This document shows, in pieces, positions 1 to 64,000 of a stretch of 64,000 bases of DNA. Numbering within the stretch: the first letter of the stretch is position 1; each line of letters opens with the position of its first letter. Both the position numbers and the translations under genes were made by a program. Origin of the DNA: Hyphomicrobiaceae bacterium (GTDB lineage Bacteria; Pseudomonadota; Alphaproteobacteria; Rhizobiales; Hyphomicrobiaceae); NCBI GenBank assembly GCA_030655135.1, contig JAURWC010000084.1, forward strand, positions 248,001 to 312,000, given 5' to 3'. The notes under the pieces are model-generated. The model had not been told where the DNA came from. It made no database searches and saw only the letters and a program-made list of their open reading frames with translations.

Positions 1-690
1 GCCACTTACGGGAAGCTTGTGGCGAACCCCGCGGTCGGCGCGACGCGCGTCCGCCCGCAGGAGCCGCCCCCTCGTGCTGCCCGCCGCGTCGCGCTGGAAG
101 ACCCGCGCGCCGGCAAGGCATCGCTCCACCGCGATTACATTGCGCCCAGCTACGTCACCGCCACACCAGGAGAGGCAGAAGCGCTCGACCTGATGGGCAA
201 GATCCTCGCTGAAGGCGCCACAAGCCGCCTTTACAAGAAGCTTGTCGTCGAAGACAAGGTCGCCTCGTCGGCCGGAGGCAGCTACGAAGGCTCCGGTCTC
301 GATAGCGGCAAGATATCGCTCTACGCCATCGCCGCCGACGGCGTCGACCTCGGCAAGGTCGAAGCCTCGATGGATGCCGCGATTGCCGAAATCCGCGCCA
401 ATGGCGTGACAGATGCCGAGCTACAGCGCTCCAAGAACAGCAATATCGCCGCCTACACCTACGAGAGCGACAACCAGATGACGTTGGCTCGCCGCTATGG
501 CTGGTCGCTGTCTCTTGGCCGCTCGATCGAGCAGATCGAGAACTGGCCGGACGCGATCGCAAAGGTGAGTGCCGAGGACGTTAAAAAAGCGGCTGCTCGC
601 TATCTCGACGTCCGTGGCTCCGTAACCGGTACGCTCACCCCGTCAGAGGCCGCCGTGCAGGCTCAGGCCCCGGCGAAAACGCGCTCTTGA
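1..690 (+). CDS. M16 family zinc peptidase, C-terminal part (5' end outside window)
   Basis: The reading frame is open from base 1 and ends with TGA at 688-690, so only the last 229 residues are present. They match the C-terminal half of an M16 (pitrilysin/processing-peptidase) protein: the substrate-clamping segment GATSRLYKKLV and the following Tyr-containing strand correspond to the Arg/Tyr pair of M16 C-domains. The HxxEH zinc motif expected in the N-terminal half lies outside the window, so catalytic competence cannot be judged. The next gene encodes a second M16 protein starting 35 bp downstream. Such tandem pairs normally form a catalytic/non-catalytic heterodimer in the periplasm. Family assignment is firm; the substrate is unknown. 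Confidence 0.85.
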   Translation, partial: ATYGKLVANPAVGATRVRPQEPPPRAARRVALEDPRAGKASLHRDYIAPSYVTATPGEAEALDLMGKILAEGATSRLYKKLVVEDKVASSAGGSYEGSGLDSGKISLYAIAADGVDLGKVEASMDAAIAEIRANGVTDAELQRSKNSNIAAYTYESDNQMTLARRYGWSLSLGRSIEQIENWPDAIAKVSAEDVKKAAARYLDVRGSVTGTLTPSEAAVQAQAPAKTRS

Positions 691-725
691 ACATGAATCC
701 GGCAAATGTCATCGGAAGGTCAGAC

Positions 726-2180
726 ATGACAATGCGCCATCTGTGCCGCACACTTGCACGTCTCGGCCCCGCCTTTAGAAATGTGGGCCTCCGATTTGAC
801 GTTGCCGCCCTCGCCGCGGCCTTCGCTTTCATAACTGTCGCCAGCACTGGGCCCGCAAACGCCATGAAAATCCAAACCATTAAGAGCCCCGGCGGTATTG
901 AAGCCTGGCTCGTCGAAGAACACTCCGTTCCGCTGATGGCGTTGCGCTACTCGTTCGAAGGCGGCAACGCGCAAGACCCCGCGGGCAAGGAAGGCCTTGC
1001 CAACTTCATGACGGCGATGATGGACGAGGGCGCGGGCGATCTGGACTCCGCAGCCTATCAGGAGAAGATGGAAGAGCTGTCTTTCCGCATGTCGTTCGAC
1101 GACACGCGCGACGCCTTCTACGGCAGCTTCGAGACGCTCACCACCAATCGCGCCGACACGCTGGCGATGCTGAAGCTCGCCATTAACCAACCCCGCTTCG
1201 ACAAGGACGCAGTTGACCGCATTCGCGCACAGCTGCAGGCCAATCTCGCGTATGCTGCCCGCGATCCGGAAAAGACCGCCTTCAAGGAATGGTTCGCCAC
1301 CGCGTTCGCCGGCCACGCCTACGGGCGTCCCTCGTCCGGAACTGAAGCGTCTCTGGCAGCCATCACGCGTGACGATCTGGAAGCCTACCGCAAGGCGAAC
1401 TTCGGCAAGAACAATCTCAAGGTCGTCGCCGTCGGCGACATCACCGCCGAGGAACTGGGCAAACTGCTCGACGACGTCTTCGGCGCGCTCCCCGAAAAAT
1501 CGCAGCTGCAGCCGGTCGACATGACCGCGCCGATCAAGGGCGGCAAGGAACAGCTGGTCGAAATGGCCGTGCCGCAAGCCGTCGCCGTCTTCGGCCTTGG
1601 CGCCATGCCGCGCAAGGATCCCGACTTCATGGCCGCCTTCCTGATCAACCAGATCGTCGGCGGTGGCGGCTTTGCCTCCTCGTTGATGGAAGAGGTCCGC
1701 GAAAAGCGCGGCCTGGCCTACTCCGTCTACAGTTTCATCCAGCCTTATCACCACGCTTCGATCTTTACAGGCGGCGTGGCGACGAAGGCCGAAGCCATCG
1801 ACCAGTCTCTCGACGTCATCAAGTCTGAACTGAAGCGCATGGCCGACAATGGCCCCACGCAGGACCAGTTCGACAATGCCAAGAAGTACCTCGTCGGCTC
1901 CTACGCCCTGCGCTTCGACACCAACGCCAAGATCGCCAGTCAGCTGCTGGCCTTGTTCGAGGACGGCTTCGGCCCCGAGTATGTCGACCAGCGCAATGCG
2001 CAGATCGAAGCCATCACCATGGACGACGCCAAGCGCGTCGCAAAGCGTCTGCTGGCCAACCCGGACCTGATCATCACGGTCGTCGGTCCCAAGCCTGACC
2101 CGGCAAAGAAAGCCGCTGTCGCCCCCGTCGTCCAGAAGCCGGCGGCCGCAAAATCAGCACCGGCTGAAGCGCCGCTGTAA
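726..2180 (+). CDS. M16 family peptidase-like protein, probable non-catalytic subunit
   Basis: 484 residues. The start is ATG 726 because GGAAGG at 714-719 lies 6 bp upstream; an upstream ATG at 693 lacks such a site. The first ~45 residues are a long signal-like segment with a hydrophobic stretch (VAALAAAFAFITVAS) ending near GPANA, so export is likely. The M16 fold follows. The canonical HxxEH zinc motif is missing: the equivalent position reads LANFMTAMMDEG. The C-domain Arg/Tyr element (EVREKRGLAYSVYSF) is intact. Known M16 pairs consist of one HxxEH subunit and one such substrate-clamping partner; the upstream gene is the likely partner. The C-terminus is Ala/Pro/Lys rich. Confidence 0.85.
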   Translation: MTMRHLCRTLARLGPAFRNVGLRFDVAALAAAFAFITVASTGPANAMKIQTIKSPGGIEAWLVEEHSVPLMALRYSFEGGNAQDPAGKEGLANFMTAMMDEGAGDLDSAAYQEKMEELSFRMSFDDTRDAFYGSFETLTTNRADTLAMLKLAINQPRFDKDAVDRIRAQLQANLAYAARDPEKTAFKEWFATAFAGHAYGRPSSGTEASLAAITRDDLEAYRKANFGKNNLKVVAVGDITAEELGKLLDDVFGALPEKSQLQPVDMTAPIKGGKEQLVEMAVPQAVAVFGLGAMPRKDPDFMAAFLINQIVGGGGFASSLMEEVREKRGLAYSVYSFIQPYHHASIFTGGVATKAEAIDQSLDVIKSELKRMADNGPTQDQFDNAKKYLVGSYALRFDTNAKIASQLLALFEDGFGPEYVDQRNAQIEAITMDDAKRVAKRLLANPDLIITVVGPKPDPAKKAAVAPVVQKPAAAKSAPAEAPL

Positions 2181-2213
2181 CAGACAGCGCGCAATGCCAT
2201 TGACCGTTTACCA

Positions 2214-2246
2214 AGCGCCTGCCGCAACCCGCGGCGGGCGCTTTGC
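2214..2246 (+). terminator. Probable intrinsic terminator after the M16 pair
   Basis: Stem 2214-2225 with 2231-2242 (12 bp, one G-T wobble, 5-nt loop), very GC rich, followed by TTTGCGTTT. It lies 33 bp after the stop of the second M16 gene and before pgi. Confidence 0.6.
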
Positions 2247-2345
2247 GTTTGTCATTGATCTTCCCGCTTACAACGGCTTGCATCAGCGCTAGAACGTCAC
2301 AATTCTTAGCCGCATCACGCAGCCGGCTTGCTCCAAGAGGTCTCG

Positions 2346-3707
2346 ATGTCGTCCACCGCCGCCAAGCCGAAAACATCTGTCGCAATCGCGCCCTATATCC
2401 AGTCTGTCGAGGGTTGCCGCAAGGAAGCGATCGGCAAGCACGGCCTGTCCGACCGGCTCTACGATCGCTACACGGGCCAACTGTCGGACGAACTGGCGCG
2501 CATGAAAACCAAGTACCGCGGCAAGGCGTTGGCGATACTGCGCATCGCCGAAGACACTAAGGACATCGACGAGGCGCAAGCTGCGCTCGCCAAGCTGTCG
2601 CAAGGCGCCGAGACGATCGTGTTCTTCGGCACCGGCGGCTCGGGCCTCGGCGGCCAGACGCTCGCCCAGTTCGGCGGCTGGAACATTCCCGGCGTCTGCC
2701 CCAAGCCGGCGAAAGGTCGCCCCCGCGTCCGCTTCTACGACAACCTCGACGGCCACACGCTCGGCAGCGCTCTGAAATCGCTCGATCTCGCCAAGACGCG
2801 CTTCGTCGTTACCTCGAAGTCTGGTGGCACGTCTGAAACGCTGGCGCAGGCCATCACCGCGCTGACGGCAATCCAGGACGCCGGCCTCGGCGACAAGATT
2901 CCCTCGCTCTTCCTCGGCATCACCGAGCCGGCCGCCAAGGGCAAAGCCAACGGCCTGCGTGCCCTATTCGAAGAACTGAAAATTCCGCTGCTGGAGCATC
3001 ATACCGGCATCGGCGGGCGCTTCTCCTGCCTCACCAACGTCGGCCTGCTGCCGGCCATGGCCCGCGGCCTCGACGCCCACGAGATTCGCGCCGGCGCCCG
3101 CGAAGTCGTCGACGCCATGATGGCTGCCAAGACGCCCCGCGAGTTCGCGCCCTGCATCGGCGCCGCCGTCGCCATCGCCTTGTCGAAAGAAAAGGACGTC
3201 CGCACACTCGTGCTGATGCCTTACGCCGACCGTCTCGCCCGCCTGGCGGATTGGTACGTTCAGCTATGGGCCGAAAGCCTCGGCAAGAAGGGCGAAGGGA
3301 CAAGTGCCATCGGCGCGCTCGGCCCGCTCGACCAGCACAGCCAGCTGCAGCTTTTTATGGACGGCCCGCGCGAGATCTACGTCACCATCATCCGCACCGC
3401 GACCGAGGGTGCCGGCCCCGTCATCGACAAGGCCATGGCCAAGACTGCCGGCATCGGCTTCATGGGCGGCCGCGCCATCGGTGACGTCGTCGACGCGCAA
3501 TCGCGTGCCGTGGCCGACGCCCTGCGCGAAGCCGGCCGCCCGGTACGCACGTTCGACCTGCCCGAGATGAGCGAGCGCGCCATCGGCGCTCTGCTGATGC
3601 ACTTCATGCTGGAAACGATCTTCGCCGGCAGCCTTCTCGGCATCGACCCCTTCGACCAGCCCGCCGTCGAACTCGCAAAGAAGCTGACGAAAGAACGGCT
3701 GGCGTAA
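2346..3707 (+). CDS. pgi: Glucose-6-phosphate isomerase
   Basis: 453 residues. The start ATG 2346 has AAGAGG at 2335-2340, 5 bp upstream; a start 18 bp earlier has no such site. The protein interconverts glucose-6-phosphate and fructose-6-phosphate in the cytoplasm. It has two SIS sugar-isomerase lobes: FFGTGGSGLGGQ near residue 100, and the phosphate-binding serine cluster TSKSGGTSETLAQ near residue 160. The later GTSAIGALGPLDQHSQLQ segment matches the conserved PGI region that carries a catalytic histidine. It is shorter than the ~550-residue enterobacterial enzyme but in the range of the compact alphaproteobacterial form. It stands alone between the M16 pair and a small hypothetical gene. 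Confidence 0.9.
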   Translation: MSSTAAKPKTSVAIAPYIQSVEGCRKEAIGKHGLSDRLYDRYTGQLSDELARMKTKYRGKALAILRIAEDTKDIDEAQAALAKLSQGAETIVFFGTGGSGLGGQTLAQFGGWNIPGVCPKPAKGRPRVRFYDNLDGHTLGSALKSLDLAKTRFVVTSKSGGTSETLAQAITALTAIQDAGLGDKIPSLFLGITEPAAKGKANGLRALFEELKIPLLEHHTGIGGRFSCLTNVGLLPAMARGLDAHEIRAGAREVVDAMMAAKTPREFAPCIGAAVAIALSKEKDVRTLVLMPYADRLARLADWYVQLWAESLGKKGEGTSAIGALGPLDQHSQLQLFMDGPREIYVTIIRTATEGAGPVIDKAMAKTAGIGFMGGRAIGDVVDAQSRAVADALREAGRPVRTFDLPEMSERAIGALLMHFMLETIFAGSLLGIDPFDQPAVELAKKLTKERLA

Positions 3708-3930
3708 CCGCCACGCTCAACGGATCCCTCGGTTCATTGGGGGCTGGAGTTTCGCGAGGCAGCGCGCGCGACAGCAAACAATCGTGCGCCGGCAAATAGC
3801 TTGACGCAAATACTGGCGGAAACCTGCTGCACCCCGGCAACATATCAACAGCCTCTGCTGAAGGGTCGGGAACTCTCGACGCCGTTTCTTGTTGAGCGCT
3901 TGTGCAGCGTATCAACCAGCGAGAAAGGTC

Positions 3931-4119
3931 ATGAAGCTTCTGTCCGCGTCCATCGCGATTGCCGTCCTGTCCGCAATGGGCTTCTCAGCACTTTACGATC
4001 GCGTTTTAAATGGCCCCTCAGTATCGGTGGCCGAGCGCTTTACCGACAATCCCAACGAGACCGCCCAAGGCGATCCAACCTGGGCTTCAAGGTGGAGCGC
4101 TGCTGGTGCCAGAATTTGA
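3931..4119 (+). CDS. Small hypothetical protein with N-terminal hydrophobic segment
   Basis: 62 residues from ATG 3931, preceded by AGAAAGG at 3922-3928. The N-terminus MKLLSASIAIAVLSAMGFSA looks like a signal peptide or a single membrane anchor; the remaining ~40 residues are polar and match nothing I recognise. It lies in the otherwise empty 3708-4143 interval, convergent with the SelT/W/H-like gene. The good Shine-Dalgarno site and start favour a real gene, but the short length leaves doubt. Confidence 0.4.
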   Translation: MKLLSASIAIAVLSAMGFSALYDRVLNGPSVSVAERFTDNPNETAQGDPTWASRWSAAGARI

Positions 4120-4143
4120 TCCGGCGGTGCGGTCTTAAACAGA

Positions 4144-4434
4144 TTAGTCTGATTGCTTGCGGTCCGCGTGACCCAGGTCTCGGTCAGGATCGATCACATC
4201 GCGCACGAGCTGCTTGAGCTTTGCGGCGTCGGGAAATCCGCCGTCGCGCTTACGCTGCCAGATCAACTGGCCGTTGCACGTGACTTCAAAGATTCCGCCC
4301 GTGCCCGGAACCAGTACGACCTCGCCGAGATCGGCGCCGAACGTTGACAGCAGTTCCTGCGCCATCCAGCCCGCACGCAGCAGCCACTGGCATTGCGTGC
4401 AGTACGTGATGCGGATGGAAGGTTTGCCGCTCAT
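4144..4434 (-). CDS. SelT/SelW/SelH family thioredoxin-fold protein (Cys form)
   Basis: 96 residues. The N-terminus carries the Rdx-family CxxC motif (Cys12-Thr-Gln-Cys15) right after the first beta strand, where selenoproteins of this family have CxxU. The segment GTGGIFEVTCNGQLIWQRKRDGGFPD is the characteristic second half, which ends in a Phe-Pro pair. The size matches the family (~90-100). The members are thought to be thiol-based redox proteins; the physiological partner is unknown. It lies downstream of acs on the same strand, separated by the paired palindromic element at 4471-4563. Confidence 0.8.
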   Translation of the reverse strand: MSGKPSIRITYCTQCQWLLRAGWMAQELLSTFGADLGEVVLVPGTGGIFEVTCNGQLIWQRKRDGGFPDAAKLKQLVRDVIDPDRDLGHADRKQSD

Positions 4435-4470
4435 GTTTCAAGTGATCCCGATGTATAGCAACCGCAATAA

Positions 4471-4563
4471 GGGGTCAGACCTCGGTCTGACCCCTCGCGA
4501 GATCCGTTGAATTGATCACGCGGCTTGCGCCGTCGAACCAGGGTCAGACCGAGGTCTGACCCT
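4471..4563. repeat. Paired palindromic repeat (REP/BIME-like), copy A
   Basis: Two copies of one palindrome in inverted orientation flank a 45-nt spacer. Copy 1 (4471-4494) has 11-bp perfect arms around TC; copy 2 (4540-4563) has 11-bp perfect arms around GA. Arms are GGGTCAGACC and GGTCTGACCC. Each copy can fold alone, and the two can pair with each other. The element sits 3 bp from the acs stop codon, so it could also act as a 3'-end structure for acs mRNA. Related pairs lie at 20351-20436 and 61065-61159. Confidence 0.8.
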
Positions 4564-4566
4564 AAA

Positions 4567-6531
4567 CTAGGCCGCCGCTTCGCCAGCGGCCTTCTTGTTC
4601 TGCCGGTTGCTGATCAGGTCATCTACCACGGCCGGTTCGGCCAGCGTCGAGGTATCACCCAAGTTCGAGAAATCGTCCTCGGCGATCTTGCGCAGGATGC
4701 GGCGCATGATTTTGCCGGACCGCGTCTTGGGCAAACCTGGCGCGAACTGGATCTTGTCCGGCGAGGCGATCGGTCCGATCTCGCGGCGCACGTGCGCCAC
4801 CAGTTCCTTGCGCAGCGCGTCGTCGCCCTTCTCCCCGGCGTTGAGCGTTACGTAGCAGTAAATGCCCTGGCCCTTGAGGTCGTGCGGATAGCCCACGACC
4901 GCCGCCTCCGCCACGTTGGGATGCGCCACCAGCGCGCTCTCAACTTCTGCCGTGCCCATACGATGGCCCGACACGTTGATCACGTCGTCGACGCGGCCCG
5001 TGATCCAGTAGTAGCCATCCTCGTCGCGGCGGCAGCCGTCGCCCGTGAAGTACATGCCCGGATACGTCGAGTAGTACGCCTGTACGTAGCGTTCGTGATC
5101 CTTGTAGAGCGTGCGGAACTGCCCCGGCCAGCTGTCGAGGATGACGAGGTTGCCGTTCGTCGCGCCCTCAAGGATCGTACCTTTGTCGTCTACCAGCGCC
5201 GGCTGCACGCCGAAGAACGGCGTCGTCGCCGAGCCCGGCTTCAACGCCGTGGCGCCTGGCAGCGGCGTAATCAGGATGCCGCCCGTCTCCGTCTGCCACC
5301 ACGTATCGACGATGGGGCAGCGCTGTTCGCCAACGACCCGGTGATACCACTCCCACGCTTCCGGATTGATCGGCTCGCCCACCGAGCCGAGCAAACGCAG
5401 CGACTTGCGGCTCGACTTCTTGACGAGTTCGTCGCCGGCGCCCATCAGCGCGCGAATGGCCGTGGGTGCCGTGTAGAACGTGTTGACCTTCCATTTGTCG
5501 ACCACGTCCCAGAAGCGCGAAGCGCTTGGATAGTTCGGAATGCCCTCGAACATGAGTGTCGTGGCGCCGTTGGCGAGCGGCCCGTAGACAATGTAGCTGT
5601 GGCCTGTCACCCAGCCCACGTCCGCCGTGCACCAGTAGATGTCGCCGTCGTGATAGTCGAACACGTACTGATGCGTCATCGACGCGTAGACGAGATAGCC
5701 GCCCGTCGTATGCACCACGCCCTTCGGTTTACCCGTAGAACCCGAGGTGTACAGAATGAACAGCGGATCTTCCGCGTTCATTTCTTCCGGCTTGCAGTCG
5801 GCGGAGACTTTGGCGACTTCGTCGTCGTACCAAAGGTCGCGGCCGCTCTCCATCGCCACCTCGTTCTTCGTACGGCGAACGACGAGCACCTTCTCGCCAC
5901 CCTTCGCAACCTTGCTCAACGCTTCGTCGGCATTCTTCTTCAGCGGAACGGCCTTGCCGCCGCGCATGCTCTCATTCGCCGTGATGATGAACTTGCTCTC
6001 GGCATCCTCAATGCGGCTGGCAAGGCTATCTGGTGAGAAGCCGCCGAACACGATCGAATGCACCGCACCCAGCCGCGTGCACGCCAGCATCGCGTAGGCC
6101 GCTTCCGGGATCATCGGCAGATACAGCGTAACGCGATCGCCCTTCTTGACGCCGTGCGCCTTCATCACGTTGGCGAGTTTGCACACGCGCTCATGCAGCT
6201 GCTTGTAGGTGATCTGCTCGTCGGTATCCGGGCTGTCACCTTCCCAGATGATCGCCACCTGATCGCCGCGCGTTGCCAGATGCCGGTCGATACAGTTGGC
6301 CGACACATTCAGCGTGCCGTCCTCGAACCATTTGATCGACACGTCGGGTGCGTCGAAGCTGGTGTTCTTGACCTTGGTGTACGGGCGGATCCAATCGAGC
6401 CGCATGCCGGCCTCCGCCCAGAAGCCATCCGGATCCTTTACGGAGCGCTCGTACTGCGTCTGATAACCGGCGTTATCCAGCCAAGCCCTGCCCGCCCATT
6501 CACTTGGCACCGGATACGTTTTGTCCGACAT
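4567..6531 (-). CDS. acs: Acetyl-CoA synthetase (AMP-forming)
   Basis: 654 residues, the standard length. It activates acetate to acetyl-AMP and then acetyl-CoA. Visible family motifs: the P-loop-like [18 protein letters not shown] (ATP/AMP binding), [28 protein letters not shown] with the adenylate-binding Asp, and the C-terminal [16 protein letters not shown], which contains the lysine that is the usual target of reversible acetylation. The start is supported by GGGAGGA 8 bp upstream. It is monocistronic or first in a unit with the SelT/W/H-like gene downstream. Control by acetylation is inferred from the motif; no dedicated acetylase is seen nearby. Confidence 0.95.
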
Positions 6532-6654
6532 GGCAGTATTCCTCCCGGATTATTGACCTTTATTGCTGTCATTATGCGGCCCGGACGCCATCGCGACAAC
6601 TGCGCCGTTGGTCGAAGGCCGCCTGTCGCAAGCCTACCGCCGGCCGACCATCCG

Positions 6655-7065
6655 TCAGACGCCCATCCAGCCGATGATCGCGCCCTGGATGAGCAGCACA
6701 CCCAGCCAATGGCCGGCGTCCAGCACTGTCAGCATAGGGCGGGCGCCCTGGAAGGCGTTGTTGACGGCTAGCGTCGTGGCGACAAACCCCATCCAGACGA
6801 AGCCGGCCGAGATCAACCCATTGCGCAGCGTGACCTGTCCGGGACCCAGGTGCCCCATCACGCCGGCCAGCACGGTTGCCATCACCAGCAGCGCCACGAA
6901 CGCGATGACGAACGGCGCGATGCTGCTGGCCTTCATGTCCTCCTCGGCCTTGCCGAGCGCGGCCATCCAGGGCTTGGCCAGCGCCCCATAGTACAGCGCG
7001 CCGAAGCCATAGCTGACGACAGCCGCAAGAACGATAGCGAGGTAGTTCGTTCCGGCAAATGCCAT
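6655..7065 (-). CDS. DUF1761 family membrane protein
   Basis: 136 residues, starting at ATG 7065 (GAGGAG just upstream); a longer frame to 7119 is unnecessary. Four hydrophobic helices are evident: YLAIVLAAVVSYGFGALYYG, SIAPFVIAFVALLVMATVLAGVMG, NGLISAGFVWMGFVATTLAV and WLGVLLIQGAIIGWMGV. This pattern, with the early GALYYGALAKPWM segment, is that of DUF1761 inner-membrane proteins, whose function is unknown. It stands between acs and the methyltransferase on the minus strand. Confidence 0.75.
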   Translation of the reverse strand: MAFAGTNYLAIVLAAVVSYGFGALYYGALAKPWMAALGKAEEDMKASSIAPFVIAFVALLVMATVLAGVMGHLGPGQVTLRNGLISAGFVWMGFVATTLAVNNAFQGARPMLTVLDAGHWLGVLLIQGAIIGWMGV

Positions 7066-7130
7066 AGGCCGCTCCTCGTATTGAGTTCGGCAGCAGCCTA
7101 ACAGATTTTTGACCCGCACCGTCGAGAAGG

Positions 7131-7152
7131 GGGCAGACCTGAGGTCTCACCC
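7131..7152. repeat. Single degenerate palindrome of the GGGTCAGACC type
   Basis: An imperfect copy of the palindrome seen at 4471, centred on AGACCT-GAGGTCT, with one arm base missing and one substituted. No inverted partner is found within about 100 bp, unlike the three paired copies. It lies 15 bp past the stop codon of the methyltransferase gene. Confidence 0.5.
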
Positions 7153-7166
7153 ATGTTGAGCGGCAG

Positions 7167-7808
7167 CTACCCCGGCCCTAGCCGCCACACCGCCGTCTGC
7201 TTGATCTCGGCGTCTTCCAGTTCGCGCGTCACCGGCACCCGGTACTCAGCCGCCTGCTTGAACCGGCCCTTGGGAAAATAACTTCGCTGCGGATCACCGA
7301 TCAACACCAGTGCGCCACCCTTGGCCGCCGCCTCGATATAGGCCGACACCGCCTCCGCAAGCGCGCGCTCATAGAATAGATCTCCGATGAGAATGACATC
7401 GGCGTCCCGTGGCGGCCCCTTCAATTGATCCTCGCTCGACGTCGCAACAGCAACGCCATTGGCTGACGCATTGAGGTCGATCGCCGCGAGCGACAACGTG
7501 TCGATATCCGACGCCAGCGCACTCAGCGCGCCGGCCTGCATCGCCGCGATGGCCGTCAGGCCCGATCCCGATCCCAGATCCAGCACCGTCTTGCCACGCA
7601 TCAGCTCCGCGTTGTCGAGCAGGTACCGTGCCAGCGCCTGCCCGCCCGCCCAGGCGAACGCCCAGAACGGCGGCGGCACGTTGATCTCGCCCAGCTCCTC
7701 TTCCGTCTTGTGCCAGATCGGCAGGCTCTCTTCCGCCAGATGCAGCTTGATTTCCGGCACCAGCGGCGGCGCCATCAGCTTGGTATTGGCGCGAATGAAC
7801 TCCGCCAT
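7167..7808 (-). CDS. Class I SAM-dependent methyltransferase (COG3897-like)
   Basis: 213 residues from ATG 7808, the start that fits family members beginning just before FIRANTKLMAPP; the frame extends to 7922, overlapping the EVE gene, so the start is not certain. The SAM-binding motif I is VLDLGSGSGLTAIAA, followed by a second acidic strand (ASDIDTLSLAAID) and motif IV-like LIGDLFYE. The latter is typical of the group related to the electron-transfer-flavoprotein/nicotinamide methyltransferases. The conserved lead-in PPPFWAFAWAGGQALARYLLD is strongly diagnostic of this group. The substrate is unknown; a protein lysine target is possible. It overlaps or abuts the EVE gene upstream, suggesting co-transcription. 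Confidence 0.75.
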   Translation of the reverse strand: MAEFIRANTKLMAPPLVPEIKLHLAEESLPIWHKTEEELGEINVPPPFWAFAWAGGQALARYLLDNAELMRGKTVLDLGSGSGLTAIAAMQAGALSALASDIDTLSLAAIDLNASANGVAVATSSEDQLKGPPRDADVILIGDLFYERALAEAVSAYIEAAAKGGALVLIGDPQRSYFPKGRFKQAAEYRVPVTRELEDAEIKQTAVWRLGPG

Positions 7809-7867
7809 CGCGCCCGGCGTCTCAAAACTCACCCAATACCAATCCTTGGCCCGCGCGTGAGCTGATC

Positions 7868-8365
7868 TCAGCGCTTGATCTTCTTTGGATCGAGTCCGCC
7901 CAAACGGCAGATCTCGTTCCACTCATCCACCGCGACAGGCTGCACCGACAGCCGCGAATTGTTCACGAGAACCATCTTGGCGAGCTTCTCGTTCGCCTTC
8001 GCCGCGTCCAGCGAATACGGCTTCGGCATCGGACGCACCGCGCGCACGTCAACACATTCCCACTTCGCATCCTTAGGATCAGGATGCACGGTCGCGATCA
8101 CCTCGAGGATACCGACAATCTCTTTGCCCTCGTTCGAATGGTAGAAGAAGCCCAGGTCTCCAACTTTCATCGCCCGCATGTTGTTGCGCGCCTGGAAGTT
8201 GCGCACCCCATCCCACGCCTCACCCTTGGCACCACGCGACACCAGCGTGTCGTACGAAAACACGTCCGGCTCCGACTTGAATAGCCAGAAGCCCGACGTC
8301 GCCTTGCCGGCTGCAGCCTTCACCGCCGGCTTGGCCGTTGTCTTCGCCGTCGCTGCTTTCGCCAT
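7868..8365 (-). CDS. EVE domain protein
   Basis: 165 residues. After an Ala/Lys/Thr-rich ~25-residue N-terminal tail comes the EVE domain (PUA-like fold): FWLFKSEPDVFSYDTL, then WDGVRNFQARNNMRAMKVGDLGFFYHSN, both hallmarks of the thymocyte-nuclear-protein-1 type. EVE domains bind modified bases in nucleic acids; the cellular ligand here is unknown. GAGGCAGG upstream supports the start. It is the first gene of a minus-strand pair with the methyltransferase. Confidence 0.85.
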   Translation of the reverse strand: MAKAATAKTTAKPAVKAAAGKATSGFWLFKSEPDVFSYDTLVSRGAKGEAWDGVRNFQARNNMRAMKVGDLGFFYHSNEGKEIVGILEVIATVHPDPKDAKWECVDVRAVRPMPKPYSLDAAKANEKLAKMVLVNNSRLSVQPVAVDEWNEICRLGGLDPKKIKR

Positions 8366-8475
8366 GTCGCCTGCCTCGCGCTCGCAACCTCACCCGAGGT
8401 CCACCGTACGCTCCGTGTCATAGCGGCACACGCCTCACGCCGTCCAGCATTGATGCCGGCGAAGTGGATGGCGTC

Positions 8476-8682
8476 ATGATGCGGGATGCTCAGAGGGCGA
8501 GGATTACGCCTGCAATCACACCACAACAATTAATCGCGTACGCCAATCGCGTTGAACTTCAGATGGCTGTCCAGGAATTCATGCAAACCAACGGGCAGCT
8601 TCCCAAGAGTATTGAATGGGTGAAAGACACCGAGCTGCCCGAAGGCACCTTTCCTGACCCCGAGGCGCTTTACCCCGGCTAG
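8476..8682 (+). CDS. Small hypothetical protein
   Basis: 68 residues from ATG 8476, ending TAG at 8680-8682. The sequence has an amphipathic stretch (QQLIAYANRVELQMAVQEFMQ) followed by an acidic, proline-containing tail. It resembles no family I can name; the helix could suit a pilin-like or regulatory peptide but this is only an impression. The ribosome binding site is weak. It occupies the middle of the 8366-8763 interval, in which I see nothing else. Confidence 0.3.
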   Translation: MMRDAQRARITPAITPQQLIAYANRVELQMAVQEFMQTNGQLPKSIEWVKDTELPEGTFPDPEALYPG

Positions 8683-8763
8683 TGACCGGTGCAGCAACAT
8701 CACATGCACGCCTTGGCGCGTATGCTAGAACGGGCCACTTGAAGCCGCACCAGGATCAAGCCC

Positions 8764-10158
8764 GTGACAGACATCGCCCTTTCCGCCCCCTCCGCCTCCA
8801 GCATCTCCGTCGCGCGCGCGCCGCTGCGGGCCAGGCTATCGTGGGTGATGTTCGACTGGTCGGCCCAACCCTTCTACACGCTGGTGCTGACCTTCCTGTT
8901 CGCGCCCTATTTCGCCAACGCCGTCGCCTCCAGCGGCGCCGAAGGCCAGGCGCTTTGGGGTTACGCCGCCGCTGCAGCAGGCCTGCTCATCGCCATCGGC
9001 TCGCCTTTGCTTGGCGCCATGGCCGACGGCGGCAGCCGCCGTAAACCGTGGATCGCGCTCTTCTCGCTGATCTTCATCGGCGCCGTTTCTGCCCTGTGGC
9101 TCGCGGTACCTGGGGCCTCTTTCAACACCATCCTGCTGGTGCTGGCAGCGTTCGTCGTCGCCATGGTCGCGATTGAATTTGCCACCGTCTTCACCAACGC
9201 CATGATGCCCGGCCTTGCTCCCAACGAAGAACTGGGCCGCCTCTCCGGCCTCGGCTATGCCGTGGGCTACGCCGGCGGGCTCGTCAGCCTCGCCGTCATG
9301 ATGGCGTTTCTGATTGCCGACCCGACGACGGGCAAAACGATCGCCAACCACGCCCCGATTATTCCGCTGAACGCCGCCGAGCGCGAAGGCGAACGTCTGA
9401 TCGGTGCCTTCGCGGCCGTGTGGTTCGTCATTTTCATGATCCCGTTCTTCCTGTTCGTGCCGGATCGCAAGCCGGTCGGCGGCAGGGCACACGGCACGGC
9501 GATGTCCGAGTTGTGGAGCACCGTCAAAACGCTGCCCGAGCAGCCCTCAATGCTGCTGTTCCTGGTGGCGCGCATGCTGTACGCCGACGCCCTCGCTGCG
9601 ATCTTCACGTTCGGCGGCATCTACGGCACCAGCCTCTTCAACTGGTCACAGACCGAACTTGGCATCTTCGGCATCGCTATCATTTCCATTGGCGTGCTGG
9701 GCGCACTTATCGGCGGCTGGCTGGATGACAAACTGGGCTCCAAGACCGTTATCGTCGGTGGCCTGATCCTGCTGATCATCGCGCTGGCCGGCATCCTCTC
9801 CGTCGACCGGACGCACGTGCTCTACACCATCGACGTCGCGCAGAAAGATCCCGCAGGCGGCCATTTCTCGTCCGTCGGCGAATGGGTCTACATGGGCTTC
9901 GCCATCCTCGTCGGCATCGTCGCCGCCCCGATCCAGGCGGCCAGCCGCACACTGCTCGCAAGGCTCGCGCCGCCCGACAAGGTCACCCAGTTCTTCGGCC
10001 TGTTCGCCTTCTCCGGCAAAGCCACGGCATTCCTGGCACCGCTGCTCGTCGGCCTGGTCATCGGCATGTCGGGCGATCAGCGCCTCGGCATGGCATCGAT
10101 CACGGTATTCCTCGTCCTCGGCATGGTGCTGATGCTACCCGTCCGCACGCGGCGATAA
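8764..10158 (+). CDS. MFS transporter, UMF1/Atg22-like
   Basis: 464 residues with a GTG start; AGGAT lies ~9 bp upstream. About 12 hydrophobic helices are visible. The opening WVMFDWSAQPFYTLVLTFLFAPYF and the loop GAMADGGSRRKPW are typical of UMF1-family carriers related to yeast Atg22, which are proposed to export amino acids or similar solutes. A long central loop (about residues 205-255) divides the two six-helix halves. It is a single gene between the small hypothetical and parA-like genes. The substrate cannot be deduced. Confidence 0.8.
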   Translation: MTDIALSAPSASSISVARAPLRARLSWVMFDWSAQPFYTLVLTFLFAPYFANAVASSGAEGQALWGYAAAAAGLLIAIGSPLLGAMADGGSRRKPWIALFSLIFIGAVSALWLAVPGASFNTILLVLAAFVVAMVAIEFATVFTNAMMPGLAPNEELGRLSGLGYAVGYAGGLVSLAVMMAFLIADPTTGKTIANHAPIIPLNAAEREGERLIGAFAAVWFVIFMIPFFLFVPDRKPVGGRAHGTAMSELWSTVKTLPEQPSMLLFLVARMLYADALAAIFTFGGIYGTSLFNWSQTELGIFGIAIISIGVLGALIGGWLDDKLGSKTVIVGGLILLIIALAGILSVDRTHVLYTIDVAQKDPAGGHFSSVGEWVYMGFAILVGIVAAPIQAASRTLLARLAPPDKVTQFFGLFAFSGKATAFLAPLLVGLVIGMSGDQRLGMASITVFLVLGMVLMLPVRTRR

Positions 10159-10275
10159 ATCTCGCCGTTCCTGCCCCGCGAATGCCATATGAATTCGCCA
10201 AGCTGCCACAATCGCCGCGCACACCGGCACTAGGGATTAGCGAGCCGCCGGCCGGCTCCGCTGCAGGGATCATCG

Positions 10276-11241
10276 ATGCCGATCAAGAACACCTTCGCGA
10301 TCATGAATACCAAAGGCGGCGTCGGTAAATCGACGCTGGTGCTGGCCCTGGCGGAGACGCTGTCCGTCCATCACGGCAAGAACGTCCTCGTCATCGACAG
10401 CGATGCCCAATCCAGCGTGTCCAGCATGCTGATGACGGTTTCCAACCTTTATCAGCTGCAGAATGACGGCCTCACTCTGGTCGACTACCTGGTGGCAAAA
10501 GTTCTGCAGAACAACACGTCTGACCTGCGCCGTTTCGTTGTGCGTGACGTGTCCGACGTCGACGACGTCAATTCCATCTTCCTGATCCCCAGCGATATGC
10601 AGCTGACGCTGTTCGAACGCGAAGTGTCGCGCGAAAGCCGTCACGGCCGCTTGCGCGTCGTCATCCGCGAGTTGCTGGACGAGGTCCGTGAAGTTTTCGA
10701 CATCATCTTGATCGACTGTCCGCCCGGCCTCTCCGTGCTCACGGAAAGCTGGCTGCGTGAGGCTGACTTCCACGTTGCCCCAACCAAGGCTGACTACGTG
10801 TCCGTTTGCGGCCTCGAGGTCTTCCGCCGCTTCAAGCAGCTGAACCCCGAGATGGGCTTTGCAACGAATCTCGGCGTCATTGTCAACATGAAGGACATGG
10901 CTTCGCCAACTGAGGACGAGTACCACACCTGGCTGCGCGACAACGCCGAGAACCGCTGCTTCAAGCAGGCCATCCCGCGCATTCACGCCTTGCAGGATGC
11001 TGCCCGCTTCCAGCCGGAGCGCAGATCGTATCTCGCCAAATATCCGGGCCGCATCGGTGAAGCCATGCGCGCACTCGTCGTGGAGTTCCTTGAACGCGTC
11101 GCCAGCCAACCTACTGCGGCAGTCGCGAGCACTCCTGCGGCGCCCGCACCGGAAGATGCCGAAGGTTCATATGGCTCAGACGCACACGTGGAAGCCGACG
11201 TCGAAGCACAGCAGGACCGAAAAACAACCAGCGCCGCTTAA
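10276..11241 (+). CDS. ParA/MinD-type P-loop ATPase (orphan)
   Basis: 321 residues. The deviant Walker A motif KGGVGKST is near residue 13, with the signature first lysine; the Walker A' region is VLVIDSDAQSSVSSML; Walker B is IILIDCPPGLSVLT. Such ATPases dimerise on DNA or membrane and position cargo. No ParB, parS cluster, CheW, cellulose or pilus gene is adjacent, so this is an orphan. The last ~50 residues are Ala/Pro and acidic, probably disordered. AGGGAT upstream supports the start. A bidirectional terminator follows. Confidence 0.85.
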   Translation: MPIKNTFAIMNTKGGVGKSTLVLALAETLSVHHGKNVLVIDSDAQSSVSSMLMTVSNLYQLQNDGLTLVDYLVAKVLQNNTSDLRRFVVRDVSDVDDVNSIFLIPSDMQLTLFEREVSRESRHGRLRVVIRELLDEVREVFDIILIDCPPGLSVLTESWLREADFHVAPTKADYVSVCGLEVFRRFKQLNPEMGFATNLGVIVNMKDMASPTEDEYHTWLRDNAENRCFKQAIPRIHALQDAARFQPERRSYLAKYPGRIGEAMRALVVEFLERVASQPTAAVASTPAAPAPEDAEGSYGSDAHVEADVEAQQDRKTTSAA

Positions 11242-11261
11242 GGCGGGTCACTGCCGCATAC

Positions 11262-11300
11262 ATAACGGCCCCGCTCGATCACCTCGAACGGGGCCGTTAT
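11262..11300. terminator. Bidirectional intrinsic terminator
   Basis: Perfect 12-bp stem, 11262-11273 with 11289-11300 (ATAACGGCCCCG and its complement), 15-nt loop. It lies between the convergent parA-like and DUF2852 genes, 20 bp past the stop of the former and 17 bp past the stop of the latter. Confidence 0.75.
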
Positions 11301-11317
11301 CATATCAAATCAGCTGA

Positions 11318-11758
11318 TCAGGTTGGCTGCGGCGCGCCGGTATCCGGCACCGTGCCGTTATCGCCCTTGCGGCGGTCGGACATGAACTGGTCGAACTCGG
11401 ACCGGTCTTTCGCCATCCGCAACCGCTCCAGGAAGTCGCGGAACTCGCGGCTCTCATCCTCGAGGCGATTGAGCGTCGCCTCGCGATATTCGTCGAACGC
11501 GCGATTGCCGCTCGACCACGACCGCTGGGGACCACCCCAGCCACGGCTCGCACTGCCACCGCGGCGCTCCCATTTGTCTGCCATCCGCGCCTGCCAGCGC
11601 GTCAGGCCGCCATGCCGTCCACATCCCATTCGTCCGCTCCATAGCATATAGGCCAGGACCGAGAGCCCGATGGGCCAGAACACGATAAATCCCAGCACCA
11701 TCAGTGCGATCCAGGCAGGTCTGCCGAAATCGTCGATCCTCGCGACCATCTGGTCCAT
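11318..11758 (-). CDS. DUF2852 family membrane protein
   Basis: 146 residues. One hydrophobic segment near the N-terminus (ALMVLGFIVFWPIGLSVLAYMLW) is followed by a Gly/Arg/Trp-rich stretch and a charged coiled-coil-like C-terminal half (RLEDESREFRDFLERLRMAKDRSEFDQFMSDR). This arrangement matches DUF2852, a family of small alphaproteobacterial membrane proteins of unknown function. The start ATG 11758 has GAGGAA just upstream. A perfect 25-bp inverted repeat lies 16 bp further upstream, with a TetR gene beyond it on the same strand, so TetR control is likely. Confidence 0.8.
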   Translation of the reverse strand: MDQMVARIDDFGRPAWIALMVLGFIVFWPIGLSVLAYMLWSGRMGCGRHGGLTRWQARMADKWERRGGSASRGWGGPQRSWSSGNRAFDEYREATLNRLEDESREFRDFLERLRMAKDRSEFDQFMSDRRKGDNGTVPDTGAPQPT

Positions 11759-11774
11759 GTTGGTTCCTCACTTC

Positions 11775-11799
11775 ATGTGAATGTAATGAACATTCACAT
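11775..11799. promoter_or_regulatory. Probable TetR-family operator
   Basis: Perfect inverted repeat: arms ATGTGAATGT (11775-11784) and ACATTCACAT (11790-11799) with the 5-bp centre AATGA. It lies in the 119-bp gap between the TetR gene and the DUF2852 start. Its spacing suits a repressor site overlapping the DUF2852 promoter. Confidence 0.7.
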
Positions 11800-11877
11800 A
11801 GCTGGCGCTAAAGGTACCGGCCGTCAAGAGCCGGCTCGAAAAATTTGTGCCGACAGGGAGCAGCCGGCTTGGAGCGA

Positions 11878-12531
11878 TCAATTAGATAGGGAGGATTTGG
11901 GAACACCCAAGCCGTCGAGATAAACGAGCACAGCGGCTTCCAGCAGTTCTTCCGGCCGCATCGGGATGGGCCGTCGCGCGCGATCGCCCCGCGCGAACAG
12001 CGATGCGATGCCGTGCGTCACCGACCAGATATGCAGCGCCATCATCATCACCGGCGGCCGCCGGCCGGCTGGCAGCGTCGCAATCAGCGCCTCGCAGGCG
12101 TCACGCAGCACCGCGAAGGCACGGTCGCCCTCGGCCCGCAGCTCAGGATAATCAGCAACCGGCAGTCCGGCCTCGAACATCGCCGAGAAGTAAGCCGGCT
12201 CCTGGCGCGCAAAATCCAGGTACGCCTGGCCGACCCGATCGAACGCCACGCGCGCTGCAGGCTTTCCACCGTTCCATGCCTTGTCGAGCGCCTGCGCAAA
12301 CAGCGCAAATCCCTGCCGCGCCACCTCGGCAACGAGGGCGTCCCGGTCGCGAAAGTGCCTGTACGGCGCGGCCGGAGAAACGCCGGCCGCTCGCGCAGCT
12401 TCGGCAAAGCTGAAGCCGGCCGATCCCTTTTGCAAAATAAGATCGAGCGCGGCTTTGACCAGCGCCTCGCGCAGATTGCCGTGGTGATAGCCGCGCCGCC
12501 CGCCCGGCCCGTCGCTTTTGTGCCAGCTCAT
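11878..12531 (-). CDS. TetR/AcrR family transcriptional regulator
   Basis: 217 residues. The N-terminal helix-turn-helix is clear: GYHHGNLREALVKAALDLI, then GFSFAEAARAAGVSPAAPYRHFRDRDALVAEVA. The C-terminal ligand domain resembles the WHG type (MALHIWSVTHGIASLFA). The ligand is unknown. It is codirectional with the downstream DUF2852 gene, and the perfect palindrome between them is the obvious candidate binding site; it could regulate DUF2852 without regulating itself. Confidence 0.85.
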   Translation of the reverse strand: MSWHKSDGPGGRRGYHHGNLREALVKAALDLILQKGSAGFSFAEAARAAGVSPAAPYRHFRDRDALVAEVARQGFALFAQALDKAWNGGKPAARVAFDRVGQAYLDFARQEPAYFSAMFEAGLPVADYPELRAEGDRAFAVLRDACEALIATLPAGRRPPVMMMALHIWSVTHGIASLFARGDRARRPIPMRPEELLEAAVLVYLDGLGVPKSSLSN

Positions 12532-12625
12532 GGCGTTGCTTCTATCGCAAAACCCGACAGCGCGTCAGAGGCCGCAATGAGCGGACCTGAACACACGATC
12601 GAGTTGCCTATGGAAGAAAGTTTTC

Positions 12626-12700
12626 TGGAGCGGGCGATGAGATTCGAACTCACGACCCTCACGTTGGCAACGTGATGCTCTACCCCTGAGCTACGCCCGC
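12626..12700 (-). tRNA. tRNA-Gly (GCC)
   Basis: A full cloverleaf reads on the minus strand: acceptor stem GCGGGCG pairing with CGCCCGC, D arm with AGGGGUAGA, anticodon stem UCACG/CGUGA around loop UUGCCAA (anticodon GCC), T arm with UUCGAAU, discriminator U and an encoded CCA at 12626-12628. It lies in the 12532-12938 interval between TetR and the CBS-domain gene; I see no other gene there. Confidence 0.95.
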
Positions 12701-12938
12701 ATCCGAGAAACGAGGGTCACGCGCGGCCTAGGCTGCGCGGCCCCGTCTTATGACCCAACGCAATTGCGATTGCAAGTGCCAACGTGCGGCACTCTAGAGC
12801 CTTGATTCCACGGGCCGGAGAGCGCCATCCAACGCTCCATCTGCCACACGCGGGCCAGCGCTCCAGGGGTTGACGGCCTCGGGGTCTTTGCACATGGTGC
12901 CGCGCTGCACTGCCCATCCGGCAGCCGGATCACCCTAC

Positions 12939-14222
12939 GTGTTCGAACTGGTCGTCATCGTTGCCCTCATTGCCCTCAATGGCGTTTTCGCCATGTCCGA
13001 GTTGGCAGTGGTCTCCTCACGCAAGTCGCGCCTCAAGATGCTCGCCGAAAACGGCCACCGCGGGGCCTCCAGCGCGCTCGCGCTCGCCGAAGACCCCGGC
13101 CGCTTCCTGTCGACAGTCCAGATCGGCATTACGCTGATCGGCATCCTGGCCGGTGCCTACTCCGGGACGGTGTTCGGCGATGCTCTTTCAGAGCGGCTGA
13201 TGGCCGCCGGCATCCCCGAGAATGTCGCCGATCCGACGGGCTACGGCCTCGTCATCGCGGCCATAACGTATCTGTCGCTCGTCATCGGCGAGCTCGTGCC
13301 CAAGCAGATTGCACTACGCAACGCCGAGGCCATCGCCTGCGCCGTGGCACCCCCGATGGCGATCGTGTCGAAAGTAGCCAGCCCCGTCGTGACGGTTCTC
13401 GACGTCTCGACAAAGGCCATCTTTCGCCTGCTCGGATTACCGCTCGGCTCCGAACAGTCCGTGACGGAAGAAGAGATCAAGACGCTCATCGCCGAGGCGG
13501 AGACCGCCGGCGTCTTGGAAAAGGACGAGCAACGCATGCTCGTTGGCGTCATGCGTCTGGCCGACCGCCCGGTGAAAGGCGTGATGACGCCTCGCACCGA
13601 AGTCGCCTGGCTCAACATCTCCGCCAATGAAGATGAGATCCGCCGCGTCCTGGTCGACAACCCGCACTCCCTCATCCCGGTTGCGGAAGGCAATGTCGAC
13701 ACCATGGTCGGTGTCGTCCAGGCGCGCGCGCTGCTTGCGTCGGTGCTGCGCGGCGAGCCTCTCGATGTGCGCGGCCATATCAAGAAGGCGCTCATCATCC
13801 CCGACACGATGGACGCCATGGACGCCATGACGGCGCTACGCGATGCCGACGTGAAGATGGCACTGCTGCACGACGAGTATGGCCACTTCGAAGGCGTCGT
13901 CACGCCGGCCGATATTCTCGAGACACTGACGGGCCTGGCCACCGACGTTGAGACGATGGATCCGAAGTCCGTACTGCGTGACGATGGCTCACACATCCTG
14001 TCAGGCTGGATGCCCGCCGACGAGATGGCTGACCTGCTCAAGATCCCCCTTCCAGCCCAGCGCGACTATCAAACGGTCGCCGGCTTCGTGCTGGCGGTGA
14101 TGCAGCACCTGCCGCGCATCGGCGAAAAATGCCAGATCAACGGCTGGGAATTCGAGATCCTCGATCTCGACGCCCGCCGCATCGACAAGATTCTGGCAAC
14201 CCGCCTGGACAAGGCCGCATGA
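12939..14222 (+). CDS. CorC/HlyC-type (CNNM/DUF21) CBS-domain membrane protein
   Basis: Domains in order: DUF21 transmembrane region (three or four helices in the first ~180 residues, with NGVFAMSELAVVSSRKSRL), two CBS domains (from RPVKGVMTPRTEVAWL and from the HIKKALIIPDTMDAMDAM region), and a C-terminal CorC_HlyC domain ending GWEFEILDLDARRIDKIL. Related proteins are linked to magnesium/cobalt efflux; the older name hemolysin is misleading. The GTG at 12939 gives the family-typical start before FELVVIVALIALNG; ATG 12894 is an alternative and neither ribosome site is strong. The stop overlaps the start of the next gene (ATGA). Confidence 0.85.
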   Translation: MFELVVIVALIALNGVFAMSELAVVSSRKSRLKMLAENGHRGASSALALAEDPGRFLSTVQIGITLIGILAGAYSGTVFGDALSERLMAAGIPENVADPTGYGLVIAAITYLSLVIGELVPKQIALRNAEAIACAVAPPMAIVSKVASPVVTVLDVSTKAIFRLLGLPLGSEQSVTEEEIKTLIAEAETAGVLEKDEQRMLVGVMRLADRPVKGVMTPRTEVAWLNISANEDEIRRVLVDNPHSLIPVAEGNVDTMVGVVQARALLASVLRGEPLDVRGHIKKALIIPDTMDAMDAMTALRDADVKMALLHDEYGHFEGVVTPADILETLTGLATDVETMDPKSVLRDDGSHILSGWMPADEMADLLKIPLPAQRDYQTVAGFVLAVMQHLPRIGEKCQINGWEFEILDLDARRIDKILATRLDKAA

Positions 14223-14752
14223 ACGACAGCACTTCCGCTGCGGCGCCGCTATCGCGCGCGCAACTATTTGCACGCCTCGACCAGTTGGGCATCAAAACCC
14301 GCACGGTGGAGCATCCACCGCTGTTCACCGTCGCTGAAAGCGCCGAAGTGGAGCGTCAATTGCCCGGCGGCCATACCAAGAACTTGTTTCTGAAAGATGC
14401 CAAGGCAAACCTTTATCTCGTCGTAGCCCTCTCAACCACGGCCGTAGACTTGAAAACGCTGCCGCAAACCATCAATTCTCAACGCTTGAGTTTCGGCAAA
14501 CCCGATCTCCTGATGGAAGTTCTGGGCGTCCCGCCGGGATCAGTCACGGCGTTCAGCGTTATCAACGACAAGGCCCATCGCGTTAGCGTAGTAGTCGATG
14601 CCGCGCTGATGGCACATGATACGATCAACTGTCACCCGCTGGAAAACACGGCGACGACAAACATTGCGCGAGATGACCTTTTACGCTTCATTCGCGCCAC
14701 CGGACACGAGCCCCGCATTGCGGCACTGAATCGGACAATAACTCGCGCATAG
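14219..14752 (+). CDS. YbaK/ProXp-type aminoacyl-tRNA deacylase
   Basis: 177 residues. The ATG at 14219 overlaps the upstream stop codon, implying translational coupling. The YbaK/EbsC fold is recognisable: KTRTVEHPPLFTVAESAEVERQLPGGHTKNLFLKDAK carries the conserved lysine of the editing site, and AFSVINDKAHRVSVVVDAALM is the second conserved block. Members of the PrdX/ProXp-ala branch hydrolyse Ala-tRNA(Pro) mischarged by ProRS; the exact substrate here is inferred from that branch. The partner CorC-like gene is not functionally related in an obvious way. Confidence 0.8.
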   Translation: MNDSTSAAAPLSRAQLFARLDQLGIKTRTVEHPPLFTVAESAEVERQLPGGHTKNLFLKDAKANLYLVVALSTTAVDLKTLPQTINSQRLSFGKPDLLMEVLGVPPGSVTAFSVINDKAHRVSVVVDAALMAHDTINCHPLENTATTNIARDDLLRFIRATGHEPRIAALNRTITRA

Positions 14753-14790
14753 CGCCGGCGGCCGGCTCCCCGCAGGGGAGTCGCCGGCGC
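14752..14790. terminator. Strong GC hairpin between the deacylase and thioredoxin genes
   Basis: Outer stem GCGCCGGCG (14752-14760) with 14782-14790, inner stem CTCCCC (14766-14771) with GGGGAG (14775-14780), 5-nt bulge on one side. It starts at the last base of the deacylase stop codon. No T-run follows on the plus strand, so it may be a Rho-aided or mRNA 3'-end structure. Confidence 0.4.
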
Positions 14791-14824
14791 CAACTAAATG
14801 CGGGCGCCTGAAGAGAGGGAAGAC

Positions 14825-15742
14825 ATGGAATTTGGAACCGCGAAGACGGCGGGCATAGCAGGCCCGGCCGGGCCGGACGTCATCAAGGACGCCACAACGG
14901 CGAGCTTCGCACGCGATGTCATCGAGGCGTCTCGCGATACGCTGGTGCTGGTCGACTTCTGGGCGCCCTGGTGCGGCCCGTGCAAGCAGCTGACGCCGAT
15001 CCTGGAAAAAGTCGTGCGCAGCTACGGCGGTAAAGTCCGCCTCGTCAAAGTCAACGCTGACGAGCATCCCGCGCTGACGACACAGCTGCGCATTCAGTCG
15101 CTACCTACCGTTTACGCTTTCCGCGACGGCCGCCCGCTCGACGGCTTCATGGGCGCTCAACCCGAAAGCGCCATCCGCCAATTGATCGATCGGGCGCTTG
15201 GCGATGACGCCGAAGCCGATATCGCCGCCGTGCTTGCCGCTGCCGAGCAGGCGCGCGAAGCCGGCGACCTGCAAGCCGCAGCGGAGGCATACGCGGCCAT
15301 TCTGCAGGAAGATCAGCAGCACGCCGCCGCATTGGCCGGCCTGGCGCAATGCTATCTGGCCAGCGGCGATACGGAGCGCGCCGAACAGATGATCGAGCTC
15401 GTTCCACCAGACAAGCGCAACCTTGCCGCCGTTCAGAGCGTCAAGGCTGCCCTCGAACTGGCGCACCTGGCTGGCGAAGCCGACAACACGGTGGAACTGG
15501 CGCGCGCTGTCGACGCCAATCCTGCCGACCATCAGTCGCGATTTGATCTCGCCGTCGGACTGGCTGCGCGGGGAAGCAAGGAAGATGCCCTCAACCACTT
15601 GCTTGAAATCGTGAAACGCCAGCGTACGTGGAACGAGGAAGCGGCCCGCAAGCAGCTCGTTCAATTGTTCGATGCCTGGGGGCCAAAGGATCCCTTGACG
15701 CTTGAGGGGCGCCGCAGGCTATCTTCGATCCTGTTTTCGTAG
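14825..15742 (+). CDS. Thioredoxin-TPR protein (YbbN/CnoX-like)
   Basis: 305 residues from ATG 14825 with AGAGGGA upstream. The N-terminal thioredoxin domain has the full active site WAPWCGPCK (CGPC) and the cis-proline loop QSLPTVYAF; the C-terminal ~180 residues are helical TPR-like repeats (LAGLAQCYLASGDTERAEQMIE). This is the YbbN/CnoX architecture, a chaperone-associated holdase/redox protein that in E. coli works with GroEL and DnaK. Unlike E. coli YbbN, the CxxC is complete. The two following genes, a Lon N-domain protein and a Trm112-like protein, are closely spaced and probably in one transcript. Confidence 0.85.
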   Translation: MEFGTAKTAGIAGPAGPDVIKDATTASFARDVIEASRDTLVLVDFWAPWCGPCKQLTPILEKVVRSYGGKVRLVKVNADEHPALTTQLRIQSLPTVYAFRDGRPLDGFMGAQPESAIRQLIDRALGDDAEADIAAVLAAAEQAREAGDLQAAAEAYAAILQEDQQHAAALAGLAQCYLASGDTERAEQMIELVPPDKRNLAAVQSVKAALELAHLAGEADNTVELARAVDANPADHQSRFDLAVGLAARGSKEDALNHLLEIVKRQRTWNEEAARKQLVQLFDAWGPKDPLTLEGRRRLSSILFS

Positions 15743-15789
15743 CTGGCGTGTGCCGGTTGATTTCAAGCCTGCCATAATGAGGTAGCCGA

Positions 15790-16470
15790 GTGGCCCGGAT
15801 CGATCGCTATCGACGACCTTCCGATTTGCCGCCGCGGATCCCACTTTTTCCGTTGCGAGGCGCCATTCTGCTGCCGCGAGCCACGCTGCCGTTGAACGTG
15901 TTCGAGCCGCGCTATCTGGCGATGGTCGATGACGTGATGTCGGGAAGCCGCGTGATCGGCATCGTTCAGCCCTCGACCACCGACGATGCCGGAGAAAGCC
16001 CCGAAAACAAAGATGCAGCACTGCGCCAGGTCGGCTGCGCCGGGCGCGTGACGGCCTACCAGGAACTCGACGACGGCCGGCTGCTGATCACGATAACAGG
16101 CGTCGCGCGCTACAGCATCGTCGACGAAGCTGTGACCGCTGGTCCCTATCGTGTTGCCACCGTCAGTTACGATCGCTTCGCATCCGACTTCGATATCGGC
16201 CGCGGCGAAGAACAGGTTGACCGCACCAATCTCGTGCGCGTGTTGCGTGCTTATCTGGAACAGAACCGGCTGAAGGCCGACTGGACCGCGATAGAACGCG
16301 CGCCCAGCGAATATCTGATCAACGCCCTATGCGTCATGAGCCCGTACGGGCCTGAAGAAAAGCAGGCTCTTCTGGAGGCCGAGGATTTGAAACGCCGCGC
16401 CGAAGTGCTCATTGCACTGGCGGAAATGGAGCTTGCCTCCACTGGCGGCCCTGGCGGCACGCTGCAGTAG
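15790..16470 (+). CDS. Stand-alone Lon substrate-binding (LonN) domain protein
   Basis: 226 residues, GTG start with GAGGTAG upstream. The whole protein corresponds to the N-terminal domain of Lon: [34 protein letters not shown] and [26 protein letters not shown] are its signature strands. It lacks the AAA+ and Ser-Lys protease domains, so it cannot be a protease. Such proteins are widespread in Alphaproteobacteria, with no established function; a role in substrate recognition is an inference from the domain. It lies between the thioredoxin-TPR gene (47 bp) and the Trm112-like gene (11 bp). Confidence 0.85.
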
Positions 16471-16481
16471 GGGAGACCGCC

Positions 16482-16679
16482 ATGGCTGATGAGCGAGACC
16501 CCCCATCGTCGACTGAGAGGAAGCTGCTGGAATTTCTGGTCTGCCCGCTGACAAAGGGCCCCCTGGAATATGATGCGGCAACCCAGGAACTCATCAGCCG
16601 TAAGGCGAACCTCGCCTATCCCATTCGCAACGGCGTGCCGCTTCTCACGACGGAGGCCTCTCGGCAATTGACCGACTAG
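16482..16679 (+). CDS. Trm112-like (UPF0434) protein
   Basis: 65 residues. The sequence [17 protein letters not shown] then [18 protein letters not shown] matches the small Trm112/YcaR family. One cysteine of the usual zinc-site set is visible (VCPLT); the second CxxC found in zinc-binding members is absent. Eukaryotic Trm112 activates several methyltransferases; bacterial partners are unclear. GGGAGA upstream supports the start. It is the last gene of the thioredoxin-LonN-Trm112 group. Confidence 0.85.
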
Positions 16680-16770
16680 GATCGACGACGCGAAACGCGC
16701 GATTTGCGTCTGTTTCAGTAAAAAGCCGTGAATTATTAACCACGCATCTTCACGGATTCTAGACCGCGAT

Positions 16771-19149
16771 ATGGTGGACTTCGCCCTGGAATTTGTAGTG
16801 GGCGGGGTTCGCGTGGCCGACGTCAATCAAACGGATACCTCCGGCAGCGCCGTAGGCGACGCCGGGCCATTGCCTGCAGCGTCGCCTGGACAATCTGCCG
16901 AGAGCAGCAATTTGCTAGGGTTGTTCGCCGCCCAGTGGCCGACGATCGTAAGCTCGGTCGCGCTCACTGGCCTTTTCGCTATCGCCGTCGGTGCGACGGG
17001 AAGCGCTCTTACGACGATCGCGATCGTAAACGGCATTCTCGTTCTGGCTGTCGCTCTGCTGTCGTTTCCCTATTCGCGCCGTGAAACGCACGACCGGAAG
17101 ATGGAGCAGTTGCAGGACCTGCAATGGGCGATCAGCGAAAACGAGGCACGCTACCGCGGCCTGCTGGACGAGCAATCGGAACTCATTCTCCGCCGCGACA
17201 GCTCCGATCGCTTGACCTTCATCAATCGCGCCTTCGCCCGCACGTTCGATCTCGATCCTGCTGAGGCCCTGGGCACCACTTTTCGCCCGACCATTATCGA
17301 TAGCGACGGTAACGCCGCCATCGAACTGACGGGCCAACTCTACCGCCGCCGCAGCGTGGAGCTGGTCGTCACCAGCTCCGGGACGCGATGGATCGAGTGG
17401 GATGAACATGCCGTCCCCGGCAACACCAGCACGCCAGAGATCCAGAGCATCGGCCGCGACGTCACGACGGAACGGCTGGCGGCGCAGGAACTGAGCCGCG
17501 CCCGCGATCAGGCCGAGTCTGCGAACCGCGCCAAGTCGCGCTTTCTGGCTTCGATGAGTCATGAAATCCGCACGCCGATGAACGGTATCCTGGGCATGGC
17601 GGGGCTGCTGATCGACACGGAGCAAACTTCTGAACAGCAAACCTACACCAAGGCCATCGACCAATCGGCGCGCAACCTCGTTGCCCTGATCGACGAGATC
17701 CTGGATTTTTCCAAGATCGAAGCCGGCAAGCTGGTGCTTGCCACCGCGCCATTCTCGATCTCCGCCACGGTGCAAGCCGTCGTCGAACTGTTCGCCGCCA
17801 GCGCACAGCAAAAGGATCTGCAGATCGCCTGGTATGCTGATAGCGACGCCGACAGCACGCTGCTGGGCGACCAGGCCCGCGTCCGCCAAATCGTTCTCAA
17901 TCTCGTCTCGAACGCGGTGAAGTTCACCGACAGCGGCGGCATCATCGTCAAGGTAAGACGCGCCGGCCGCATGACGCGCATTGATGTCGAAGATACCGGA
18001 ATAGGCCTGTCGCAGACCGACCGGCAAAACCTGTTCGTAGAATTTGAACAGGCGGAATCCGCCATCCGCCGCCAGCACGGCGGCACCGGCCTCGGCCTGG
18101 CGATCTCGAAGAAGCTGGCACGCGCCATGGGCGGCGATATCTCGATCACTTCAACGCCCGGCAACGGCTCTGCCTTTAGCGTCAACCTGGACCTGCCGGT
18201 GCTTGCAGCAACCAGCATCGTCAAGGAACATGAGCCGACCAAGCCACTGCGCGTGCTATTGGCGTTCGATAAGGCCATCGAGCGCTTTGCAATGCTGAAG
18301 GCCCTGAACGCCCGCAACGTTTACGTCGAAGAAGTTGCCTTCGCCTCCGCCGAGCTGCATTTGGAACACGCCGCCCGCATCGGCCAGCCGTTCGATCGCA
18401 TCATTGTCGACCTCGACGTCGATCCCACGCGCGCTGGCCAGCTGCTGCAACGGACTGTGGCTCTCGCAGTGCCCCGCGGCTTCGATGCCGCCAACGTCCG
18501 CGGCCTCGTCCTTGTCAGTGTCCTGTCCCGCCGCAATCTGGCTAGCTTCCGCAGCGAAGGCTTCGACGCCTATCTGGTGCGCCCTGTCCGCCCAGGCGCC
18601 TTGCTCGAGCACTTGGGCGCCATTCCCTCCCAGCAAGCCGCCGCGATCGATCACACCGATGGCCGGCCAAACGCCCTCCCGTTCGGCGCCGCGATGGCAC
18701 CTTACGTCGCCAATCAGACCAAGCCCAACATCCTCGTGGCCGAGGACAACGGCATCAACGCTTTGCTCGCAACCCGCGTCCTGGAGAAATGCGGTTGCCA
18801 GGTCACTCTCGTCGTCAACGGCCGCGAGGCTGTTGAGGCCGCCGCACGCTCCTTGCAGCCGGGCGCCGATCGATACGACGTCATATTCATGGACATCTTC
18901 ATGCCGGAGCTTGATGGTCTGGAAGCCGCCGGCGAGATCAACCGCCTGTTCACCGCTAGCCGCGGCTGCACGCCGCCCCCGATTGTCGCCCTCACGGCCA
19001 ATGCCTTCGCCGAAGACCGCGAACGCTATCTTGCCGCCGGCATGGACGATTATCTGGCGAAACCCTTCGACCTAGCCGCACTGCAAGCCGTATTGGCCCG
19101 CTGGCTCGGCCGCGAGGAAGATCCAGCCGAACGCCTCCCCGCCGCCTGA
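16771..19149 (+). CDS. Membrane hybrid histidine kinase (PAS-HisKA-HATPase-REC-REC)
   Basis: 792 residues. Two membrane helices lie at about residues 58-75 and 80-99 with almost no periplasmic loop, so sensing is probably cytoplasmic, through the PAS domain (~123-236). The phospho-acceptor is His264 in SMSHEIRTPMNG; the kinase domain has the N box (NLVSNAVKF), the G1 box DTGIGLS and G2 GGTGLGLAIS. A degenerate receiver-like segment (~505-635) is followed by a proper receiver (~665-785) with the acidic pair AEDN, phospho-site FMDIFMPELDG and KP(F). No Hpt domain or response regulator is adjacent. The start is uncertain: GTG 16813 is an alternative. The ligand is unknown. Confidence 0.85.
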   Translation: MVDFALEFVVGGVRVADVNQTDTSGSAVGDAGPLPAASPGQSAESSNLLGLFAAQWPTIVSSVALTGLFAIAVGATGSALTTIAIVNGILVLAVALLSFPYSRRETHDRKMEQLQDLQWAISENEARYRGLLDEQSELILRRDSSDRLTFINRAFARTFDLDPAEALGTTFRPTIIDSDGNAAIELTGQLYRRRSVELVVTSSGTRWIEWDEHAVPGNTSTPEIQSIGRDVTTERLAAQELSRARDQAESANRAKSRFLASMSHEIRTPMNGILGMAGLLIDTEQTSEQQTYTKAIDQSARNLVALIDEILDFSKIEAGKLVLATAPFSISATVQAVVELFAASAQQKDLQIAWYADSDADSTLLGDQARVRQIVLNLVSNAVKFTDSGGIIVKVRRAGRMTRIDVEDTGIGLSQTDRQNLFVEFEQAESAIRRQHGGTGLGLAISKKLARAMGGDISITSTPGNGSAFSVNLDLPVLAATSIVKEHEPTKPLRVLLAFDKAIERFAMLKALNARNVYVEEVAFASAELHLEHAARIGQPFDRIIVDLDVDPTRAGQLLQRTVALAVPRGFDAANVRGLVLVSVLSRRNLASFRSEGFDAYLVRPVRPGALLEHLGAIPSQQAAAIDHTDGRPNALPFGAAMAPYVANQTKPNILVAEDNGINALLATRVLEKCGCQVTLVVNGREAVEAAARSLQPGADRYDVIFMDIFMPELDGLEAAGEINRLFTASRGCTPPPIVALTANAFAEDRERYLAAGMDDYLAKPFDLAALQAVLARWLGREEDPAERLPAA

Positions 19150-19337
19150 CGCCGGCTGCCGCGCCTTTCCTCCCCGCAGGACAGTCGCAAAATTGTCTCG
19201 GAATCATGATTAGTTCCGTCTGCCGGCTCACTGCGTCTCCATCCGATGCTATGACGCCGCCAAGCCGCGCGTGCAGCCATCAGGGACCATCTCGCATGCG
19301 CCGCTATTTGAGAGAACAGCCCGCACAGGGGGGAACT

Positions 19338-20351
19338 ATGAAGGCTGCTGCGCGCCGTTTCGCAGGCCAGTTGAAACGCCGGGCTCTCAAGCCCGAGGCT
19401 CGAGGTCTCCTCGCGCTGGCCGCGTTGAACGTTCGCATGGCCGAGGCCGCCACCCTGCCATTCAAGCGTCGCAGCCAGCCGAAAATTTATGGCGCCATCG
19501 GCGATCTACGCGTGCAACTTGCCAAGTCGCGCAGTGACATCCAGCAAGCCCAGCGGCTGCGCTACGAAGTCTTCTACGAAGAGCGCAACGCCGTTCCTGG
19601 TGTGCTTGCCGGCATGCGCCGGCTGGATCAAGATCCCTACGATTCCCTCTGCGACCACCTGCTCGTCGTCGACACGGCGCAGCCCGGCAGCGACGCCGAC
19701 GCCTGGACGAACCGCCGCCGCCCCAAAGTCGTGGGCACCTATCGTGTCCTGCGACAGGAGATGGCACAGCGCCGCCACGGCTTCTACACGCAGAGCGAAT
19801 ACGACATCGCGCCGCTTCTCGCTGCCAAGTCGCCGCGCTACCGCTTCATGGAACTCGGCCGCTCCTGCGTTCTGAAACCGTACCGCACGAAGCGATCCGT
19901 CGAACTGCTGTGGCACGGCTTGTGGACGTACATCCGCGAACACAAAGTCGATGTCATGATCGGCTGCGCCAGCTTCGAGGGCACGGACCCGCAAGCGCAC
20001 GCCATGGCGTTGAGCTTCCTCTATCACCACGCGCTTGCCACGCCGGAATGGCGCTGCCGCGCGCACAGCCATCTCCACGTGCCGATGAACTTGATCCCAA
20101 AGGATCGAATCGACACCAAGGCCGCCCTCAAGGTGCTGCCGCCGCTCATCAAGGGCTATTTGCGCCTCGGCGCCATGGTCGGAGACGGCGCCGTCATCGA
20201 CCGGCAGTTCAACACCACCGACGTCATGGTCATCCTACCGGTGGAAAAGATTGACCCGCGATATTTCGAGCATTTTGGCGCACCGGACGAAACCAAGAGC
20301 CGCGTTGCCCTGGATGCGCGCGATCCCTCCATCAAAGATACCGTCAACTAA
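19338..20351 (+). CDS. OlsB-type GNAT N-acyltransferase (ornithine lipid synthesis)
   Basis: 337 residues from ATG 19338, preceded by GGGGGGAA; the frame is open further upstream without a good site. The core (QAQRLRYEVFYEE, then YDSLCDHLLVVD, VVGTYRVLRQEMA, FMELGRSCVLKPYR, IGCASFEGTDPQAHAMALSFLYHHAL) is diagnostic of the OlsB/PlsC-like GNAT acyltransferases. OlsB transfers a 3-hydroxyacyl group from ACP to ornithine, making lyso-ornithine lipid at the inner membrane; OlsA then completes it, and no olsA is seen here. The last base of its stop codon is the first base of the repeat at 20351. Confidence 0.8.
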   Translation: MKAAARRFAGQLKRRALKPEARGLLALAALNVRMAEAATLPFKRRSQPKIYGAIGDLRVQLAKSRSDIQQAQRLRYEVFYEERNAVPGVLAGMRRLDQDPYDSLCDHLLVVDTAQPGSDADAWTNRRRPKVVGTYRVLRQEMAQRRHGFYTQSEYDIAPLLAAKSPRYRFMELGRSCVLKPYRTKRSVELLWHGLWTYIREHKVDVMIGCASFEGTDPQAHAMALSFLYHHALATPEWRCRAHSHLHVPMNLIPKDRIDTKAALKVLPPLIKGYLRLGAMVGDGAVIDRQFNTTDVMVILPVEKIDPRYFEHFGAPDETKSRVALDARDPSIKDTVN

Positions 20352-20436
20352 GGGTCAGACCTCGGTCTGCCCCTGTCCACAACAGCAATGTGATCGATCA
20401 ATGCTCCACAACAGCGTCTGACCGAGGTCAGACCCT
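20351..20436. repeat. Paired palindromic repeat (REP/BIME-like), copy B
   Basis: Left unit 20351-20374 has arms GGGTCAGACC and GGTCTGCCCC (one substitution from the copy-A arm). Right unit 20414-20436 is inverted and has the inner palindrome GTCTGACC-GA-GGTCAGAC. A 39-nt spacer separates them. The left unit starts on the last base of the olsB stop codon; mutL begins 103 bp beyond the right unit. Confidence 0.75.
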
Positions 20437-20538
20437 AGATCCTGAAGCTGCCGCAATGCTTGGGACAAACTGGCCGTCCGCCGCCGTCGGATGACCCGAA
20501 TCGGGCTACTCCAGACGCGAGGAGTTCAGTGTCCGAAA

Positions 20539-22344
20539 ATGACCGCGCACATCCGCCAGCTACCTGCTGAAACCGTCAATCGCATCGCTGCCGGCGAAGT
20601 GATCGAGCGGCCGGCTAGCGTCGTCAAGGAACTGGTCGAGAATGCCATCGACGCCGGCGCGCGCGAGATCGACATCGTCACGGTCGCCGGCGGCCTGTCC
20701 CTCATCCGCGTCACAGACGACGGCCACGGCATGGACCGGGCCAACCTCAATCTCGCCGTCGAGCGCCACGCCACCTCGAAACTGCCGGCCGACGACTTGC
20801 TCGACATCCGCTCTCTCGGCTTTCGCGGCGAAGCACTGCCGTCGATCGGCTCGGTCGGCTACCTGTCGATCGCCTCGTGCCAGCACGGCGCGCGCGACGG
20901 CCTCGAAGTCATCGTCGATCGCGGCAGCAAGCAGCCGATCAAGCCTGCAGCGCTCAATGCCGGCTCTCGCGTCGAAGTGCGCGATCTGTTTTCCGCCACG
21001 CCCGCGCGCCTCAAGTTCCTGAAGTCCGAACGCTCCGAGAACATGGCCGTATCGGAAGTGGTGAAGCGCCTGGCGATGGCGCACCCCGAAGTCGGCTTCG
21101 CCTTGACGACGGGCGAACGCACGGGGCTGCGCCTACCGCGTGCTGATCTCAGCGGCGATGGGTTATTGCAGCGCCTGGGCCGCATCATGGGCCGCGAATT
21201 CATGGCGGATGCGTTGCCTATCGACGGCGAACGCGACGGCATCCGCGTGTCGGGCTTCGCAGGGCTGCCGACGCTGCACCGGCCTGATCCATCGCAGCAG
21301 TTCCTGTTCGTCAACACGCGGCCGGTGAAAGACAAGCTGTTGATCGGCGCTGTACGCGCAGCCTACGGCGACTTGATCCCCAAAGGCCGCTATCCGTTGC
21401 TCGCACTCTTCGTCGAGCTGTCCCCGCAGGAGGTGGACGTCAACGTTCACCCCGCCAAAGCCGAGGTGCGCTTCCGCGACGCCGGCCGTGTGCGGTCGTT
21501 GCTGATCGGCGCGCTGCGATTTGCCTTGGAGAACGCCGGCCACCGCGCAACGGCACGGGGTGGGACGCTGACGGTAGAAACCCTCGTCGCACGATCCGAG
21601 CCGCCCGCTGCGGCACCCTTTGCGTATCGTGCTACATCTCAGGCGGCCGCCAGTCACCTCCCGCGCGGCTTCTCCGACGCCATGCAGGCACCGTTTGCAG
21701 CCTTCGACGAACCCAGCGCGGATAGCTCGGCCGCTCAGGACGAGGTCGCACCTGACCTGCTCGATCATCCGCTGGGTGCCGCTCGCGCACAGCTGCACGA
21801 GACGTACATCGTCGCGCAGACGCGCGTGTCCGTCGTCATAGTCGACCAGCATGCCGCCCACGAGCGCCTCGTCTACGAACGCATGAAAAAGATGCTGAGC
21901 AACGGCGGCGTGGCGCGCCAGGGTCTGCTCATCCCCGCCATCGTCGACGTCGGCGACGAAGAAGCCGCAGCCCTGAACGACAAAGCCGATGAACTGGCTG
22001 AGCTGGGGCTTGTGCTGGAGGGTTTCGGCAACGGCGCCGTTGCCGTACGCGAAATGCCGGCCCTGCTCGGCGACACCGACATCGAAGGCCTCGTCAAAGA
22101 TCTCGCCGCCGAAATCCTCGACAACGGCCAGGGCTTTGCGCTGCTGGACCGGCTGGAAGCCGTATGCTCGCGCATGGCCTGCCACGGCAGCGTTCGCGCC
22201 GGCCGCCGCCTGACACCGTCGGAGATGAATGCCCTGCTGCGCGAAATGGAAGCGACACCGTATTCCGGCCAGTGCAACCACGGCCGCCCTACTTACGTGG
22301 AACTCAAGCTCACGGACATCGAACGCCTGTTTGGTCGGCGCTAA
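20539..22344 (+). CDS. mutL: DNA mismatch repair protein MutL
   Basis: 601 residues from ATG 20539, the start that gives the family N-terminus (IRQLPAETVNRIAAGEVIERP). The GHKL ATPase motifs are clear: ELVENAIDAGA, DDGHGM and SLGFRGEAL. After a variable linker (~residues 350-410) comes the C-terminal dimerisation domain with DQHAAHERLVYE, which fits the DQHA(x)2E(x)4E metal site of endonuclease-active MutL (absent in E. coli MutL), plus GQCNHGRPT. It links MutS mismatch recognition to strand incision. The nearest good ribosome site (GAGGAG at 20519-20524) is 14 bp away, longer than usual. Confidence 0.95.
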   Translation: MTAHIRQLPAETVNRIAAGEVIERPASVVKELVENAIDAGAREIDIVTVAGGLSLIRVTDDGHGMDRANLNLAVERHATSKLPADDLLDIRSLGFRGEALPSIGSVGYLSIASCQHGARDGLEVIVDRGSKQPIKPAALNAGSRVEVRDLFSATPARLKFLKSERSENMAVSEVVKRLAMAHPEVGFALTTGERTGLRLPRADLSGDGLLQRLGRIMGREFMADALPIDGERDGIRVSGFAGLPTLHRPDPSQQFLFVNTRPVKDKLLIGAVRAAYGDLIPKGRYPLLALFVELSPQEVDVNVHPAKAEVRFRDAGRVRSLLIGALRFALENAGHRATARGGTLTVETLVARSEPPAAAPFAYRATSQAAASHLPRGFSDAMQAPFAAFDEPSADSSAAQDEVAPDLLDHPLGAARAQLHETYIVAQTRVSVVIVDQHAAHERLVYERMKKMLSNGGVARQGLLIPAIVDVGDEEAAALNDKADELAELGLVLEGFGNGAVAVREMPALLGDTDIEGLVKDLAAEILDNGQGFALLDRLEAVCSRMACHGSVRAGRRLTPSEMNALLREMEATPYSGQCNHGRPTYVELKLTDIERLFGRR

Positions 22345-22347
22345 TCG

Positions 22348-22908
22348 TCAAATGTCGAAGCGCGCGAACACGACTTGCGTATCGCCGTACGCGCGCCGGT
22401 CAATCTCGGCGAAGCCTTGCGGCAGCCACACCGTTTCCGTCGCGCGCTCCTCCACCACCGCAATCGCGCCTGCCTTTAGCCAGCCACCCTCAATCAGCGC
22501 CTCCAGCGCCTTCTCTGCCAACCCCTGCCCATACGGCGGGTCGAGAAACGCCAGGTCGAACGGCTGGTGCGGTGCGGCCGGCCCGAGCGACGTCGCGTCG
22601 CGCCGGTAGATCTTCGTCACGCCCATCAGCCCCATCGCTTCGACGTTGCTGCGGATCAGCGCGCGTGCCTCCACCGCCTCCTCGACGAACAGGCAATACG
22701 CGGCCCCGCGTGACAGCGCCTCCAGGCCGAGTGCACCCGTCCCCGCAAACAAGTCAATGACGCGCGCACCCTCGACCTCGAGCCCTTCAACGCCGTGCAG
22801 CAGAATATTGAAGATCGACTCGCGCACGCGATCCGCCGTCGGCCGCAATCCGGCGTGCGACGGCGCCGCGATTGCACGCCCCCTGAAGCGGCCGCCGACG
22901 ATGCGCAT
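22348..22908 (-). CDS. rsmD: 16S rRNA (guanine(966)-N(2))-methyltransferase RsmD
   Basis: 186 residues. MRIVGGRFRGRAIAAP is the standard RsmD opening; the SAM-binding motif is VIDLFAGTGALGLEALSRGA and the catalytic N6/N2-methyltransferase motif is DPPY (FLDPPYGQG). It methylates G966 of 16S rRNA in the small subunit. The start codon directly abuts the rluB stop codon upstream on the minus strand, so the two rRNA-modification genes form an operon. It is convergent with mutL, with 3 bp between the stops. Confidence 0.95.
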   Translation of the reverse strand: MRIVGGRFRGRAIAAPSHAGLRPTADRVRESIFNILLHGVEGLEVEGARVIDLFAGTGALGLEALSRGAAYCLFVEEAVEARALIRSNVEAMGLMGVTKIYRRDATSLGPAAPHQPFDLAFLDPPYGQGLAEKALEALIEGGWLKAGAIAVVEERATETVWLPQGFAEIDRRAYGDTQVVFARFDI

Positions 22909-23862
22909 CTACGCGTCTCCGCCGCCGCGCTGCTGCTTTGACTTGGCAAAGCGTGCCTTGCGCTGTGCCTTCTCGTCCTCGATCGCCCCCGTCAGCCCAA
23001 ACTGTTCGGCAACCTTGGCACCCAACTGATCGGCCAAGACTTTGCGGCGCACATGCTCCGCTTTACCCGGCTTCAACTCCGCCAACTGAAACGGCCCAAA
23101 CGAGATGCGAATCAGCCGGTTCACTTCCAGGCCGAAGTGCGAGAGTACCTTGCGCACTTCGCGGTTCTTGCCCTCGCGGATGCCCACCGTGAGCCAGGCG
23201 TTGGCCCCCGAGACTTCGTCCAGCGTCGCCTCGACCGGTCCGTAGTGCACCCCTTCGATCACCACCCCGTCCTTGATCTTGTCCAGATCGGCCTGCGACA
23301 CCCGCCCGCGCGCCCGCACACGGTATCGCCTGAGCCAACCCGTCGACGGCAGTTCCAGATGCCGCGCCAGCTCGCCGTCGTTCGTCAACAGCAGCAAGCC
23401 TTCCGTGTTGAAGTCGAGCCGCCCGATCGACACGACGCGCGGCAAGTCGGCCGGCAGGTTGTCGAAAACGGTCGGACGCCCCTGCGGATCGTTGTTCGTC
23501 GTCACCTCGCCCTTCGGCTTGTAATACCGCCACAGCTGCGACGGCTCCGGCCGGCCCATGGGCTGCCCATCCACCACGACGCGGTCCTTCGGCCCCACCT
23601 CGAACGCCGGCGTTTTCAGCAGCGCCCCGTTGACGCTGACCCGCCCATCTGCAATCCAGCGTTCTGCGTCACGGCGCGAGCACAGCCCTGCCCGCGCCAT
23701 GGCCTTGGCAATGCGCATGCGTCCGTCATCGCGTTTGGCAGCGACAGCCGGAACGGGCTTGCCCTCGTGGCGAGCCGCTGGCTTATGCGGCTTGCTCTGC
23801 GCGGGCCGGACAGGCCGGCTGCTGGAACGCTCAGGTGGCTTGGTCGGCAGTTTCGGTTTCAA
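22909..23862 (-). CDS. rluB: 23S rRNA pseudouridine synthase, RluB/RsuA type
   Basis: 317 residues. The N-terminal ~45 residues are Lys/Pro/Arg-rich and probably disordered. An S4 RNA-binding domain follows (RIAKAMARAGLCSRRDAERWIADGRVSVNG), then the RsuA-family catalytic domain with SIGRLDFNTEGLLLLTNDG, whose Asp is the nucleophile, and GKNREVRKVLSHFGLEVNRLIRI. RluB-group enzymes modify U2605 of 23S rRNA; the exact site is inferred. The frame starts with TTG at 23862 (AAGAGA upstream); the first in-frame ATG, at 23718, would remove the basic tail. It is divergent from tadA with 23 bp between. Confidence 0.85.
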   Translation of the reverse strand: MKPKLPTKPPERSSSRPVRPAQSKPHKPAARHEGKPVPAVAAKRDDGRMRIAKAMARAGLCSRRDAERWIADGRVSVNGALLKTPAFEVGPKDRVVVDGQPMGRPEPSQLWRYYKPKGEVTTNNDPQGRPTVFDNLPADLPRVVSIGRLDFNTEGLLLLTNDGELARHLELPSTGWLRRYRVRARGRVSQADLDKIKDGVVIEGVHYGPVEATLDEVSGANAWLTVGIREGKNREVRKVLSHFGLEVNRLIRISFGPFQLAELKPGKAEHVRRKVLADQLGAKVAEQFGLTGAIEDEKAQRKARFAKSKQQRGGGDA

Positions 23863-23885
23863 GTGATGTCTCTTCGATTGGGTGA

Positions 23886-24359
23886 ATGGACGCCTTTATG
23901 ACAGCACCGGACAGGATCGGCCACATGGACGTGGCCCTCGCCGAGGCCCGCGCTGCCGCAGCCCGCGGCGAAGTGCCGATTGGGGCCGTCATCGTATCGC
24001 CGGACGGCGCTATTGTGGCCCAGGCCGGCAACCGCACGCGCGAACTGTCCGACCCCACCGCGCATGCCGAAATCCTCGCCATCCGTGCCGCATGCGCCGC
24101 GGCCAGTTCAGAACGTCTGCCAGGCCACGATCTCTACGTCACGCTAGAACCATGCCCAATGTGCGCGGCCGCCATCTCCTTCGCCCGCATCCGCCGCCTG
24201 TATTGGGGCGCCTCAGACCCGAAAGGCGGCGGCGTGGAAAACGGCCCACGCGTGTTCGCGCATCCCACGTGCCATCACGCGCCGGAGCTGTACGGCGGTT
24301 TGGCCGACCAGGATGCCGCCGATTTGCTACGCGGCTTCTTCACGGATCGCCGGAGCTGA
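23886..24359 (+). CDS. tadA: tRNA-specific adenosine deaminase
   Basis: 157 residues. It deaminates A34 of tRNA-Arg(ACG) to inosine. The zinc-dependent cytidine-deaminase fold has its HAEILAI (zinc His and catalytic Glu) and PCPMCAAAI (two zinc Cys) motifs. The length is typical. The start ATG 23886 is one of several close ATGs (also 23898); none has a strong ribosome site. The very short divergent spacer to rluB implies overlapping promoters. Confidence 0.93.
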   Translation: MDAFMTAPDRIGHMDVALAEARAAAARGEVPIGAVIVSPDGAIVAQAGNRTRELSDPTAHAEILAIRAACAAASSERLPGHDLYVTLEPCPMCAAAISFARIRRLYWGASDPKGGGVENGPRVFAHPTCHHAPELYGGLADQDAADLLRGFFTDRRS

Positions 24360-24370
24360 CTAACTGCAAT

Positions 24371-25339
24371 CTAACTCCGTCCCAACCTACGCTTGCGCCC
24401 GCGCTTTACCGAAGCCTCGGGCTGGGGCAGCGCGGCCGCCACGGGGGCAGCGACGGCCGCCAGCGTCTCGGCGCCAAGCACGCGTTTCAACTTCTGCCGC
24501 AGCGCGTCCTTGGCGGGCTGGGCCGCTTCCAGGATGCGATCGAGCTTGCGGAAATCCAGCACGTGAAACGCGTCGACTGCGACGTTGATGTAGATATGTG
24601 GCTGCAGCCACTTCAACTTCTCTCGCACGATTGAATGCTGCAGAATCTGCGACGACGCCACGATCGCCTCAATGGCACCCGGTGTGGACTTGTCCTCGGG
24701 CACGCGCTTGGCGCCGGACACATCGATTGCGACCGTCACATCGGCCTCGCCCATCACCAGGTCGAACGGCAGTGGATTGACGAGCCCGCCATCCATCAGC
24801 ACGTGCTCGCCGCTCAGGACTGGAGAGAAGATCACCGGCAGCGCCATGCTGGCGGCAATGGCCGGCAACAGCGCACCGCGGCTGAACACCACCTGCTCCT
24901 GCGTGAAGAAGTCGGACGCCACGACGCGCAACGGAATGTCGAGCTGAGCGAAATCCTTCGCCAGCCGAGACGGCATGACAAGTTCCAGCAGCGCCTCGGG
25001 CTTCAAGAGTGACGATCGGCGCGGCACCAGACCAAGCATCTTTTGCACCGGATCGCTGCGCGCGAGAAACAGCTGGCGCACGATGTCGAAGCGCTGGCGC
25101 AGGGCGTCTTCCGTAATGGCGCGGATTTCAGCAGCGGAAAGACCTGAAGCATACGCCGCGCCGAAAATGGCGCCGATCGACGTGCCCGCGATCAGCTTCG
25201 GCTTGATGCCGAGTTCGTCGAACACCTCCAGCATCAGGATGTGCGACAGGCCACGCGCGCCACCACCGCCCAGCGCCAATGCAATCGTCGGCGCCTTTAC
25301 CGGACGCCCGGCGGTCTTGCCGTCAGCAGATTTGGACAC
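24371..25339 (-). CDS. Patatin-like phospholipase (RssA-like)
   Basis: 322 residues from GTG 25339, chosen because GGAAG lies 8 bp upstream; a TTG at 25393 is the only longer start. The patatin catalytic elements are complete: oxyanion loop ALGGGGARG, nucleophile elbow GTSIG, and the Asp of the Ser-Asp dyad in DGGLVNPLP. There is no signal peptide or membrane helix, so it is cytoplasmic or peripheral. It probably hydrolyses acyl esters; the substrate is unknown. The C-terminal ~40 residues are Ala/Pro rich then basic. It is convergent with tadA. Confidence 0.85.
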   Translation of the reverse strand: MSKSADGKTAGRPVKAPTIALALGGGGARGLSHILMLEVFDELGIKPKLIAGTSIGAIFGAAYASGLSAAEIRAITEDALRQRFDIVRQLFLARSDPVQKMLGLVPRRSSLLKPEALLELVMPSRLAKDFAQLDIPLRVVASDFFTQEQVVFSRGALLPAIAASMALPVIFSPVLSGEHVLMDGGLVNPLPFDLVMGEADVTVAIDVSGAKRVPEDKSTPGAIEAIVASSQILQHSIVREKLKWLQPHIYINVAVDAFHVLDFRKLDRILEAAQPAKDALRQKLKRVLGAETLAAVAAPVAAALPQPEASVKRGRKRRLGRS

Positions 25340-25443
25340 CTGGTGTGCTTCCGGACGAAGGGTGAAACGGTTTTCCGAAAAGAAGCACGACAAGACAGGA
25401 AGCGCATCCCAGAAAACGGCGGCATCTGGGGAGTGTTTTCATG

Positions 25444-25474
25444 CGGCCGTGGCACCAGTGTGATGCCACGGCCG
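25444..25474 (-). terminator. Probable terminator after the 2-hydroxyacid dehydrogenase gene
   Basis: Perfect 11-bp stem CGGCCGTGGCA (25444-25454) with 25464-25474, 9-nt loop. It begins 13 bp downstream of the dehydrogenase stop on the minus strand. The tail is only weakly T-rich. Confidence 0.55.
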
Positions 25475-25486
25475 GGAGTCTTTGGT

Positions 25487-26446
25487 TCAAGCCAGCTTGA
25501 ACGGCATGTCCTTGCCGGCAAACACAGCGTCAACGTTGTCCAGCGCCTCGTAGCCCATCTGATTGCGCGCCTCGATGGCGGCCGAGCCCAGATGCGGGAA
25601 CAGGAAGGTGTTGGGCAGATCGTAATAGCCCTCGTTGATCTTCGGCTCGCCCGCGAACACGTCGAGCCCGGCATAGGCCAGGCGCCCCGACTTCAATGCC
25701 GCGATCAGGTCTTCGTCCTTGACTAGGTCGCCACGCGCCGTGTTCACGACGATGGCGCCTTCCGGCAGCTTGTTGATCGTCGCCGTGTTGAAGAAATACC
25801 GTGTCTCAGGCGTCGACGGCGCATTGATCGAGAAGAACTCGGAGACCGACAGCAGGCTGTCCAGCGTCTCGTGGAAGATCGCGCCCTTCTCCTTGTCGGC
25901 CGGCTGACGCACGATGTCGTGGTAGTGGATTTCCATGTCGAAGCCACGCGCACGCTGGGCGAGCGCCTGGCCGATTTTGCCGAAGCCGTAGATGCCGAGC
26001 TTCTTGCCGTCCAGGCGGCGGCCGACGAGTTGCAGCGGCGCCCAGCCGGGCCATTCCCGCGCGCGGATCATGCGCTCGCCTTCCGAAGCCCGGCGGGCCG
26101 AACCCAACAACAGCAGCATGCCGATTTCGGCGGTCGCCACCGTCACGCCATGAGGCGCATTGCCGACCGGCAGCCCTCTGGCCTTGGCGGCCTCCAGGTC
26201 GATGTGATCAAAACCGATGGAAAAGGTAGACAGCGCCTTAACGTTAGCCGGCAGCGCTTCAATCACCTCTTTACGCATCTTGTCGGTGATGGTGATCAAA
26301 ACCGCGTCCACATGTTTCGATTGGGCGACGATCTCGTCCGTCGTCATCTGGTGATCGTCCTGCGCCTGCAGCACCTCGTAAGTCGCGTTGGCGCGGGCTT
26401 CTACGGCGGCCGGCAGCCTCCGGGTGATGAGCAGACGCTTCTTCAT
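25487..26446 (-). CDS. D-isomer 2-hydroxyacid dehydrogenase (glyoxylate/hydroxypyruvate reductase type)
   Basis: 319 residues from ATG 26446 (GGGAGAA upstream). The central Rossmann domain has GIYGFGKIGQALAQRARGF. The catalytic residues of the family are visible: Arg in VNTARGDLV, Glu in AGLDVFAGEP and His in LFPHLGSA. It belongs to the glyoxylate reductase/D-glycerate dehydrogenase (GyaR-like) group that reduces glyoxylate or hydroxypyruvate with NAD(P)H. In a serine-cycle methylotroph this could serve hydroxypyruvate reduction, but nothing else of that cycle is in the window. A hairpin terminator follows. Confidence 0.85.
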   Translation of the reverse strand: MKKRLLITRRLPAAVEARANATYEVLQAQDDHQMTTDEIVAQSKHVDAVLITITDKMRKEVIEALPANVKALSTFSIGFDHIDLEAAKARGLPVGNAPHGVTVATAEIGMLLLLGSARRASEGERMIRAREWPGWAPLQLVGRRLDGKKLGIYGFGKIGQALAQRARGFDMEIHYHDIVRQPADKEKGAIFHETLDSLLSVSEFFSINAPSTPETRYFFNTATINKLPEGAIVVNTARGDLVKDEDLIAALKSGRLAYAGLDVFAGEPKINEGYYDLPNTFLFPHLGSAAIEARNQMGYEALDNVDAVFAGKDMPFKLA

Positions 26447-26628
26447 GACGGACGTTCTCCCTACGATCTTAAACTTTTGTCTAATACCGCGATCCATGCC
26501 GCAAGCAACGCGCCCTGACAAGAGACGAACGTCAGCCAAGGCGCCGCAGCAAGGTCGGCACACCCCTTAACGGCCCGTTGAGGAATAAAACTTATCTTTC
26601 CGTTACACTTCAGCGGGACACTGAACGA

Positions 26629-27510
<882 letters not shown>

Positions 27511-27521
27511 GAACCAACACC

Positions 27522-29441
27522 ATGCACAGCCTCTCCAGTTCCTCCACCCTTAGCCCCAGCGATCCTTCGATCGGACGCATCGTTTCCGTCGCGGGTGCCA
27601 AGGCGATCGTCATGCTGGATCACACGTCGGCGGGAGCCGTCGAGCGCCCTGAGATGGGGATGCTGCTCGCGATAGAAGCCTCCCGCTCGGTCGTCATCGC
27701 CATTATTTCCGCACTGAGCATCCCAGTGCCGTCGCAGCGCGAAAGCGAGAGCGAGTTCTGGGTCGCGGAATTGAGCCTCGTAGGCGAACTGCGGGCATCG
27801 GGTGCAGACCTCGAACCCAAATTCTCGCGCGGCACGACCAGCTATCCGGCCCTGGGTGATCGTGTGCGCATGGCAACGCACGCTGAATTGAAGATCGCTT
27901 TCAGCCCGCGCGACGGCTCCGGCGTTCGGGTCGGCACCCTGCGCCAGGACGAAACGATTGCCGTCAACGTCAACGTCGACGAATTGCTGGGCAAGCATTT
28001 CGCCGTCCTGGGTTCGACAGGCACCGGCAAGTCCTGCACCACCGCGCTCATCCTGCGTGCCATTCTTGCACGGAATCACGCAGCACACATGCTGCTGATC
28101 GACCCTCACAACGAATACGCTACGGCGTTTTCCGGCCTGTCCGAAGTTATTTCGCCCAGCAACCTGCAGCTGCCGCTGTGGCTGTTGAACTTCGAGGAAA
28201 CCACCGAGATTTTCGTGCCCGACAAAGACCGCAAGGTCGAGATCGAAATTCTGGCCGATCTGATCCCCATCGCCAAATCGCGATTTGCGGCGGGGCGTGC
28301 CGCCGCCGATGGCAATCGCCTGCGGCGCAACGGGTCCGAGATTGGCCGTTGCTCGGTCGACGCACCGCTTCCTTATCGCGTCTCCGATCTCTTGACGCTG
28401 ATCGACGAACGCATGGGCCGCCTGGAGAACAAGCGCGAGTTGCATCCCTATCGCCAGCTCAAGCAGCGCATCGAATCCATCTCGCTCGACAGCCGCTATA
28501 CCTTCCTGTTCAGCTCGCTCACTGTTACCGACGACATGGCCCAGGTACTGGGACGCATCTTCCGCGTGCCGCTGCACGACAGGCCGCTCACCATTCTGGA
28601 ACTGACGGGCCTGCCCAGCGAAGTCGTCAACGTTGTCGTGGCGGTGCTGTGCCGCCTGACGTTCGAATTTGCATTGTGGAGCGACGGCAAGGTTCCCATT
28701 ACGCTCGTTTGCGAAGAGGCGCACCGCTACGTGCCGGCAAACCCTGCCCTCGGCTTCGAGCCGTGTAAGCGCGCGATTGCCAAGATCGCGAAGGAAGGAC
28801 GCAAGTATGGCGCCTCCCTGTGCATCATTACGCAGCGTCCTGCCGAGATCGATCCGACGATCCTGTCTCAGTGCAACACCGTTTTCGCGCTACGCCTGTC
28901 GAACGACCGCGACCAGGAAATCGTGTCGTCCGCAATATCCGACACCAGCCTTGGCCTGCTCGAGTTCCTCCCCGCTCTTGGCCAGCGCGAGGCGCTCGCG
29001 TTCGGCGACGGCATCCCCCTGCCGGTCCGCCTGCTGTTCGATGAGCTGCCCGCCGACGCCTTGCCGCGTTCGACGACAGCGAAGTTCTCCGAACGCTGGC
29101 AGAACAGCCGGCTCGACGAGCAATTCCTGCTTCACGTCATCGATCGTTGGCGCGCGTCGAGCACCGTTCAGCCGTCGGTCGGACAGGATAACGTTCTTGA
29201 TGTCACCAACGACATGGTTGCCGACTTGATGACTGCTGATCAGGCGATGGCTGCGGCCGCACGCCTGACACAGCGCCCCTATTCAGGCGAACCGACGTCT
29301 CAGGCTGCCGCTGCGACCGCGCGCCTGCAGGTATCCCTGCAGCAGGATTCGGCATCCGCCAACGCCACGCGGGCGGCAACGTCTCACGTCAGCCTGCGCG
29401 AGCGGCTCCTGCGCCCCAGTCCCACCATCAAAATACGCTGA
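27522..29441 (+). CDS. HerA/DUF87-type hexameric ATPase
   Basis: 639 residues from ATG 27522. The N-terminal ~150 residues form a beta-rich HerA-like (HAS-barrel) domain. Walker A is GSTGTGKS (164-171), followed by LLIDPHNEY; Walker B is LVCEEAH near residue 395; SLCIITQRPAEIDPTILSQC contains the sensor-like segment of the HerA/FtsK branch. HerA proteins translocate DNA, in archaea with the nuclease NurA and in bacteria also with defence effectors. No NurA, SIR2 or other nuclease gene is adjacent; the neighbour is a histidine kinase. The C-terminal ~90 residues are low complexity. Confidence 0.85.
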   Translation: MHSLSSSSTLSPSDPSIGRIVSVAGAKAIVMLDHTSAGAVERPEMGMLLAIEASRSVVIAIISALSIPVPSQRESESEFWVAELSLVGELRASGADLEPKFSRGTTSYPALGDRVRMATHAELKIAFSPRDGSGVRVGTLRQDETIAVNVNVDELLGKHFAVLGSTGTGKSCTTALILRAILARNHAAHMLLIDPHNEYATAFSGLSEVISPSNLQLPLWLLNFEETTEIFVPDKDRKVEIEILADLIPIAKSRFAAGRAAADGNRLRRNGSEIGRCSVDAPLPYRVSDLLTLIDERMGRLENKRELHPYRQLKQRIESISLDSRYTFLFSSLTVTDDMAQVLGRIFRVPLHDRPLTILELTGLPSEVVNVVVAVLCRLTFEFALWSDGKVPITLVCEEAHRYVPANPALGFEPCKRAIAKIAKEGRKYGASLCIITQRPAEIDPTILSQCNTVFALRLSNDRDQEIVSSAISDTSLGLLEFLPALGQREALAFGDGIPLPVRLLFDELPADALPRSTTAKFSERWQNSRLDEQFLLHVIDRWRASSTVQPSVGQDNVLDVTNDMVADLMTADQAMAAAARLTQRPYSGEPTSQAAAATARLQVSLQQDSASANATRAATSHVSLRERLLRPSPTIKIR

Positions 29442-29666
29442 TGGCTCAAGAAACAGCCGCAGCGATCCGATGACGGAGGTCGTGTCGCCGCGGCGTCAAC
29501 GAGCGGATTTCGGGTCTTCCAATCTCTACGCCGTCGCTACTGCAGGCCGCGAGAGCCTTGGCACTCACGCTTAACCCTTGGGTCTGTTTCCTAGGGGCCA
29601 CAACGCTGCCGCTCCGCCATCGACAGCCAAAAAATCCACTTGCCGCCCCGGCATTCCCGCGCTAAC

Positions 29667-29687
29667 GGATATTATAACATACTATCC
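29667..29687. promoter_or_regulatory. Possible Zur box upstream of the TonB-dependent receptor
   Basis: Imperfect 21-bp palindrome with ends GGATA/TATCC around a TATAACATA core; 8 of 10 positions pair. It is AT-rich in a GC-rich genome and contains TTATAAC/GTTATAA, the core of known alphaproteobacterial Zur sites. It lies 44 bp upstream of the receptor start. Assignment is by resemblance only. The rest of the 290-bp gap upstream (29442-29731) shows nothing I recognise. Confidence 0.45.
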
Positions 29688-29731
29688 AAACCAAGCCACG
29701 ACCAGACAGGTTTCGCCCTTCACGAGGTTTC

Positions 29732-31936
29732 ATGACACGCATCTCTTCCAGTGCCGCTGCCCTCGCAATCGCTGCTACGGGAGGAGCGTTACTCACCGGC
29801 CTCAGCACTGCGCAGCATGCCTGGGCGCAAGATGCGACCCCCCTGCCCGAGATCGTAGTGACCAGCCCCAGTCCGGTTGTCAAAAAACACAAGAAGCCAA
29901 CTGCGGCCGCAAAAGCGGCGTCGAAGAAGGCCACCGCGACCCCAGCGGGACCCGACCCGTTGCCCGCTCCCGCCAGCGCACACATCGATGCCGCAGCCGG
30001 CACTCCGATCGTTGCAGACGACGCCTTCGTGCCGATCACCGTCGTGACGGAGCGAGACATCCAGGCGCAATCCGGCGCCACACTCACCGACAGCCTGCAA
30101 CACCGCCCCGGCATCACCGGCTCGTCATTCGCCCCCGGCGCCAATCGCCCGGTCATCCGTGGGCTCGATAACTATCGCGTCCGCGTGCAGGAAAATGGCA
30201 TCGGCACCCACGATGTCTCGGCCCTGTCGGAAGACCACGCGGTTCCCGTGGACCCGTTCGCGGCCGAACGCATCGAAGTCGTCCGCGGCCCTGCCACACT
30301 GCGCTACGGCTCGCAGGCAATCGGCGGTGTCGTCAGCGTTGAAAACGATCGTATCCCCTCGTTCATCCCGCCGCGCGGATACACGGCCGAGATAATGGGC
30401 GGCCTGAATTCCGTCGACGATGGCCGCGACGGCGCCTTCAAGGTGACATCTGGCGCCGGCCCCGTTGCCTTCCACGCCGACGGCTTTGCCCGCCGCAGCG
30501 ACGACTACGACACCCCGGACGGCCGCCAGCGCAATTCGTTCGTTGACAGCCAGGGCGGCGCAATCGGCGGCTCGCTTGTTGGCCCCCGTGGCTTCGTCGG
30601 CGTCTCGCTGGCCCGCATCGAGAGCCTGTACGGCATCCCCGGCGGAGACGTCTCCGCCGATCCTCGCATCGACATGGAACAGGATAAGATCAACGCCAAG
30701 GGCGAGTGGCACGTTCATGACTCCGGCATCGAGGCGCTGCGCTTCTGGTTCGGTGCCTCTGACTACGCCCACAACGAACTCGCGACCGAAGACGGCGCAG
30801 AGTTCATCGGCTCGCGCTTCACCAACAAGGAACAGGAAGGCCGCCTGGAACTGCAGCACATGCCGGTTGCAACGTCGCTCGGCGAACTGAGCGGCGCAGT
30901 AGGCGCACAGTGGGGGCATCGCAACATCCGCGGCCAAAGCTTCGAAGGCGAGAGCCTGCTTGAGCCGGCGGAAACCGACAGCATCGCCGCCTTCATCTTC
31001 GAAGAACTGCAGCTGAACCAGAAGCTGCGGCTTCAGGCGGCCGCGCGCATCGAGCACAATCGCGTCACCGGTATCGGCATCGAAGATCCGCTCGGCCTCA
31101 CGCCCGTGCCGACGGCGCAAGATCGCAGCTTCGATCCGTTCGGCACCAGCCTCGGCCTTTTGTACGAGCTACCGATGAACACCGTCGCGCGCCTCACCGG
31201 CCAATACGTCGAGCGCGCGCCCGACGCCGCCGAACTCTTCTCCAAAGGCGTCCACGAAGCCACCGGCACGTTCGAGATCGGCAACCCGGATCTCGCTGTG
31301 GAGAAAGCAAGCACCATAGAAATCGGCCTGAAGCGGGCAACGGGCAGTTTGCGCTTCGACGCTTCCGCCTACTACACGCAGTACGATGACTTCATCTTCA
31401 AGCAGCTGACGGGCGTCTTCTGCGGCGACACCAGCTGCGGCCCCGCCGAGGATGAACTGAAGCAGCTGGTGTTCAGCCAGCGCGACGCGACGTTCTACGG
31501 CGCGGAACTGGCAGCGCAATACGATGTGGCGCGTGTCTGGCACGGCTTGTGGGGCATCGACGGTCAATACGACTTCGTCCGCGCCGAGTTCGACAACGGC
31601 GAGAACGTGCCGCGCATTCCGCCTCACAGGCTCGGCGGCGGCATCTTCTACCGCGACGCAAACTGGTTCGCGCGCGTCGGCGTCTTGCACGCTTTCGACC
31701 AGGATGACATCGGCCTCAACGAGACGGAAACGAAAGGCTACACGTTGCTGTCAGCCGAAGTCAGTTACACGACGCGGCTGCAGCCGAACGCTCTCGGCGC
31801 GCCGCAGCTGACAGTCGGCCTGAAAGGCGAAAACCTCGGCAACGACGAGGTTCGCAATCACGTGTCGTTCAAGAAAGACGAAGTGCTTGAACCCGGCGCC
31901 AGCGTGCGCCTGTTCGGCAGCGTGAAGCTCAACTAG
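29732..31936 (+). CDS. TonB-dependent outer-membrane receptor, ZnuD-like
   Basis: 734 residues with a signal peptide ending near AWA-Q (residue 32). A TonB-box-like LPEIVVTS follows, then a Lys/Ala/Pro-rich linker, the plug (ERDIQAQSGATLTDSLQHRPGI, NRPVIRGLDNYRVRVQENGIG, ERIEVVRGPATLRYGSQAIGGVV) and a 22-strand barrel ending in the aromatic-poor VRLFGSVKLN. Features shared with the zinc receptor ZnuD group are RAPDAAELFSKGVHEATGTFEIG, a short loop with a Cys pair (CGDTSC) and the C-terminal KDEVLEPG. A possible Zur box lies upstream and zur is encoded at 43229. The substrate, zinc or another metal or chelate, remains an inference. Confidence 0.8.
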   Translation: MTRISSSAAALAIAATGGALLTGLSTAQHAWAQDATPLPEIVVTSPSPVVKKHKKPTAAAKAASKKATATPAGPDPLPAPASAHIDAAAGTPIVADDAFVPITVVTERDIQAQSGATLTDSLQHRPGITGSSFAPGANRPVIRGLDNYRVRVQENGIGTHDVSALSEDHAVPVDPFAAERIEVVRGPATLRYGSQAIGGVVSVENDRIPSFIPPRGYTAEIMGGLNSVDDGRDGAFKVTSGAGPVAFHADGFARRSDDYDTPDGRQRNSFVDSQGGAIGGSLVGPRGFVGVSLARIESLYGIPGGDVSADPRIDMEQDKINAKGEWHVHDSGIEALRFWFGASDYAHNELATEDGAEFIGSRFTNKEQEGRLELQHMPVATSLGELSGAVGAQWGHRNIRGQSFEGESLLEPAETDSIAAFIFEELQLNQKLRLQAAARIEHNRVTGIGIEDPLGLTPVPTAQDRSFDPFGTSLGLLYELPMNTVARLTGQYVERAPDAAELFSKGVHEATGTFEIGNPDLAVEKASTIEIGLKRATGSLRFDASAYYTQYDDFIFKQLTGVFCGDTSCGPAEDELKQLVFSQRDATFYGAELAAQYDVARVWHGLWGIDGQYDFVRAEFDNGENVPRIPPHRLGGGIFYRDANWFARVGVLHAFDQDDIGLNETETKGYTLLSAEVSYTTRLQPNALGAPQLTVGLKGENLGNDEVRNHVSFKKDEVLEPGASVRLFGSVKLN

Positions 31937-33203
31937 CCGCAGCGATGTTCGGCCGGTTGCGGCCGAACAATCCCGCGCGGCCTTCGACGGCGAATACAGC
32001 CAGCCCCGCCAGTGCACTGCAGGCCAGGAACCCGGCTGCGAGCGGCAGCACAGTGCCATCGAACATATGCCCGACGAGGCCGCCGATAACGGCGCCGGCG
32101 CCCGTCGAGTAAAATCCGATGATCGACGAGGCCATCCCCGCCTGGCTTCCCTGCGGCTCCATGGCCAGCGCATTAAAGTTCGGCGCGACGAGACCGAAGC
32201 AGAAGAAGCAGACCGCCACCAGGACGCAGAACAGCCAGAGCGGCAAGGCACCGGCCAGCGTCGCCGCGACCAGAACGAATGCCGACGCCGTGCTGCCGCA
32301 CAGCGCTGCGTGCGAAACGAACCGCATTCCGAGATTGCCGACGAGCTGAGCATTCGCGAACGACGCCAGCGCCATGACCGATGCTATCGCGCCGAACACG
32401 ACCGGAAACAACGCACCGAGATTGAAGATGTCGACGAAGACCTGCTGTGAGCTGGCGATGTAGCCCATCAGGCAGCCAAACATGAAGCCGCTGCCCAGCA
32501 TGTAGCCCACGGTCTGCGGTACCGACAGCACCGCCTTGGCGGACTCGAGCAACGAGACGCCCCCTTCATCGCCCGGCAGCGAGACCCGCGTCTCCGGCAG
32601 GCGCCACGCCGTCCAAGCCGCGGCCAACACGCCGAACACAAGCAGCGCATCGAGCGGCGTGCGCCAATTTCCAGCTGTCATCATCAACTGTCCTAGCGCC
32701 GGCGCCAGCACGGGGATGACGATGAAGACCATCATTGCCAGCGACATGACGCGTGCCATCTGCCGCCCGGTGAAAAGGTCGCGCACGATGGCGATGCTCA
32801 TCACGCGCGGCGACGCAGCACCGATCCCCTGCAACGCTCGCGCTAACAGTAGCGTCGCGAAGGTGGGCGCCACCAGCGCGGCAAGCGACCCGGCAATGAA
32901 CAATCCGAAGCCGATCAACAGCACCGGCTTGCGACCCCAGCGATCCGACAGCGGGCCATAGACGATCTGACCGGCTGCAAAGCCGAGCACGTAGACGATG
33001 ATGACGTTCTGCCGCTCGTTCTCGCTGGTGACGCCCAGCGCCTCGCCAATCTGCGGCAACGCCGGCAGCATGATGTCGATCGACAGCGCCGTCAGCGCCA
33101 TCATCGAGGCGATCAGCGCCACGAATTCCACGAACGGCAGCGTCAGCCGCGGCGGTACCACTCCGGACGCAGCGCGCACGGCATCATTGTCTTGGATGTT
33201 CAT
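31929..33203 (-). CDS. MFS exporter, Bcr/CflA family
   Basis: 424 residues from ATG 33203 (AGAGAG upstream). Twelve hydrophobic helices; the first loop has the Bcr/CflA-type drug-exporter signature (IDIMLPALPQIGEALGV and YGPLSDRWGRKPVLLIG, motif A) and motif C-like PVLAPALGQLM. It should be an H+-antiporter for small molecules of unknown identity. It is convergent with the TonB receptor and the two 3' ends overlap by 8 bp. Confidence 0.85.
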   Translation of the reverse strand: MNIQDNDAVRAASGVVPPRLTLPFVEFVALIASMMALTALSIDIMLPALPQIGEALGVTSENERQNVIIVYVLGFAAGQIVYGPLSDRWGRKPVLLIGFGLFIAGSLAALVAPTFATLLLARALQGIGAASPRVMSIAIVRDLFTGRQMARVMSLAMMVFIVIPVLAPALGQLMMTAGNWRTPLDALLVFGVLAAAWTAWRLPETRVSLPGDEGGVSLLESAKAVLSVPQTVGYMLGSGFMFGCLMGYIASSQQVFVDIFNLGALFPVVFGAIASVMALASFANAQLVGNLGMRFVSHAALCGSTASAFVLVAATLAGALPLWLFCVLVAVCFFCFGLVAPNFNALAMEPQGSQAGMASSIIGFYSTGAGAVIGGLVGHMFDGTVLPLAAGFLACSALAGLAVFAVEGRAGLFGRNRPNIAAAS

Positions 33204-33259
33204 CGCGTCTCTCTGCTGGCGGCGCAAGGCAGCGCGCCTTTGCCCAGCGTAAGTTCCGC

Positions 33260-34237
33260 TTAATAGAACAGGCTCGAGACGCTCTCTTCGCGGGATGTAC
33301 GCACAATGGCCTCGCCGATCAAGGCGCCGATCGACAGCACGCGAATGTTGCGCGCGGCCTTGATGGCCTCCGTCGGCAGGATCGAATCCGTGATCACCAG
33401 CGACTTCAGCCGTGAATTCTGGATACGGCTGACCGCCCCACCCGACAGCACACCGTGCGTAATGTAGGCCATCACTTCCGTCGCGCCGTTCTTCAAGAGC
33501 GCCTCAGCCGCATTCACCAGCGTGCCGCCGGAATCGATGATGTCGTCGATGAGGATGCAGCGCTTGCCCGTCACGTCACCGATGACGTTCATGACTTCGC
33601 TCTCGCCCGGCTTTTCACGCCGCTTGTCGCAGATCGCGATCGGCGCTTCGATGCGCTTGGCCAGAGCTCGCGCGCGCACCACGCCGCCGACGTCGGGCGA
33701 GACGACCATGAGGTTGTCGCCCTTGTACGTTTCGTGAATGTCGCGCGCGATAATCGGCGCAGCAAATAGGTTGTCGGTCGGGATGTCGAAGAAGCCTTGG
33801 ATCTGGCCCGCGTGCAGGTCCAGCGTCAGCACGCGATCGGCGCCGGCGCGCGTAATCAGGTTGGCCACAAGCTTTGCCGAGATTGGCGTACGCGGCCCCG
33901 GCTTGCGGTCCTGGCGCGCATAGCCGTAGTAGGGGATGACGGCCGTGATCCGGCCGGCAGAGGCCCGCTTGGCCGCATCGATCAGGATCAGCAGCTCCAT
34001 CAGGTTGTCGTTCGCAGGGAACGACGTCGACTGCACCACGAAGAGATCCTGGCCGCGCACGTTCTCCTGGATCTCGACGAAGATCTCCATGTCGGCGAAG
34101 CGCTTCACCTGGCTCTTGGCCAGCGGCACGTTGAGGTGGGCGCAGATCGCTTCCGCCAATGGGCGGTTCGAGTTGCCGGCAACCACTTTGAGACGCGGCC
34201 CAGCACGGCCGCCACTATCGCGCGCATCGTAGGACAT
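33260..34237 (-). CDS. prs: Ribose-phosphate pyrophosphokinase
   Basis: 325 residues from ATG 34237, where GGGAGC lies just upstream; an ATG at 34279 has no site. It makes PRPP from ribose-5-phosphate and ATP. Class I signatures are present: the flexible ATP loop [10 protein letters not shown], the [11 protein letters not shown] segment, and the PRPP-binding loop [18 protein letters not shown]. The product feeds nucleotide, His and Trp synthesis and the Apt reaction encoded at 51166. It is downstream of the lipoprotein gene but separated by that gene's terminator, so it should have its own promoter in 34238-34425. Confidence 0.93.
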
Positions 34238-34425
34238 GGGGCCGCTCCCGACGGGGCCATTGTGACGTGGCGCGCTCATAGCAAGCCGTCACAAATGTGT
34301 AAACCGCCCAACAGACGTTTGACGTTAACAAAGCATCGAATGCATGCGCACTAAGCCCCTGATGCAACGCTGAATCGAAGCGCACCGATTTCGCGATGAT
34401 ACGCCCGGCCCGCAACGGCTGCAGC

Positions 34426-34458
34426 AAAAGCAAAAGGGCCAGACTTTCGCCCGGCCCT
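34426..34458 (-). terminator. Intrinsic terminator of the lipoprotein gene
   Basis: On the minus strand a stem AGGGCC (34453-34458) pairs with 34435-34440, with an internal GGC/GTC extension, followed by TTTTGCTTTT. It starts 26 bp after the lipoprotein stop codon and separates that gene from prs. Confidence 0.7.
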
Positions 34459-34484
34459 ATTGAGATCCGTTCAGGTAGCGCTGT

Positions 34485-35585
34485 TTACCCGGCCTTCGCC
34501 TGGCGCACCTGGCTGGGCAGCAATTCGACGATGCGCTTAACGGCAGCTTCGGCCACCATGTCTGCGATCTTACCCCACGGCCCGTCGAGCGAACCGGCGA
34601 CAATATTGTTCTTCTGCGAAACCGTACCAAGCTTCTTGCCGGTCGGATCCTTCACCTGCCACTCGATCTCGATGGCTTGCTTGCCGTTCGTGATCTGGCC
34701 GACGGTCACCTTGCCCTCGACCTTATAGGCTTGGCCGCCACCCGGTGTCAGCGTCACGCCGTTCTTGGTCAACTCCCGCTGAATGGCATTCGTCAGCTCG
34801 AGGCTGCCACCACCCGGCGCGCCCGTTACTGTCGGCACCATCGCCGAGATCGCACCCTCGCGCCCGATGCTGCCCGTCGCCGTCGGCGGGGTTGCCGGCA
34901 GCGGCGCCGTAGCCGTCTGCTGCGGCGGCGCCGCGCCGGCCGGCGGCACAGCCGCCATCGGGATGTTGCCGTTGTTGGGGGCTGCCGAGCCCGATGTCGG
35001 AGGCGCACCAACCGCTGACGGCGGCGGCGTGGATGGAGCCACCGTGGGCAGCCACGTCGACAGGTTCGTCGCGGTCTTCGAAGCGATCTTCTCGCCCACC
35101 TGCGGCGTCACGCTGGTCCAGGGATCGCGCCCCGAAGCCGTATCGACCAGTTCCTCGCCCGCGATGCGGTTAAGGCGCTTGCCCGTCGGATCAGTGACAT
35201 CCCAGACGTACGAAATGCTGGTCTTATTGCCCTTCTTCGACGACAGGAAGTATCCGCGCAGCGTATACTCGCTCTTGTCGGTCGTGTTCTTGGCAACGGT
35301 GATCTTCTGCTGCTCAATGGCGGAAACCATCTGGCCGTGCAGAGATTTTGCAATCGTTTCAGACGGACCGAACACGGGCGCAACGGCGATCTTGGCCGGC
35401 GCAACCGCAGCCGGTACCTGCGCCGCAATCGACGTGCCGTCGGACGATGCCGACGACGAAGACCCGCCAAACAGGGACGCCCCGGTCTCGCAGCCGCCAA
35501 GGCCGATACCCAACCCTGTAATCAATGCCGCGAGAAGCGCCTTTTTGCGAACGCCCCACGCCGCAGCAGCATCAATGGTCGTCAC
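34485..35585 (-). CDS. Predicted lipoprotein with a duplicated domain
   Basis: 366 residues, GTG start with AGGGGGG ~9 bp upstream. Residues 15-32 form a lipoprotein signal (ALITGLGIGLGGC) with Cys32 as the likely acyl site. Two similar ~75-residue blocks follow: one with EYTLRGYFLSSKKGNK then WDVTDPTGKRLNRIAGEE and DPWTSV, the other with AYKVEGKVTVGQITNGK then WQVKDPTGKKLGTVSQKN and GPWGKI. Each ends in a helix (TNLSTWLP, VKRIVELLP). They are joined by a Pro/Ala-rich linker of ~90 residues. I cannot name the family. Lgt, which would lipidate it, is encoded at 37711. Confidence 0.75.
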   Translation of the reverse strand: MTTIDAAAAWGVRKKALLAALITGLGIGLGGCETGASLFGGSSSSASSDGTSIAAQVPAAVAPAKIAVAPVFGPSETIAKSLHGQMVSAIEQQKITVAKNTTDKSEYTLRGYFLSSKKGNKTSISYVWDVTDPTGKRLNRIAGEELVDTASGRDPWTSVTPQVGEKIASKTATNLSTWLPTVAPSTPPPSAVGAPPTSGSAAPNNGNIPMAAVPPAGAAPPQQTATAPLPATPPTATGSIGREGAISAMVPTVTGAPGGGSLELTNAIQRELTKNGVTLTPGGGQAYKVEGKVTVGQITNGKQAIEIEWQVKDPTGKKLGTVSQKNNIVAGSLDGPWGKIADMVAEAAVKRIVELLPSQVRQAKAG

Positions 35586-35789
35586 AGTGACGCCCCCCTA
35601 TAATGACCCGCTGATCTTCCGGCGGCCGGCGTACTAACTTTGCGGCCTCAAAACTACAAACACGATCCGGTACACAATGGGACTCGTCTAGCCATTGGCA
35701 CACACAGCGTCCAGACGTATTCAGGACAAAACTGATGACAGAGCTAATTTGGTCACGACCCTTTACAGCGATATCTGTGGATTTTGCAG

Positions 35790-36590
35790 TTAAGTCACAA
35801 CAATGGCAGAGATTTGGCGCCCGTAGTCTGGCTCGGCTCTGTGTGTTGCCCGCCGGAAACTGAACAGCAGCGATTCGTGGTCATACGTACACAGCGATTG
35901 CCGCTCGATGTTCTTTATTCCGGCCCGCTTTAGTCGCGCCTCCACGTATCCCGGCAGATCGAAGTGCGCCTTGGAACTGCGCCCCATGGGGGCAAAAAAC
36001 CCAAGACTTTCCTCATCTTCTGCGGAAACCGCGGCTTGGAAATCTGGCCCGACTTCATACGCCGGCTGATTGATCGTCGGCCCGATGGCAGCGGCGATCC
36101 GGCTCCGGTCAGCCCCTAGCTGCTCCATTGCGGCAATCGCGGCCTCGATCACGCCCGCGGCCGCCCCGCGCCAGCCGGCATGGGCGGCGCCCACCACGCC
36201 AGCCTCCCCATCGGCCAAAAGTACGGGCGTGCAGTCCGCCGTTAAGACCCCGATCGCCAGGCCGCGTGTGCGCGTAACGACGGCATCCGCCTTGGGCAAT
36301 GAGTCCCGGGGGATTGCCTGATCGACAGCGAGGGCCGTGGCCGAATGCACCTGATACAGCGTCACCACGTCCGGCGCCCCGGCCCCGAGGTGACGGGCCA
36401 CGCGCGCCCGGTTCTCCAGCACCCGTGCCGTATCGTCTTTCGAGCCCACGCCGCAATTCAATCCTGCGTACAGTCCCTCGGAGACACCACCCGCACGGGT
36501 GAAAAACCCATGCCGGATGCCGCGCACGCCCGCGAGGTTTGCAGCCTCAATCGGCTTGACTGCATCCGGCACCTTGATCTCATCAGTCAT
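35790..36590 (-). CDS. pgeF: Peptidoglycan editing factor PgeF (laccase-domain protein)
   Basis: 266 residues. The family core is complete: RHGFFTRAGGVSEGLYAGLNCG, QVHSATA, LTADCTPVLLAD (metal/active-site Cys) and GAAHAGWRGAAAGVIEA with the catalytic His. YfiH/PgeF proteins remove wrongly incorporated residues from muropeptide precursors and have purine-nucleoside activities in vitro. The start overlaps the midA stop by 4 bp (ATGA), so lgt-midA-pgeF is one translationally coupled operon. The 204-bp gap 35586-35789 below it shows no clear feature. Confidence 0.9.
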   Translation of the reverse strand: MTDEIKVPDAVKPIEAANLAGVRGIRHGFFTRAGGVSEGLYAGLNCGVGSKDDTARVLENRARVARHLGAGAPDVVTLYQVHSATALAVDQAIPRDSLPKADAVVTRTRGLAIGVLTADCTPVLLADGEAGVVGAAHAGWRGAAAGVIEAAIAAMEQLGADRSRIAAAIGPTINQPAYEVGPDFQAAVSAEDEESLGFFAPMGRSSKAHFDLPGYVEARLKRAGIKNIERQSLCTYDHESLLFSFRRATHRAEPDYGRQISAIVVT

Positions 36591-37714
36591 GCTGAGCCCC
36601 TCTGCGCGTCGTGAACCGGAAAGCCGGGCAGCGGCGGCAGCTGCGCACTGCGCAAGCCCACCGCTTTGAAGCGCGTGCCCATTCCGTTGGGCGCCATCAA
36701 GCGCGCCACGCCCGCTTCGATCATACCGGCCTGCGCCGGATTGGCCGACATCAGCCGCGACGCACGCTCTATCACGCCCAGCGCGCCCAGGAATTCAGCC
36801 TGTGGCACAACACCGTCGACGCCGAGGCCACCATCGCGCGCACGTTTCACCAGCGCACTGAAATCCACTTGCGCGGTCACGTCCGTTTCGCCGGGCGCAT
36901 CGAACGGCGGCACGTACTTATGCTGGCGCACGCCCTGCAAAGTATCGCCCGTGAACGGCACATCGCTTCCATAGTCGATCCAGAGCGACGCCATCGGTCC
37001 TGCTTGCGCGTACTGCACCAGCAGATCGGCGACGTGGTCCTGGGCTTCGGAAAACTCGCGGACGTCACCATCGCGCACGCTGTCATCAACTGCGTGCCCA
37101 CTGGGCCGCCCCTCGACGAACGCGAAGCCATCAGCCGCGTCGAGCCCCACTTCGCGCCAGTGCCACACACCATCGCGCGCAATGACCTGCTCGATCGGCA
37201 ACGCATCCAGAAACTCGTTGCCGATCACGATCACAGGTTCGCCGCCAAACGTTTCGGCACCCGGCCAGTCATCGTGCCACGCGATGCCGGCCTCCCCGCC
37301 AAGCCGCTCACGCTGCGCGCGCTTCAAGGTGGCATTGATTTCGACGAGGTGGACCTGAAGCGACGTGCGGTATTCCGGGACCGCTTTGGCACTCCGCAGC
37401 GCGTCCACCATCAGCGTGCCGCGACCCGGCCCGAATTCGACGAGATGCAGCCGCGCCGGTTCGCCCATCTGCTGCCAGACGACAGCGCACCACAACCCGA
37501 TCAATTCGCCGAACACCTGCGAAATTTCCGGCGCCGTGATGAAGTCTCCCGCCGCACCAACGGCGGCCTGCCGCGTGTAGTATCCATAGGTCTCATGAAA
37601 CAGGCAGTCGCTCATGAACTGCGACACGGACATGGGTCCGTATGCCCCGATCTGCTCTTTAAGCAGCTGTCCAAGCGGAGTTTCGAGTGGCGTCTCGCCG
37701 GCGTCCGCCGTCAT
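36587..37714 (-). CDS. SAM-dependent methyltransferase, MidA/NDUFAF7 family
   Basis: 375 residues from ATG 37714, which overlaps the lgt stop codon. Typical blocks: MSVSQFMSDCLFHETYGYYTR, GDFITAPEISQVFGELIG and the SAM site VEFGPGRGTLMVDALR, followed by GNEFLDALPIEQ. In mitochondria this family (NDUFAF7) dimethylates an arginine of complex I subunit NDUFS2; in bacteria the target is not established, although complex I is the obvious candidate. It is the middle gene of lgt-midA-pgeF. Confidence 0.88.
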   Translation of the reverse strand: MTADAGETPLETPLGQLLKEQIGAYGPMSVSQFMSDCLFHETYGYYTRQAAVGAAGDFITAPEISQVFGELIGLWCAVVWQQMGEPARLHLVEFGPGRGTLMVDALRSAKAVPEYRTSLQVHLVEINATLKRAQRERLGGEAGIAWHDDWPGAETFGGEPVIVIGNEFLDALPIEQVIARDGVWHWREVGLDAADGFAFVEGRPSGHAVDDSVRDGDVREFSEAQDHVADLLVQYAQAGPMASLWIDYGSDVPFTGDTLQGVRQHKYVPPFDAPGETDVTAQVDFSALVKRARDGGLGVDGVVPQAEFLGALGVIERASRLMSANPAQAGMIEAGVARLMAPNGMGTRFKAVGLRSAQLPPLPGFPVHDAQRGSA

Positions 37715-38571
37715 GCCACAGCAGGCTTCTGCACGCGCCACAACAGATAGATCCCGATCAGCACCATCGGCACGCAGTAGAACTGCCCAGCCGTAAACGG
37801 TCCGACGTTGAGGAAATGACCGGCATTCGGCTCGCGGAAGAACTCACCGATGATACGCGCGATGCCATAGCCTGCGAGAAAGACGCCGCTGACGATCCCC
37901 GGCGACTTCAGCGCTTCCCGATGATGCGTCAGGAACCGCAGCACCAGGAATAGGATCAGCCCTTCCAGCGCCGCCTCGTAGAGTTGGCTCGGATGCCGCG
38001 TCGCCGGCTCCACAGCCGAATGCAGCTTGATGGCATCCGGAAACACCATCGCCCACGGCGCGTCGCTCTGGCGGCCGAACAGCTCGCCGTTGATGAAGTT
38101 TGCCACACGGCCGAAAAACAGTCCGATCGGCACAGCGGCCGCGCAAAGGTCGCCCGTACTCAACAGGTTGACGCCATAGTTGCGCGAAAAAAGCCAAATC
38201 GCAGCGATCGTGCCCACCAGCGCGCCGTGAAAGGCCATTCCCCCGCGGTGGATCATCAGGATCTGCATGGGATCGGCCAGATAGGTCTCGGGCTGCCACA
38301 GCAGGATGTAGCCGAGCCGCCCGCCAAGAATGACACCGGCCGTCATATACAAAAGCAGGTCGTCCACCTTGGCCACCGCGAACGGCGGCGTGTCGTTGCG
38401 CCAGAGGCGCGGCGTCGCCAGCAGCTTGCGGATGTACAGCCAGCCCAGGATCAGCCCAGCCACGTAGGCTAGGCCGTACCATTTGATGTCGATGGGCCCG
38501 TATCCCAGAACCGGCCCGAGTGAGATGGCGACGGGATCGAAATTCGGGAAGGGAATTGCAAGTACGGACAT
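37711..38571 (-). CDS. lgt: Prolipoprotein diacylglyceryl transferase
   Basis: 286 residues from ATG 38571. It transfers diacylglycerol from phosphatidylglycerol to the lipobox Cys at the inner membrane. About seven helices; the catalytic region HRGGMAFHGALVG and the Lgt signature GRVANFINGELFGR are intact. It heads the operon with midA and pgeF. It is divergent from the UbiK-like gene (133-bp spacer). A much longer frame upstream (to 38958) overlaps that gene and is not used. Confidence 0.95.
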   Translation of the reverse strand: MSVLAIPFPNFDPVAISLGPVLGYGPIDIKWYGLAYVAGLILGWLYIRKLLATPRLWRNDTPPFAVAKVDDLLLYMTAGVILGGRLGYILLWQPETYLADPMQILMIHRGGMAFHGALVGTIAAIWLFSRNYGVNLLSTGDLCAAAVPIGLFFGRVANFINGELFGRQSDAPWAMVFPDAIKLHSAVEPATRHPSQLYEAALEGLILFLVLRFLTHHREALKSPGIVSGVFLAGYGIARIIGEFFREPNAGHFLNVGPFTAGQFYCVPMVLIGIYLLWRVQKPAVA

Positions 38572-38704
38572 GGAGCGCCCTAAGCTGTTGAAGCGCCGCG
38601 ACGTTGTCGGCAGCCGGTCCGGCATGTCAACACGCCAAATGCACCGCGGCGCCTTGAACCTGAGCGGGCGCCAGCCCATAGTCCTGTAAACAAAAGGGAT
38701 CCCC

Positions 38705-38971
38705 ATGACACAGACGTCAAACCGCCTGCTGGACGAGTTCGCCAAACTGATGACCGATGCAGCGGGCGCGGCCCAGGGCGTGAAGAAGGAAATCGACACC
38801 CTCGTGAAGACGCAGGGCGAGCGCATCCTGAAAGACATGGACGTCGTTCGCCGTGAGGAATTCGAGGTTGTGAAGGCCATGGCCGAGAAGGCCCGCGCCG
38901 AAAACGAGCGCCTGGAAGCCCGGCTCGTAGTTCTCGAGGCCCAACTCTCGGCGAACAAGGGCGCGCTTTAG
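38705..38971 (+). CDS. BMFP/UbiK-like accessory protein
   Basis: 88 residues, largely helical: RLLDEFAKLMTDAAGAAQGVKKEI in the first half, then a coiled coil MAEKARAENERLEARLVVLEAQL. This matches the BMFP family (YqiC/UbiK). In enterobacteria UbiK assists ubiquinone synthesis by binding UbiJ; no UbiJ gene is here, so the role is inferred. AAGGGAT upstream supports the start. Divergent from lgt. Confidence 0.8.
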   Translation: MTQTSNRLLDEFAKLMTDAAGAAQGVKKEIDTLVKTQGERILKDMDVVRREEFEVVKAMAEKARAENERLEARLVVLEAQLSANKGAL

Positions 38972-39368
38972 GGGCTTCCCCCGTATGACGTCCCTGCAAG
39001 ATTCGCTGAAGTGGAACCTGCTTTCCATAAATGCGAGTGCGCAAATGTGACGCCGGCATATGATCGGCGTCTTTTCCCCATCAGCGCACAAAAACCAGCG
39101 AAAATTGTCCAATCCCCAACGGCTTGACGACATTGCCCGTGGACAAGGACCGGCCTGGGTTGCGACTCGTGCCGCGCTCTGTTTTCGTCCAAACCGTTCA
39201 GATTGCTGCTTCGGTCGATGGCGCAGCGAAATCCGCAGACAAATGCGGACCCAGCTGGAAGGGGGGCCTTTCATCGACCGGCAAAGCAGCGCGTCGCGTT
39301 TCCAAATCAATGAGATCGCCGGCTGCGTGTCGTGTGCGCGCGCCAGGTAACGGTGCTGAGGGAAAATA
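38972..39368 (+). other. 397-bp intergenic region without recognised gene
   Basis: Several short frames exist on both strands, none with a ribosome site or recognisable protein. No strong hairpin or promoter pair stands out. It probably holds the ybjN promoter and the end of the upstream transcript; a small RNA cannot be excluded by eye. Confidence 0.4.
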
Positions 39369-39866
39369 ATGGCTACTGCTGAAGGCGGCTATACGCGCGT
39401 CACGAACCCCATCGACCTGATCGAACAGATGGCTGTCGACCATGACTGGCCTGCCGACCGATCCAGCGACGATGAGCTGACGCTGGTCGTCTCAGGCAGC
39501 TGGACCGACTACCACGTGTCGCTGAACTGGCGCGACGACCTGGAGGCTCTGCATCTTGCCTGTGCCTTCGACTTCCGCGTTCCTGATACGCGCTTGACGG
39601 AAATGTACCGCCTCATCGCCCAGATCAACGAGCAGCTTTGGCTCGGCCATTTCGATCTGTGGACGCAGGAAGGGCTCATCATGTATCGCCACGGGCTGCT
39701 TCTGAACGGCGCGGTCGCTACCCCGCAGCAGTGCGACGCGATGTTGAAAGCCTCGCTGGAAGCCTGCGAACGCTACTATCAGGCCTTCCAGTTTGTCGTT
39801 TGGGCGGGTAAGGAAAGTCGGGAGGCGCTCGTGTCTGCGATGTTCCAGACTGAGGGCCAAGCCTGA
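39369..39866 (+). CDS. YbjN domain protein
   Basis: 165 residues; GAGGGAAA just before ATG 39369. The sequence (NPIDLIEQMAVDHDWPADRSSDDELTLVVSGSWTDYHVSLNWRDD then EMYRLIAQINEQLWLGHFDLWTQEGLIMYRHGLLL) is the alphaproteobacterial YbjN form, a fold related to secretion chaperones. No function is established for it. The conserved sequel is proC, starting 49 bp downstream, and the two are probably one transcript. Confidence 0.85.
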   Translation: MATAEGGYTRVTNPIDLIEQMAVDHDWPADRSSDDELTLVVSGSWTDYHVSLNWRDDLEALHLACAFDFRVPDTRLTEMYRLIAQINEQLWLGHFDLWTQEGLIMYRHGLLLNGAVATPQQCDAMLKASLEACERYYQAFQFVVWAGKESREALVSAMFQTEGQA

Positions 39867-39915
39867 GCCCGCGACGCCGCATTCGCAGCGATCGCCATTT
39901 GTTCGGACGAGCCCT

Positions 39916-40740
39916 ATGACGATCGCGCTGCCTGGCCCCCTCGTACTGGCCGGAATCGGCAAGATGGGCAGCGCCCTGTTGTCGGGGTTGCTGGAAAAGG
40001 GCCTCGATCCGGCGCAGGTTTTCGTACAAGACCCGGCGCCGACGCCGGCCATGTCCGATCAGCTGGCGCGACAGGGCATCGCGGTCTCGGCACTGGTTGA
40101 AACCTTGCCTGCCGCGCCGTCGGTGATCCTGGCAGCCGTCAAGCCGCAGGTGATGGACGCCGTCTTCCCGCCGCTGGCCCAACTGGCAGGCCCCGACACG
40201 CTCATTCTCTCGATCGCCGCGGGCCGCACGATCGAAAGCTTCGCGCGCCACCTTCCGCCTGGCGCCGCCGTTATTCGTTCCATGCCCAACACGCCGGCTG
40301 CCATCGGCCGCGGCATCACCGTTTGCGTCGCCAACGCCGCCGTAACGGCCGAGCAGCGCGAACTGGCCGAAACGCTGCTGTCCTCCGTCGGCGAAGTCAC
40401 GTGGCTCGACGATGAAGCCTTGCTGGACGCGGTTACCGCCGTTTCAGGCTCGGGCCCGGCCTACCTGTTTCTGCTGACGCAGTACTTGGCGGAAGCCGGA
40501 GAGGCGGCAGGCCTTCCTCCAGAACTCGCACAGCACCTGGCACGGTCCACCATGACCGGCTCGGCCGAGCTGATGTCGCAATCTGATTTGACACCGTGGC
40601 GGCTTCGCGAAAACGTGACGTCGCCGGGCGGCACCACGGCTGCGGCATTGGACGTGCTGATGGCTGCCGATGGCCTTGGTCCCCTGCTAGCGAAGGCCGT
40701 TGCAGCGGCCGCCGCCCGCGGCCGCGCGCTATCCAATTGA
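39916..40740 (+). CDS. proC: Pyrroline-5-carboxylate reductase
   Basis: 274 residues from ATG 39916. It reduces 1-pyrroline-5-carboxylate to proline with NAD(P)H. The Rossmann start LVLAGIGKMGSALLSGLL, the RSMPNTPAAIGRGIT block and the C-terminal signature LRENVTSPGGTTAAALDVL are all present. The longer frame starting at 39793 overlaps ybjN and is not needed. No proA or proB is nearby. Confidence 0.93.
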   Translation: MTIALPGPLVLAGIGKMGSALLSGLLEKGLDPAQVFVQDPAPTPAMSDQLARQGIAVSALVETLPAAPSVILAAVKPQVMDAVFPPLAQLAGPDTLILSIAAGRTIESFARHLPPGAAVIRSMPNTPAAIGRGITVCVANAAVTAEQRELAETLLSSVGEVTWLDDEALLDAVTAVSGSGPAYLFLLTQYLAEAGEAAGLPPELAQHLARSTMTGSAELMSQSDLTPWRLRENVTSPGGTTAAALDVLMAADGLGPLLAKAVAAAAARGRALSN

Positions 40741-40835
40741 GGCGCCGGGCCATTTAGCCGGTTTGATGTGCCCTCGGCCCCTTTGATGTCACGCTTCTGA
40801 TGCCTATCTGCACGTCTTCAGTGCGGAGGAACGTC

Positions 40836-41507
40836 ATGATCAACGAAACCCACGCTACCGGTCGCGTCATCAAGGCGGCCCTTGACCTTGCAGCCGAACG
40901 CCCATGGCAGGACGTTGCCCTGCGTGACATTGCCGATCGCGCCAAAGTGCCCCTCGCCGACGTGCGCAAGGACTTTGCCGGCAAACCCGCGATCCTCGCC
41001 AAATTCATTCGCCTGGTAGACGACGCCGTTCTCGAAAAGGCGCCTGGCCGCGACCCGGGCCAGCCCGCGCGCGATCGCGTTTTCGACGTGCTGATGACGC
41101 GTCTCGAAGTGCTGGAGCCTTACAAGTCGGCCATCCGGTCCATCGCGGACACTCCGGGCGCCGGCCTCTCGATCGCCAAGAACGCCATGGCATCGCAAGC
41201 CTGGATGCTGCATGCCGCCGGCATTGGCACGGACGGGCCGCTCGGTACGGCACGAGTCGCCGGCCTCGCGTCGATTTACGCCAGCTTGTTGCGCACCTGG
41301 CTTGACGAGACCGATCCCGCCTACCCGCGCACCATGGCCTCACTTGATCGCAGATTGAAGCGGGGAGAAGCCGTTCTGAGGTCGCTAAACGACGTGCAGG
41401 CTTTTGCCGGCCGCCTCGCGGACGTGTTCAAGCCGAGGCGCCCAAGCCAGCACGACACACCTCCGGCACCAGAACCGATTCCGACGCCGCCGGTCGCGAC
41501 CGCATAA
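40836..41507 (+). CDS. TetR family transcriptional regulator
   Basis: 223 residues from ATG 40836, preceded by GGAGGAA. The N-terminal HTH is recognisable (VIKAALDLAAERPWQDVALRDIADRAKVPLADVRKDFAGKPAILAKFI), though the usual YxHF recognition-helix ending reads VRKDFAGK. The C-terminal domain is unlike common ligand-binding types; the tail is Pro/Ala rich. No palindromic operator is obvious around it. The role is unknown; neighbours are proC and pssA. Confidence 0.75.
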   Translation: MINETHATGRVIKAALDLAAERPWQDVALRDIADRAKVPLADVRKDFAGKPAILAKFIRLVDDAVLEKAPGRDPGQPARDRVFDVLMTRLEVLEPYKSAIRSIADTPGAGLSIAKNAMASQAWMLHAAGIGTDGPLGTARVAGLASIYASLLRTWLDETDPAYPRTMASLDRRLKRGEAVLRSLNDVQAFAGRLADVFKPRRPSQHDTPPAPEPIPTPPVATA

Positions 41508-41627
41508 CGCCGACGCGGCTTGCATCAGCACCCGGCGGGGGACCGCGGCCGCGCAATGACATTGTTCGGCCGGGATGCGAGTCCTATACCTGTCCTTGAC
41601 GAACCGGATCGCCGCAGGGCGCTACCG

Positions 41628-42590
41628 ATGAAGGACACTGCTATGGACCCAATCGTACCGCAGCTCGAAGCCGAAACGCGCCGCCGCCGCCGCGCACTGA
41701 TGTTTCGCCATCGGCAGATCCCCGTTCGCATGATGGTGCCGAACTTTGTCACGCTGCTGGGCTTATGCGCCGGGCTGACCTCGATCCGCATGTCGATCGA
41801 AGGCCGCTGGGAGTTGGCCCTCGCCGCGATCGTGTTTGCAGCGCTGCTGGATGGCGTGGACGGTCGCATCGCCCGCCTGTTGAAGGCTTCCTCGCGCTTC
41901 GGTGCGGAGCTTGATAGCCTTGCCGACTTCGTCAACTTCGGCGTCGCCCCCGCGATCCTCATCTTCACGTGGGCGCTTGGCGACTTGAAGAGTCTCGGCT
42001 GGATTTGCGTACTTTTGTTCGCTCTCGCATCAGCCTTGCGTCTCGCTCGCTTCAACGTCGCCAACGATGACGAAAAGCCCAAGTGGCAGTCCAACTATTT
42101 CTCAGGAATGCCCACGCCTGCGGCCGCAATTGCCGTCCTTCTGCCGACCTATCTCGACAATCTTGGCTTCAGCGAAATCCGCACCAACCATGTCTTCCTG
42201 CACCTCGTGCTCGGCTACACGGTGTTCATCGCCATCATGATGGTGTCGTCGATCCCGACATACTCCGGCAAGCTTCTGCACGAGCGCATCAGCCGCGAGT
42301 TGGTCCTGCCGATCTTCGTTGCCGCCGTGGCTCTCGTCGCGCTGCTCGTCACGTATCCCTACGGCACGCTGACGGTGATTTCGCTCGCCTATCTGGCTTC
42401 GATCCCCGTTACCTACCGCGCCTTCGCGCGCAAGGAAGCCGAGATGGCAGGCAAGCCAACCGGCGAGGAGTTAGCAGAAACCACCTCACACGCGGATATG
42501 AGGTCGCCAGATATGCCGGCAGCAGAAGCGCCTGCCGCAGCTGCCTCAATGCGCGTCGTCGATATCCGGCCGGTCGATCCCAAGCGCTAG
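41628..42590 (+). CDS. pssA: CDP-diacylglycerol-serine O-phosphatidyltransferase
   Basis: 320 residues from ATG 41628 (AGGG upstream); ATG 41643 is an alternative. It makes phosphatidylserine, the precursor of phosphatidylethanolamine. The CDP-alcohol phosphatidyltransferase motif is exact: DGVDGRIARLLKASSRFG continuing with AELDSLAD, giving the DG(x)2AR(x)8G(x)3D(x)3D pattern. Eight hydrophobic segments follow the basic N-terminus (RRRRALMFRHRQIPVRMMVPN). The C-terminal ~60 residues are Ala/Pro rich and probably cytoplasmic. No psd is adjacent. A terminator lies downstream. Confidence 0.92.
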   Translation: MKDTAMDPIVPQLEAETRRRRRALMFRHRQIPVRMMVPNFVTLLGLCAGLTSIRMSIEGRWELALAAIVFAALLDGVDGRIARLLKASSRFGAELDSLADFVNFGVAPAILIFTWALGDLKSLGWICVLLFALASALRLARFNVANDDEKPKWQSNYFSGMPTPAAAIAVLLPTYLDNLGFSEIRTNHVFLHLVLGYTVFIAIMMVSSIPTYSGKLLHERISRELVLPIFVAAVALVALLVTYPYGTLTVISLAYLASIPVTYRAFARKEAEMAGKPTGEELAETTSHADMRSPDMPAAEAPAAAASMRVVDIRPVDPKR

Positions 42591-42619
42591 GCATTGCTCA
42601 ATGGACTCCACAAACAGAA

Positions 42620-42659
42620 AGGCCGCGGATGCAGAATGCATGCGCGGCCTGATCTTTTT
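42620..42659 (+). terminator. Intrinsic terminator of pssA
   Basis: Stem AGGCCGCG (42620-42627) with CGCGGCCT (42643-42650), inner GCA/TGC pairing, then GATCTTTTTG. It is 30 bp past the pssA stop, between convergent genes. Confidence 0.75.
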
Positions 42660-42673
42660 GCGTGATCGAGACT

Positions 42674-43078
42674 TCAGTGCCGGGATGGCAGCCCGTGCAG
42701 GTGGAAGTCCAGTTCGTCCTGGATGTTAGTGGTTGCCTGGCGCCAGTCGCCCCGGCCCAGCACGCGCGGCTGCTGATCATTCGTCGGCGGCTCGTAAGCC
42801 GGCAGCTCACGCGACACCGGGCCGTCTTCGAGCGCTGGCATCGGGTGATGCGCATAGTTGGGCAGCGTTCCGATGGTCGCGGCCAGGTTTTGCAGCTCTT
42901 CCATGATCGCGCTGCGCCGTGCGTTGTACTGCGCAGTGACCATCCGAACCTCATGCAACAGCTCGTCGTCGATGCGGTTCAGGGCTTCGCCCAAGGAACG
43001 AACAAGCGTACGCTCATTCGTGTTCGTTTGCGTCAGCCGCGTACGCATCTCCTCGATTTGCTCGAGTACTGATTTCAT
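42674..43078 (-). CDS. Hypothetical coiled-coil protein
   Basis: 134 residues from ATG 43078 with GGTAAGGAA upstream. The first ~85 residues are a long helix with regular hydrophobic spacing (MKSVLEQIEEMRTRLTQ through NLAATIGTL); the rest is Pro-rich with a short C-terminal DELDFHLHGLP. No signal peptide. I do not recognise a family. It is convergent with pssA. A sequence 40 bp upstream (43118-43132) resembles a CtrA half-site pair. Confidence 0.6.
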   Translation of the reverse strand: MKSVLEQIEEMRTRLTQTNTNERTLVRSLGEALNRIDDELLHEVRMVTAQYNARRSAIMEELQNLAATIGTLPNYAHHPMPALEDGPVSRELPAYEPPTNDQQPRVLGRGDWRQATTNIQDELDFHLHGLPSRH

Positions 43079-43228
43079 TTCCTTACCCCCGTCTGCGTCC
43101 GCGCGAATCAAAAAGCGTTAACGACATGTTAGGTGGAATCGATAGGAAGCCCAAGCGGGCAGTGAGATCTCCACAGGCAGCCGTCCCGGCGTTCTCCACC
43201 GGAGTAGTCGGCTCCGCGCGACCTTGCG

Positions 43229-43672
43229 TCAATCTGCGCGCGCCGAACGCCGGGCACCGGCAGACGCCTCGTCTCCGGCGACACAGTTATTGCAACGGCC
43301 ACGGAGTTCCAACGTCATTTCACGAACACTGAATTTTGCGCGCTTCGCCCAAGCCGCCAGACAATCCACAGCCTTGGGCTCGTCGAACTCGTTCACCGTG
43401 CCGCAGCTCTCGCAGATCGCAAAAACCGCGCGGCCCTCGTGCCGCGTGTGCGAGCACGCTACAAATGCATTCAGCGTTTCCAACCGGTGTGCGGCCCCAG
43501 TGGCAATGAGCCTGTCGAGCGCGCGATAAACCGTCTGCGGTGCCAGCACAGCCTGTTCGCGCAACTGGTCGATCAACTCGTAGGCGCTGACCGGCCGCCC
43601 TGCTCCGCGCAGCGCTTCCACGATCATGCGATCCTGCTCCGGCGCGGGCGTGCGTTTAGTAACTCTGCGCAA
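43229..43672 (-). CDS. zur: Fur family zinc-uptake regulator
   Basis: 147 residues. The start is taken as TTG 43672 because GGAAAGGA lies 7 bp upstream; the next in-frame ATG (43627) would cut into the DNA-binding domain. The winged helix (RPVSAYELIDQLREQAVLAPQTVYRALDRLIATGAAHRLETLNAFVAC) and the two CxxC pairs (CESCGT and CNNC near the C-terminus) are typical of Zur. Zur with bound zinc represses zinc-uptake genes; the receptor gene at 29732 is a candidate target. No znuABC is adjacent. Confidence 0.8.
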   Translation of the reverse strand: MRRVTKRTPAPEQDRMIVEALRGAGRPVSAYELIDQLREQAVLAPQTVYRALDRLIATGAAHRLETLNAFVACSHTRHEGRAVFAICESCGTVNEFDEPKAVDCLAAWAKRAKFSVREMTLELRGRCNNCVAGDEASAGARRSARAD

Positions 43673-43791
43673 CTGCTCGTCCTTTCCATCAGCACCCCTT
43701 ATCGTGCCGCCGGCTATCGAGCGCAACCCGTTAGCGCCTTATGCCTCGCCCCTCTAAGATGGGCGCTACTGTTGCCATCGAAAGGCCTGCG

Positions 43792-44103
43792 ATGATTGTT
43801 GAATACATACGTTATCAGCTGAAATCTCACACGGCCGATGAATTAGCGGAGGCGTACGGTGTTGCGGCACGCTATCTCGCAGGCTCCCCGCACTGCCTAT
43901 CGTACGAGCTGAGCCGCTGCCACGAGGACGCCTCCAGCGTAACGCTGCGGATCGAATGGGACTCCTTGGACGGCCATGTCCAAGGCTTCCGCAAGAGCGC
44001 CGAGTTTCAGCCGTTCCTGCGGGCCATCCGGCCATTCTTTGCCGAGATCGCCGAGATGCGCCATTACGAGCCAACCGCTATCGTCTGGCGCCGCCCAACG
44101 TGA
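43792..44103 (+). CDS. Antibiotic biosynthesis monooxygenase (ABM)-like small protein
   Basis: 103 residues from ATG 43792 (AAAGG upstream). The ferredoxin-like ABM fold is suggested by the opening MIVEYIRYQLKSHTADELAEAYGVAARYLAGSPHCLSYELSRC and the strand VTLRIEWDSLDGHVQGFRKSAEFQPFL. ABM-domain proteins include quinol monooxygenases and heme-degrading enzymes, but many have no known reaction; no heme or quinone ligand residue can be assigned here. Divergent from zur with a 119-bp spacer. Confidence 0.7.
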   Translation: MIVEYIRYQLKSHTADELAEAYGVAARYLAGSPHCLSYELSRCHEDASSVTLRIEWDSLDGHVQGFRKSAEFQPFLRAIRPFFAEIAEMRHYEPTAIVWRRPT

Positions 44104-44121
44104 GCAGCGACGCGAAACCAC

Positions 44122-44158
44122 AACTAGCTGTAATCAATGATGAATATGCTAGTTTTTT
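44122..44158 (+). terminator. Probable intrinsic terminator
   Basis: Stem AACTAGC (44122-44128) with GCTAGTT (44148-44154), 19-nt loop, followed by a run of T to 44158. It lies 18 bp after the ABM stop. Confidence 0.55.
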
Positions 44159-44209
44159 CGGCGCCGGACTTCGCCCAGCGTTAAGCGTGCTTGCCCGCGC
44201 ACCCCAGCA

Positions 44210-44239
44210 TTGCCAAACCGGGCCCAAACCCGGTATAAG
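44210..44239 (+). promoter_or_regulatory. Candidate sigma-70 promoter for rplY
   Basis: TTGCCA at 44210-44215 and TATAAG at 44234-44239, 18 bp apart, about 80 bp upstream of the rplY start. Both hexamers are close to consensus in an otherwise GC-rich gap. Confidence 0.5.
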
Positions 44240-44320
44240 CCCGCCATCTCAAGCAACCGCGTGAGACGCCGCCCGGCACCCTTGGAGGCCGTGAGCGGCT
44301 AATTTCGATTGGAGACTGCC

Positions 44321-45073
44321 ATGGCTACTGTTGCATTTGCAGCCACGGCGCGCCCACGTGCAGGCAAGGGGGCCGCACGTCAAGCTCGTCGCGAAGGAAA
44401 AGTACCCGCCGTTGTATACGGCGACAACCAGACCCCGCTCACCATCTCGCTGGAATACAACGAGCTCTGGAAGCAGGTCCTCAAGGGCCATTTCACCTCG
44501 ACGGTGATCGAGCTCAACCTCGACGGCCAGATGCATCGCGTCATCCCGCGCGACTTGCAGCTCGACCCGGTCAAGGATCTGCCGCTGCATGTCGATTTCC
44601 TGCGCATCGGCAAGGACGGCATCATTCGCGTCAACGTTCCGGTGAAGTTCATCAACGAAGGCCAGTCGCCTGGTTTGAAGCGCGGCGGTGTGTTGAACAT
44701 CGTGCGTCACGACATCGAAGTGTACGCGCCCTACGACAAGATCCCCGCAGGGTTCGAGATCAGCTTGGAAGGCCTCGAGATCGGCCGCTCCATTCACGTC
44801 TCGGCCATCATCATGCCGGAAGGCGTGCGCCCGGTTATCTCGAACCGTGACTTCACCGTCGCCACCATCGCCGGCGCCGTGAAGCAGGAAGAGGAAACAC
44901 CGGCCGCAGGTGCTGCTCCCGCAGATGCCGCAGCCGCTGCTGGCGCCAAGGGTGCCGCGCCCGCCAAGGGTGCTGCTCCCGCAGCTGGTGCAAAGGCTGC
45001 AGCTCCCGCCGCTGGCGCGAAAGCTGCTGCTCCTGCCGCCAAGGCTGCTGCTCCCGCAGCGAAGAAGAAGTAA
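44321..45073 (+). CDS. rplY: Large-subunit ribosomal protein bL25 (Ctc form)
   Basis: 250 residues from ATG 44321 (GGAG upstream). bL25 binds 5S rRNA. The L25 domain covers the first ~95 residues (RPRAGKGAARQARREGKVPAVVYGDNQTPLTI, then RVIPRDLQLDPVKDLPLHVDFLRI). The second beta domain of the long, TL5/Ctc form follows to about residue 195. The last ~50 residues are a low-complexity tail of repeated AAPA, AGAKA and KGAAP units ending KKK, longer than in most family members. It begins the rplY-pth-ychF group. Confidence 0.92.
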   Translation: MATVAFAATARPRAGKGAARQARREGKVPAVVYGDNQTPLTISLEYNELWKQVLKGHFTSTVIELNLDGQMHRVIPRDLQLDPVKDLPLHVDFLRIGKDGIIRVNVPVKFINEGQSPGLKRGGVLNIVRHDIEVYAPYDKIPAGFEISLEGLEIGRSIHVSAIIMPEGVRPVISNRDFTVATIAGAVKQEEETPAAGAAPADAAAAAGAKGAAPAKGAAPAAGAKAAAPAAGAKAAAPAAKAAAPAAKKK

Positions 45074-45092
45074 GCGTCGCTATCAGACATTG

Positions 45093-45146
45093 GGCTTCAG
45101 GAGGTCTCCTCCTGAAGCCGGTCGATCGAGGGGCGACAGCCCCTCG
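45093..45146. promoter_or_regulatory. Two tandem hairpins between rplY and pth
   Basis: Hairpin 1: perfect 12-bp stem GGCTTCAGGAGG (45093-45104) with 45108-45119, 3-nt loop. Hairpin 2: stem CGAGGGG (45127-45133) with CCCCTCG (45140-45146). Neither is followed by a clear T-run. Together they fill most of the 102-bp gap and may act in 3'-end formation or attenuation ahead of pth. Confidence 0.6.
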
Positions 45147-45175
45147 AATTGTTTGCGGACCACCCAACACAACCC

Positions 45176-45961
45176 ATGGCAATGAAGCTGTTCGTCGGCC
45201 TCGGCAATCCCGGCTCCAAGTATGCCAAGAACCGCCACAACGTCGGTTTCATGGCCGTGGAGCGTATTGCCGAACGGCATGGCTTCGGCCCGTGGAAGAA
45301 GAAGTTTCAAGGCATTGCTGCCGACGGCGATCTTGGTGGCGAACGCATCCTGCTCTTGAAGCCCGACACGTACATGAACGAAAGCGGCCGCGCCGTGGGT
45401 GAGGCCGCGCGCTTCCTCAAGATCGGCCTGGACGACATCTATGTCTTCCACGATGAACTCGATCTTGCGCCCCAGAAGGTAAAGGTCAAAGCCGGCGGCG
45501 GCAACGCCGGACACAACGGCCTGCGCTCGATCACGGCGCACCTGGGCAACGACTACAAGCGCGTGCGCCTCGGCATCGGCCATCCCGGATCCAAGGACGT
45601 CGTCATCCATCACGTGCTGGGCGACTTCGCCAAGGCCGACGCGGAGTGGCTCGACGAAATGCTCGACGCCGTATCGGTAGCTGCAGGCCGTCTCGCCAAT
45701 GGCGACGACAGCCGCTTCCTCACCGATGTCGCCAAGGCGCTCGGCACGATGGAAAGCGGCAAGAACGACAAGCCGGCTGCGTCGCCGAGGGCGCCGGACA
45801 AGCCGGTAAAGGGTGCGCCCGTCGAACAGCTGCCGCGCAGCCCCGGACAGGGGCGCCATCCCGCAGGTGATCGCGCCGCAAAGCAGAAGTCGGCACTCGC
45901 CGAAAATCTCAAGAAATGGCTCGCAGGTCGAGCCGCCAACGACACGAAGGACGGGGACTAG
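45176..45961 (+). CDS. pth: Peptidyl-tRNA hydrolase
   Basis: 261 residues from ATG 45176. It releases peptides from prematurely dropped peptidyl-tRNA. The family signatures are intact: [21 protein letters not shown] with the catalytic His and Asn, [46 protein letters not shown] with the catalytic Asp, and RVRLGIGHP. The ~70-residue C-terminal extension is Lys/Pro/Ala rich and absent from E. coli Pth. It ends immediately before ychF, with no gap. Confidence 0.93.
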
Positions 45962-47059
45962 ATGGGTTTCAAATGCGGCATCGTCGGTCTGCCCAACGTC
46001 GGCAAGTCCACGCTCTTCAATGCATTGACGCAAACGGCATCGGCGGAAGCGGCGAACTATCCGTTCTGCACGATTGAACCGAACGTCGGCGAAGTTGGCG
46101 TACCCGACGATCGTCTCGATAAGCTCGCAGCAATCGCCAAGTCGGCGCAGATCATTCCGACGCGCCTGACTTTCGTCGACATCGCCGGACTGGTCCGCGG
46201 CGCCTCGAAGGGCGAAGGCCTCGGCAACAAGTTTTTATCGCACATCCGCGAGGTCGATGCCGTCGCCTATGTGCTGCGCTGCTTCGAGGATGGCGACATC
46301 ACGCACGTTGAGAACCGCATCGACCCGACCGCCGACGCCGACGTCGTCGAAACAGAGTTGATGCTGGCTGACATGGATAGCCTCGAAAAGCGCATCCAGC
46401 CGATCGAGAAGAAGGCCAAGACCGGCGACAAGGAATCGAAGATCCAGCTCGCCGTGATGGAAAAGGCTCTGGCTCCACTGCGCGAGGGCAAGCCGGCACG
46501 AACGGCACAGATTACGCCGGAAGAAATGCCCGCGTTCCGCGCCTTGCAGTTGCTCACGTCCAAACCCGTCGTCTACGTATGCAACGTCGAGGAATCGGCA
46601 GCCGCCAAAGGCAACGCCTTCTCCGACAAGGTCGCCGAAAAGGCCAAGGCCGAAGGCGCTGCCTGCGTGATCATTTCAGCCAAGATCGAATCCGAGTTCG
46701 CCGGTCTTCCCGATGAAGATCGCGCCGAGTTCCTGACCGAAATGGGGCTGGAAGAACCCGGCCTCAATCGCCTGATCCGCGCCGGCTATAGCCTGCTCGA
46801 TCTTGTGACCTACTTCACCGTCGGCCCCAAGGAAGCTCGCGCCTGGACCATTACGCGCGGCACCAAGGGTCCGGCTGCCGCCGGCGTCATCCATACGGAT
46901 TTCGAAAAGGGCTTCATCCGCGCCGAAACGATTGCCTACGAGGATTATGTCTCGCTCGGCGGCGAAGCCGGCGCCAAGGACAACGGCAAGATGCGGCTGG
47001 AAGGCAAGGAATACGTCGTCAAGGACGGCGACGTCATGCACTTCCGCTTCGCCAACTGA
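45962..47059 (+). CDS. ychF: Ribosome-associated ATPase/GTPase YchF (OLA1 family)
   Basis: 365 residues. The G1 motif is [14 protein letters not shown]; the G3 region is [30 protein letters not shown]; the G4 motif is the family-specific NVEE variant (VYVCNVEES) that gives ATP preference. A coiled-coil insert (~130-200) and the C-terminal TGS domain ([39 protein letters not shown]) are present. It binds the ribosome and is a negative regulator of the oxidative stress response in E. coli. The start codon follows the pth stop directly. Confidence 0.95.
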
Positions 47060-47084
47060 CGTTGTATCAGAGCTGGTTTTTTGA

Positions 47085-47108
47085 GATGCGAGCGGTTCAG
47101 CTCGCATC
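47085..47108. repeat. Inverted repeat between convergent genes
   Basis: Perfect 9-bp stem GATGCGAGC (47085-47093) with 47100-47108, 6-nt loop, preceded by TTTTTT on the plus strand. It lies between the ychF and GGDEF-gene stops and probably marks both 3' ends, though neither strand has a T-run after the stem. Confidence 0.45.
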
Positions 47109-47126
47109 GAACAAGAGCGATGTGCT

Positions 47127-48056
47127 CTAGGCGATGGCGCGTTCCGTGTGTCTCACGTTCGATGCCGTTTGCACGCCATCGCCGGGCAAACCTGCGCCTT
47201 CGATGGCCACCTGATTGCGCCCGCCGCGCTTGGCGGCGTACAGCGCCTGATCGGCCCGCTTCAGCAGCCCACCGGCCGTGTCGCCACGAACGTACTCGCT
47301 GACGCCAAAGCTGCACGTCACCCCAAAAAGCCCGTTCGAGCCGGGATAGCGCATGCTGTCGAACTGCTGTCGCAATCCCTCCGCCAGTTCCAGCGCATTC
47401 GCCAGCGGTGCGCCCGGCAGGATGATGGCGAATTCTTCGCCGCCAAGACGGCCGACTATGCCGGTGACGCTCGCCGCGTTCATCGACACAGCCTGAATGA
47501 CCTCGTCACCGACGTCGTGCCCCTGACTGTCGTTGATGGCCTTGAAGTGATCGATATCGAACATGATTGCCGACAGCTTGTCTGTCGACGACGTCTGATC
47601 GAGCGCCTCTTCAAGCCGCGCAAAAAAAGCACGTCGATTATAGAGCCCGCTCAGCGGATCGCGTTCGGCCAGTTCCAACAGCTTGCGCTGTGCTGCCAGC
47701 AGGCGTTCTGCTGCACGCAGGCGGGCGATAAGCGCTTCGGGCCGCGGGGGTTTTTCGATGAACTCGTCGGCACCGCTATCCAAAGCCTCCGCGAGGCTGC
47801 TGGCATTGGCTTGCGAGGACATGACAACCACGTAAATCGGCCGCCCCAGCGTGCGCACGCGCCAAGCCAACTCCATACCCGAAAGGGGTGTCACTTCTAG
47901 GCTGGTCAGCAGCACGTCGACTGTTTCGTCGGACACGATGTAGTCATGCGCTTCTTTGGAGTCGACAAATGCGGAAATGTAGTGCCCCCGCGGCTCCAGA
48001 ACGGCAGAGATGACACGGTGGACCACTTTGCTGGGGTCGACAACGACGATATGCAT
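47127..48056 (-). CDS. Receiver-GGDEF diguanylate cyclase, receiver degenerate
   Basis: 309 residues. The N-terminal receiver (1-120) keeps the acidic residue (VVVDPSK, Asp7) and the Lys102-Pro, but the phospho-acceptor position is Ser52 (VLLTSLEV) instead of Asp, so normal phosphorylation is unlikely. The GGDEF domain (~130-290) opens with DPLSGLYNRRAF and has the active-site signature RLGGEEFAII, expected to make c-di-GMP. No RxxD inhibitory site is evident just before it. The gene is alone, convergent with ychF and divergent from the NTF2-like gene. Confidence 0.85.
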   Translation of the reverse strand: MHIVVVDPSKVVHRVISAVLEPRGHYISAFVDSKEAHDYIVSDETVDVLLTSLEVTPLSGMELAWRVRTLGRPIYVVVMSSQANASSLAEALDSGADEFIEKPPRPEALIARLRAAERLLAAQRKLLELAERDPLSGLYNRRAFFARLEEALDQTSSTDKLSAIMFDIDHFKAINDSQGHDVGDEVIQAVSMNAASVTGIVGRLGGEEFAIILPGAPLANALELAEGLRQQFDSMRYPGSNGLFGVTCSFGVSEYVRGDTAGGLLKRADQALYAAKRGGRNQVAIEGAGLPGDGVQTASNVRHTERAIA

Positions 48057-48273
48057 CGGGCAACTTGGTCCTGGTCAAAAGCACACGATGTTCAATCTGC
48101 AGTCAACGGCCTTTCGATTCCGTTAAGTATCTCATCCCAATGCCGCATGAACGGCACAACGTGGTGACTTGGTACACCATTACATTTTTTTCTGAAGTGA
48201 CCCGGCCGTCATTTGCGCCTCAATAAGCAGCGGTTAGAATGGTCAAACTGATTTTGGCAGCAGGGTTGGCCAG

Positions 48274-48687
48274 ATGGTCGAGACCAAGCAAGACGCTGAA
48301 GAGCTCATGGAACGCATTTTCGACGCGTGGAACGCGCGCGATATTGCGTCGATGCTGACCTTCTTCTGCGATGACTTGGTGTTCGTCGAGCACGCTGGCA
48401 AAGGCGGCGCAAGTTACAAAGTGCGGCACGGCGCCCAGGCCTTCGGTGACTATCTGCAAACCTATCTGGACGTTGCCGACTGTGTTTCCGCCGTCAACTT
48501 CCTGAGTTTCGACGGCATCTATATCCGCACCGTGATCGGCTTCTCAGTTATCCACCGCGCCAACAATCTGAAGCTCGTTGGACGCTTCCGCCAGGTCATT
48601 AGCCTGCGTGACGGCCGCATTTCCAAACTCGACGAGTATCACGACGTGGATGCATCCGCGTCGTTCTGGGAAATGGCCGACGATTGA
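48274..48687 (+). CDS. NTF2-like/SnoaL-fold protein
   Basis: 137 residues. The sequence pattern (AEELMERIFDAWNARDIASMLTFFCDDLVFVEHA, then VGRFRQVISLRDGRISKLDEYHDVD) is that of a small NTF2/SnoaL-type alpha+beta cone, which often binds small ligands. No catalytic set can be assigned. CAGGG lies ~9 bp before the start. It follows the 217-bp divergent gap shared with the GGDEF gene. Confidence 0.75.
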   Translation: MVETKQDAEELMERIFDAWNARDIASMLTFFCDDLVFVEHAGKGGASYKVRHGAQAFGDYLQTYLDVADCVSAVNFLSFDGIYIRTVIGFSVIHRANNLKLVGRFRQVISLRDGRISKLDEYHDVDASASFWEMADD

Positions 48688-48717
48688 ACCTGAAAGGCGC
48701 GGCCAAGACACCTTCCG

Positions 48718-49326
48718 CTAGTGTCCCGCCACATCCTGCTTTGTCTTTTTAGCTTCACCGCTTTGGGCCCGGCTGCGCCGCCGTTTCGATGCACCGGCAG
48801 GCGCATCTTTGGCGATGTGCTCGATGATATCGGCGATGTCGATAAACTGATCGGCTTTCCGCCGCAGTTCGTCGGCGATCATCGGCGGCCGCAACTGCAG
48901 CGTCGAAATCACCGACACGCGCCGGCCGCGCCATTTCAATGCCTCGACCAGCGGGCTGAGCACGGCATCTCCCGTGAACAGCACGACGTGATCAACCAGC
49001 GGCGCGATCTCCAGCGCATCGACCGCCAGCCGCACGTTCAGAAAATTCTTGTTGCTCCGCCGGCCGGCAATTCCGGTCTCGCAGCCTGAGCAGGCAACCG
49101 TGCTGTAGCCGTTATATTCCAGCCAATCGGTAAGCGGCTTCAAGGACGCTTCTTCCTCGTCCTCACGGTCGATGTGATAAAACTGGATTTTGACGAGCTG
49201 GGCGATTCCTTGAAAGAAGGACAGAACCTTCTTGAAATCGACATCGATACCCATGCCCCCGACTGTCGCACGCAGCTCCGGGCCGTCAATAAAAACAGCG
49301 AGGCGCTCGCTCTTCGCAAAATCCAT
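48718..49326 (-). CDS. NYN domain (LabA-like) protein
   Basis: 202 residues from ATG 49326 (AGGGATAGG upstream). The PIN-like NYN domain shows its acidic residues in AVFIDGPELRATV, the RLAVDALEIA segment and VVLFTGDAVLSPLVEALKWRGRRVSVIS. NYN proteins are putative metal-dependent RNases. The position usually occupied by the SGDSDF motif reads TGDAVL, so one of the common acidic residues is replaced. The C-terminal ~30 residues are Arg/Lys rich, suggesting nucleic-acid contact. The 208-bp gap upstream (49327-49534) holds a TTTTGTACAAAA palindrome at 49426-49437. Confidence 0.8.
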   Translation of the reverse strand: MDFAKSERLAVFIDGPELRATVGGMGIDVDFKKVLSFFQGIAQLVKIQFYHIDREDEEEASLKPLTDWLEYNGYSTVACSGCETGIAGRRSNKNFLNVRLAVDALEIAPLVDHVVLFTGDAVLSPLVEALKWRGRRVSVISTLQLRPPMIADELRRKADQFIDIADIIEHIAKDAPAGASKRRRSRAQSGEAKKTKQDVAGH

Positions 49327-49534
49327 GCGCACCTATCCCTTGCAGAGGTCGTATTAGCGAAACCGCAATTTCCATCGTGTTGCGAACTCGCCTTGAGCCC
49401 CCCGCAGAGCTTTCGGCAAACCTAGTTTTGTACAAAAGAATTGACACCACGCTAACCTCATCTGACAGGTCAACTGTGGCAATCCCGCGATAGACACCAA
49501 CAAAATGCCTTAAAACGCGCGCGTTACACGGTCG

Positions 49535-50638
49535 TCAGGCAACGGACGTAAGTTTCCGTTCAGGGTAAAGCGAATTTAATCCCTCACTGCTAGCGCCTGT
49601 GACGCCCCGTTCCGTGATCAAGCCGGTGACAAGCCGAGCTGGCGTTATGTCGAAGGCCGGATTTGCCGCGGGCGACCCTGGCGCAGCGATTTCGACCTCG
49701 ACGACGGCACCACCGGCCAGCCTGCCGCTCATTCTCAGCACTTCGTCGGCCGCTCTCTCTTCGATCGGAATGTGCGCGCCACTGGCAACGCTCCAGTCGA
49801 TCGTGGAATAGGGCAAGGCGACGTAGAATGGGACGTTGTTATCGCACGCCGCGAGCGCCTTCAGATAGGTCCCAATCTTATTGGCGACGTCACCATTGGC
49901 GCTCACGCGATCCGTGCCGACGATGACCAGATCGACATCACCGCGTTGCATCAAATGTCCACCTGCGTTGTCGGCGACGATGGTGTGCGGTACGCCATGA
50001 TGCCCCAGTTCGAAGGCGGTGAGCGCCGCGCCCTGGTTGCGTGGCCGTGTTTCATCCACCCACACATGAACTGGAATGCCGGCATCGAATGCATGATAGA
50101 TCGGCGACGTCGCCGTTCCCCAGTCGACGCACGCCAGCCACCCCGCATTGCAATGCGTAAGGATTTGCACGGGCTTGCCGCCCTTTCGCTGAGCGATATC
50201 GGCGATGAGCTTGAGGCCATTGACGCCGATGCGGCGGCAGGATTCCACGTCGTCTTCACATATCGCCGCGGCCCGGCTGTACGCCGCAGCAACGCGCTGA
50301 TCAGGGGCCAGCGGCGTGAGCGCGGCTCGCATCTCCTCCAGCGCCCAGCGAAGATTTATCGCGGTCGGCCGCTGTTCTGCGAGAAAGGCGATCGCCTTCT
50401 GCAACGCGTCGTCGCTGCTGTCCTCGCGCATGGCGAGCGCTACCGCATGCGCTGCGGTCGCCCCAATCAAGGGCGCGCCGCGAACCTGCATGGAACGAAT
50501 GGCGTGGGCTGCCTCACCCACGTTGCGAAGCGAGATCGCAACGAACGCATGCGGCAGCTTCGTCTGGTCGATAATACCCACCGACCAGCCGTTATCTTCT
50601 AACCAGATTGTCCGGTGAGGCTTCCCGTCGATCTTCAT
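49535..50638 (-). CDS. mtnA: S-methyl-5-thioribose-1-phosphate isomerase
   Basis: 367 residues from ATG 50638. It converts methylthioribose-1-phosphate to methylthioribulose-1-phosphate in methionine salvage. The eIF2B-like fold carries MQVRGAPLIGATAAHAVALA, the catalytic-Cys segment LTHCNAGWLACVDWGTA, VDETRPRNQGAALTAFEL and the catalytic Asp in VIVGTDRVSANGDVANKIGTY. The small zinc-ribbon gene is 8 bp upstream on the same strand, and apt and mtnP lie further upstream. The next enzymes (MtnB, C, D) are not in the window. Confidence 0.93.
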   Translation of the reverse strand: MKIDGKPHRTIWLEDNGWSVGIIDQTKLPHAFVAISLRNVGEAAHAIRSMQVRGAPLIGATAAHAVALAMREDSSDDALQKAIAFLAEQRPTAINLRWALEEMRAALTPLAPDQRVAAAYSRAAAICEDDVESCRRIGVNGLKLIADIAQRKGGKPVQILTHCNAGWLACVDWGTATSPIYHAFDAGIPVHVWVDETRPRNQGAALTAFELGHHGVPHTIVADNAGGHLMQRGDVDLVIVGTDRVSANGDVANKIGTYLKALAACDNNVPFYVALPYSTIDWSVASGAHIPIEERAADEVLRMSGRLAGGAVVEVEIAAPGSPAANPAFDITPARLVTGLITERGVTGASSEGLNSLYPERKLTSVA

Positions 50639-50646
50639 CGAAGGCG

Positions 50647-50922
50647 TTAGCCAGCGCCCCCGGCAGGCGGCATTCCGAGCGCCACGTGCAACGTGTGCTC
50701 CAGACCGCAGCTGTGACAGCTGATGGCGTACCATTCGGCATAGGGACGGGCAGAGCGGTCCTCGATGCCTAATCCTTCATGGCTGCACCGCGGGCAAGAC
50801 ACTGCGATGGTCGGATTGGCGCGCCACGCGCCCATGTGCTGCCAGACCGAACTGGCTTCAGCTTGCGTCATCGGCGTGGCCGGGTGAGTGGCCCCCGTCA
50901 TAACCAACGTGGCTGTATTCAT
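50647..50922 (-). CDS. Small zinc-ribbon-like protein
   Basis: 91 residues from ATG 50922 with AGGGG 8 bp upstream. Two Cys pairs (SCPRCSHEG and SCHSCGLEH) spaced ~30 residues form a likely zinc ribbon in the C-terminal half; the N-terminal half has no recognised feature. No family is recognised. Its tight linkage to mtnA (8 bp) suggests co-expression with methionine salvage. Confidence 0.65.
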   Translation of the reverse strand: MNTATLVMTGATHPATPMTQAEASSVWQHMGAWRANPTIAVSCPRCSHEGLGIEDRSARPYAEWYAISCHSCGLEHTLHVALGMPPAGGAG

Positions 50923-51165
50923 GGCGTAATCCCCTAGCTCTAGCCCCACCCCCGTGGTCGTCGCCTTGCGGCGAACGAATCGTATGGTGTGGCGCAACGG
51001 TGTCATCTCAATGACCAACCAAGGTCAGCCTCGCTCCGCCGACAACTCAAAGGCCTCGACTTGGTTTCACCGCTGCCCTGCATATTTGCGCCCGGCTGGT
51101 AAACTCCGTGGAATCTCAAGGAGATTATAGACACCTGCGCGCGCTTGGCGTCGTCACCGGGCAGG
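50923..51165 (-). promoter_or_regulatory. Long leader/intergenic region upstream of the zinc-ribbon-mtnA unit
   Basis: A perfect TATAAT (minus strand, 51124-51129) sits ~200 bp upstream of the zinc-ribbon start; no good -35 element is at standard distance. The segment just downstream can form a CTCC/GGAG hairpin. If this is the promoter, the transcript has a ~190-nt leader, long enough for a structured RNA. No known riboswitch class is recognised by eye. Confidence 0.35.
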
Positions 51166-51696
51166 TTAATGACCCTCGAAGGCCACCAGCGCTTGACCAT
51201 CCACGCCGTGGCTTTTCAAGAGAGCCATGCCACCGATGTCCGGGAGGTCAATGATGAACGTCGCGCCTACGATGACGCCGCCGGACCGTTCCACCAGCTT
51301 CACCGCAGCTTCCGCCGTGCCGCCGGTCGCGATCAGATCATCGACGATCAGAATACGCTCTCCTTTGGCGATCGCATCCTCGTGAATCTCGATCACGTCG
51401 ACGCCGTATTCGAGCGTGTATTCCTGCCCGATCGTTTTCCAGGGAAGCTTGCCGCGCTTGCGGATCGGCACGAACCCGCAGCCGAGACGGTCGGCCACGG
51501 CGCCGCCTAGAATGAAGCCGCGCGCTTCGATGCCCGCAACGGCCTGCACACCCTTGTCGCGGAACGGCTCAGCCAGCCCGGCGATCGCCTGTTGAAATCC
51601 CTCCGCATGCCCGAGCAACGTTGTGACGTCGCGAAACATGATTCCGGCCTTCGGGTAATCAGGAATGCTGCGAATAAGGCTTTTCAAGTCCGGCAA
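51166..51696 (-). CDS. apt: Adenine phosphoribosyltransferase
   Basis: 176 residues. The start is taken as TTG 51696: an AGGAGGTG Shine-Dalgarno ends 4 bp before it, and the resulting N-terminus (PDLKSLIRSIPDYPKAGIMFRDVTTLL) matches the family; the in-frame GTG at 51702 is part of that SD. It converts adenine and PRPP to AMP; the PRPP-binding loop is ILIVDDLIATGGTAEAA. The adenine is the by-product of MtnP, encoded two genes upstream. Confidence 0.93.
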   Translation of the reverse strand: MPDLKSLIRSIPDYPKAGIMFRDVTTLLGHAEGFQQAIAGLAEPFRDKGVQAVAGIEARGFILGGAVADRLGCGFVPIRKRGKLPWKTIGQEYTLEYGVDVIEIHEDAIAKGERILIVDDLIATGGTAEAAVKLVERSGGVIVGATFIIDLPDIGGMALLKSHGVDGQALVAFEGH

Positions 51697-51814
51697 AGCC
51701 ACCTCCTCGTCAAACTGGCGGCGCAAAGTAACAGTAAGCCTGTCAATACGGTAGGGCGTTTGCGGCGATCCGATTGCGTTGCCGCACCCGGGTGGGCGCG
51801 TGGAGTAAATTGAC

Positions 51815-52255
51815 ATGGCCAACACTGATTTTGCATTGGGCACGGACGTCGCGGATTTCGACGATCTTCCCCGTACCCTGCGCCGCGAGCGCGAGTCTCG
51901 CGAACGCGAGAAGCGCGAACGTGAAGCGCGCGAAACGCGCAGCCAGAAGCAGGCAGACGCGCCCGGCCGGCCCGGCAGTCACAAATCGTCCTTCGACCCC
52001 GCCCCCTCGCTCTACGTCCCGCGCGACGAAAACGTCGATGAGCGCGCCGATCCCGACGCGGAGTTTCCCGCCGCGACGGTGAAGCGCATCGACGTGCCGT
52101 TCTTCCACATGATGCGCTTCTATTTGAAAGCGGTCGTGGCGGCCGTTCCAGCGCTCGTCCTGCTAACGGCGATCTGCTGGGGCATGGGCCAGCTGATCAA
52201 GATTTTCTTCCCTTGGCTGCTCAAGGCGCAGATCCTAATCCAATTCCCGAACTGA
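51815..52255 (+). CDS. Hypothetical single-pass membrane protein with charged N-terminus
   Basis: 146 residues from ATG 51815. Residues ~20-50 are an almost continuous Arg/Glu/Lys helix (RRERESREREKREREARETR), followed by a Pro/Asp-rich stretch and one long hydrophobic segment (AVVAAVPALVLLTAICWGMGQLIKIFF) near the C-terminus. The topology suggests a cytoplasmic charged arm anchored by a C-terminal helix. No family is recognised. It sits between, and opposite to, apt and mtnP. Confidence 0.6.
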   Translation: MANTDFALGTDVADFDDLPRTLRRERESREREKREREARETRSQKQADAPGRPGSHKSSFDPAPSLYVPRDENVDERADPDAEFPAATVKRIDVPFFHMMRFYLKAVVAAVPALVLLTAICWGMGQLIKIFFPWLLKAQILIQFPN

Positions 52256-52271
52256 ATGCGGGCAGACGCGG

Positions 52272-53150
52272 CTAGACACCGTCTCCGAGCAAGCGTCCAG
52301 CCACCGCGTCGAGCTTCTTGACGAGCGATGCGTCACGCGCTTCCGGCGAGGTGATGATCGCCACGTCCAGCGCCCGGTCGGATCCGATCGGGCAGGCGGG
52401 ATGTTCGCGCGGAAATTCCTTGGCGAGCCGCAGCACCATCCTTTGCGCCTTCTCGGTGTTGCCCTTCATGACGGCGATAATGGACGCCACGTCGACGGCC
52501 GCATGCTCCTCGTGCCAGCAGTCATAGTCGGTCACCATGGCAACGGTGGCGTAGCAAATCTCTGCCTCGCGCGCGAGCTTGGCTTCAGGCATGTTGGTCA
52601 TGCCGATGACGTCACAACCCCAGCTGCGATAGAGGTGGCTCTCCGCACGCGTCGAGAACTGCGGACCCTCCATGACGAGATACGTGCCACCCCTGGTATA
52701 CGGCACGCTTTCGAACGCGGCTGCCGCCTCGATCGCGTCGACCAGCAGCGGGCTGACGGGATCGGCCATCGAAACATGCGCCACGAGGCCTGGACCAAAG
52801 AAGCTCTTGTCCCGCGCAAACGTGCGATCGATGAACTGGTCGACCAGCACGAAGTGCCCCGGCGCAAACTCTTCCTTGAGAGACCCGCACGCCGAAATGG
52901 ACACGAGATCTGTGACGCCGGCACGCTTCAGCGCGTCGATGTTGGCGCGATAGTTTATCGACGACGGCGGCACGGGATGTCCGCGCCCGTGCCGGGGCAG
53001 GAAACGGATCGGCAAGCCGTCGATCTCGGCGAAGAGGATGTCGTCCGACGGCGCACCCCAAGGGGTCATGATCCGCTGCCAGTGCTGGTTCTCCAACTCC
53101 GGCAGATTGTAGAACCCGCTGCCCCCGACGATTCCCAAAACCGATCTCAT
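52272..53150 (-). CDS. mtnP: S-methyl-5'-thioadenosine phosphorylase
   Basis: 292 residues from ATG 53150 (GGGGGCG upstream). It cleaves methylthioadenosine with phosphate to adenine and methylthioribose-1-phosphate. Family features are VLGIVGGSGFYNLPELE, the phosphate site LPRHGRGHPVPPSSINYRANIDALK, YLVMEGPQFSTRAES and IGMTNMPEAKLAREAEICYATVAMVTDYDCWH. The size matches MTAP (~280-300). Its two products are the substrates of Apt and MtnA, encoded nearby. Confidence 0.92.
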   Translation of the reverse strand: MRSVLGIVGGSGFYNLPELENQHWQRIMTPWGAPSDDILFAEIDGLPIRFLPRHGRGHPVPPSSINYRANIDALKRAGVTDLVSISACGSLKEEFAPGHFVLVDQFIDRTFARDKSFFGPGLVAHVSMADPVSPLLVDAIEAAAAFESVPYTRGGTYLVMEGPQFSTRAESHLYRSWGCDVIGMTNMPEAKLAREAEICYATVAMVTDYDCWHEEHAAVDVASIIAVMKGNTEKAQRMVLRLAKEFPREHPACPIGSDRALDVAIITSPEARDASLVKKLDAVAGRLLGDGV

Positions 53151-53243
53151 CCGCGCCCCCAACAAACGAACTCCCGCCAGCAGAACCATGCAGGCGGGAG
53201 CGAAGCAAGCGTGATTGAGGAACTAGATCTAGGCTTGGAGCCT

Positions 53244-54107
53244 CTAGTGAGCGTTCGCCCAGATGCGCTTCTTGCCCAGCCACAGCAGCACTGTCGTGAC
53301 GAGCAGATACAGCAACACGACCCAGCCCGTGCTCTTGCGGCTGTTGAGCGACGGATCAGATGCCCAGGTCAAATACGCGGCGACGTCTGCCGCATTCTTC
53401 TCAAGGGATCCAGAGCCGTCGGCATACGTCTGGAAGCCCTCTTTGGATAGCGGCGGCGCCATCGCAATTTGATGCCCCGGGAACGCGACGTTGTAATTCA
53501 TGCCGTCAGCCAGTTTCACGCCTGCGGGCGGCTCCTGGTATCCGGTGAGGAGCGCATAAAGGTAGTCCGCCCCGCCTTCCTGGTAGCCGGTCGCAATATC
53601 CTTCGCCATCAGCCAGACGTGCTTTGGCCAGAACGCGCTGTTGTGTACGTTGCGCGCCTTGGCGATGTTCGACAGGTCCGGCGGCAACGCTCCACCCTGT
53701 GCAGCACGCGCCGCCTTGTCGTTCTTGTAGGGCCCAAGCATCGGGTCCGACAGTTTCGCCGGCCGGTCAAACATCTCGCCGGCATCGTTCGGCCCGTCGG
53801 TGATCTGGTTCGGCCACTGCGCCGCCAGCTCTTTGACGGACGCTTCCGGGAACTCAGGCCCGCCTGGCTGCACGAGGTTGCGGAAGTACACACGCTTCAT
53901 GCCATGGCAGGCCGAGCAGACGTCCTTGTAGATCTGGAAGCCGCGCTGCAGCTGCGCCTTATCGTACTGGCCGGTGAGACCGCCGAAGGCCCACGTCTGC
54001 CGGTCGATGTGATGCCCGCCGCCTTCGGCCGCAAAGGCCGGTGCAGATGCGAGCAGCGTGACCGCCGCGAAGCCCAAGCCAAACGTCTTGAACGAGGTCT
54101 TGCTCAT
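53244..54107 (-). CDS. petC: Cytochrome c1 (bc1 complex)
   Basis: 287 residues from ATG 54107 (GGGGATA upstream). A signal peptide ends near AFA-A (residue 27). The covalent heme motif is CSACH (Cys64-Cys67-His68); GHQIAMAPPLS provides the Met ligand. A C-terminal helix (TGWVVLLYLLVTTVLLWLGKK) anchors it in the membrane. It passes electrons from the Rieske protein to soluble cytochrome c. It is the last gene of petABC, 17 bp after petB. A longer upstream frame overlaps petB and is not used. Confidence 0.93.
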   Translation of the reverse strand: MSKTSFKTFGLGFAAVTLLASAPAFAAEGGGHHIDRQTWAFGGLTGQYDKAQLQRGFQIYKDVCSACHGMKRVYFRNLVQPGGPEFPEASVKELAAQWPNQITDGPNDAGEMFDRPAKLSDPMLGPYKNDKAARAAQGGALPPDLSNIAKARNVHNSAFWPKHVWLMAKDIATGYQEGGADYLYALLTGYQEPPAGVKLADGMNYNVAFPGHQIAMAPPLSKEGFQTYADGSGSLEKNAADVAAYLTWASDPSLNSRKSTGWVVLLYLLVTTVLLWLGKKRIWANAH

Positions 54108-54124
54108 TGGTCGTATCCCCGTCC

Positions 54125-55411
54125 TCAACGTTTTTCTGGTGCGGCGGCAGCCGTGGCCGGCGTTATGCCGCCACCCCGCGATGGCCCCAGCACGCTCTCG
54201 GCAATGGATCGCGGCAGCCTGTGCGGCGTTTCGATCAGGCCGACGATCGGCATCACCAGCAGGAAGTGCGCGAAATAGTAGAATGTGAATACGCGCGCCC
54301 AGAACACATAGACGCCCTCTGCCGGCATCGCCCCGAGATAGCCCAGCGCCAGACAGGTGAAGGCGAACAGCCAGAAGAACCACTTATAGATCGGCCGGTA
54401 CTTCGACGAGCGCACGCGGCTGGTATCGAGCCACGGCACGAACACGAGGATCGCGATCGCCGAGAACATTGCGATCACACCGCCCAGCTTTGACGGGATC
54501 GCGCGCAGGATCGCGTAGAACGGCAGGAAGTACCATTCCGGCACGATATGCGGCGGCGTCACCAGCGGGTCCGCCTCGATGTAGTTGTCGGCATGCCCTA
54601 GGTAGTCCGGCATCACAAAAGCGAACCAGGCGAAGACCAGCAGGAATGCAAACAGCCCCACTGCGTCCTTGGCGATCGCGTGCGGGAACATCGGCACCGC
54701 GTCGGCCTTGGTGCGGATGTCGAGACCGGCCGGATTGTTTTGGCCTGCCACGTGCAGCGCCCAAATGTGAAGGATCACCAGGCCGGCAATCACGAACGGC
54801 AGCAGGTAATGCAGCGAGAAGAACCGGTTCAGCGTCGTGCCCGAGACCGAATAGCCGCCCCACAGCCACTGCACGATAGCCGTACCCAGCCCCGGAATGA
54901 GCTCGTTGATCGACGAGAACAGGTTCGTGATCACCGTCACGCCCCAGAAGCTCATCTGCCCCCACGGCAGAGCGTAGCCCATGAACGCCGTCGCCATCAT
55001 CACCAGGAAGATGAGCACGCCCAGGATCCACAGCACCTCGCGCGGTGCCTTGTAGGACCCGTAGTACAGCCCGCGGAAAATGTGAATGTAGACGGCGATG
55101 AAGAACATCGACGCACCGACCGCGTGGAAATTGCGGATCATGTAGCCGTAGTTCACGTCGCGCCGGATGTGTTCGACCGAGTTGAACGCTTCCGCCCCGC
55201 TCGGCTGGTAGTGCATGGCCAGCACCAGCCCCGTGAGGATCTGCGCGGCGAGGCAGAATGAAAGAATGCCGCCGAACGTCCAAAGGTAGTTGAGGTTCCT
55301 CGGCGTCGGAAAATCTACGAAACTGCCGTGCACCAAGCGGGCGACAGGCAGCCGTTCATCCATCCATTTGCCGAAGCGGCTGGTGGGTTTGTAATGCGAC
55401 TCGTGGGCCAT
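54125..55411 (-). CDS. petB: Cytochrome b (bc1 complex)
   Basis: 428 residues from ATG 55411. Eight membrane helices with both bis-His heme sites; [27 protein letters not shown] carries one His of each pair in helix B, and the Qo-site motif PEWY is in [37 protein letters not shown] is the conserved cd-loop region. It oxidises ubiquinol and feeds the Q-cycle. It sits between petA and petC, 14 bp after petA. Confidence 0.95.
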
Positions 55412-55425
55412 GCTGCGCGTCGTCC

Positions 55426-56019
55426 TCAGCCGATTTTGATTTTTGTGTCGGAGATGAACGCATAGGGCGGCACCTCCAGGTTGCGCGGCGCGGGCCCTTT
55501 GCGGATGCGCCCCGAGGTGTCGTAGTGCGAACCATGGCAAGGGCAGAACCAGCCGCCGAACTCGCCGCGCTCATCCCCCATGGACTGGCCCTTGGGGATG
55601 CAGCCGAGATGCGTGCAGATGCCGACAAGCACGAGCCAGTTCGTCTTGCCTTCCTTGACGCGGTTGACGTCATCAGCCGGTGTATCTTCCGGCAGCAAGT
55701 CGTTGCGCGCCGAGTTATCCGGCACCTGATCGCCTTTGACCTCTTCGGCCTTGGCGATCTCTTCCTTCGTACGGTTGCGGATGAATACGGGCTTGCCTCG
55801 CCACATCGCCGTAATCGCCTGGCCCTCCTTGATGGGCGCCAGATCGAGTTCCGTCGATGCCAATGCCTGAGTACTGGCGTCGGGGTTCATTTGCGCCACG
55901 AACGGCCAGAGCGTAGCAGCTGCCCCGACAGCCACGAATGCGTTGCCCGCGATGACGAGAAAATCGCGGCGGGTTGGCTCGTCATCGGCGTGAGATGCCA
56001 CTTCGGCCTCCAAAGGCAT
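55426..56019 (-). CDS. petA: Ubiquinol-cytochrome c reductase iron-sulfur (Rieske) subunit
   Basis: 197 residues from ATG 56019. An N-terminal twin-arginine anchor ([26 protein letters not shown]) is followed by the flexible hinge and the Rieske domain with the 2Fe-2S ligands in CTHLGC and CPCHGSHYD. It receives one electron from ubiquinol at the Qo site and moves to cytochrome c1. No clear ribosome site precedes this ATG, but the longer frame to 56187 reads into non-conserved sequence. It is the first gene of petABC. Confidence 0.93.
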
Positions 56020-56319
56020 TGGTTGTTCATTGCCGCGAACCGGGCAGCCAACGTGCAGCGCACGACCGGATACCTGATACGCCTTGCGCCGGGCTCTGGA
56101 TGAACCCGGTTTCAAAACGCCCAAGCGGTGGTGCTGCGGCGCGCCCAGTCCCGATGGGCACGCAATCGACCAGTGTTGAAGACGCATTTTCCCGCATCGG
56201 CGTCGGCCACTTTGCCGCTACTCTACGCATCGTTCACAAAACGACTCAAGCCATCGAGCTGCCTACCCAGTTGGGCAATTTGGCGCAGCCCATCCGAGTG
56301 AGGAGATAATCGCGATTCG
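56020..56319. other. 300-bp divergent promoter region, petA / trmL
   Basis: Divergent starts flank this gap, so it should hold both promoters. AGGAG at 56301-56305 is the probable trmL ribosome site although 14 bp from the ATG. I see no palindromic operator or further gene. Confidence 0.4.
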
Positions 56320-56775
56320 ATGCGCCTGGCTCTCTATCAACCCGACATTCCACAGAACACGGGCACGATCCTGCGCCTCGCAGCTTGCCTGGGCGTTGCC
56401 GTCGACGTCATCGGCCCAACAGGATTTGATATGAGCGACAAGGCCCTACGCCGTGCGGCTCTGGATTATCTCGACCATGTCGAACTCACGCGCCACGTCG
56501 ATTGGCCGGCTTTCCTGGCCGCGAGCAACGGCGCCCGAATCGCGCTGATCACGTCGCACGGCTCGCTGTCCTTTACGGAATTCGACTTCAAGCCGGCCGA
56601 CATCATCCTGATGGGCCGTGAATCGGCGGGCGCTCCCGCCAGCGTGCACGAAGCGGCCACGGCCCGGCTGCGCATTCCCATGCGGCCGCAACTTCGATCG
56701 CTGAACCTCGCCGTGGCAACCGGTATCGTTCTGGCCGAGGCCCTGCGTCAGACTGGCGGCTGGCCAACGCAATAA
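56320..56775 (+). CDS. trmL: tRNA (cytidine(34)-2'-O)-methyltransferase TrmL
   Basis: 151 residues, the normal size. SPOUT-fold signatures are MRLALYQPDIPQNTGTILRLAACLGVAVDVIGPTGF, ILMGRESAGAPASVHE and the knot-forming C-terminus IPMRPQLRSLNLAVATGIVLAEALRQ. It methylates the wobble nucleotide of tRNA-Leu isoacceptors. It is divergent from petABC. Its stop codon overlaps the T-run of the terminator of the facing gene. Confidence 0.93.
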   Translation: MRLALYQPDIPQNTGTILRLAACLGVAVDVIGPTGFDMSDKALRRAALDYLDHVELTRHVDWPAFLAASNGARIALITSHGSLSFTEFDFKPADIILMGRESAGAPASVHEAATARLRIPMRPQLRSLNLAVATGIVLAEALRQTGGWPTQ

Positions 56776-56803
56776 AAAACTCCGGCCCCTTGCGGGACCG
56801 GAG
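56774..56803 (-). terminator. Intrinsic terminator of the secreted repeat-protein gene
   Basis: On the minus strand a CTCCGG stem with GG/CC inner pairs (56780-56803, TTGC loop on the plus strand) is followed by TTTTTTATT. It is 27 bp past the stop of the gene at 56831. Confidence 0.75.
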
Positions 56804-56830
56804 CTGTATTCTTGGCAGTCGGCTAGCGGC

Positions 56831-57724
56831 TTACTGCAGGCCGTAAGCGCAAAGATTGACGCGCTTCAGGCTCGGCCGCTTCATCGAAACGATCTCGATC
56901 CGGTCGATCGAACGGGTCCGTCCGCGAACAGAAATCGGTGCCGTTTCGCCGCCCTTGGGGATGTCGGCCCGGATCTGCAGATTGTCCGGCTCGCCATTCG
57001 AGTAGATGATGCGGGCGTCGAGCAGATGGATCTTCTGCCCCTCGGCGCGGAACTTCACGGCCTTGAAGCGGCCGTCGCGGCGCCCGACCGGGATCGTATC
57101 GCGATCTGCACCGAACAATGCCACGCTGCGGCAGCCAAGCTCGACCCATTCAGGCCGTCCGCCCCAACCCGGGCGCGGGCCGGGACCAGGACCGGCGCCT
57201 CGGCGCTCGCCTTCCTTGCCGTAGACTTCGACGACAGCGCGATCATCACGCCAGCGCTTTCCAGTCGAGCGATAGACGAATTCGATGCGGTCGATAGACC
57301 GGTCGCCACCCTTGAGGTCGATCGGACGCGTGCGCTGGCCTTCGCGGATGATCCCGTCGACCCGGAACGACTGACGGTCGTTATTGCCGAATACCACCGT
57401 CATTTCGCGGATTTCGACATCGCCGTTCTTCACGCTGAGAGCAAGGCTCTCGAAGCGGCCCTCGCGCCGTCCTACCCTGACGACATCGCGGTCACCGCGA
57501 AAGCTGACGGACTGCGAGCCGAGCAGCTCCCAATCGCCACCGCCCCGCCGGTCATCGCGCCGGTCATCTCTGCGGTCGTCGCGCCGATCGTCTCTGCGGT
57601 CATCCCGCCGGTCCGAACGGTCTCCGTCACGATCGCGGTCGCGCTGTGCGGACGCTGGTGCGGCCGCGACAGTCAGGGTGATCAATGCTGCGCAGAGCGC
57701 ATTGAACACAAATTTCACTGACAT
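56831..57724 (-). CDS. Secreted protein with Arg/Asp repeat and duplicated beta domain
   Basis: 297 residues from ATG 57724 (GGGAGG ~6 bp upstream). A signal peptide ends at PASA-Q (residue 26). Residues ~27-60 are a charged RDDR tandem repeat. Two related ~95-residue beta domains follow: WELLGSQSVSFRGDRDVVRVGRREGRFESL with SIDRIEFVYRS, and WVELGCRSVALFGADRDTIPVGRRDGRFKAV with SIDRIEIVSMK. A Gly/Pro linker joins them. The domain is a DUF2541-like type by impression only; no function is known. It would act in the periplasm or outside the cell. Confidence 0.75.
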   Translation of the reverse strand: MSVKFVFNALCAALITLTVAAAPASAQRDRDRDGDRSDRRDDRRDDRRDDRRDDRRDDRRGGGDWELLGSQSVSFRGDRDVVRVGRREGRFESLALSVKNGDVEIREMTVVFGNNDRQSFRVDGIIREGQRTRPIDLKGGDRSIDRIEFVYRSTGKRWRDDRAVVEVYGKEGERRGAGPGPGPRPGWGGRPEWVELGCRSVALFGADRDTIPVGRRDGRFKAVKFRAEGQKIHLLDARIIYSNGEPDNLQIRADIPKGGETAPISVRGRTRSIDRIEIVSMKRPSLKRVNLCAYGLQ

Positions 57725-57937
57725 TATTTTCCTCCCAGTACTCAAAAAGCGCGCCGCCTGGCAGCGGCTTCGAACCGGCATCACGGTGCCAAATCTGGCG
57801 ATAGTCAGACTTTACGGCACGCACATGGCGGTTGTGACATAACCGGCATAAGTGCCCCTACAAATTCGCTAGAATGCGCCCGGCCAGCGCCGGCAGATCC
57901 AGAACTGAGGTCCGCCAACCCGATGCGCTGTCGCCAG

Positions 57938-59803
57938 CTACTCCGCCGCCTCGCGCGCCAGGAAGCCGCCCGACTGGCGGGCCCAAAGCTCCGCATAGAG
58001 TCCGCCGCGCGCCAGCAACTCCTTGTGTGAACCCTCCTCCACGATGGCTCCCTGATCCATGATGATCAGCCGGTCCATCGCCGCGATTGTCGACAGCCGG
58101 TGCGCGATCGCGATCACGGTCTTGCCTTCCATCAAGTTGTACAGCTGCTCCTGGATAGCCTGCTCCACCTCGCTGTCGAGCGCGCTCGTCGCCTCGTCGA
58201 GAATGAGGATCGGCGCGTTCTTCAGCAGCACCCGCGCAATGGCGACGCGCTGCCGCTGTCCGCCAGACAGCTTTACGCCGCGCTCGCCGGTGTGCGCCTG
58301 GTATCCCGTGCGCCCGTTCAGATCCTGCAACCCGACGATGAAATCGTGCGCGTGCGCTTTCTTCGCGGCGGCGATCGCCTGCTCCTCGCCGCCGTCCGGC
58401 CGGCCGTAGAGAATGTTTTCCAGCACCGAGCGATGCAGGAGCGACGTATCCTGCGTCACCATGCCGATGGCCGCGCGCAGGCTGTCCTGCGTCACCTTCG
58501 AGACGTCCTGCCCGTCGATCAGTAGCCGGCCGCCGTCCAGATCCCAGAAGCGCATCAGCAGGTTGACCAGCGTCGACTTGCCCGCGCCCGAACGGCCGAC
58601 AAGCCCCACCTTCTCGCCCGGCGCGATCCTCAGCGTCAGGTTCTCGATGATGTGCCCGCGCTTTTCCTGCGGGTTGCGCCCGTAGTTGAAGCGGATGTTC
58701 TCGTAGCGGATCTCACCCTTAGGCACGGTCAGCGCCTTGGCACCCTCCGCGTCCACCACCTTGCGGTCCTTGGCGATGGTGACCAGGCCGTCATGGATCA
58801 CGCCGATCTGTTCAAACAGGCTAGCCGTTTCCCACATGATCCAGTGCGCCATGCCCTGCATGCGCAGCACCAGGCCGATAGCAAACGCGATCGCACCCGT
58901 GGTAACGGCACCGATCGACCACAGCCAGATCGCCGTACCCGTGATCGAGAACAGCAGCATGCAGTTCAGCGTGTTGAGCGTCAGCGTCAGCAGCGTCACC
59001 AGCCGCATCTGGCTCTGCACGGAATCCAGAAATGGCGACATGCCGCCCTGCGCATACGCGTCCTCACGATCCGCATGCGCGAACATCTTCACGGTAGCGA
59101 TGTTGGTGTAGGTATCGACGATGCGCCCCGTCATGACGGAGCGCGCATCCGACTGAACCGTCGAGATCGCACCCAGCTTCGGAATGAAATAGCGCAAGGC
59201 CGCCACGTAGCCCGTGAACCACAGCAGCATCGGCGCCGTCAGGCGCAGATCGCTGACCGCAAACATCAGCAGCGCGCCGGTAAAGTACACGCCGACGTAA
59301 ACGAACACCTCCGTCAGCTTCATCACCATTTCGCGCACGGCAAGCGACGTCTGCATCACCTTGGTGGAAACACGGCCGGCGAAGTCGTCGTTGAAGAATT
59401 CCATCGACTGCCGCAGCACGTAGCGGTGCATCATCCACCGCGTGCGCATGGCGAAGTTGCCCATGATGCCTTGGTGCAGCACGGCTTCGTACCAGAACTT
59501 CAACACCGGAATGACGACGAGCACGACGACGCCCATGCCGAGGAAGAACCAGCCGTGCTCGGAAAACACGGTCTTGGGATCCGTCGTGCCCAGCCAGTCG
59601 ACCAGCCGGCCCAGGAAGGCAAACAGCGACACCTCGATCAATGCCACGACCGCCGCAAGGACGGACGTCCCGAGGATCAGCCAGCGCACCGGCCAAGTGT
59701 AATGCAGGACGAATCCGCGGAAATCCGACGGCGGCCGCACGGCCGGCGCCGGGGGAAACGGATCGAGCCTGGTTTCAAGCCAGCGGAAGACGCGGGCGAA
59801 CAT
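57938..59803 (-). CDS. ABC transporter, fused permease and ATPase (exporter type)
   Basis: 621 residues, GGAGCG upstream. N-terminal six-helix exporter domain (about 40-330), then the ATPase: Walker A GRSGAGKST, signature LSGGQRQRVAIARVLL, Walker B ILILDEATSALD and switch IAHRLSTI. One such protein forms a homodimer. The substrate (lipid, peptide or drug) cannot be told from sequence. The 213-bp gap to the secreted-protein gene shows no feature. It is divergent from hemF; a short AGACCC/GGGTCT hairpin lies at 59815-59830, ahead of its start. Confidence 0.88.
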   Translation of the reverse strand: MFARVFRWLETRLDPFPPAPAVRPPSDFRGFVLHYTWPVRWLILGTSVLAAVVALIEVSLFAFLGRLVDWLGTTDPKTVFSEHGWFFLGMGVVVLVVIPVLKFWYEAVLHQGIMGNFAMRTRWMMHRYVLRQSMEFFNDDFAGRVSTKVMQTSLAVREMVMKLTEVFVYVGVYFTGALLMFAVSDLRLTAPMLLWFTGYVAALRYFIPKLGAISTVQSDARSVMTGRIVDTYTNIATVKMFAHADREDAYAQGGMSPFLDSVQSQMRLVTLLTLTLNTLNCMLLFSITGTAIWLWSIGAVTTGAIAFAIGLVLRMQGMAHWIMWETASLFEQIGVIHDGLVTIAKDRKVVDAEGAKALTVPKGEIRYENIRFNYGRNPQEKRGHIIENLTLRIAPGEKVGLVGRSGAGKSTLVNLLMRFWDLDGGRLLIDGQDVSKVTQDSLRAAIGMVTQDTSLLHRSVLENILYGRPDGGEEQAIAAAKKAHAHDFIVGLQDLNGRTGYQAHTGERGVKLSGGQRQRVAIARVLLKNAPILILDEATSALDSEVEQAIQEQLYNLMEGKTVIAIAHRLSTIAAMDRLIIMDQGAIVEEGSHKELLARGGLYAELWARQSGGFLAREAAE

Positions 59804-60080
59804 GAAGCGCTCCTAGACCCGGCGGGGTCTGATTTGAAGGTCATAAAGACCGGAAAGTACGGCCCGCGAGCGGGTTCACGGAAACGAGACAGCCTGCCAA
59901 AATCTGTCGGGCCCGGAAGCTCCGTTCGGAACTGCGGCCGTGTTGCTATGCCTGCGGCACCAATTTAGTGACGGTGCGGCGCTGGCACAATCGAGGCAAC
60001 CGTCTATACCACGGCTGTCGCGGCAATATCGAGGCGAAGGGCGTCTGCCCAAGAAGCAGACACGTAACCTTGCACTGCCG

Positions 60081-61058
60081 ATGAAAAACGTCTCAAATCA
60101 ATCACATCCTGAAAACGATAAATCCGGAAAACGCCTCGTGTCCCCCACTGAAATCGCCGCCACGCCGCTGCCTGCCGATGGCCAAGATCGCGCCCGCGCC
60201 TGGTTCGAAGACCTGCGCAATCAGATCTGCACCGCCTTTGAGGCCCTGGAGGCCAGCTTGCCGCCGGACGCGCCACTCGGCGACCGACCGGCCGGCAAAT
60301 TCGAACGAACCCCGTGGCAGCGCGCCGACCACACGGGCGTGCCCGGCGGTGGCGGCATGATGAGCATGATCAAGGGCCGCGTGTTCGAGAAAGCCGGCGT
60401 CCACACCTCCACGGTCCATGGCGAATTCGCCCCCGAGTTCCGCGCCCAGATCCCCGGCGCCTCGGAAGATCCGCGCTTCTGGGCATCTGGCATCTCGCTC
60501 ATCGCCCATCCGCAAAATCCCAACGTGCCCGCCGTGCACATGAACACGCGCATGGTGGTCACCAGTAAATGGTGGCTCGGCGGCGGCGCCGACCTGACCC
60601 CCGTGCTCGACCGCCGGCGCACCGATGCCGACACCGACACGCTGGCGTTCCACGCGGCCATGCACGGCGCCTGCGCGCCGCACGCCATCGCCGACTACCC
60701 TCACTTCCGCAAGTGGTGCGAGGAATACTTCTACCTCCCGCATCGCAAGGAAATGCGCGGCGTCGGCGGCATCTTCTACGACTACATCGCCCCCACGCCC
60801 GAGCAGGGCGGCTTCGACGCCGCGCTGGCCCTGACGCAAGACGTCGGCCGCGCCTTCCAGCGCGTGTACCCGATGCTGGTTCGCGGCAACTACACGATGC
60901 CCTGGACTGCCGCCGACCGCGAGGAACAGCTGATCCGCCGCGGCCGCTACGTCGAGTTCAACCTGCTCTACGACCGCGGCACCGTCTTCGGCCTGAAGAC
61001 CGGCGGCAACGTCGACAGCATTTTGTCGTCGCTGCCGCCCGAAGTGAAGTGGCCCTAG
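60081..61058 (+). CDS. hemF: Oxygen-dependent coproporphyrinogen III oxidase
   Basis: 325 residues from ATG 60081; the frame is open upstream to 59940 without conserved sequence. It converts coproporphyrinogen III to protoporphyrinogen IX using O2. The conserved blocks are [89 protein letters not shown] and [34 protein letters not shown]. No other heme gene or FnrL-type site is nearby. The repeat copy C begins 7 bp after its stop. Confidence 0.95.
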
Positions 61059-61064
61059 CCAAAA

Positions 61065-61159
61065 GGGGTCAGACCTCGGTCTGACCCCAGCAACCGGCGC
61101 TCCCGATCATTCGATAAACGGCCCCGGCATCTCAACAGGTCAGACCGACGTCGGACCCT
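61065..61159. repeat. Paired palindromic repeat (REP/BIME-like), copy C
   Basis: Left unit 61065-61088 is identical over 24 bp to the left unit of copy A. The right unit 61137-61159 is inverted and degenerate (AGGTCAGACC-GA-CGTCGGACCCT). A 48-nt spacer separates them. The right unit overlaps the stop codon of the channel-like gene by two bases, and the left unit lies just past the hemF stop, so the element bridges two convergent 3' ends. Confidence 0.75.
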
Positions 61160-62267
61160 ACTTCCCCTCGACCCCGAACCACTTGTCGTGCAACGCCTGA
61201 TACGTTCCGTCTTCGCGGATCGCCAGCAGGGCGCCGTCGACGCGCTTTCGCCATTCGCTGCCGCGCTGGAACACGATGCCGTAGTCCTGCTTGCGGAAGA
61301 CGGAGCCAACCACCTGCGCCCGGCCCTTGCCGTCGGTGTTGGCGTAGTAGAGCAGTACTGGCGAGTCGAACACGACGGCATCCACCTCGCGGTTGAGCAG
61401 CGCGCCATAGGCGTCCGTGATCTTTTCATACGGTTTCATCTGCGACCGCAGCTCTTCCAGATACGTCGCCGAAGTCGAGCCCTTGATCGTCCCGACCTTC
61501 TTACCCGGCAGATCTTCCGGTCCGTTGATGGCCCCCTGGATCTGTTCCACGGTCAGCGTCGCCGTCAACTGCGCCGTGTAGTACGCCACGAAGATCACGC
61601 CGACGAACATCCACAGGATGGCAAAGATCCGCCCCACCCAACTGCGCGGCATCGACTCGCCCTGCGTCGCCAGCGTTCCAGCCGCCCACCACAGCGCGTG
61701 CAGAATACCCGGATAGTAGGGCTCGCCCGCGGGCACGATGCCGTCGGGATGCTTCCGCTCCAGCCACCACACGATATGAGCTGGAATGATGATCAGCAGC
61801 GCGGCAATGCCCAGCCACACCAGCGCCGCTTTCGAAAACACCGACCGCAACAAGCCGCCGAGCGGATTGGGCGGCCCACCGCCACCATCGCCGCGCACCA
61901 GGATCTGCAAGCCGCTGTCCATCATCGGCTGGGAGAAGTCGAGCACCTTGTCGCGCTCGGCCGTGACCGAGATCGCCGCGATGCCAAGATCGGCCTGCTG
62001 CGACTTCACGAGTTCAAGGAGCGACGGCACGTCTTTGGCGAAGACGAATTCCGTCTCGATTTTCAGCCGGTCGGCTATGGCGCGCCACAGATCGATGCTG
62101 AACCCCGTCAGCTCGCCCTTCTTCTCGACGACGAACGGCTCCAACACGCGCGTGGCGACCTTGAGCTTTTGCGGCTCCTGCGCCGATACCACCTGCGCCG
62201 AAACCTGAGCTGTCATCGGCAGCGCCAGCATCAAGACAGCCGTCAGCGCCAACAGAAATCTAAGCAT
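61158..62267 (-). CDS. Ionotropic-glutamate-receptor-like channel/substrate-binding protein
   Basis: 369 residues. After a signal peptide (~1-24) comes a split periplasmic binding domain. Lobe 1 (~35-125) has the carboxylate-binding Arg105 in ISVTAERDKVLDFSQP. A membrane module follows: M1 ~147-168, a re-entrant pore segment ~185-203 and M2 ~211-232. Lobe 2 then resumes with the amine-site Asp301 (VVFDSPV). The YTAQLTATLTVEQ segment after M2 parallels the SYTANLAAF motif of animal glutamate receptors. The pore reads WWAAGTLATQGE and lacks the TVGYG potassium filter of GluR0. AGGGCGG upstream supports the start. Ligand and ion are unknown. Confidence 0.85.
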   Translation of the reverse strand: MLRFLLALTAVLMLALPMTAQVSAQVVSAQEPQKLKVATRVLEPFVVEKKGELTGFSIDLWRAIADRLKIETEFVFAKDVPSLLELVKSQQADLGIAAISVTAERDKVLDFSQPMMDSGLQILVRGDGGGGPPNPLGGLLRSVFSKAALVWLGIAALLIIIPAHIVWWLERKHPDGIVPAGEPYYPGILHALWWAAGTLATQGESMPRSWVGRIFAILWMFVGVIFVAYYTAQLTATLTVEQIQGAINGPEDLPGKKVGTIKGSTSATYLEELRSQMKPYEKITDAYGALLNREVDAVVFDSPVLLYYANTDGKGRAQVVGSVFRKQDYGIVFQRGSEWRKRVDGALLAIREDGTYQALHDKWFGVEGK

Positions 62268-62297
62268 ATCCGCCCTCGTCCTGAATTGCTGCGCGCC

Positions 62298-63014
62298 TTA
62301 CCAGGCCATCGGCTTCTTGTCTTTGAAGAAGCCGCCCGTGGGCCCATCGTCCGGCAGCGTCGCCAGCCAGACCGCGGTCTCCGCGCCCTGGTCCACCGGG
62401 CGCTCGGCATTGGCGCCGCCCATGTCAGTTTGCACCCAACCCGGATGCATCGAGTTGATCTTGATGTTGCCCGGCCCGATCTCGGCGGCAAAAACGCGCG
62501 TTAGCACGTTGATCGAGGCCTTCGACAGCCGGTAGGCCGGCCAGTTGCCGCCCATCTCCGCCAGCTGACCCAGCGCCGACGACATGTTGACGATGCGGCC
62601 GTAGTTGTTCTTCTGCATAAGCGGAATGGCGCGCTGGATCAGCCGCAACGGCCCCAGCACGTTGGTGTTGAACGTGTGCGCAATCGTTTCGATGGACACA
62701 TTCATCGCTGTCGTGCCGGTGCTCGGCCCGTCCTGCATGATGCCCGCATTGTTGACCAGGATATCGAGCCGCCCGCCGAACAGCTCCTCGACCTGCTTTA
62801 AGCCCGCCGCGCAGCTCTCGTCGCTGTCGACATCGATCGGCACGACGCCGACCTCGATGCCTTCCGACAGCAGCTTGTCGGCCGCGGCCTGCGCCTTCAC
62901 CGGATCGCGCGCGCTGAGCACCGTCACGACCCCCAGCCGCTCCAGCTGCCGCACGATTTCAAACCCGATCCCCCTGTTCGCGCCTGTCACCAGCGCGATC
63001 CGCGTCTCAGCCAT
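62298..63014 (-). CDS. Short-chain dehydrogenase/reductase
   Basis: 238 residues. The classical SDR elements are all present: cofactor loop TGANRGIG, NNAG (LVNNAGIM), catalytic Ser in VNMSSALG and the YxxxK pair as YRLSK. The C-terminal MHPGWVQTDMGGANAERPVDQGAET resembles the carbonyl-reductase-like plant/bacterial group using NADP(H). The substrate is unknown. It is 30 bp upstream of the channel-like gene on the same strand and may share its transcript. Confidence 0.88.
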   Translation of the reverse strand: MAETRIALVTGANRGIGFEIVRQLERLGVVTVLSARDPVKAQAAADKLLSEGIEVGVVPIDVDSDESCAAGLKQVEELFGGRLDILVNNAGIMQDGPSTGTTAMNVSIETIAHTFNTNVLGPLRLIQRAIPLMQKNNYGRIVNMSSALGQLAEMGGNWPAYRLSKASINVLTRVFAAEIGPGNIKINSMHPGWVQTDMGGANAERPVDQGAETAVWLATLPDDGPTGGFFKDKKPMAW

Positions 63015-63106
63015 AGATCCGTTCCCCTAGATCCCGATTTCCGCCGCTATCCCGGACGGTTGCCGGGACCATAACCGCTTCGGCTTGGCAGGGCGAGGGG
63101 CTTGGC

Positions 63107-63454
63107 TCAGCCGCCGATCTGGGACAGCACCAGATGAAAGGCGACAAGGGCGAACGTCATCATGCCAAGGAACGCACCAACGACAATCAGTGCGGTTGCC
63201 TTCGCGCCAATATTCAGAACATGCGCTATCCCACCTGCCACGACGAAGAAGAGGGCGTAGTCCAACAGAATGTTATCGATCATGGTGAGAGGCTTGATGA
63301 CCAACTCGGAGAGGACCGCCTGAGTCACACTGCCGCCGATCCCGACGGCCGATCCCTTCCACAGGCTCACGCCACCCATCCAGGCACCCAGCGTGCAACC
63401 CAACATGAGCCCCAACAAGCCCGCGGCGGGGATCGCCACTGCAAGCCACTCCAT
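63107..63454 (-). CDS. Small integral membrane protein
   Basis: 115 residues from ATG 63454 (GAGG 8 bp upstream; a TTG two codons earlier is less likely). Three or four hydrophobic helices: WLAVAIPAAGLLGLMLGCTLGAWMGG, NILLDYALFFVVAGGIAHVL and ATALIVVGAFLGMMTFALVAFHLVL. No family is recognised. Divergent from uvrB with a 112-bp spacer. Confidence 0.6.
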   Translation of the reverse strand: MEWLAVAIPAAGLLGLMLGCTLGAWMGGVSLWKGSAVGIGGSVTQAVLSELVIKPLTMIDNILLDYALFFVVAGGIAHVLNIGAKATALIVVGAFLGMMTFALVAFHLVLSQIGG

Positions 63455-63566
63455 CGTCAAACCTCGCTATCCTCACAGACCATATGTCTTAGGCGGAATA
63501 TCCGGCCTAGAAAACTCTGCCGGTGCGGCCCTTGAGCGCCAGGCGCCTCCGCGCCATATTCCGCCA

Positions 63567-64000
63567 ATGCCGCGCTCCCCAAAATCAGACTCGACGCCCA
63601 AGCCCCGCCCATCCCGTGGCCGCTCGGGAAAACCAAGTGCTCCCCCGGTCGAGACGTCCGGAGGTACCCCGGCGCCTCGCGGGTATAGCGAACCGCAACA
63701 CGGCTTCGCCGAGGCGCCGCAGGCCGCTTTCGATGCGGGCTATTCCAACAAGGGCCAGCTGCCCGCGCTGCGGCAGTCCGGCCCACGCCCGCCGATGGGC
63801 GGCGAGACGCTGACCGACCAGCTTAATGCGCTGCTCGCTAAGCCGCACGAACGCTCAGACAAGGCGAAGGAACTGATCGCGCGCCAGCCCATGATGGCCG
63901 CGCATCCCTTGGTTTCCGGTTCGATGCCGATGTTCATGCCGCACCGGCCTGAACGCCCCGAGAAGAGCGAAGGCGGCCACCGCTTCGAACTCGTCTCCGA
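63567..64000 (+). CDS. uvrB: UvrB, N-terminal part (3' end outside window)
   Basis: The frame from ATG 63567 stays open to the window end (144 residues). The first ~130 are Pro/Ser/Arg-rich, like the long N-terminal extension of Hyphomicrobiales UvrB (GFAEAPQAAFDAG). The segment PHRPERPEKSEGGHRFELVSE is the conserved entry to the UvrB ATPase core, which would continue beyond the window. UvrB is the damage-verifying helicase-like subunit of nucleotide excision repair. No GTTC-N7-GTTC or GAAC-N7-GAAC LexA site is seen in 63455-63566. Identification rests on this short conserved entry. Confidence 0.75.
   Translation, partial: MPRSPKSDSTPKPRPSRGRSGKPSAPPVETSGGTPAPRGYSEPQHGFAEAPQAAFDAGYSNKGQLPALRQSGPRPPMGGETLTDQLNALLAKPHERSDKAKELIARQPMMAAHPLVSGSMPMFMPHRPERPEKSEGGHRFELVS

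Follow-up and report, generated by a model that had tools for sequence, protein, structure and literature searches.

A prokaryotic ionotropic-glutamate-receptor-like gene with a short and probably non-K+-selective pore filter in a Hyphomicrobiaceae bacterium

Analysis of a 64,000-nucleotide stretch of the genome of a Hyphomicrobiaceae bacterium (GenBank assembly GCA_030655135.1, contig JAURWC010000084.1, positions 248,001 to 312,000; in the following, the window) revealed a gene whose product is most likely a tetrameric, amino-acid-gated cation channel without a strong preference for K+. The gene appears to encode one subunit of a prokaryotic ionotropic glutamate receptor. Following a signal peptide, both lobes of a clamshell of the glutamine/glutamate type are predicted to lie in the periplasm; M1, a re-entrant pore loop and M3 are inserted into the clamshell, and there is neither an M4 helix nor an amino-terminal domain. 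The channel is probably made of four subunits. Binding of an amino acid between Arg105 and Asp301, most likely of L-glutamate or a closely related compound, would close the clamshell, and this would pull on the end of M3 (YTAQLTATLT) and open the pore. Several cations are likely to pass, not K+ alone, because in place of the K+ filter stands one that is two residues shorter and carries a glutamine and an acidic residue (ATQGE). With the pore open, Na+, K+ or Ca2+ would flow down their gradients and depolarise the cell, and a burst of external amino acid may in this way be turned into an electrical or ionic signal. The build of the protein, its homology, its conserved binding residues, its constraint within the genus and the absence of binding-protein-dependent permease matches from the contig are direct observations.

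The complete coding sequence is located at positions 61158..62267 of the window on the minus strand and comprises 369 amino acids from ATG to stop. It is more than a chance reading frame, since its orthologue in the same genus differs by a dS of 0.81 versus a dN of 0.10, and other genera also have proteins built in this way. A type-3 solute-binding domain (Pfam SBP_bac_3, residues 35-365, E 1.3e-29) is divided by M1, the pore loop and M3, which are covered by a Lig_chan match (residues 150-256, E 3.7e-20, 72.7 bits versus a cut-off of 30.8). The first-pass annotation, made from the letters alone, had described a binding-protein domain into which a helix, a pore loop and a second helix are inserted and had proposed the build of a GluR0-type receptor. 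Both profile searches that it recommended gave matches, with Lig_chan far over its cut-off; the membrane segments do align with Lig_chan, a point on which it had staked its proposal, and the pore alone brings up glutamate receptors. At E 1e-3 the channel gene is the sole Lig_chan match in its genome.

Along the protein, all on the minus strand, a signal peptide region at about residues 1-25 (62193..62267, hydropathy peak at residue 13) is followed by the S1 lobe at residues 35-127 (61887..62165, from SBP_bac_3 and the alignment to the solved structure 2pyy), M1 at residues 148-171 (61755..61826, from hydropathy and the Lig_chan match), the pore loop at residues 187-204 with the filter ATQGE at its end (61656..61709, from the pore search and the alignment of relatives) and M3 at residues 210-240 (61548..61640, from hydropathy). 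Pore alignments place the gate motif YTAQLTATLTVEQ at residues 230-242 (61542..61580), opposite YTANLAAFLTVER of animal receptors. The S2 lobe at residues 243-367 (61167..61541, from SBP_bac_3 and the alignment to 2pyy) is followed by no M4 helix; the protein, of 369 residues, ends after it and has neither this helix nor the amino-terminal domain of AMPA and kainate receptors. Arg105 (61953..61955) and Asp301 (61365..61367), the pair named in the first-pass annotation, were found at exactly these residues and are the expected holders of the alpha-carboxylate and the alpha-amino group of the ligand, respectively (roles from PMC2950845).

A 19-residue hydropathy scan gave three peaks over 1.3, at residue 13 (signal peptide), 157 (M1) and 223 (M3), and no such peak in the pore loop. 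The signal peptide agrees with a location of both lobes outside, as do the two membrane helices of full length with a pore loop that shows no full peak between them. A placement of the lobes on different sides of the membrane, which had been named as evidence against the proposal, did not come true, as helices and pore loop would keep them on one side, although the charges of the loops (+1 ahead of M1, -1 and +1 in the loops presumed to be inside, and -1 past M3) do not decide the topology. For GluR0, both ends were reportedly placed outside by experiment, with an orientation opposite to that of K+ channels (PMC13099474). An AlphaFold2 model from a two-sequence input (window protein and L003) was of no use (pLDDT 38.0, pTM 0.22) and gave low-confidence hints of helices at residues 146-172, 186-205 and 210-234.

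In the ligand-binding lobes the best solved relative is chain 2pyy_A, described as 'ionotropic glutamate receptor bacterial homologue' (E 1.3e-64), followed by glutamine-type binding proteins and then by eukaryotic receptors, which align from residue 84-88 to 364-365, pore included. We take 2pyy to derive from Nostoc punctiforme and to bind L-glutamate. Its chain of 228 residues is the ligand core, and the comparison over both lobes gave 113 identical among 218 aligned residues (52%). All four binding residues checked (Arg105, Ser264, Thr265 and Asp301) have an identical partner in 2pyy. Within the clade of relatives with a short filter that is described below, Arg105 is conserved in 14 of the 14 rows covering the position and Asp301 in 14 out of 15. 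A cyanobacterial member encoded on plasmid pA of Kovacikia minuta (L072) has no aspartate opposite Asp301 (APAPLLLYY), and its ligand may differ from that of the other members.

It is most improbable that the protein is an ordinary substrate-binding protein of an ABC transporter. Two annotated relatives are labelled 'transporter substrate-binding domain-containing protein' and the best NCBIfam model is GlnH, yet its 152.3 bits amount to half the curated cut-off of 303, none of the 12 listed NCBIfam models exceeded its own cut-off, and the domain is split by two membrane helices and carries a Lig_chan match far over the cut-off. Moreover, none of the 16 BPD_transp_1 matches of the genome, which would mark a binding-protein-dependent permease, lies on the contig of the channel gene. 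The first-pass annotation had argued against an ordinary binding protein from linkage to a short-chain dehydrogenase (SDR) gene rather than to ABC permease genes. The SDR gene is indeed present (62298..63014, minus strand), 30 bp upstream of the channel start and on the same strand, and the contig is free of binding-protein-dependent permease matches, but the linkage was found only within the genus: it was kept in the other genome of the genus (E 2.5e-138), one of eight orthologous stretches, and not found in the seven others. For three of the eight stretches this absence is weak evidence, because the contig is short (5.8 to 6.8 kb) or the stretch begins within the channel gene. The contrast of SDR with ABC genes is a weak argument, because neighbours differ between genera and a gene for an exporter-type ABC protein with fused membrane and ATPase domains is located at 57938-59803 on the strand of the channel gene. 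Exporter-type ABC proteins make no use of binding proteins as far as known. The absence of all 16 permease matches from the contig is better evidence against an ordinary binding protein than the SDR linkage.

Between the channel and the ABC gene lies a coproporphyrinogen III oxidase gene (hemF), convergent to the channel gene. Ten open reading frames adjoining the channel gene, picked mechanically from six orthologous stretches, belong to unrelated families, two of them without a match; the families found elsewhere are patatin, GST, PspA, DUF2270, GAF/HATPase, SOUL, flavodoxin and a TPP enzyme. The neighbourhood was dropped as a clue to function, as neighbours are unrelated between genera and the SDR gene occurs in one of eight stretches. 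The palindrome GGGGTCAGACCNNGGTCTGACCCC was observed between the channel and the oxidase gene (61065-61088) and again at 4471-4494. It has 28 sites in the genome, some of them clustered, as on contig C22 with three sites 176 bp apart, and the same pattern read backwards as a control has none; its appearance is that of a palindromic repeat dispersed over the genome or of a shared terminator. The window also encodes a DUF2541 protein (56831-57784) with an Asp-Arg repeat run (RDDRRDDRRDD) near its start.

The pore segment WWAAGTLATQGE spans residues 193-204. As the first-pass annotation had noticed, TVGYG is absent; the filter region is WWAAGTLATQGESMPRSWVGR, with ATQGE in place of the K+ signature. 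A query of 114 residues comprising the pore only was searched against solved structures. It matched 287 distinct sequences (best 46.7 bits), and the best 60 of these 287 were all glutamate receptors, named glutamate receptors 1-4, kainate receptors 2 and 3 or 'Glutamate receptor', with no K+ channel among them. The pore of L047, which has a filter of the same type (LAGQATDMP), likewise gave only glutamate receptors in the best 60 of 112 matches, a plant receptor being first with 44.0 bits, and the pore of L027 (VVNGGFEE) gave glutamate receptors in the best 60 of 62, at 28.1 bits or less. Of two pores with TVGYG, that of L010 retrieved a plant receptor first (46.5 bits), K+ channels in 45 of the 60 matches listed and also NMDA receptors, and that of L031 retrieved K+ channels in all 60 matches listed, counting 'Lmo2059 protein', which we presume to be a K+ channel, as one. 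The top glutamate-receptor score is equal for the K+-type L010 and for the channel protein, and the difference lies in the K+ channels, which are listed beside them for L010 but not among the best 60 matches of the channel protein.

These searches bear on the possibility that the channel is still K+-selective in spite of the missing TVGYG, for which relatives with TVGYG in the same bacterial family (4 of the 11 matching genomes) and a weak match to Pfam Ion_trans_2 (29.3 bits versus a cut-off of 22.5) can be cited. In the alignment of relatives, however, the filter is two residues shorter than K+ filters and contains no GYG, and together with the lack of K+ channels among the best pore matches this makes K+ selectivity quite improbable. 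A channel passing several cations is preferred.

Filter types were followed through several surveys. In the bacterial family, 11 of 103 genomes, own genome included, had a match at E 1e-20, and the loci fetched from these showed a short glutamine filter in 6 genomes (own included), TVGYG in 4 and a third type in 1. Pore types were split by genus: K+ filters in L010-L013, short glutamine filters in L005-L009 and the third type in L014. Pore type thus differs between near relatives, because K+, glutamine and third filters sit in different genera of one family. Again with the own genome counted, 64 of 397 genomes of the order matched at 1e-25 and, with PF00060, 77 of 398 genomes of the phylum at 1e-3, 22 of these over the cut-off; the class had close relatives (1e-55) in 3 of 385 genomes and the phylum in 10 of 398. 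Among plasmids, 52 records matched at 1e-15, 10 of them covering at least 80% of the query and none reaching at least 60% identity; the best-ranked match, from the cyanobacterium Kovacikia minuta, was 39.5% identical over 92% of the query. No relative turned up in two scans of viral contigs. Three Salmonella enterica plasmids encode a protein annotated as transporter substrate-binding protein that matches over 93% of the query at about 27% identity and perhaps represents another group of these receptors. The congeneric genome G095 has a second, weaker Lig_chan match in a 393-residue frame (C498:3808-4074, 27.2 bits, below the cut-off).

In a tree of 60 rows from which the signal and filter columns were left out, 15 short-filter rows and L087 formed one clade with a support of 100/99. 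Its 16 members comprise 14 from the order of the window, L087 from elsewhere in the class and one cyanobacterium. A quick tree without L087 placed the 15 short-filter rows on one side of a branch (support 97), and TVGYG rows need 3 changes on the 60-row tree. The family alignment left out the own-genome copies L001 and L004, the distant own-genome match L002, the fragment L015, L003 (by length and position the same record as L005), seven short TVGYG proteins that stay under the Lig_chan cut-off (L037-L039, L041-L044), the identical copies L045, L046, L053 and L057, and L075-L078 and L088-L092, whose places were already represented; L009 and L035 were kept though partial. In the alignment without L087, Trp194, Gln202, Phe226, Ala232 and Thr239 are present in 15 of 15 rows. 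In the survey of pore residues in orthologues, another suggested check, Gln202 is kept in 15 of 16 clade members; the following position is variable (Q 6, A 4, G 2, S 2, D 1 of 15) and L087 has an alanine or a gap in place of the glutamine. L087, from another family of the class, has the filter STLVSAGEMP; this looks like a secondary loss, because L087 is nested inside the clade (support 99/92). A glutamine at or beside the filter position also occurs outside the clade, in L058, L025, L035 and L074.

Constraint was estimated against the congeneric orthologue (Proteobacteria bacterium isolate YS2.bin16, 85% identity, 364 codons), from which the channel gene differs by a dS of 0.805 and a dN of 0.097, with an overall dN/dS of 0.121. 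By region, dN/dS was 0.069 in S1, 0.093 in S2, 0.172 on few differences in M1, and lowest in the pore loop and M3 with 0.056, on a small count of about 4.5 non-synonymous differences. In 8 of 14 relatives (L005, L006, L007, L009, L016, L017, L047 and L072) the pore loop and M3 were closer to those of the window than either comparable lobe, with L009 comparable with S2 only; in 5 of 14 (L048-L052) pore identity (32-43%) was below both lobes, and in L008 it was below S1. The low dN/dS within the genus and the position of the L048-L052 pores below both lobes indicate a pore tightly kept among near relatives and drifting in the distant half of the clade.

This pattern also weighs on the view that the protein is a non-conducting, membrane-anchored amino-acid sensor or binding protein, in which the pore module serves as an anchor or signal relay. 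Variation of the filter between members, the loss of its glutamine in L087 and the five relatives in which the pore is less window-like than the lobes would fit such a sensor, whereas the lowest within-genus dN/dS in pore loop and M3, few as the differences are, and the eight relatives with a better-kept pore argue against it. We consider the sensor unlikely and retain the cation channel.

How the pore relates to that of eukaryotic receptors was addressed by alignments and trees. From the pore loop to M3, 24 of 57 residues are identical to GluA4 and 23 of 57 to GluK2. HMMER places TQG opposite the animal QQG and Glu204 opposite the acidic residue four positions past the Q/R site; MAFFT puts the pore gap elsewhere, and the residue facing the Q/R site is therefore aligner-dependent. 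In animal receptors, the Q/R site and the acidic residue at +4 carry weight (PMC12226733). A pore tree of 63 segments and 115 columns united the four eukaryotic sequences in one group (support 86), and none of four bacterial partners proposed for the eukaryotic pore was rejected by AU tests. A special kinship of the channel-protein pore with the eukaryotic pore is not claimed, as p ranged from 0.39 to 0.76 for all four groupings. The three branches reported in PMC3483616, one of bacterial, one of plant and one of other eukaryotic receptors, also speak against such a tie. Tentatively, the clade could be a living bacterial counterpart of the AMPA/kainate pore, glutamate-gated, non-selective, perhaps Ca2+-permeable and with a glutamine filter; we regard this as possible rather than probable. 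If true, the eukaryotic type of pore would have a minimal bacterial form that does without M4 and amino-terminal domain. In the usual account of its origin, the non-selective pore of eukaryotes arose from a K+ pore, and a small bacterial protein with an AMPA/kainate-like filter and gate would be a simple system for studying the origin of non-selective permeation and the minimal needs of a glutamate-gated channel.

Prokaryotic receptors without a K+ filter are already known. Ger et al. 2010 described 22 prokaryotic proteins of S1-M1-P-M3-S2 topology, of which 12 carry a K+ filter and form Group 1, while the 10 of Group 2 lack it; they called Group 2 closest to eukaryotic receptors and saw in its P regions no likeness to a channel of known selectivity (PMC2950845). 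A screen of 971 genomes by Croset et al. 2010 yielded 23 prokaryotic receptors (PMC2924276). In two reviews GluR0 is spoken of as K+-selective (PMC12551409, PMC11479355), and in PMC6385376 a viral K+ pore was joined to an animal binding domain and GluR0 taken as the precursor type. Neither a functional test of a Group 2 protein nor a description of the clade with the short glutamine filter was found in the open literature searched, although work beyond it may hold both; the only prokaryotic receptor channel with transport data in the literature examined was the K+-type GluR0. As the non-K+ kind dates from 2010, what is new here is a sharper description of one subgroup.

Compared with these systems, the channel protein shares with Synechocystis GluR0 (Group 1) the overall build and the lack of an M4 helix and an amino-terminal domain; GluR0 bears the K+ signature and transports K+, in contrast to the shorter filter without TVGYG found here. 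By its topology and missing K+ filter it appears to fit the published description of Ger Group 2, on which the comparison is based; the conserved Arg and Asp are a further likeness, but its pore is recognisably like that of animal glutamate receptors. Alignment of the pore with eukaryotic receptors, also recommended in the first-pass annotation, matched pore loop and M3 to those of animal AMPA and kainate receptors end to end, with QQG versus TQG and SSYTANLAAFLTVER versus AYYTAQLTATLTVEQ. In contrast to these receptors, the channel protein has no M4 helix and no amino-terminal domain and is one residue shorter between QG and P.
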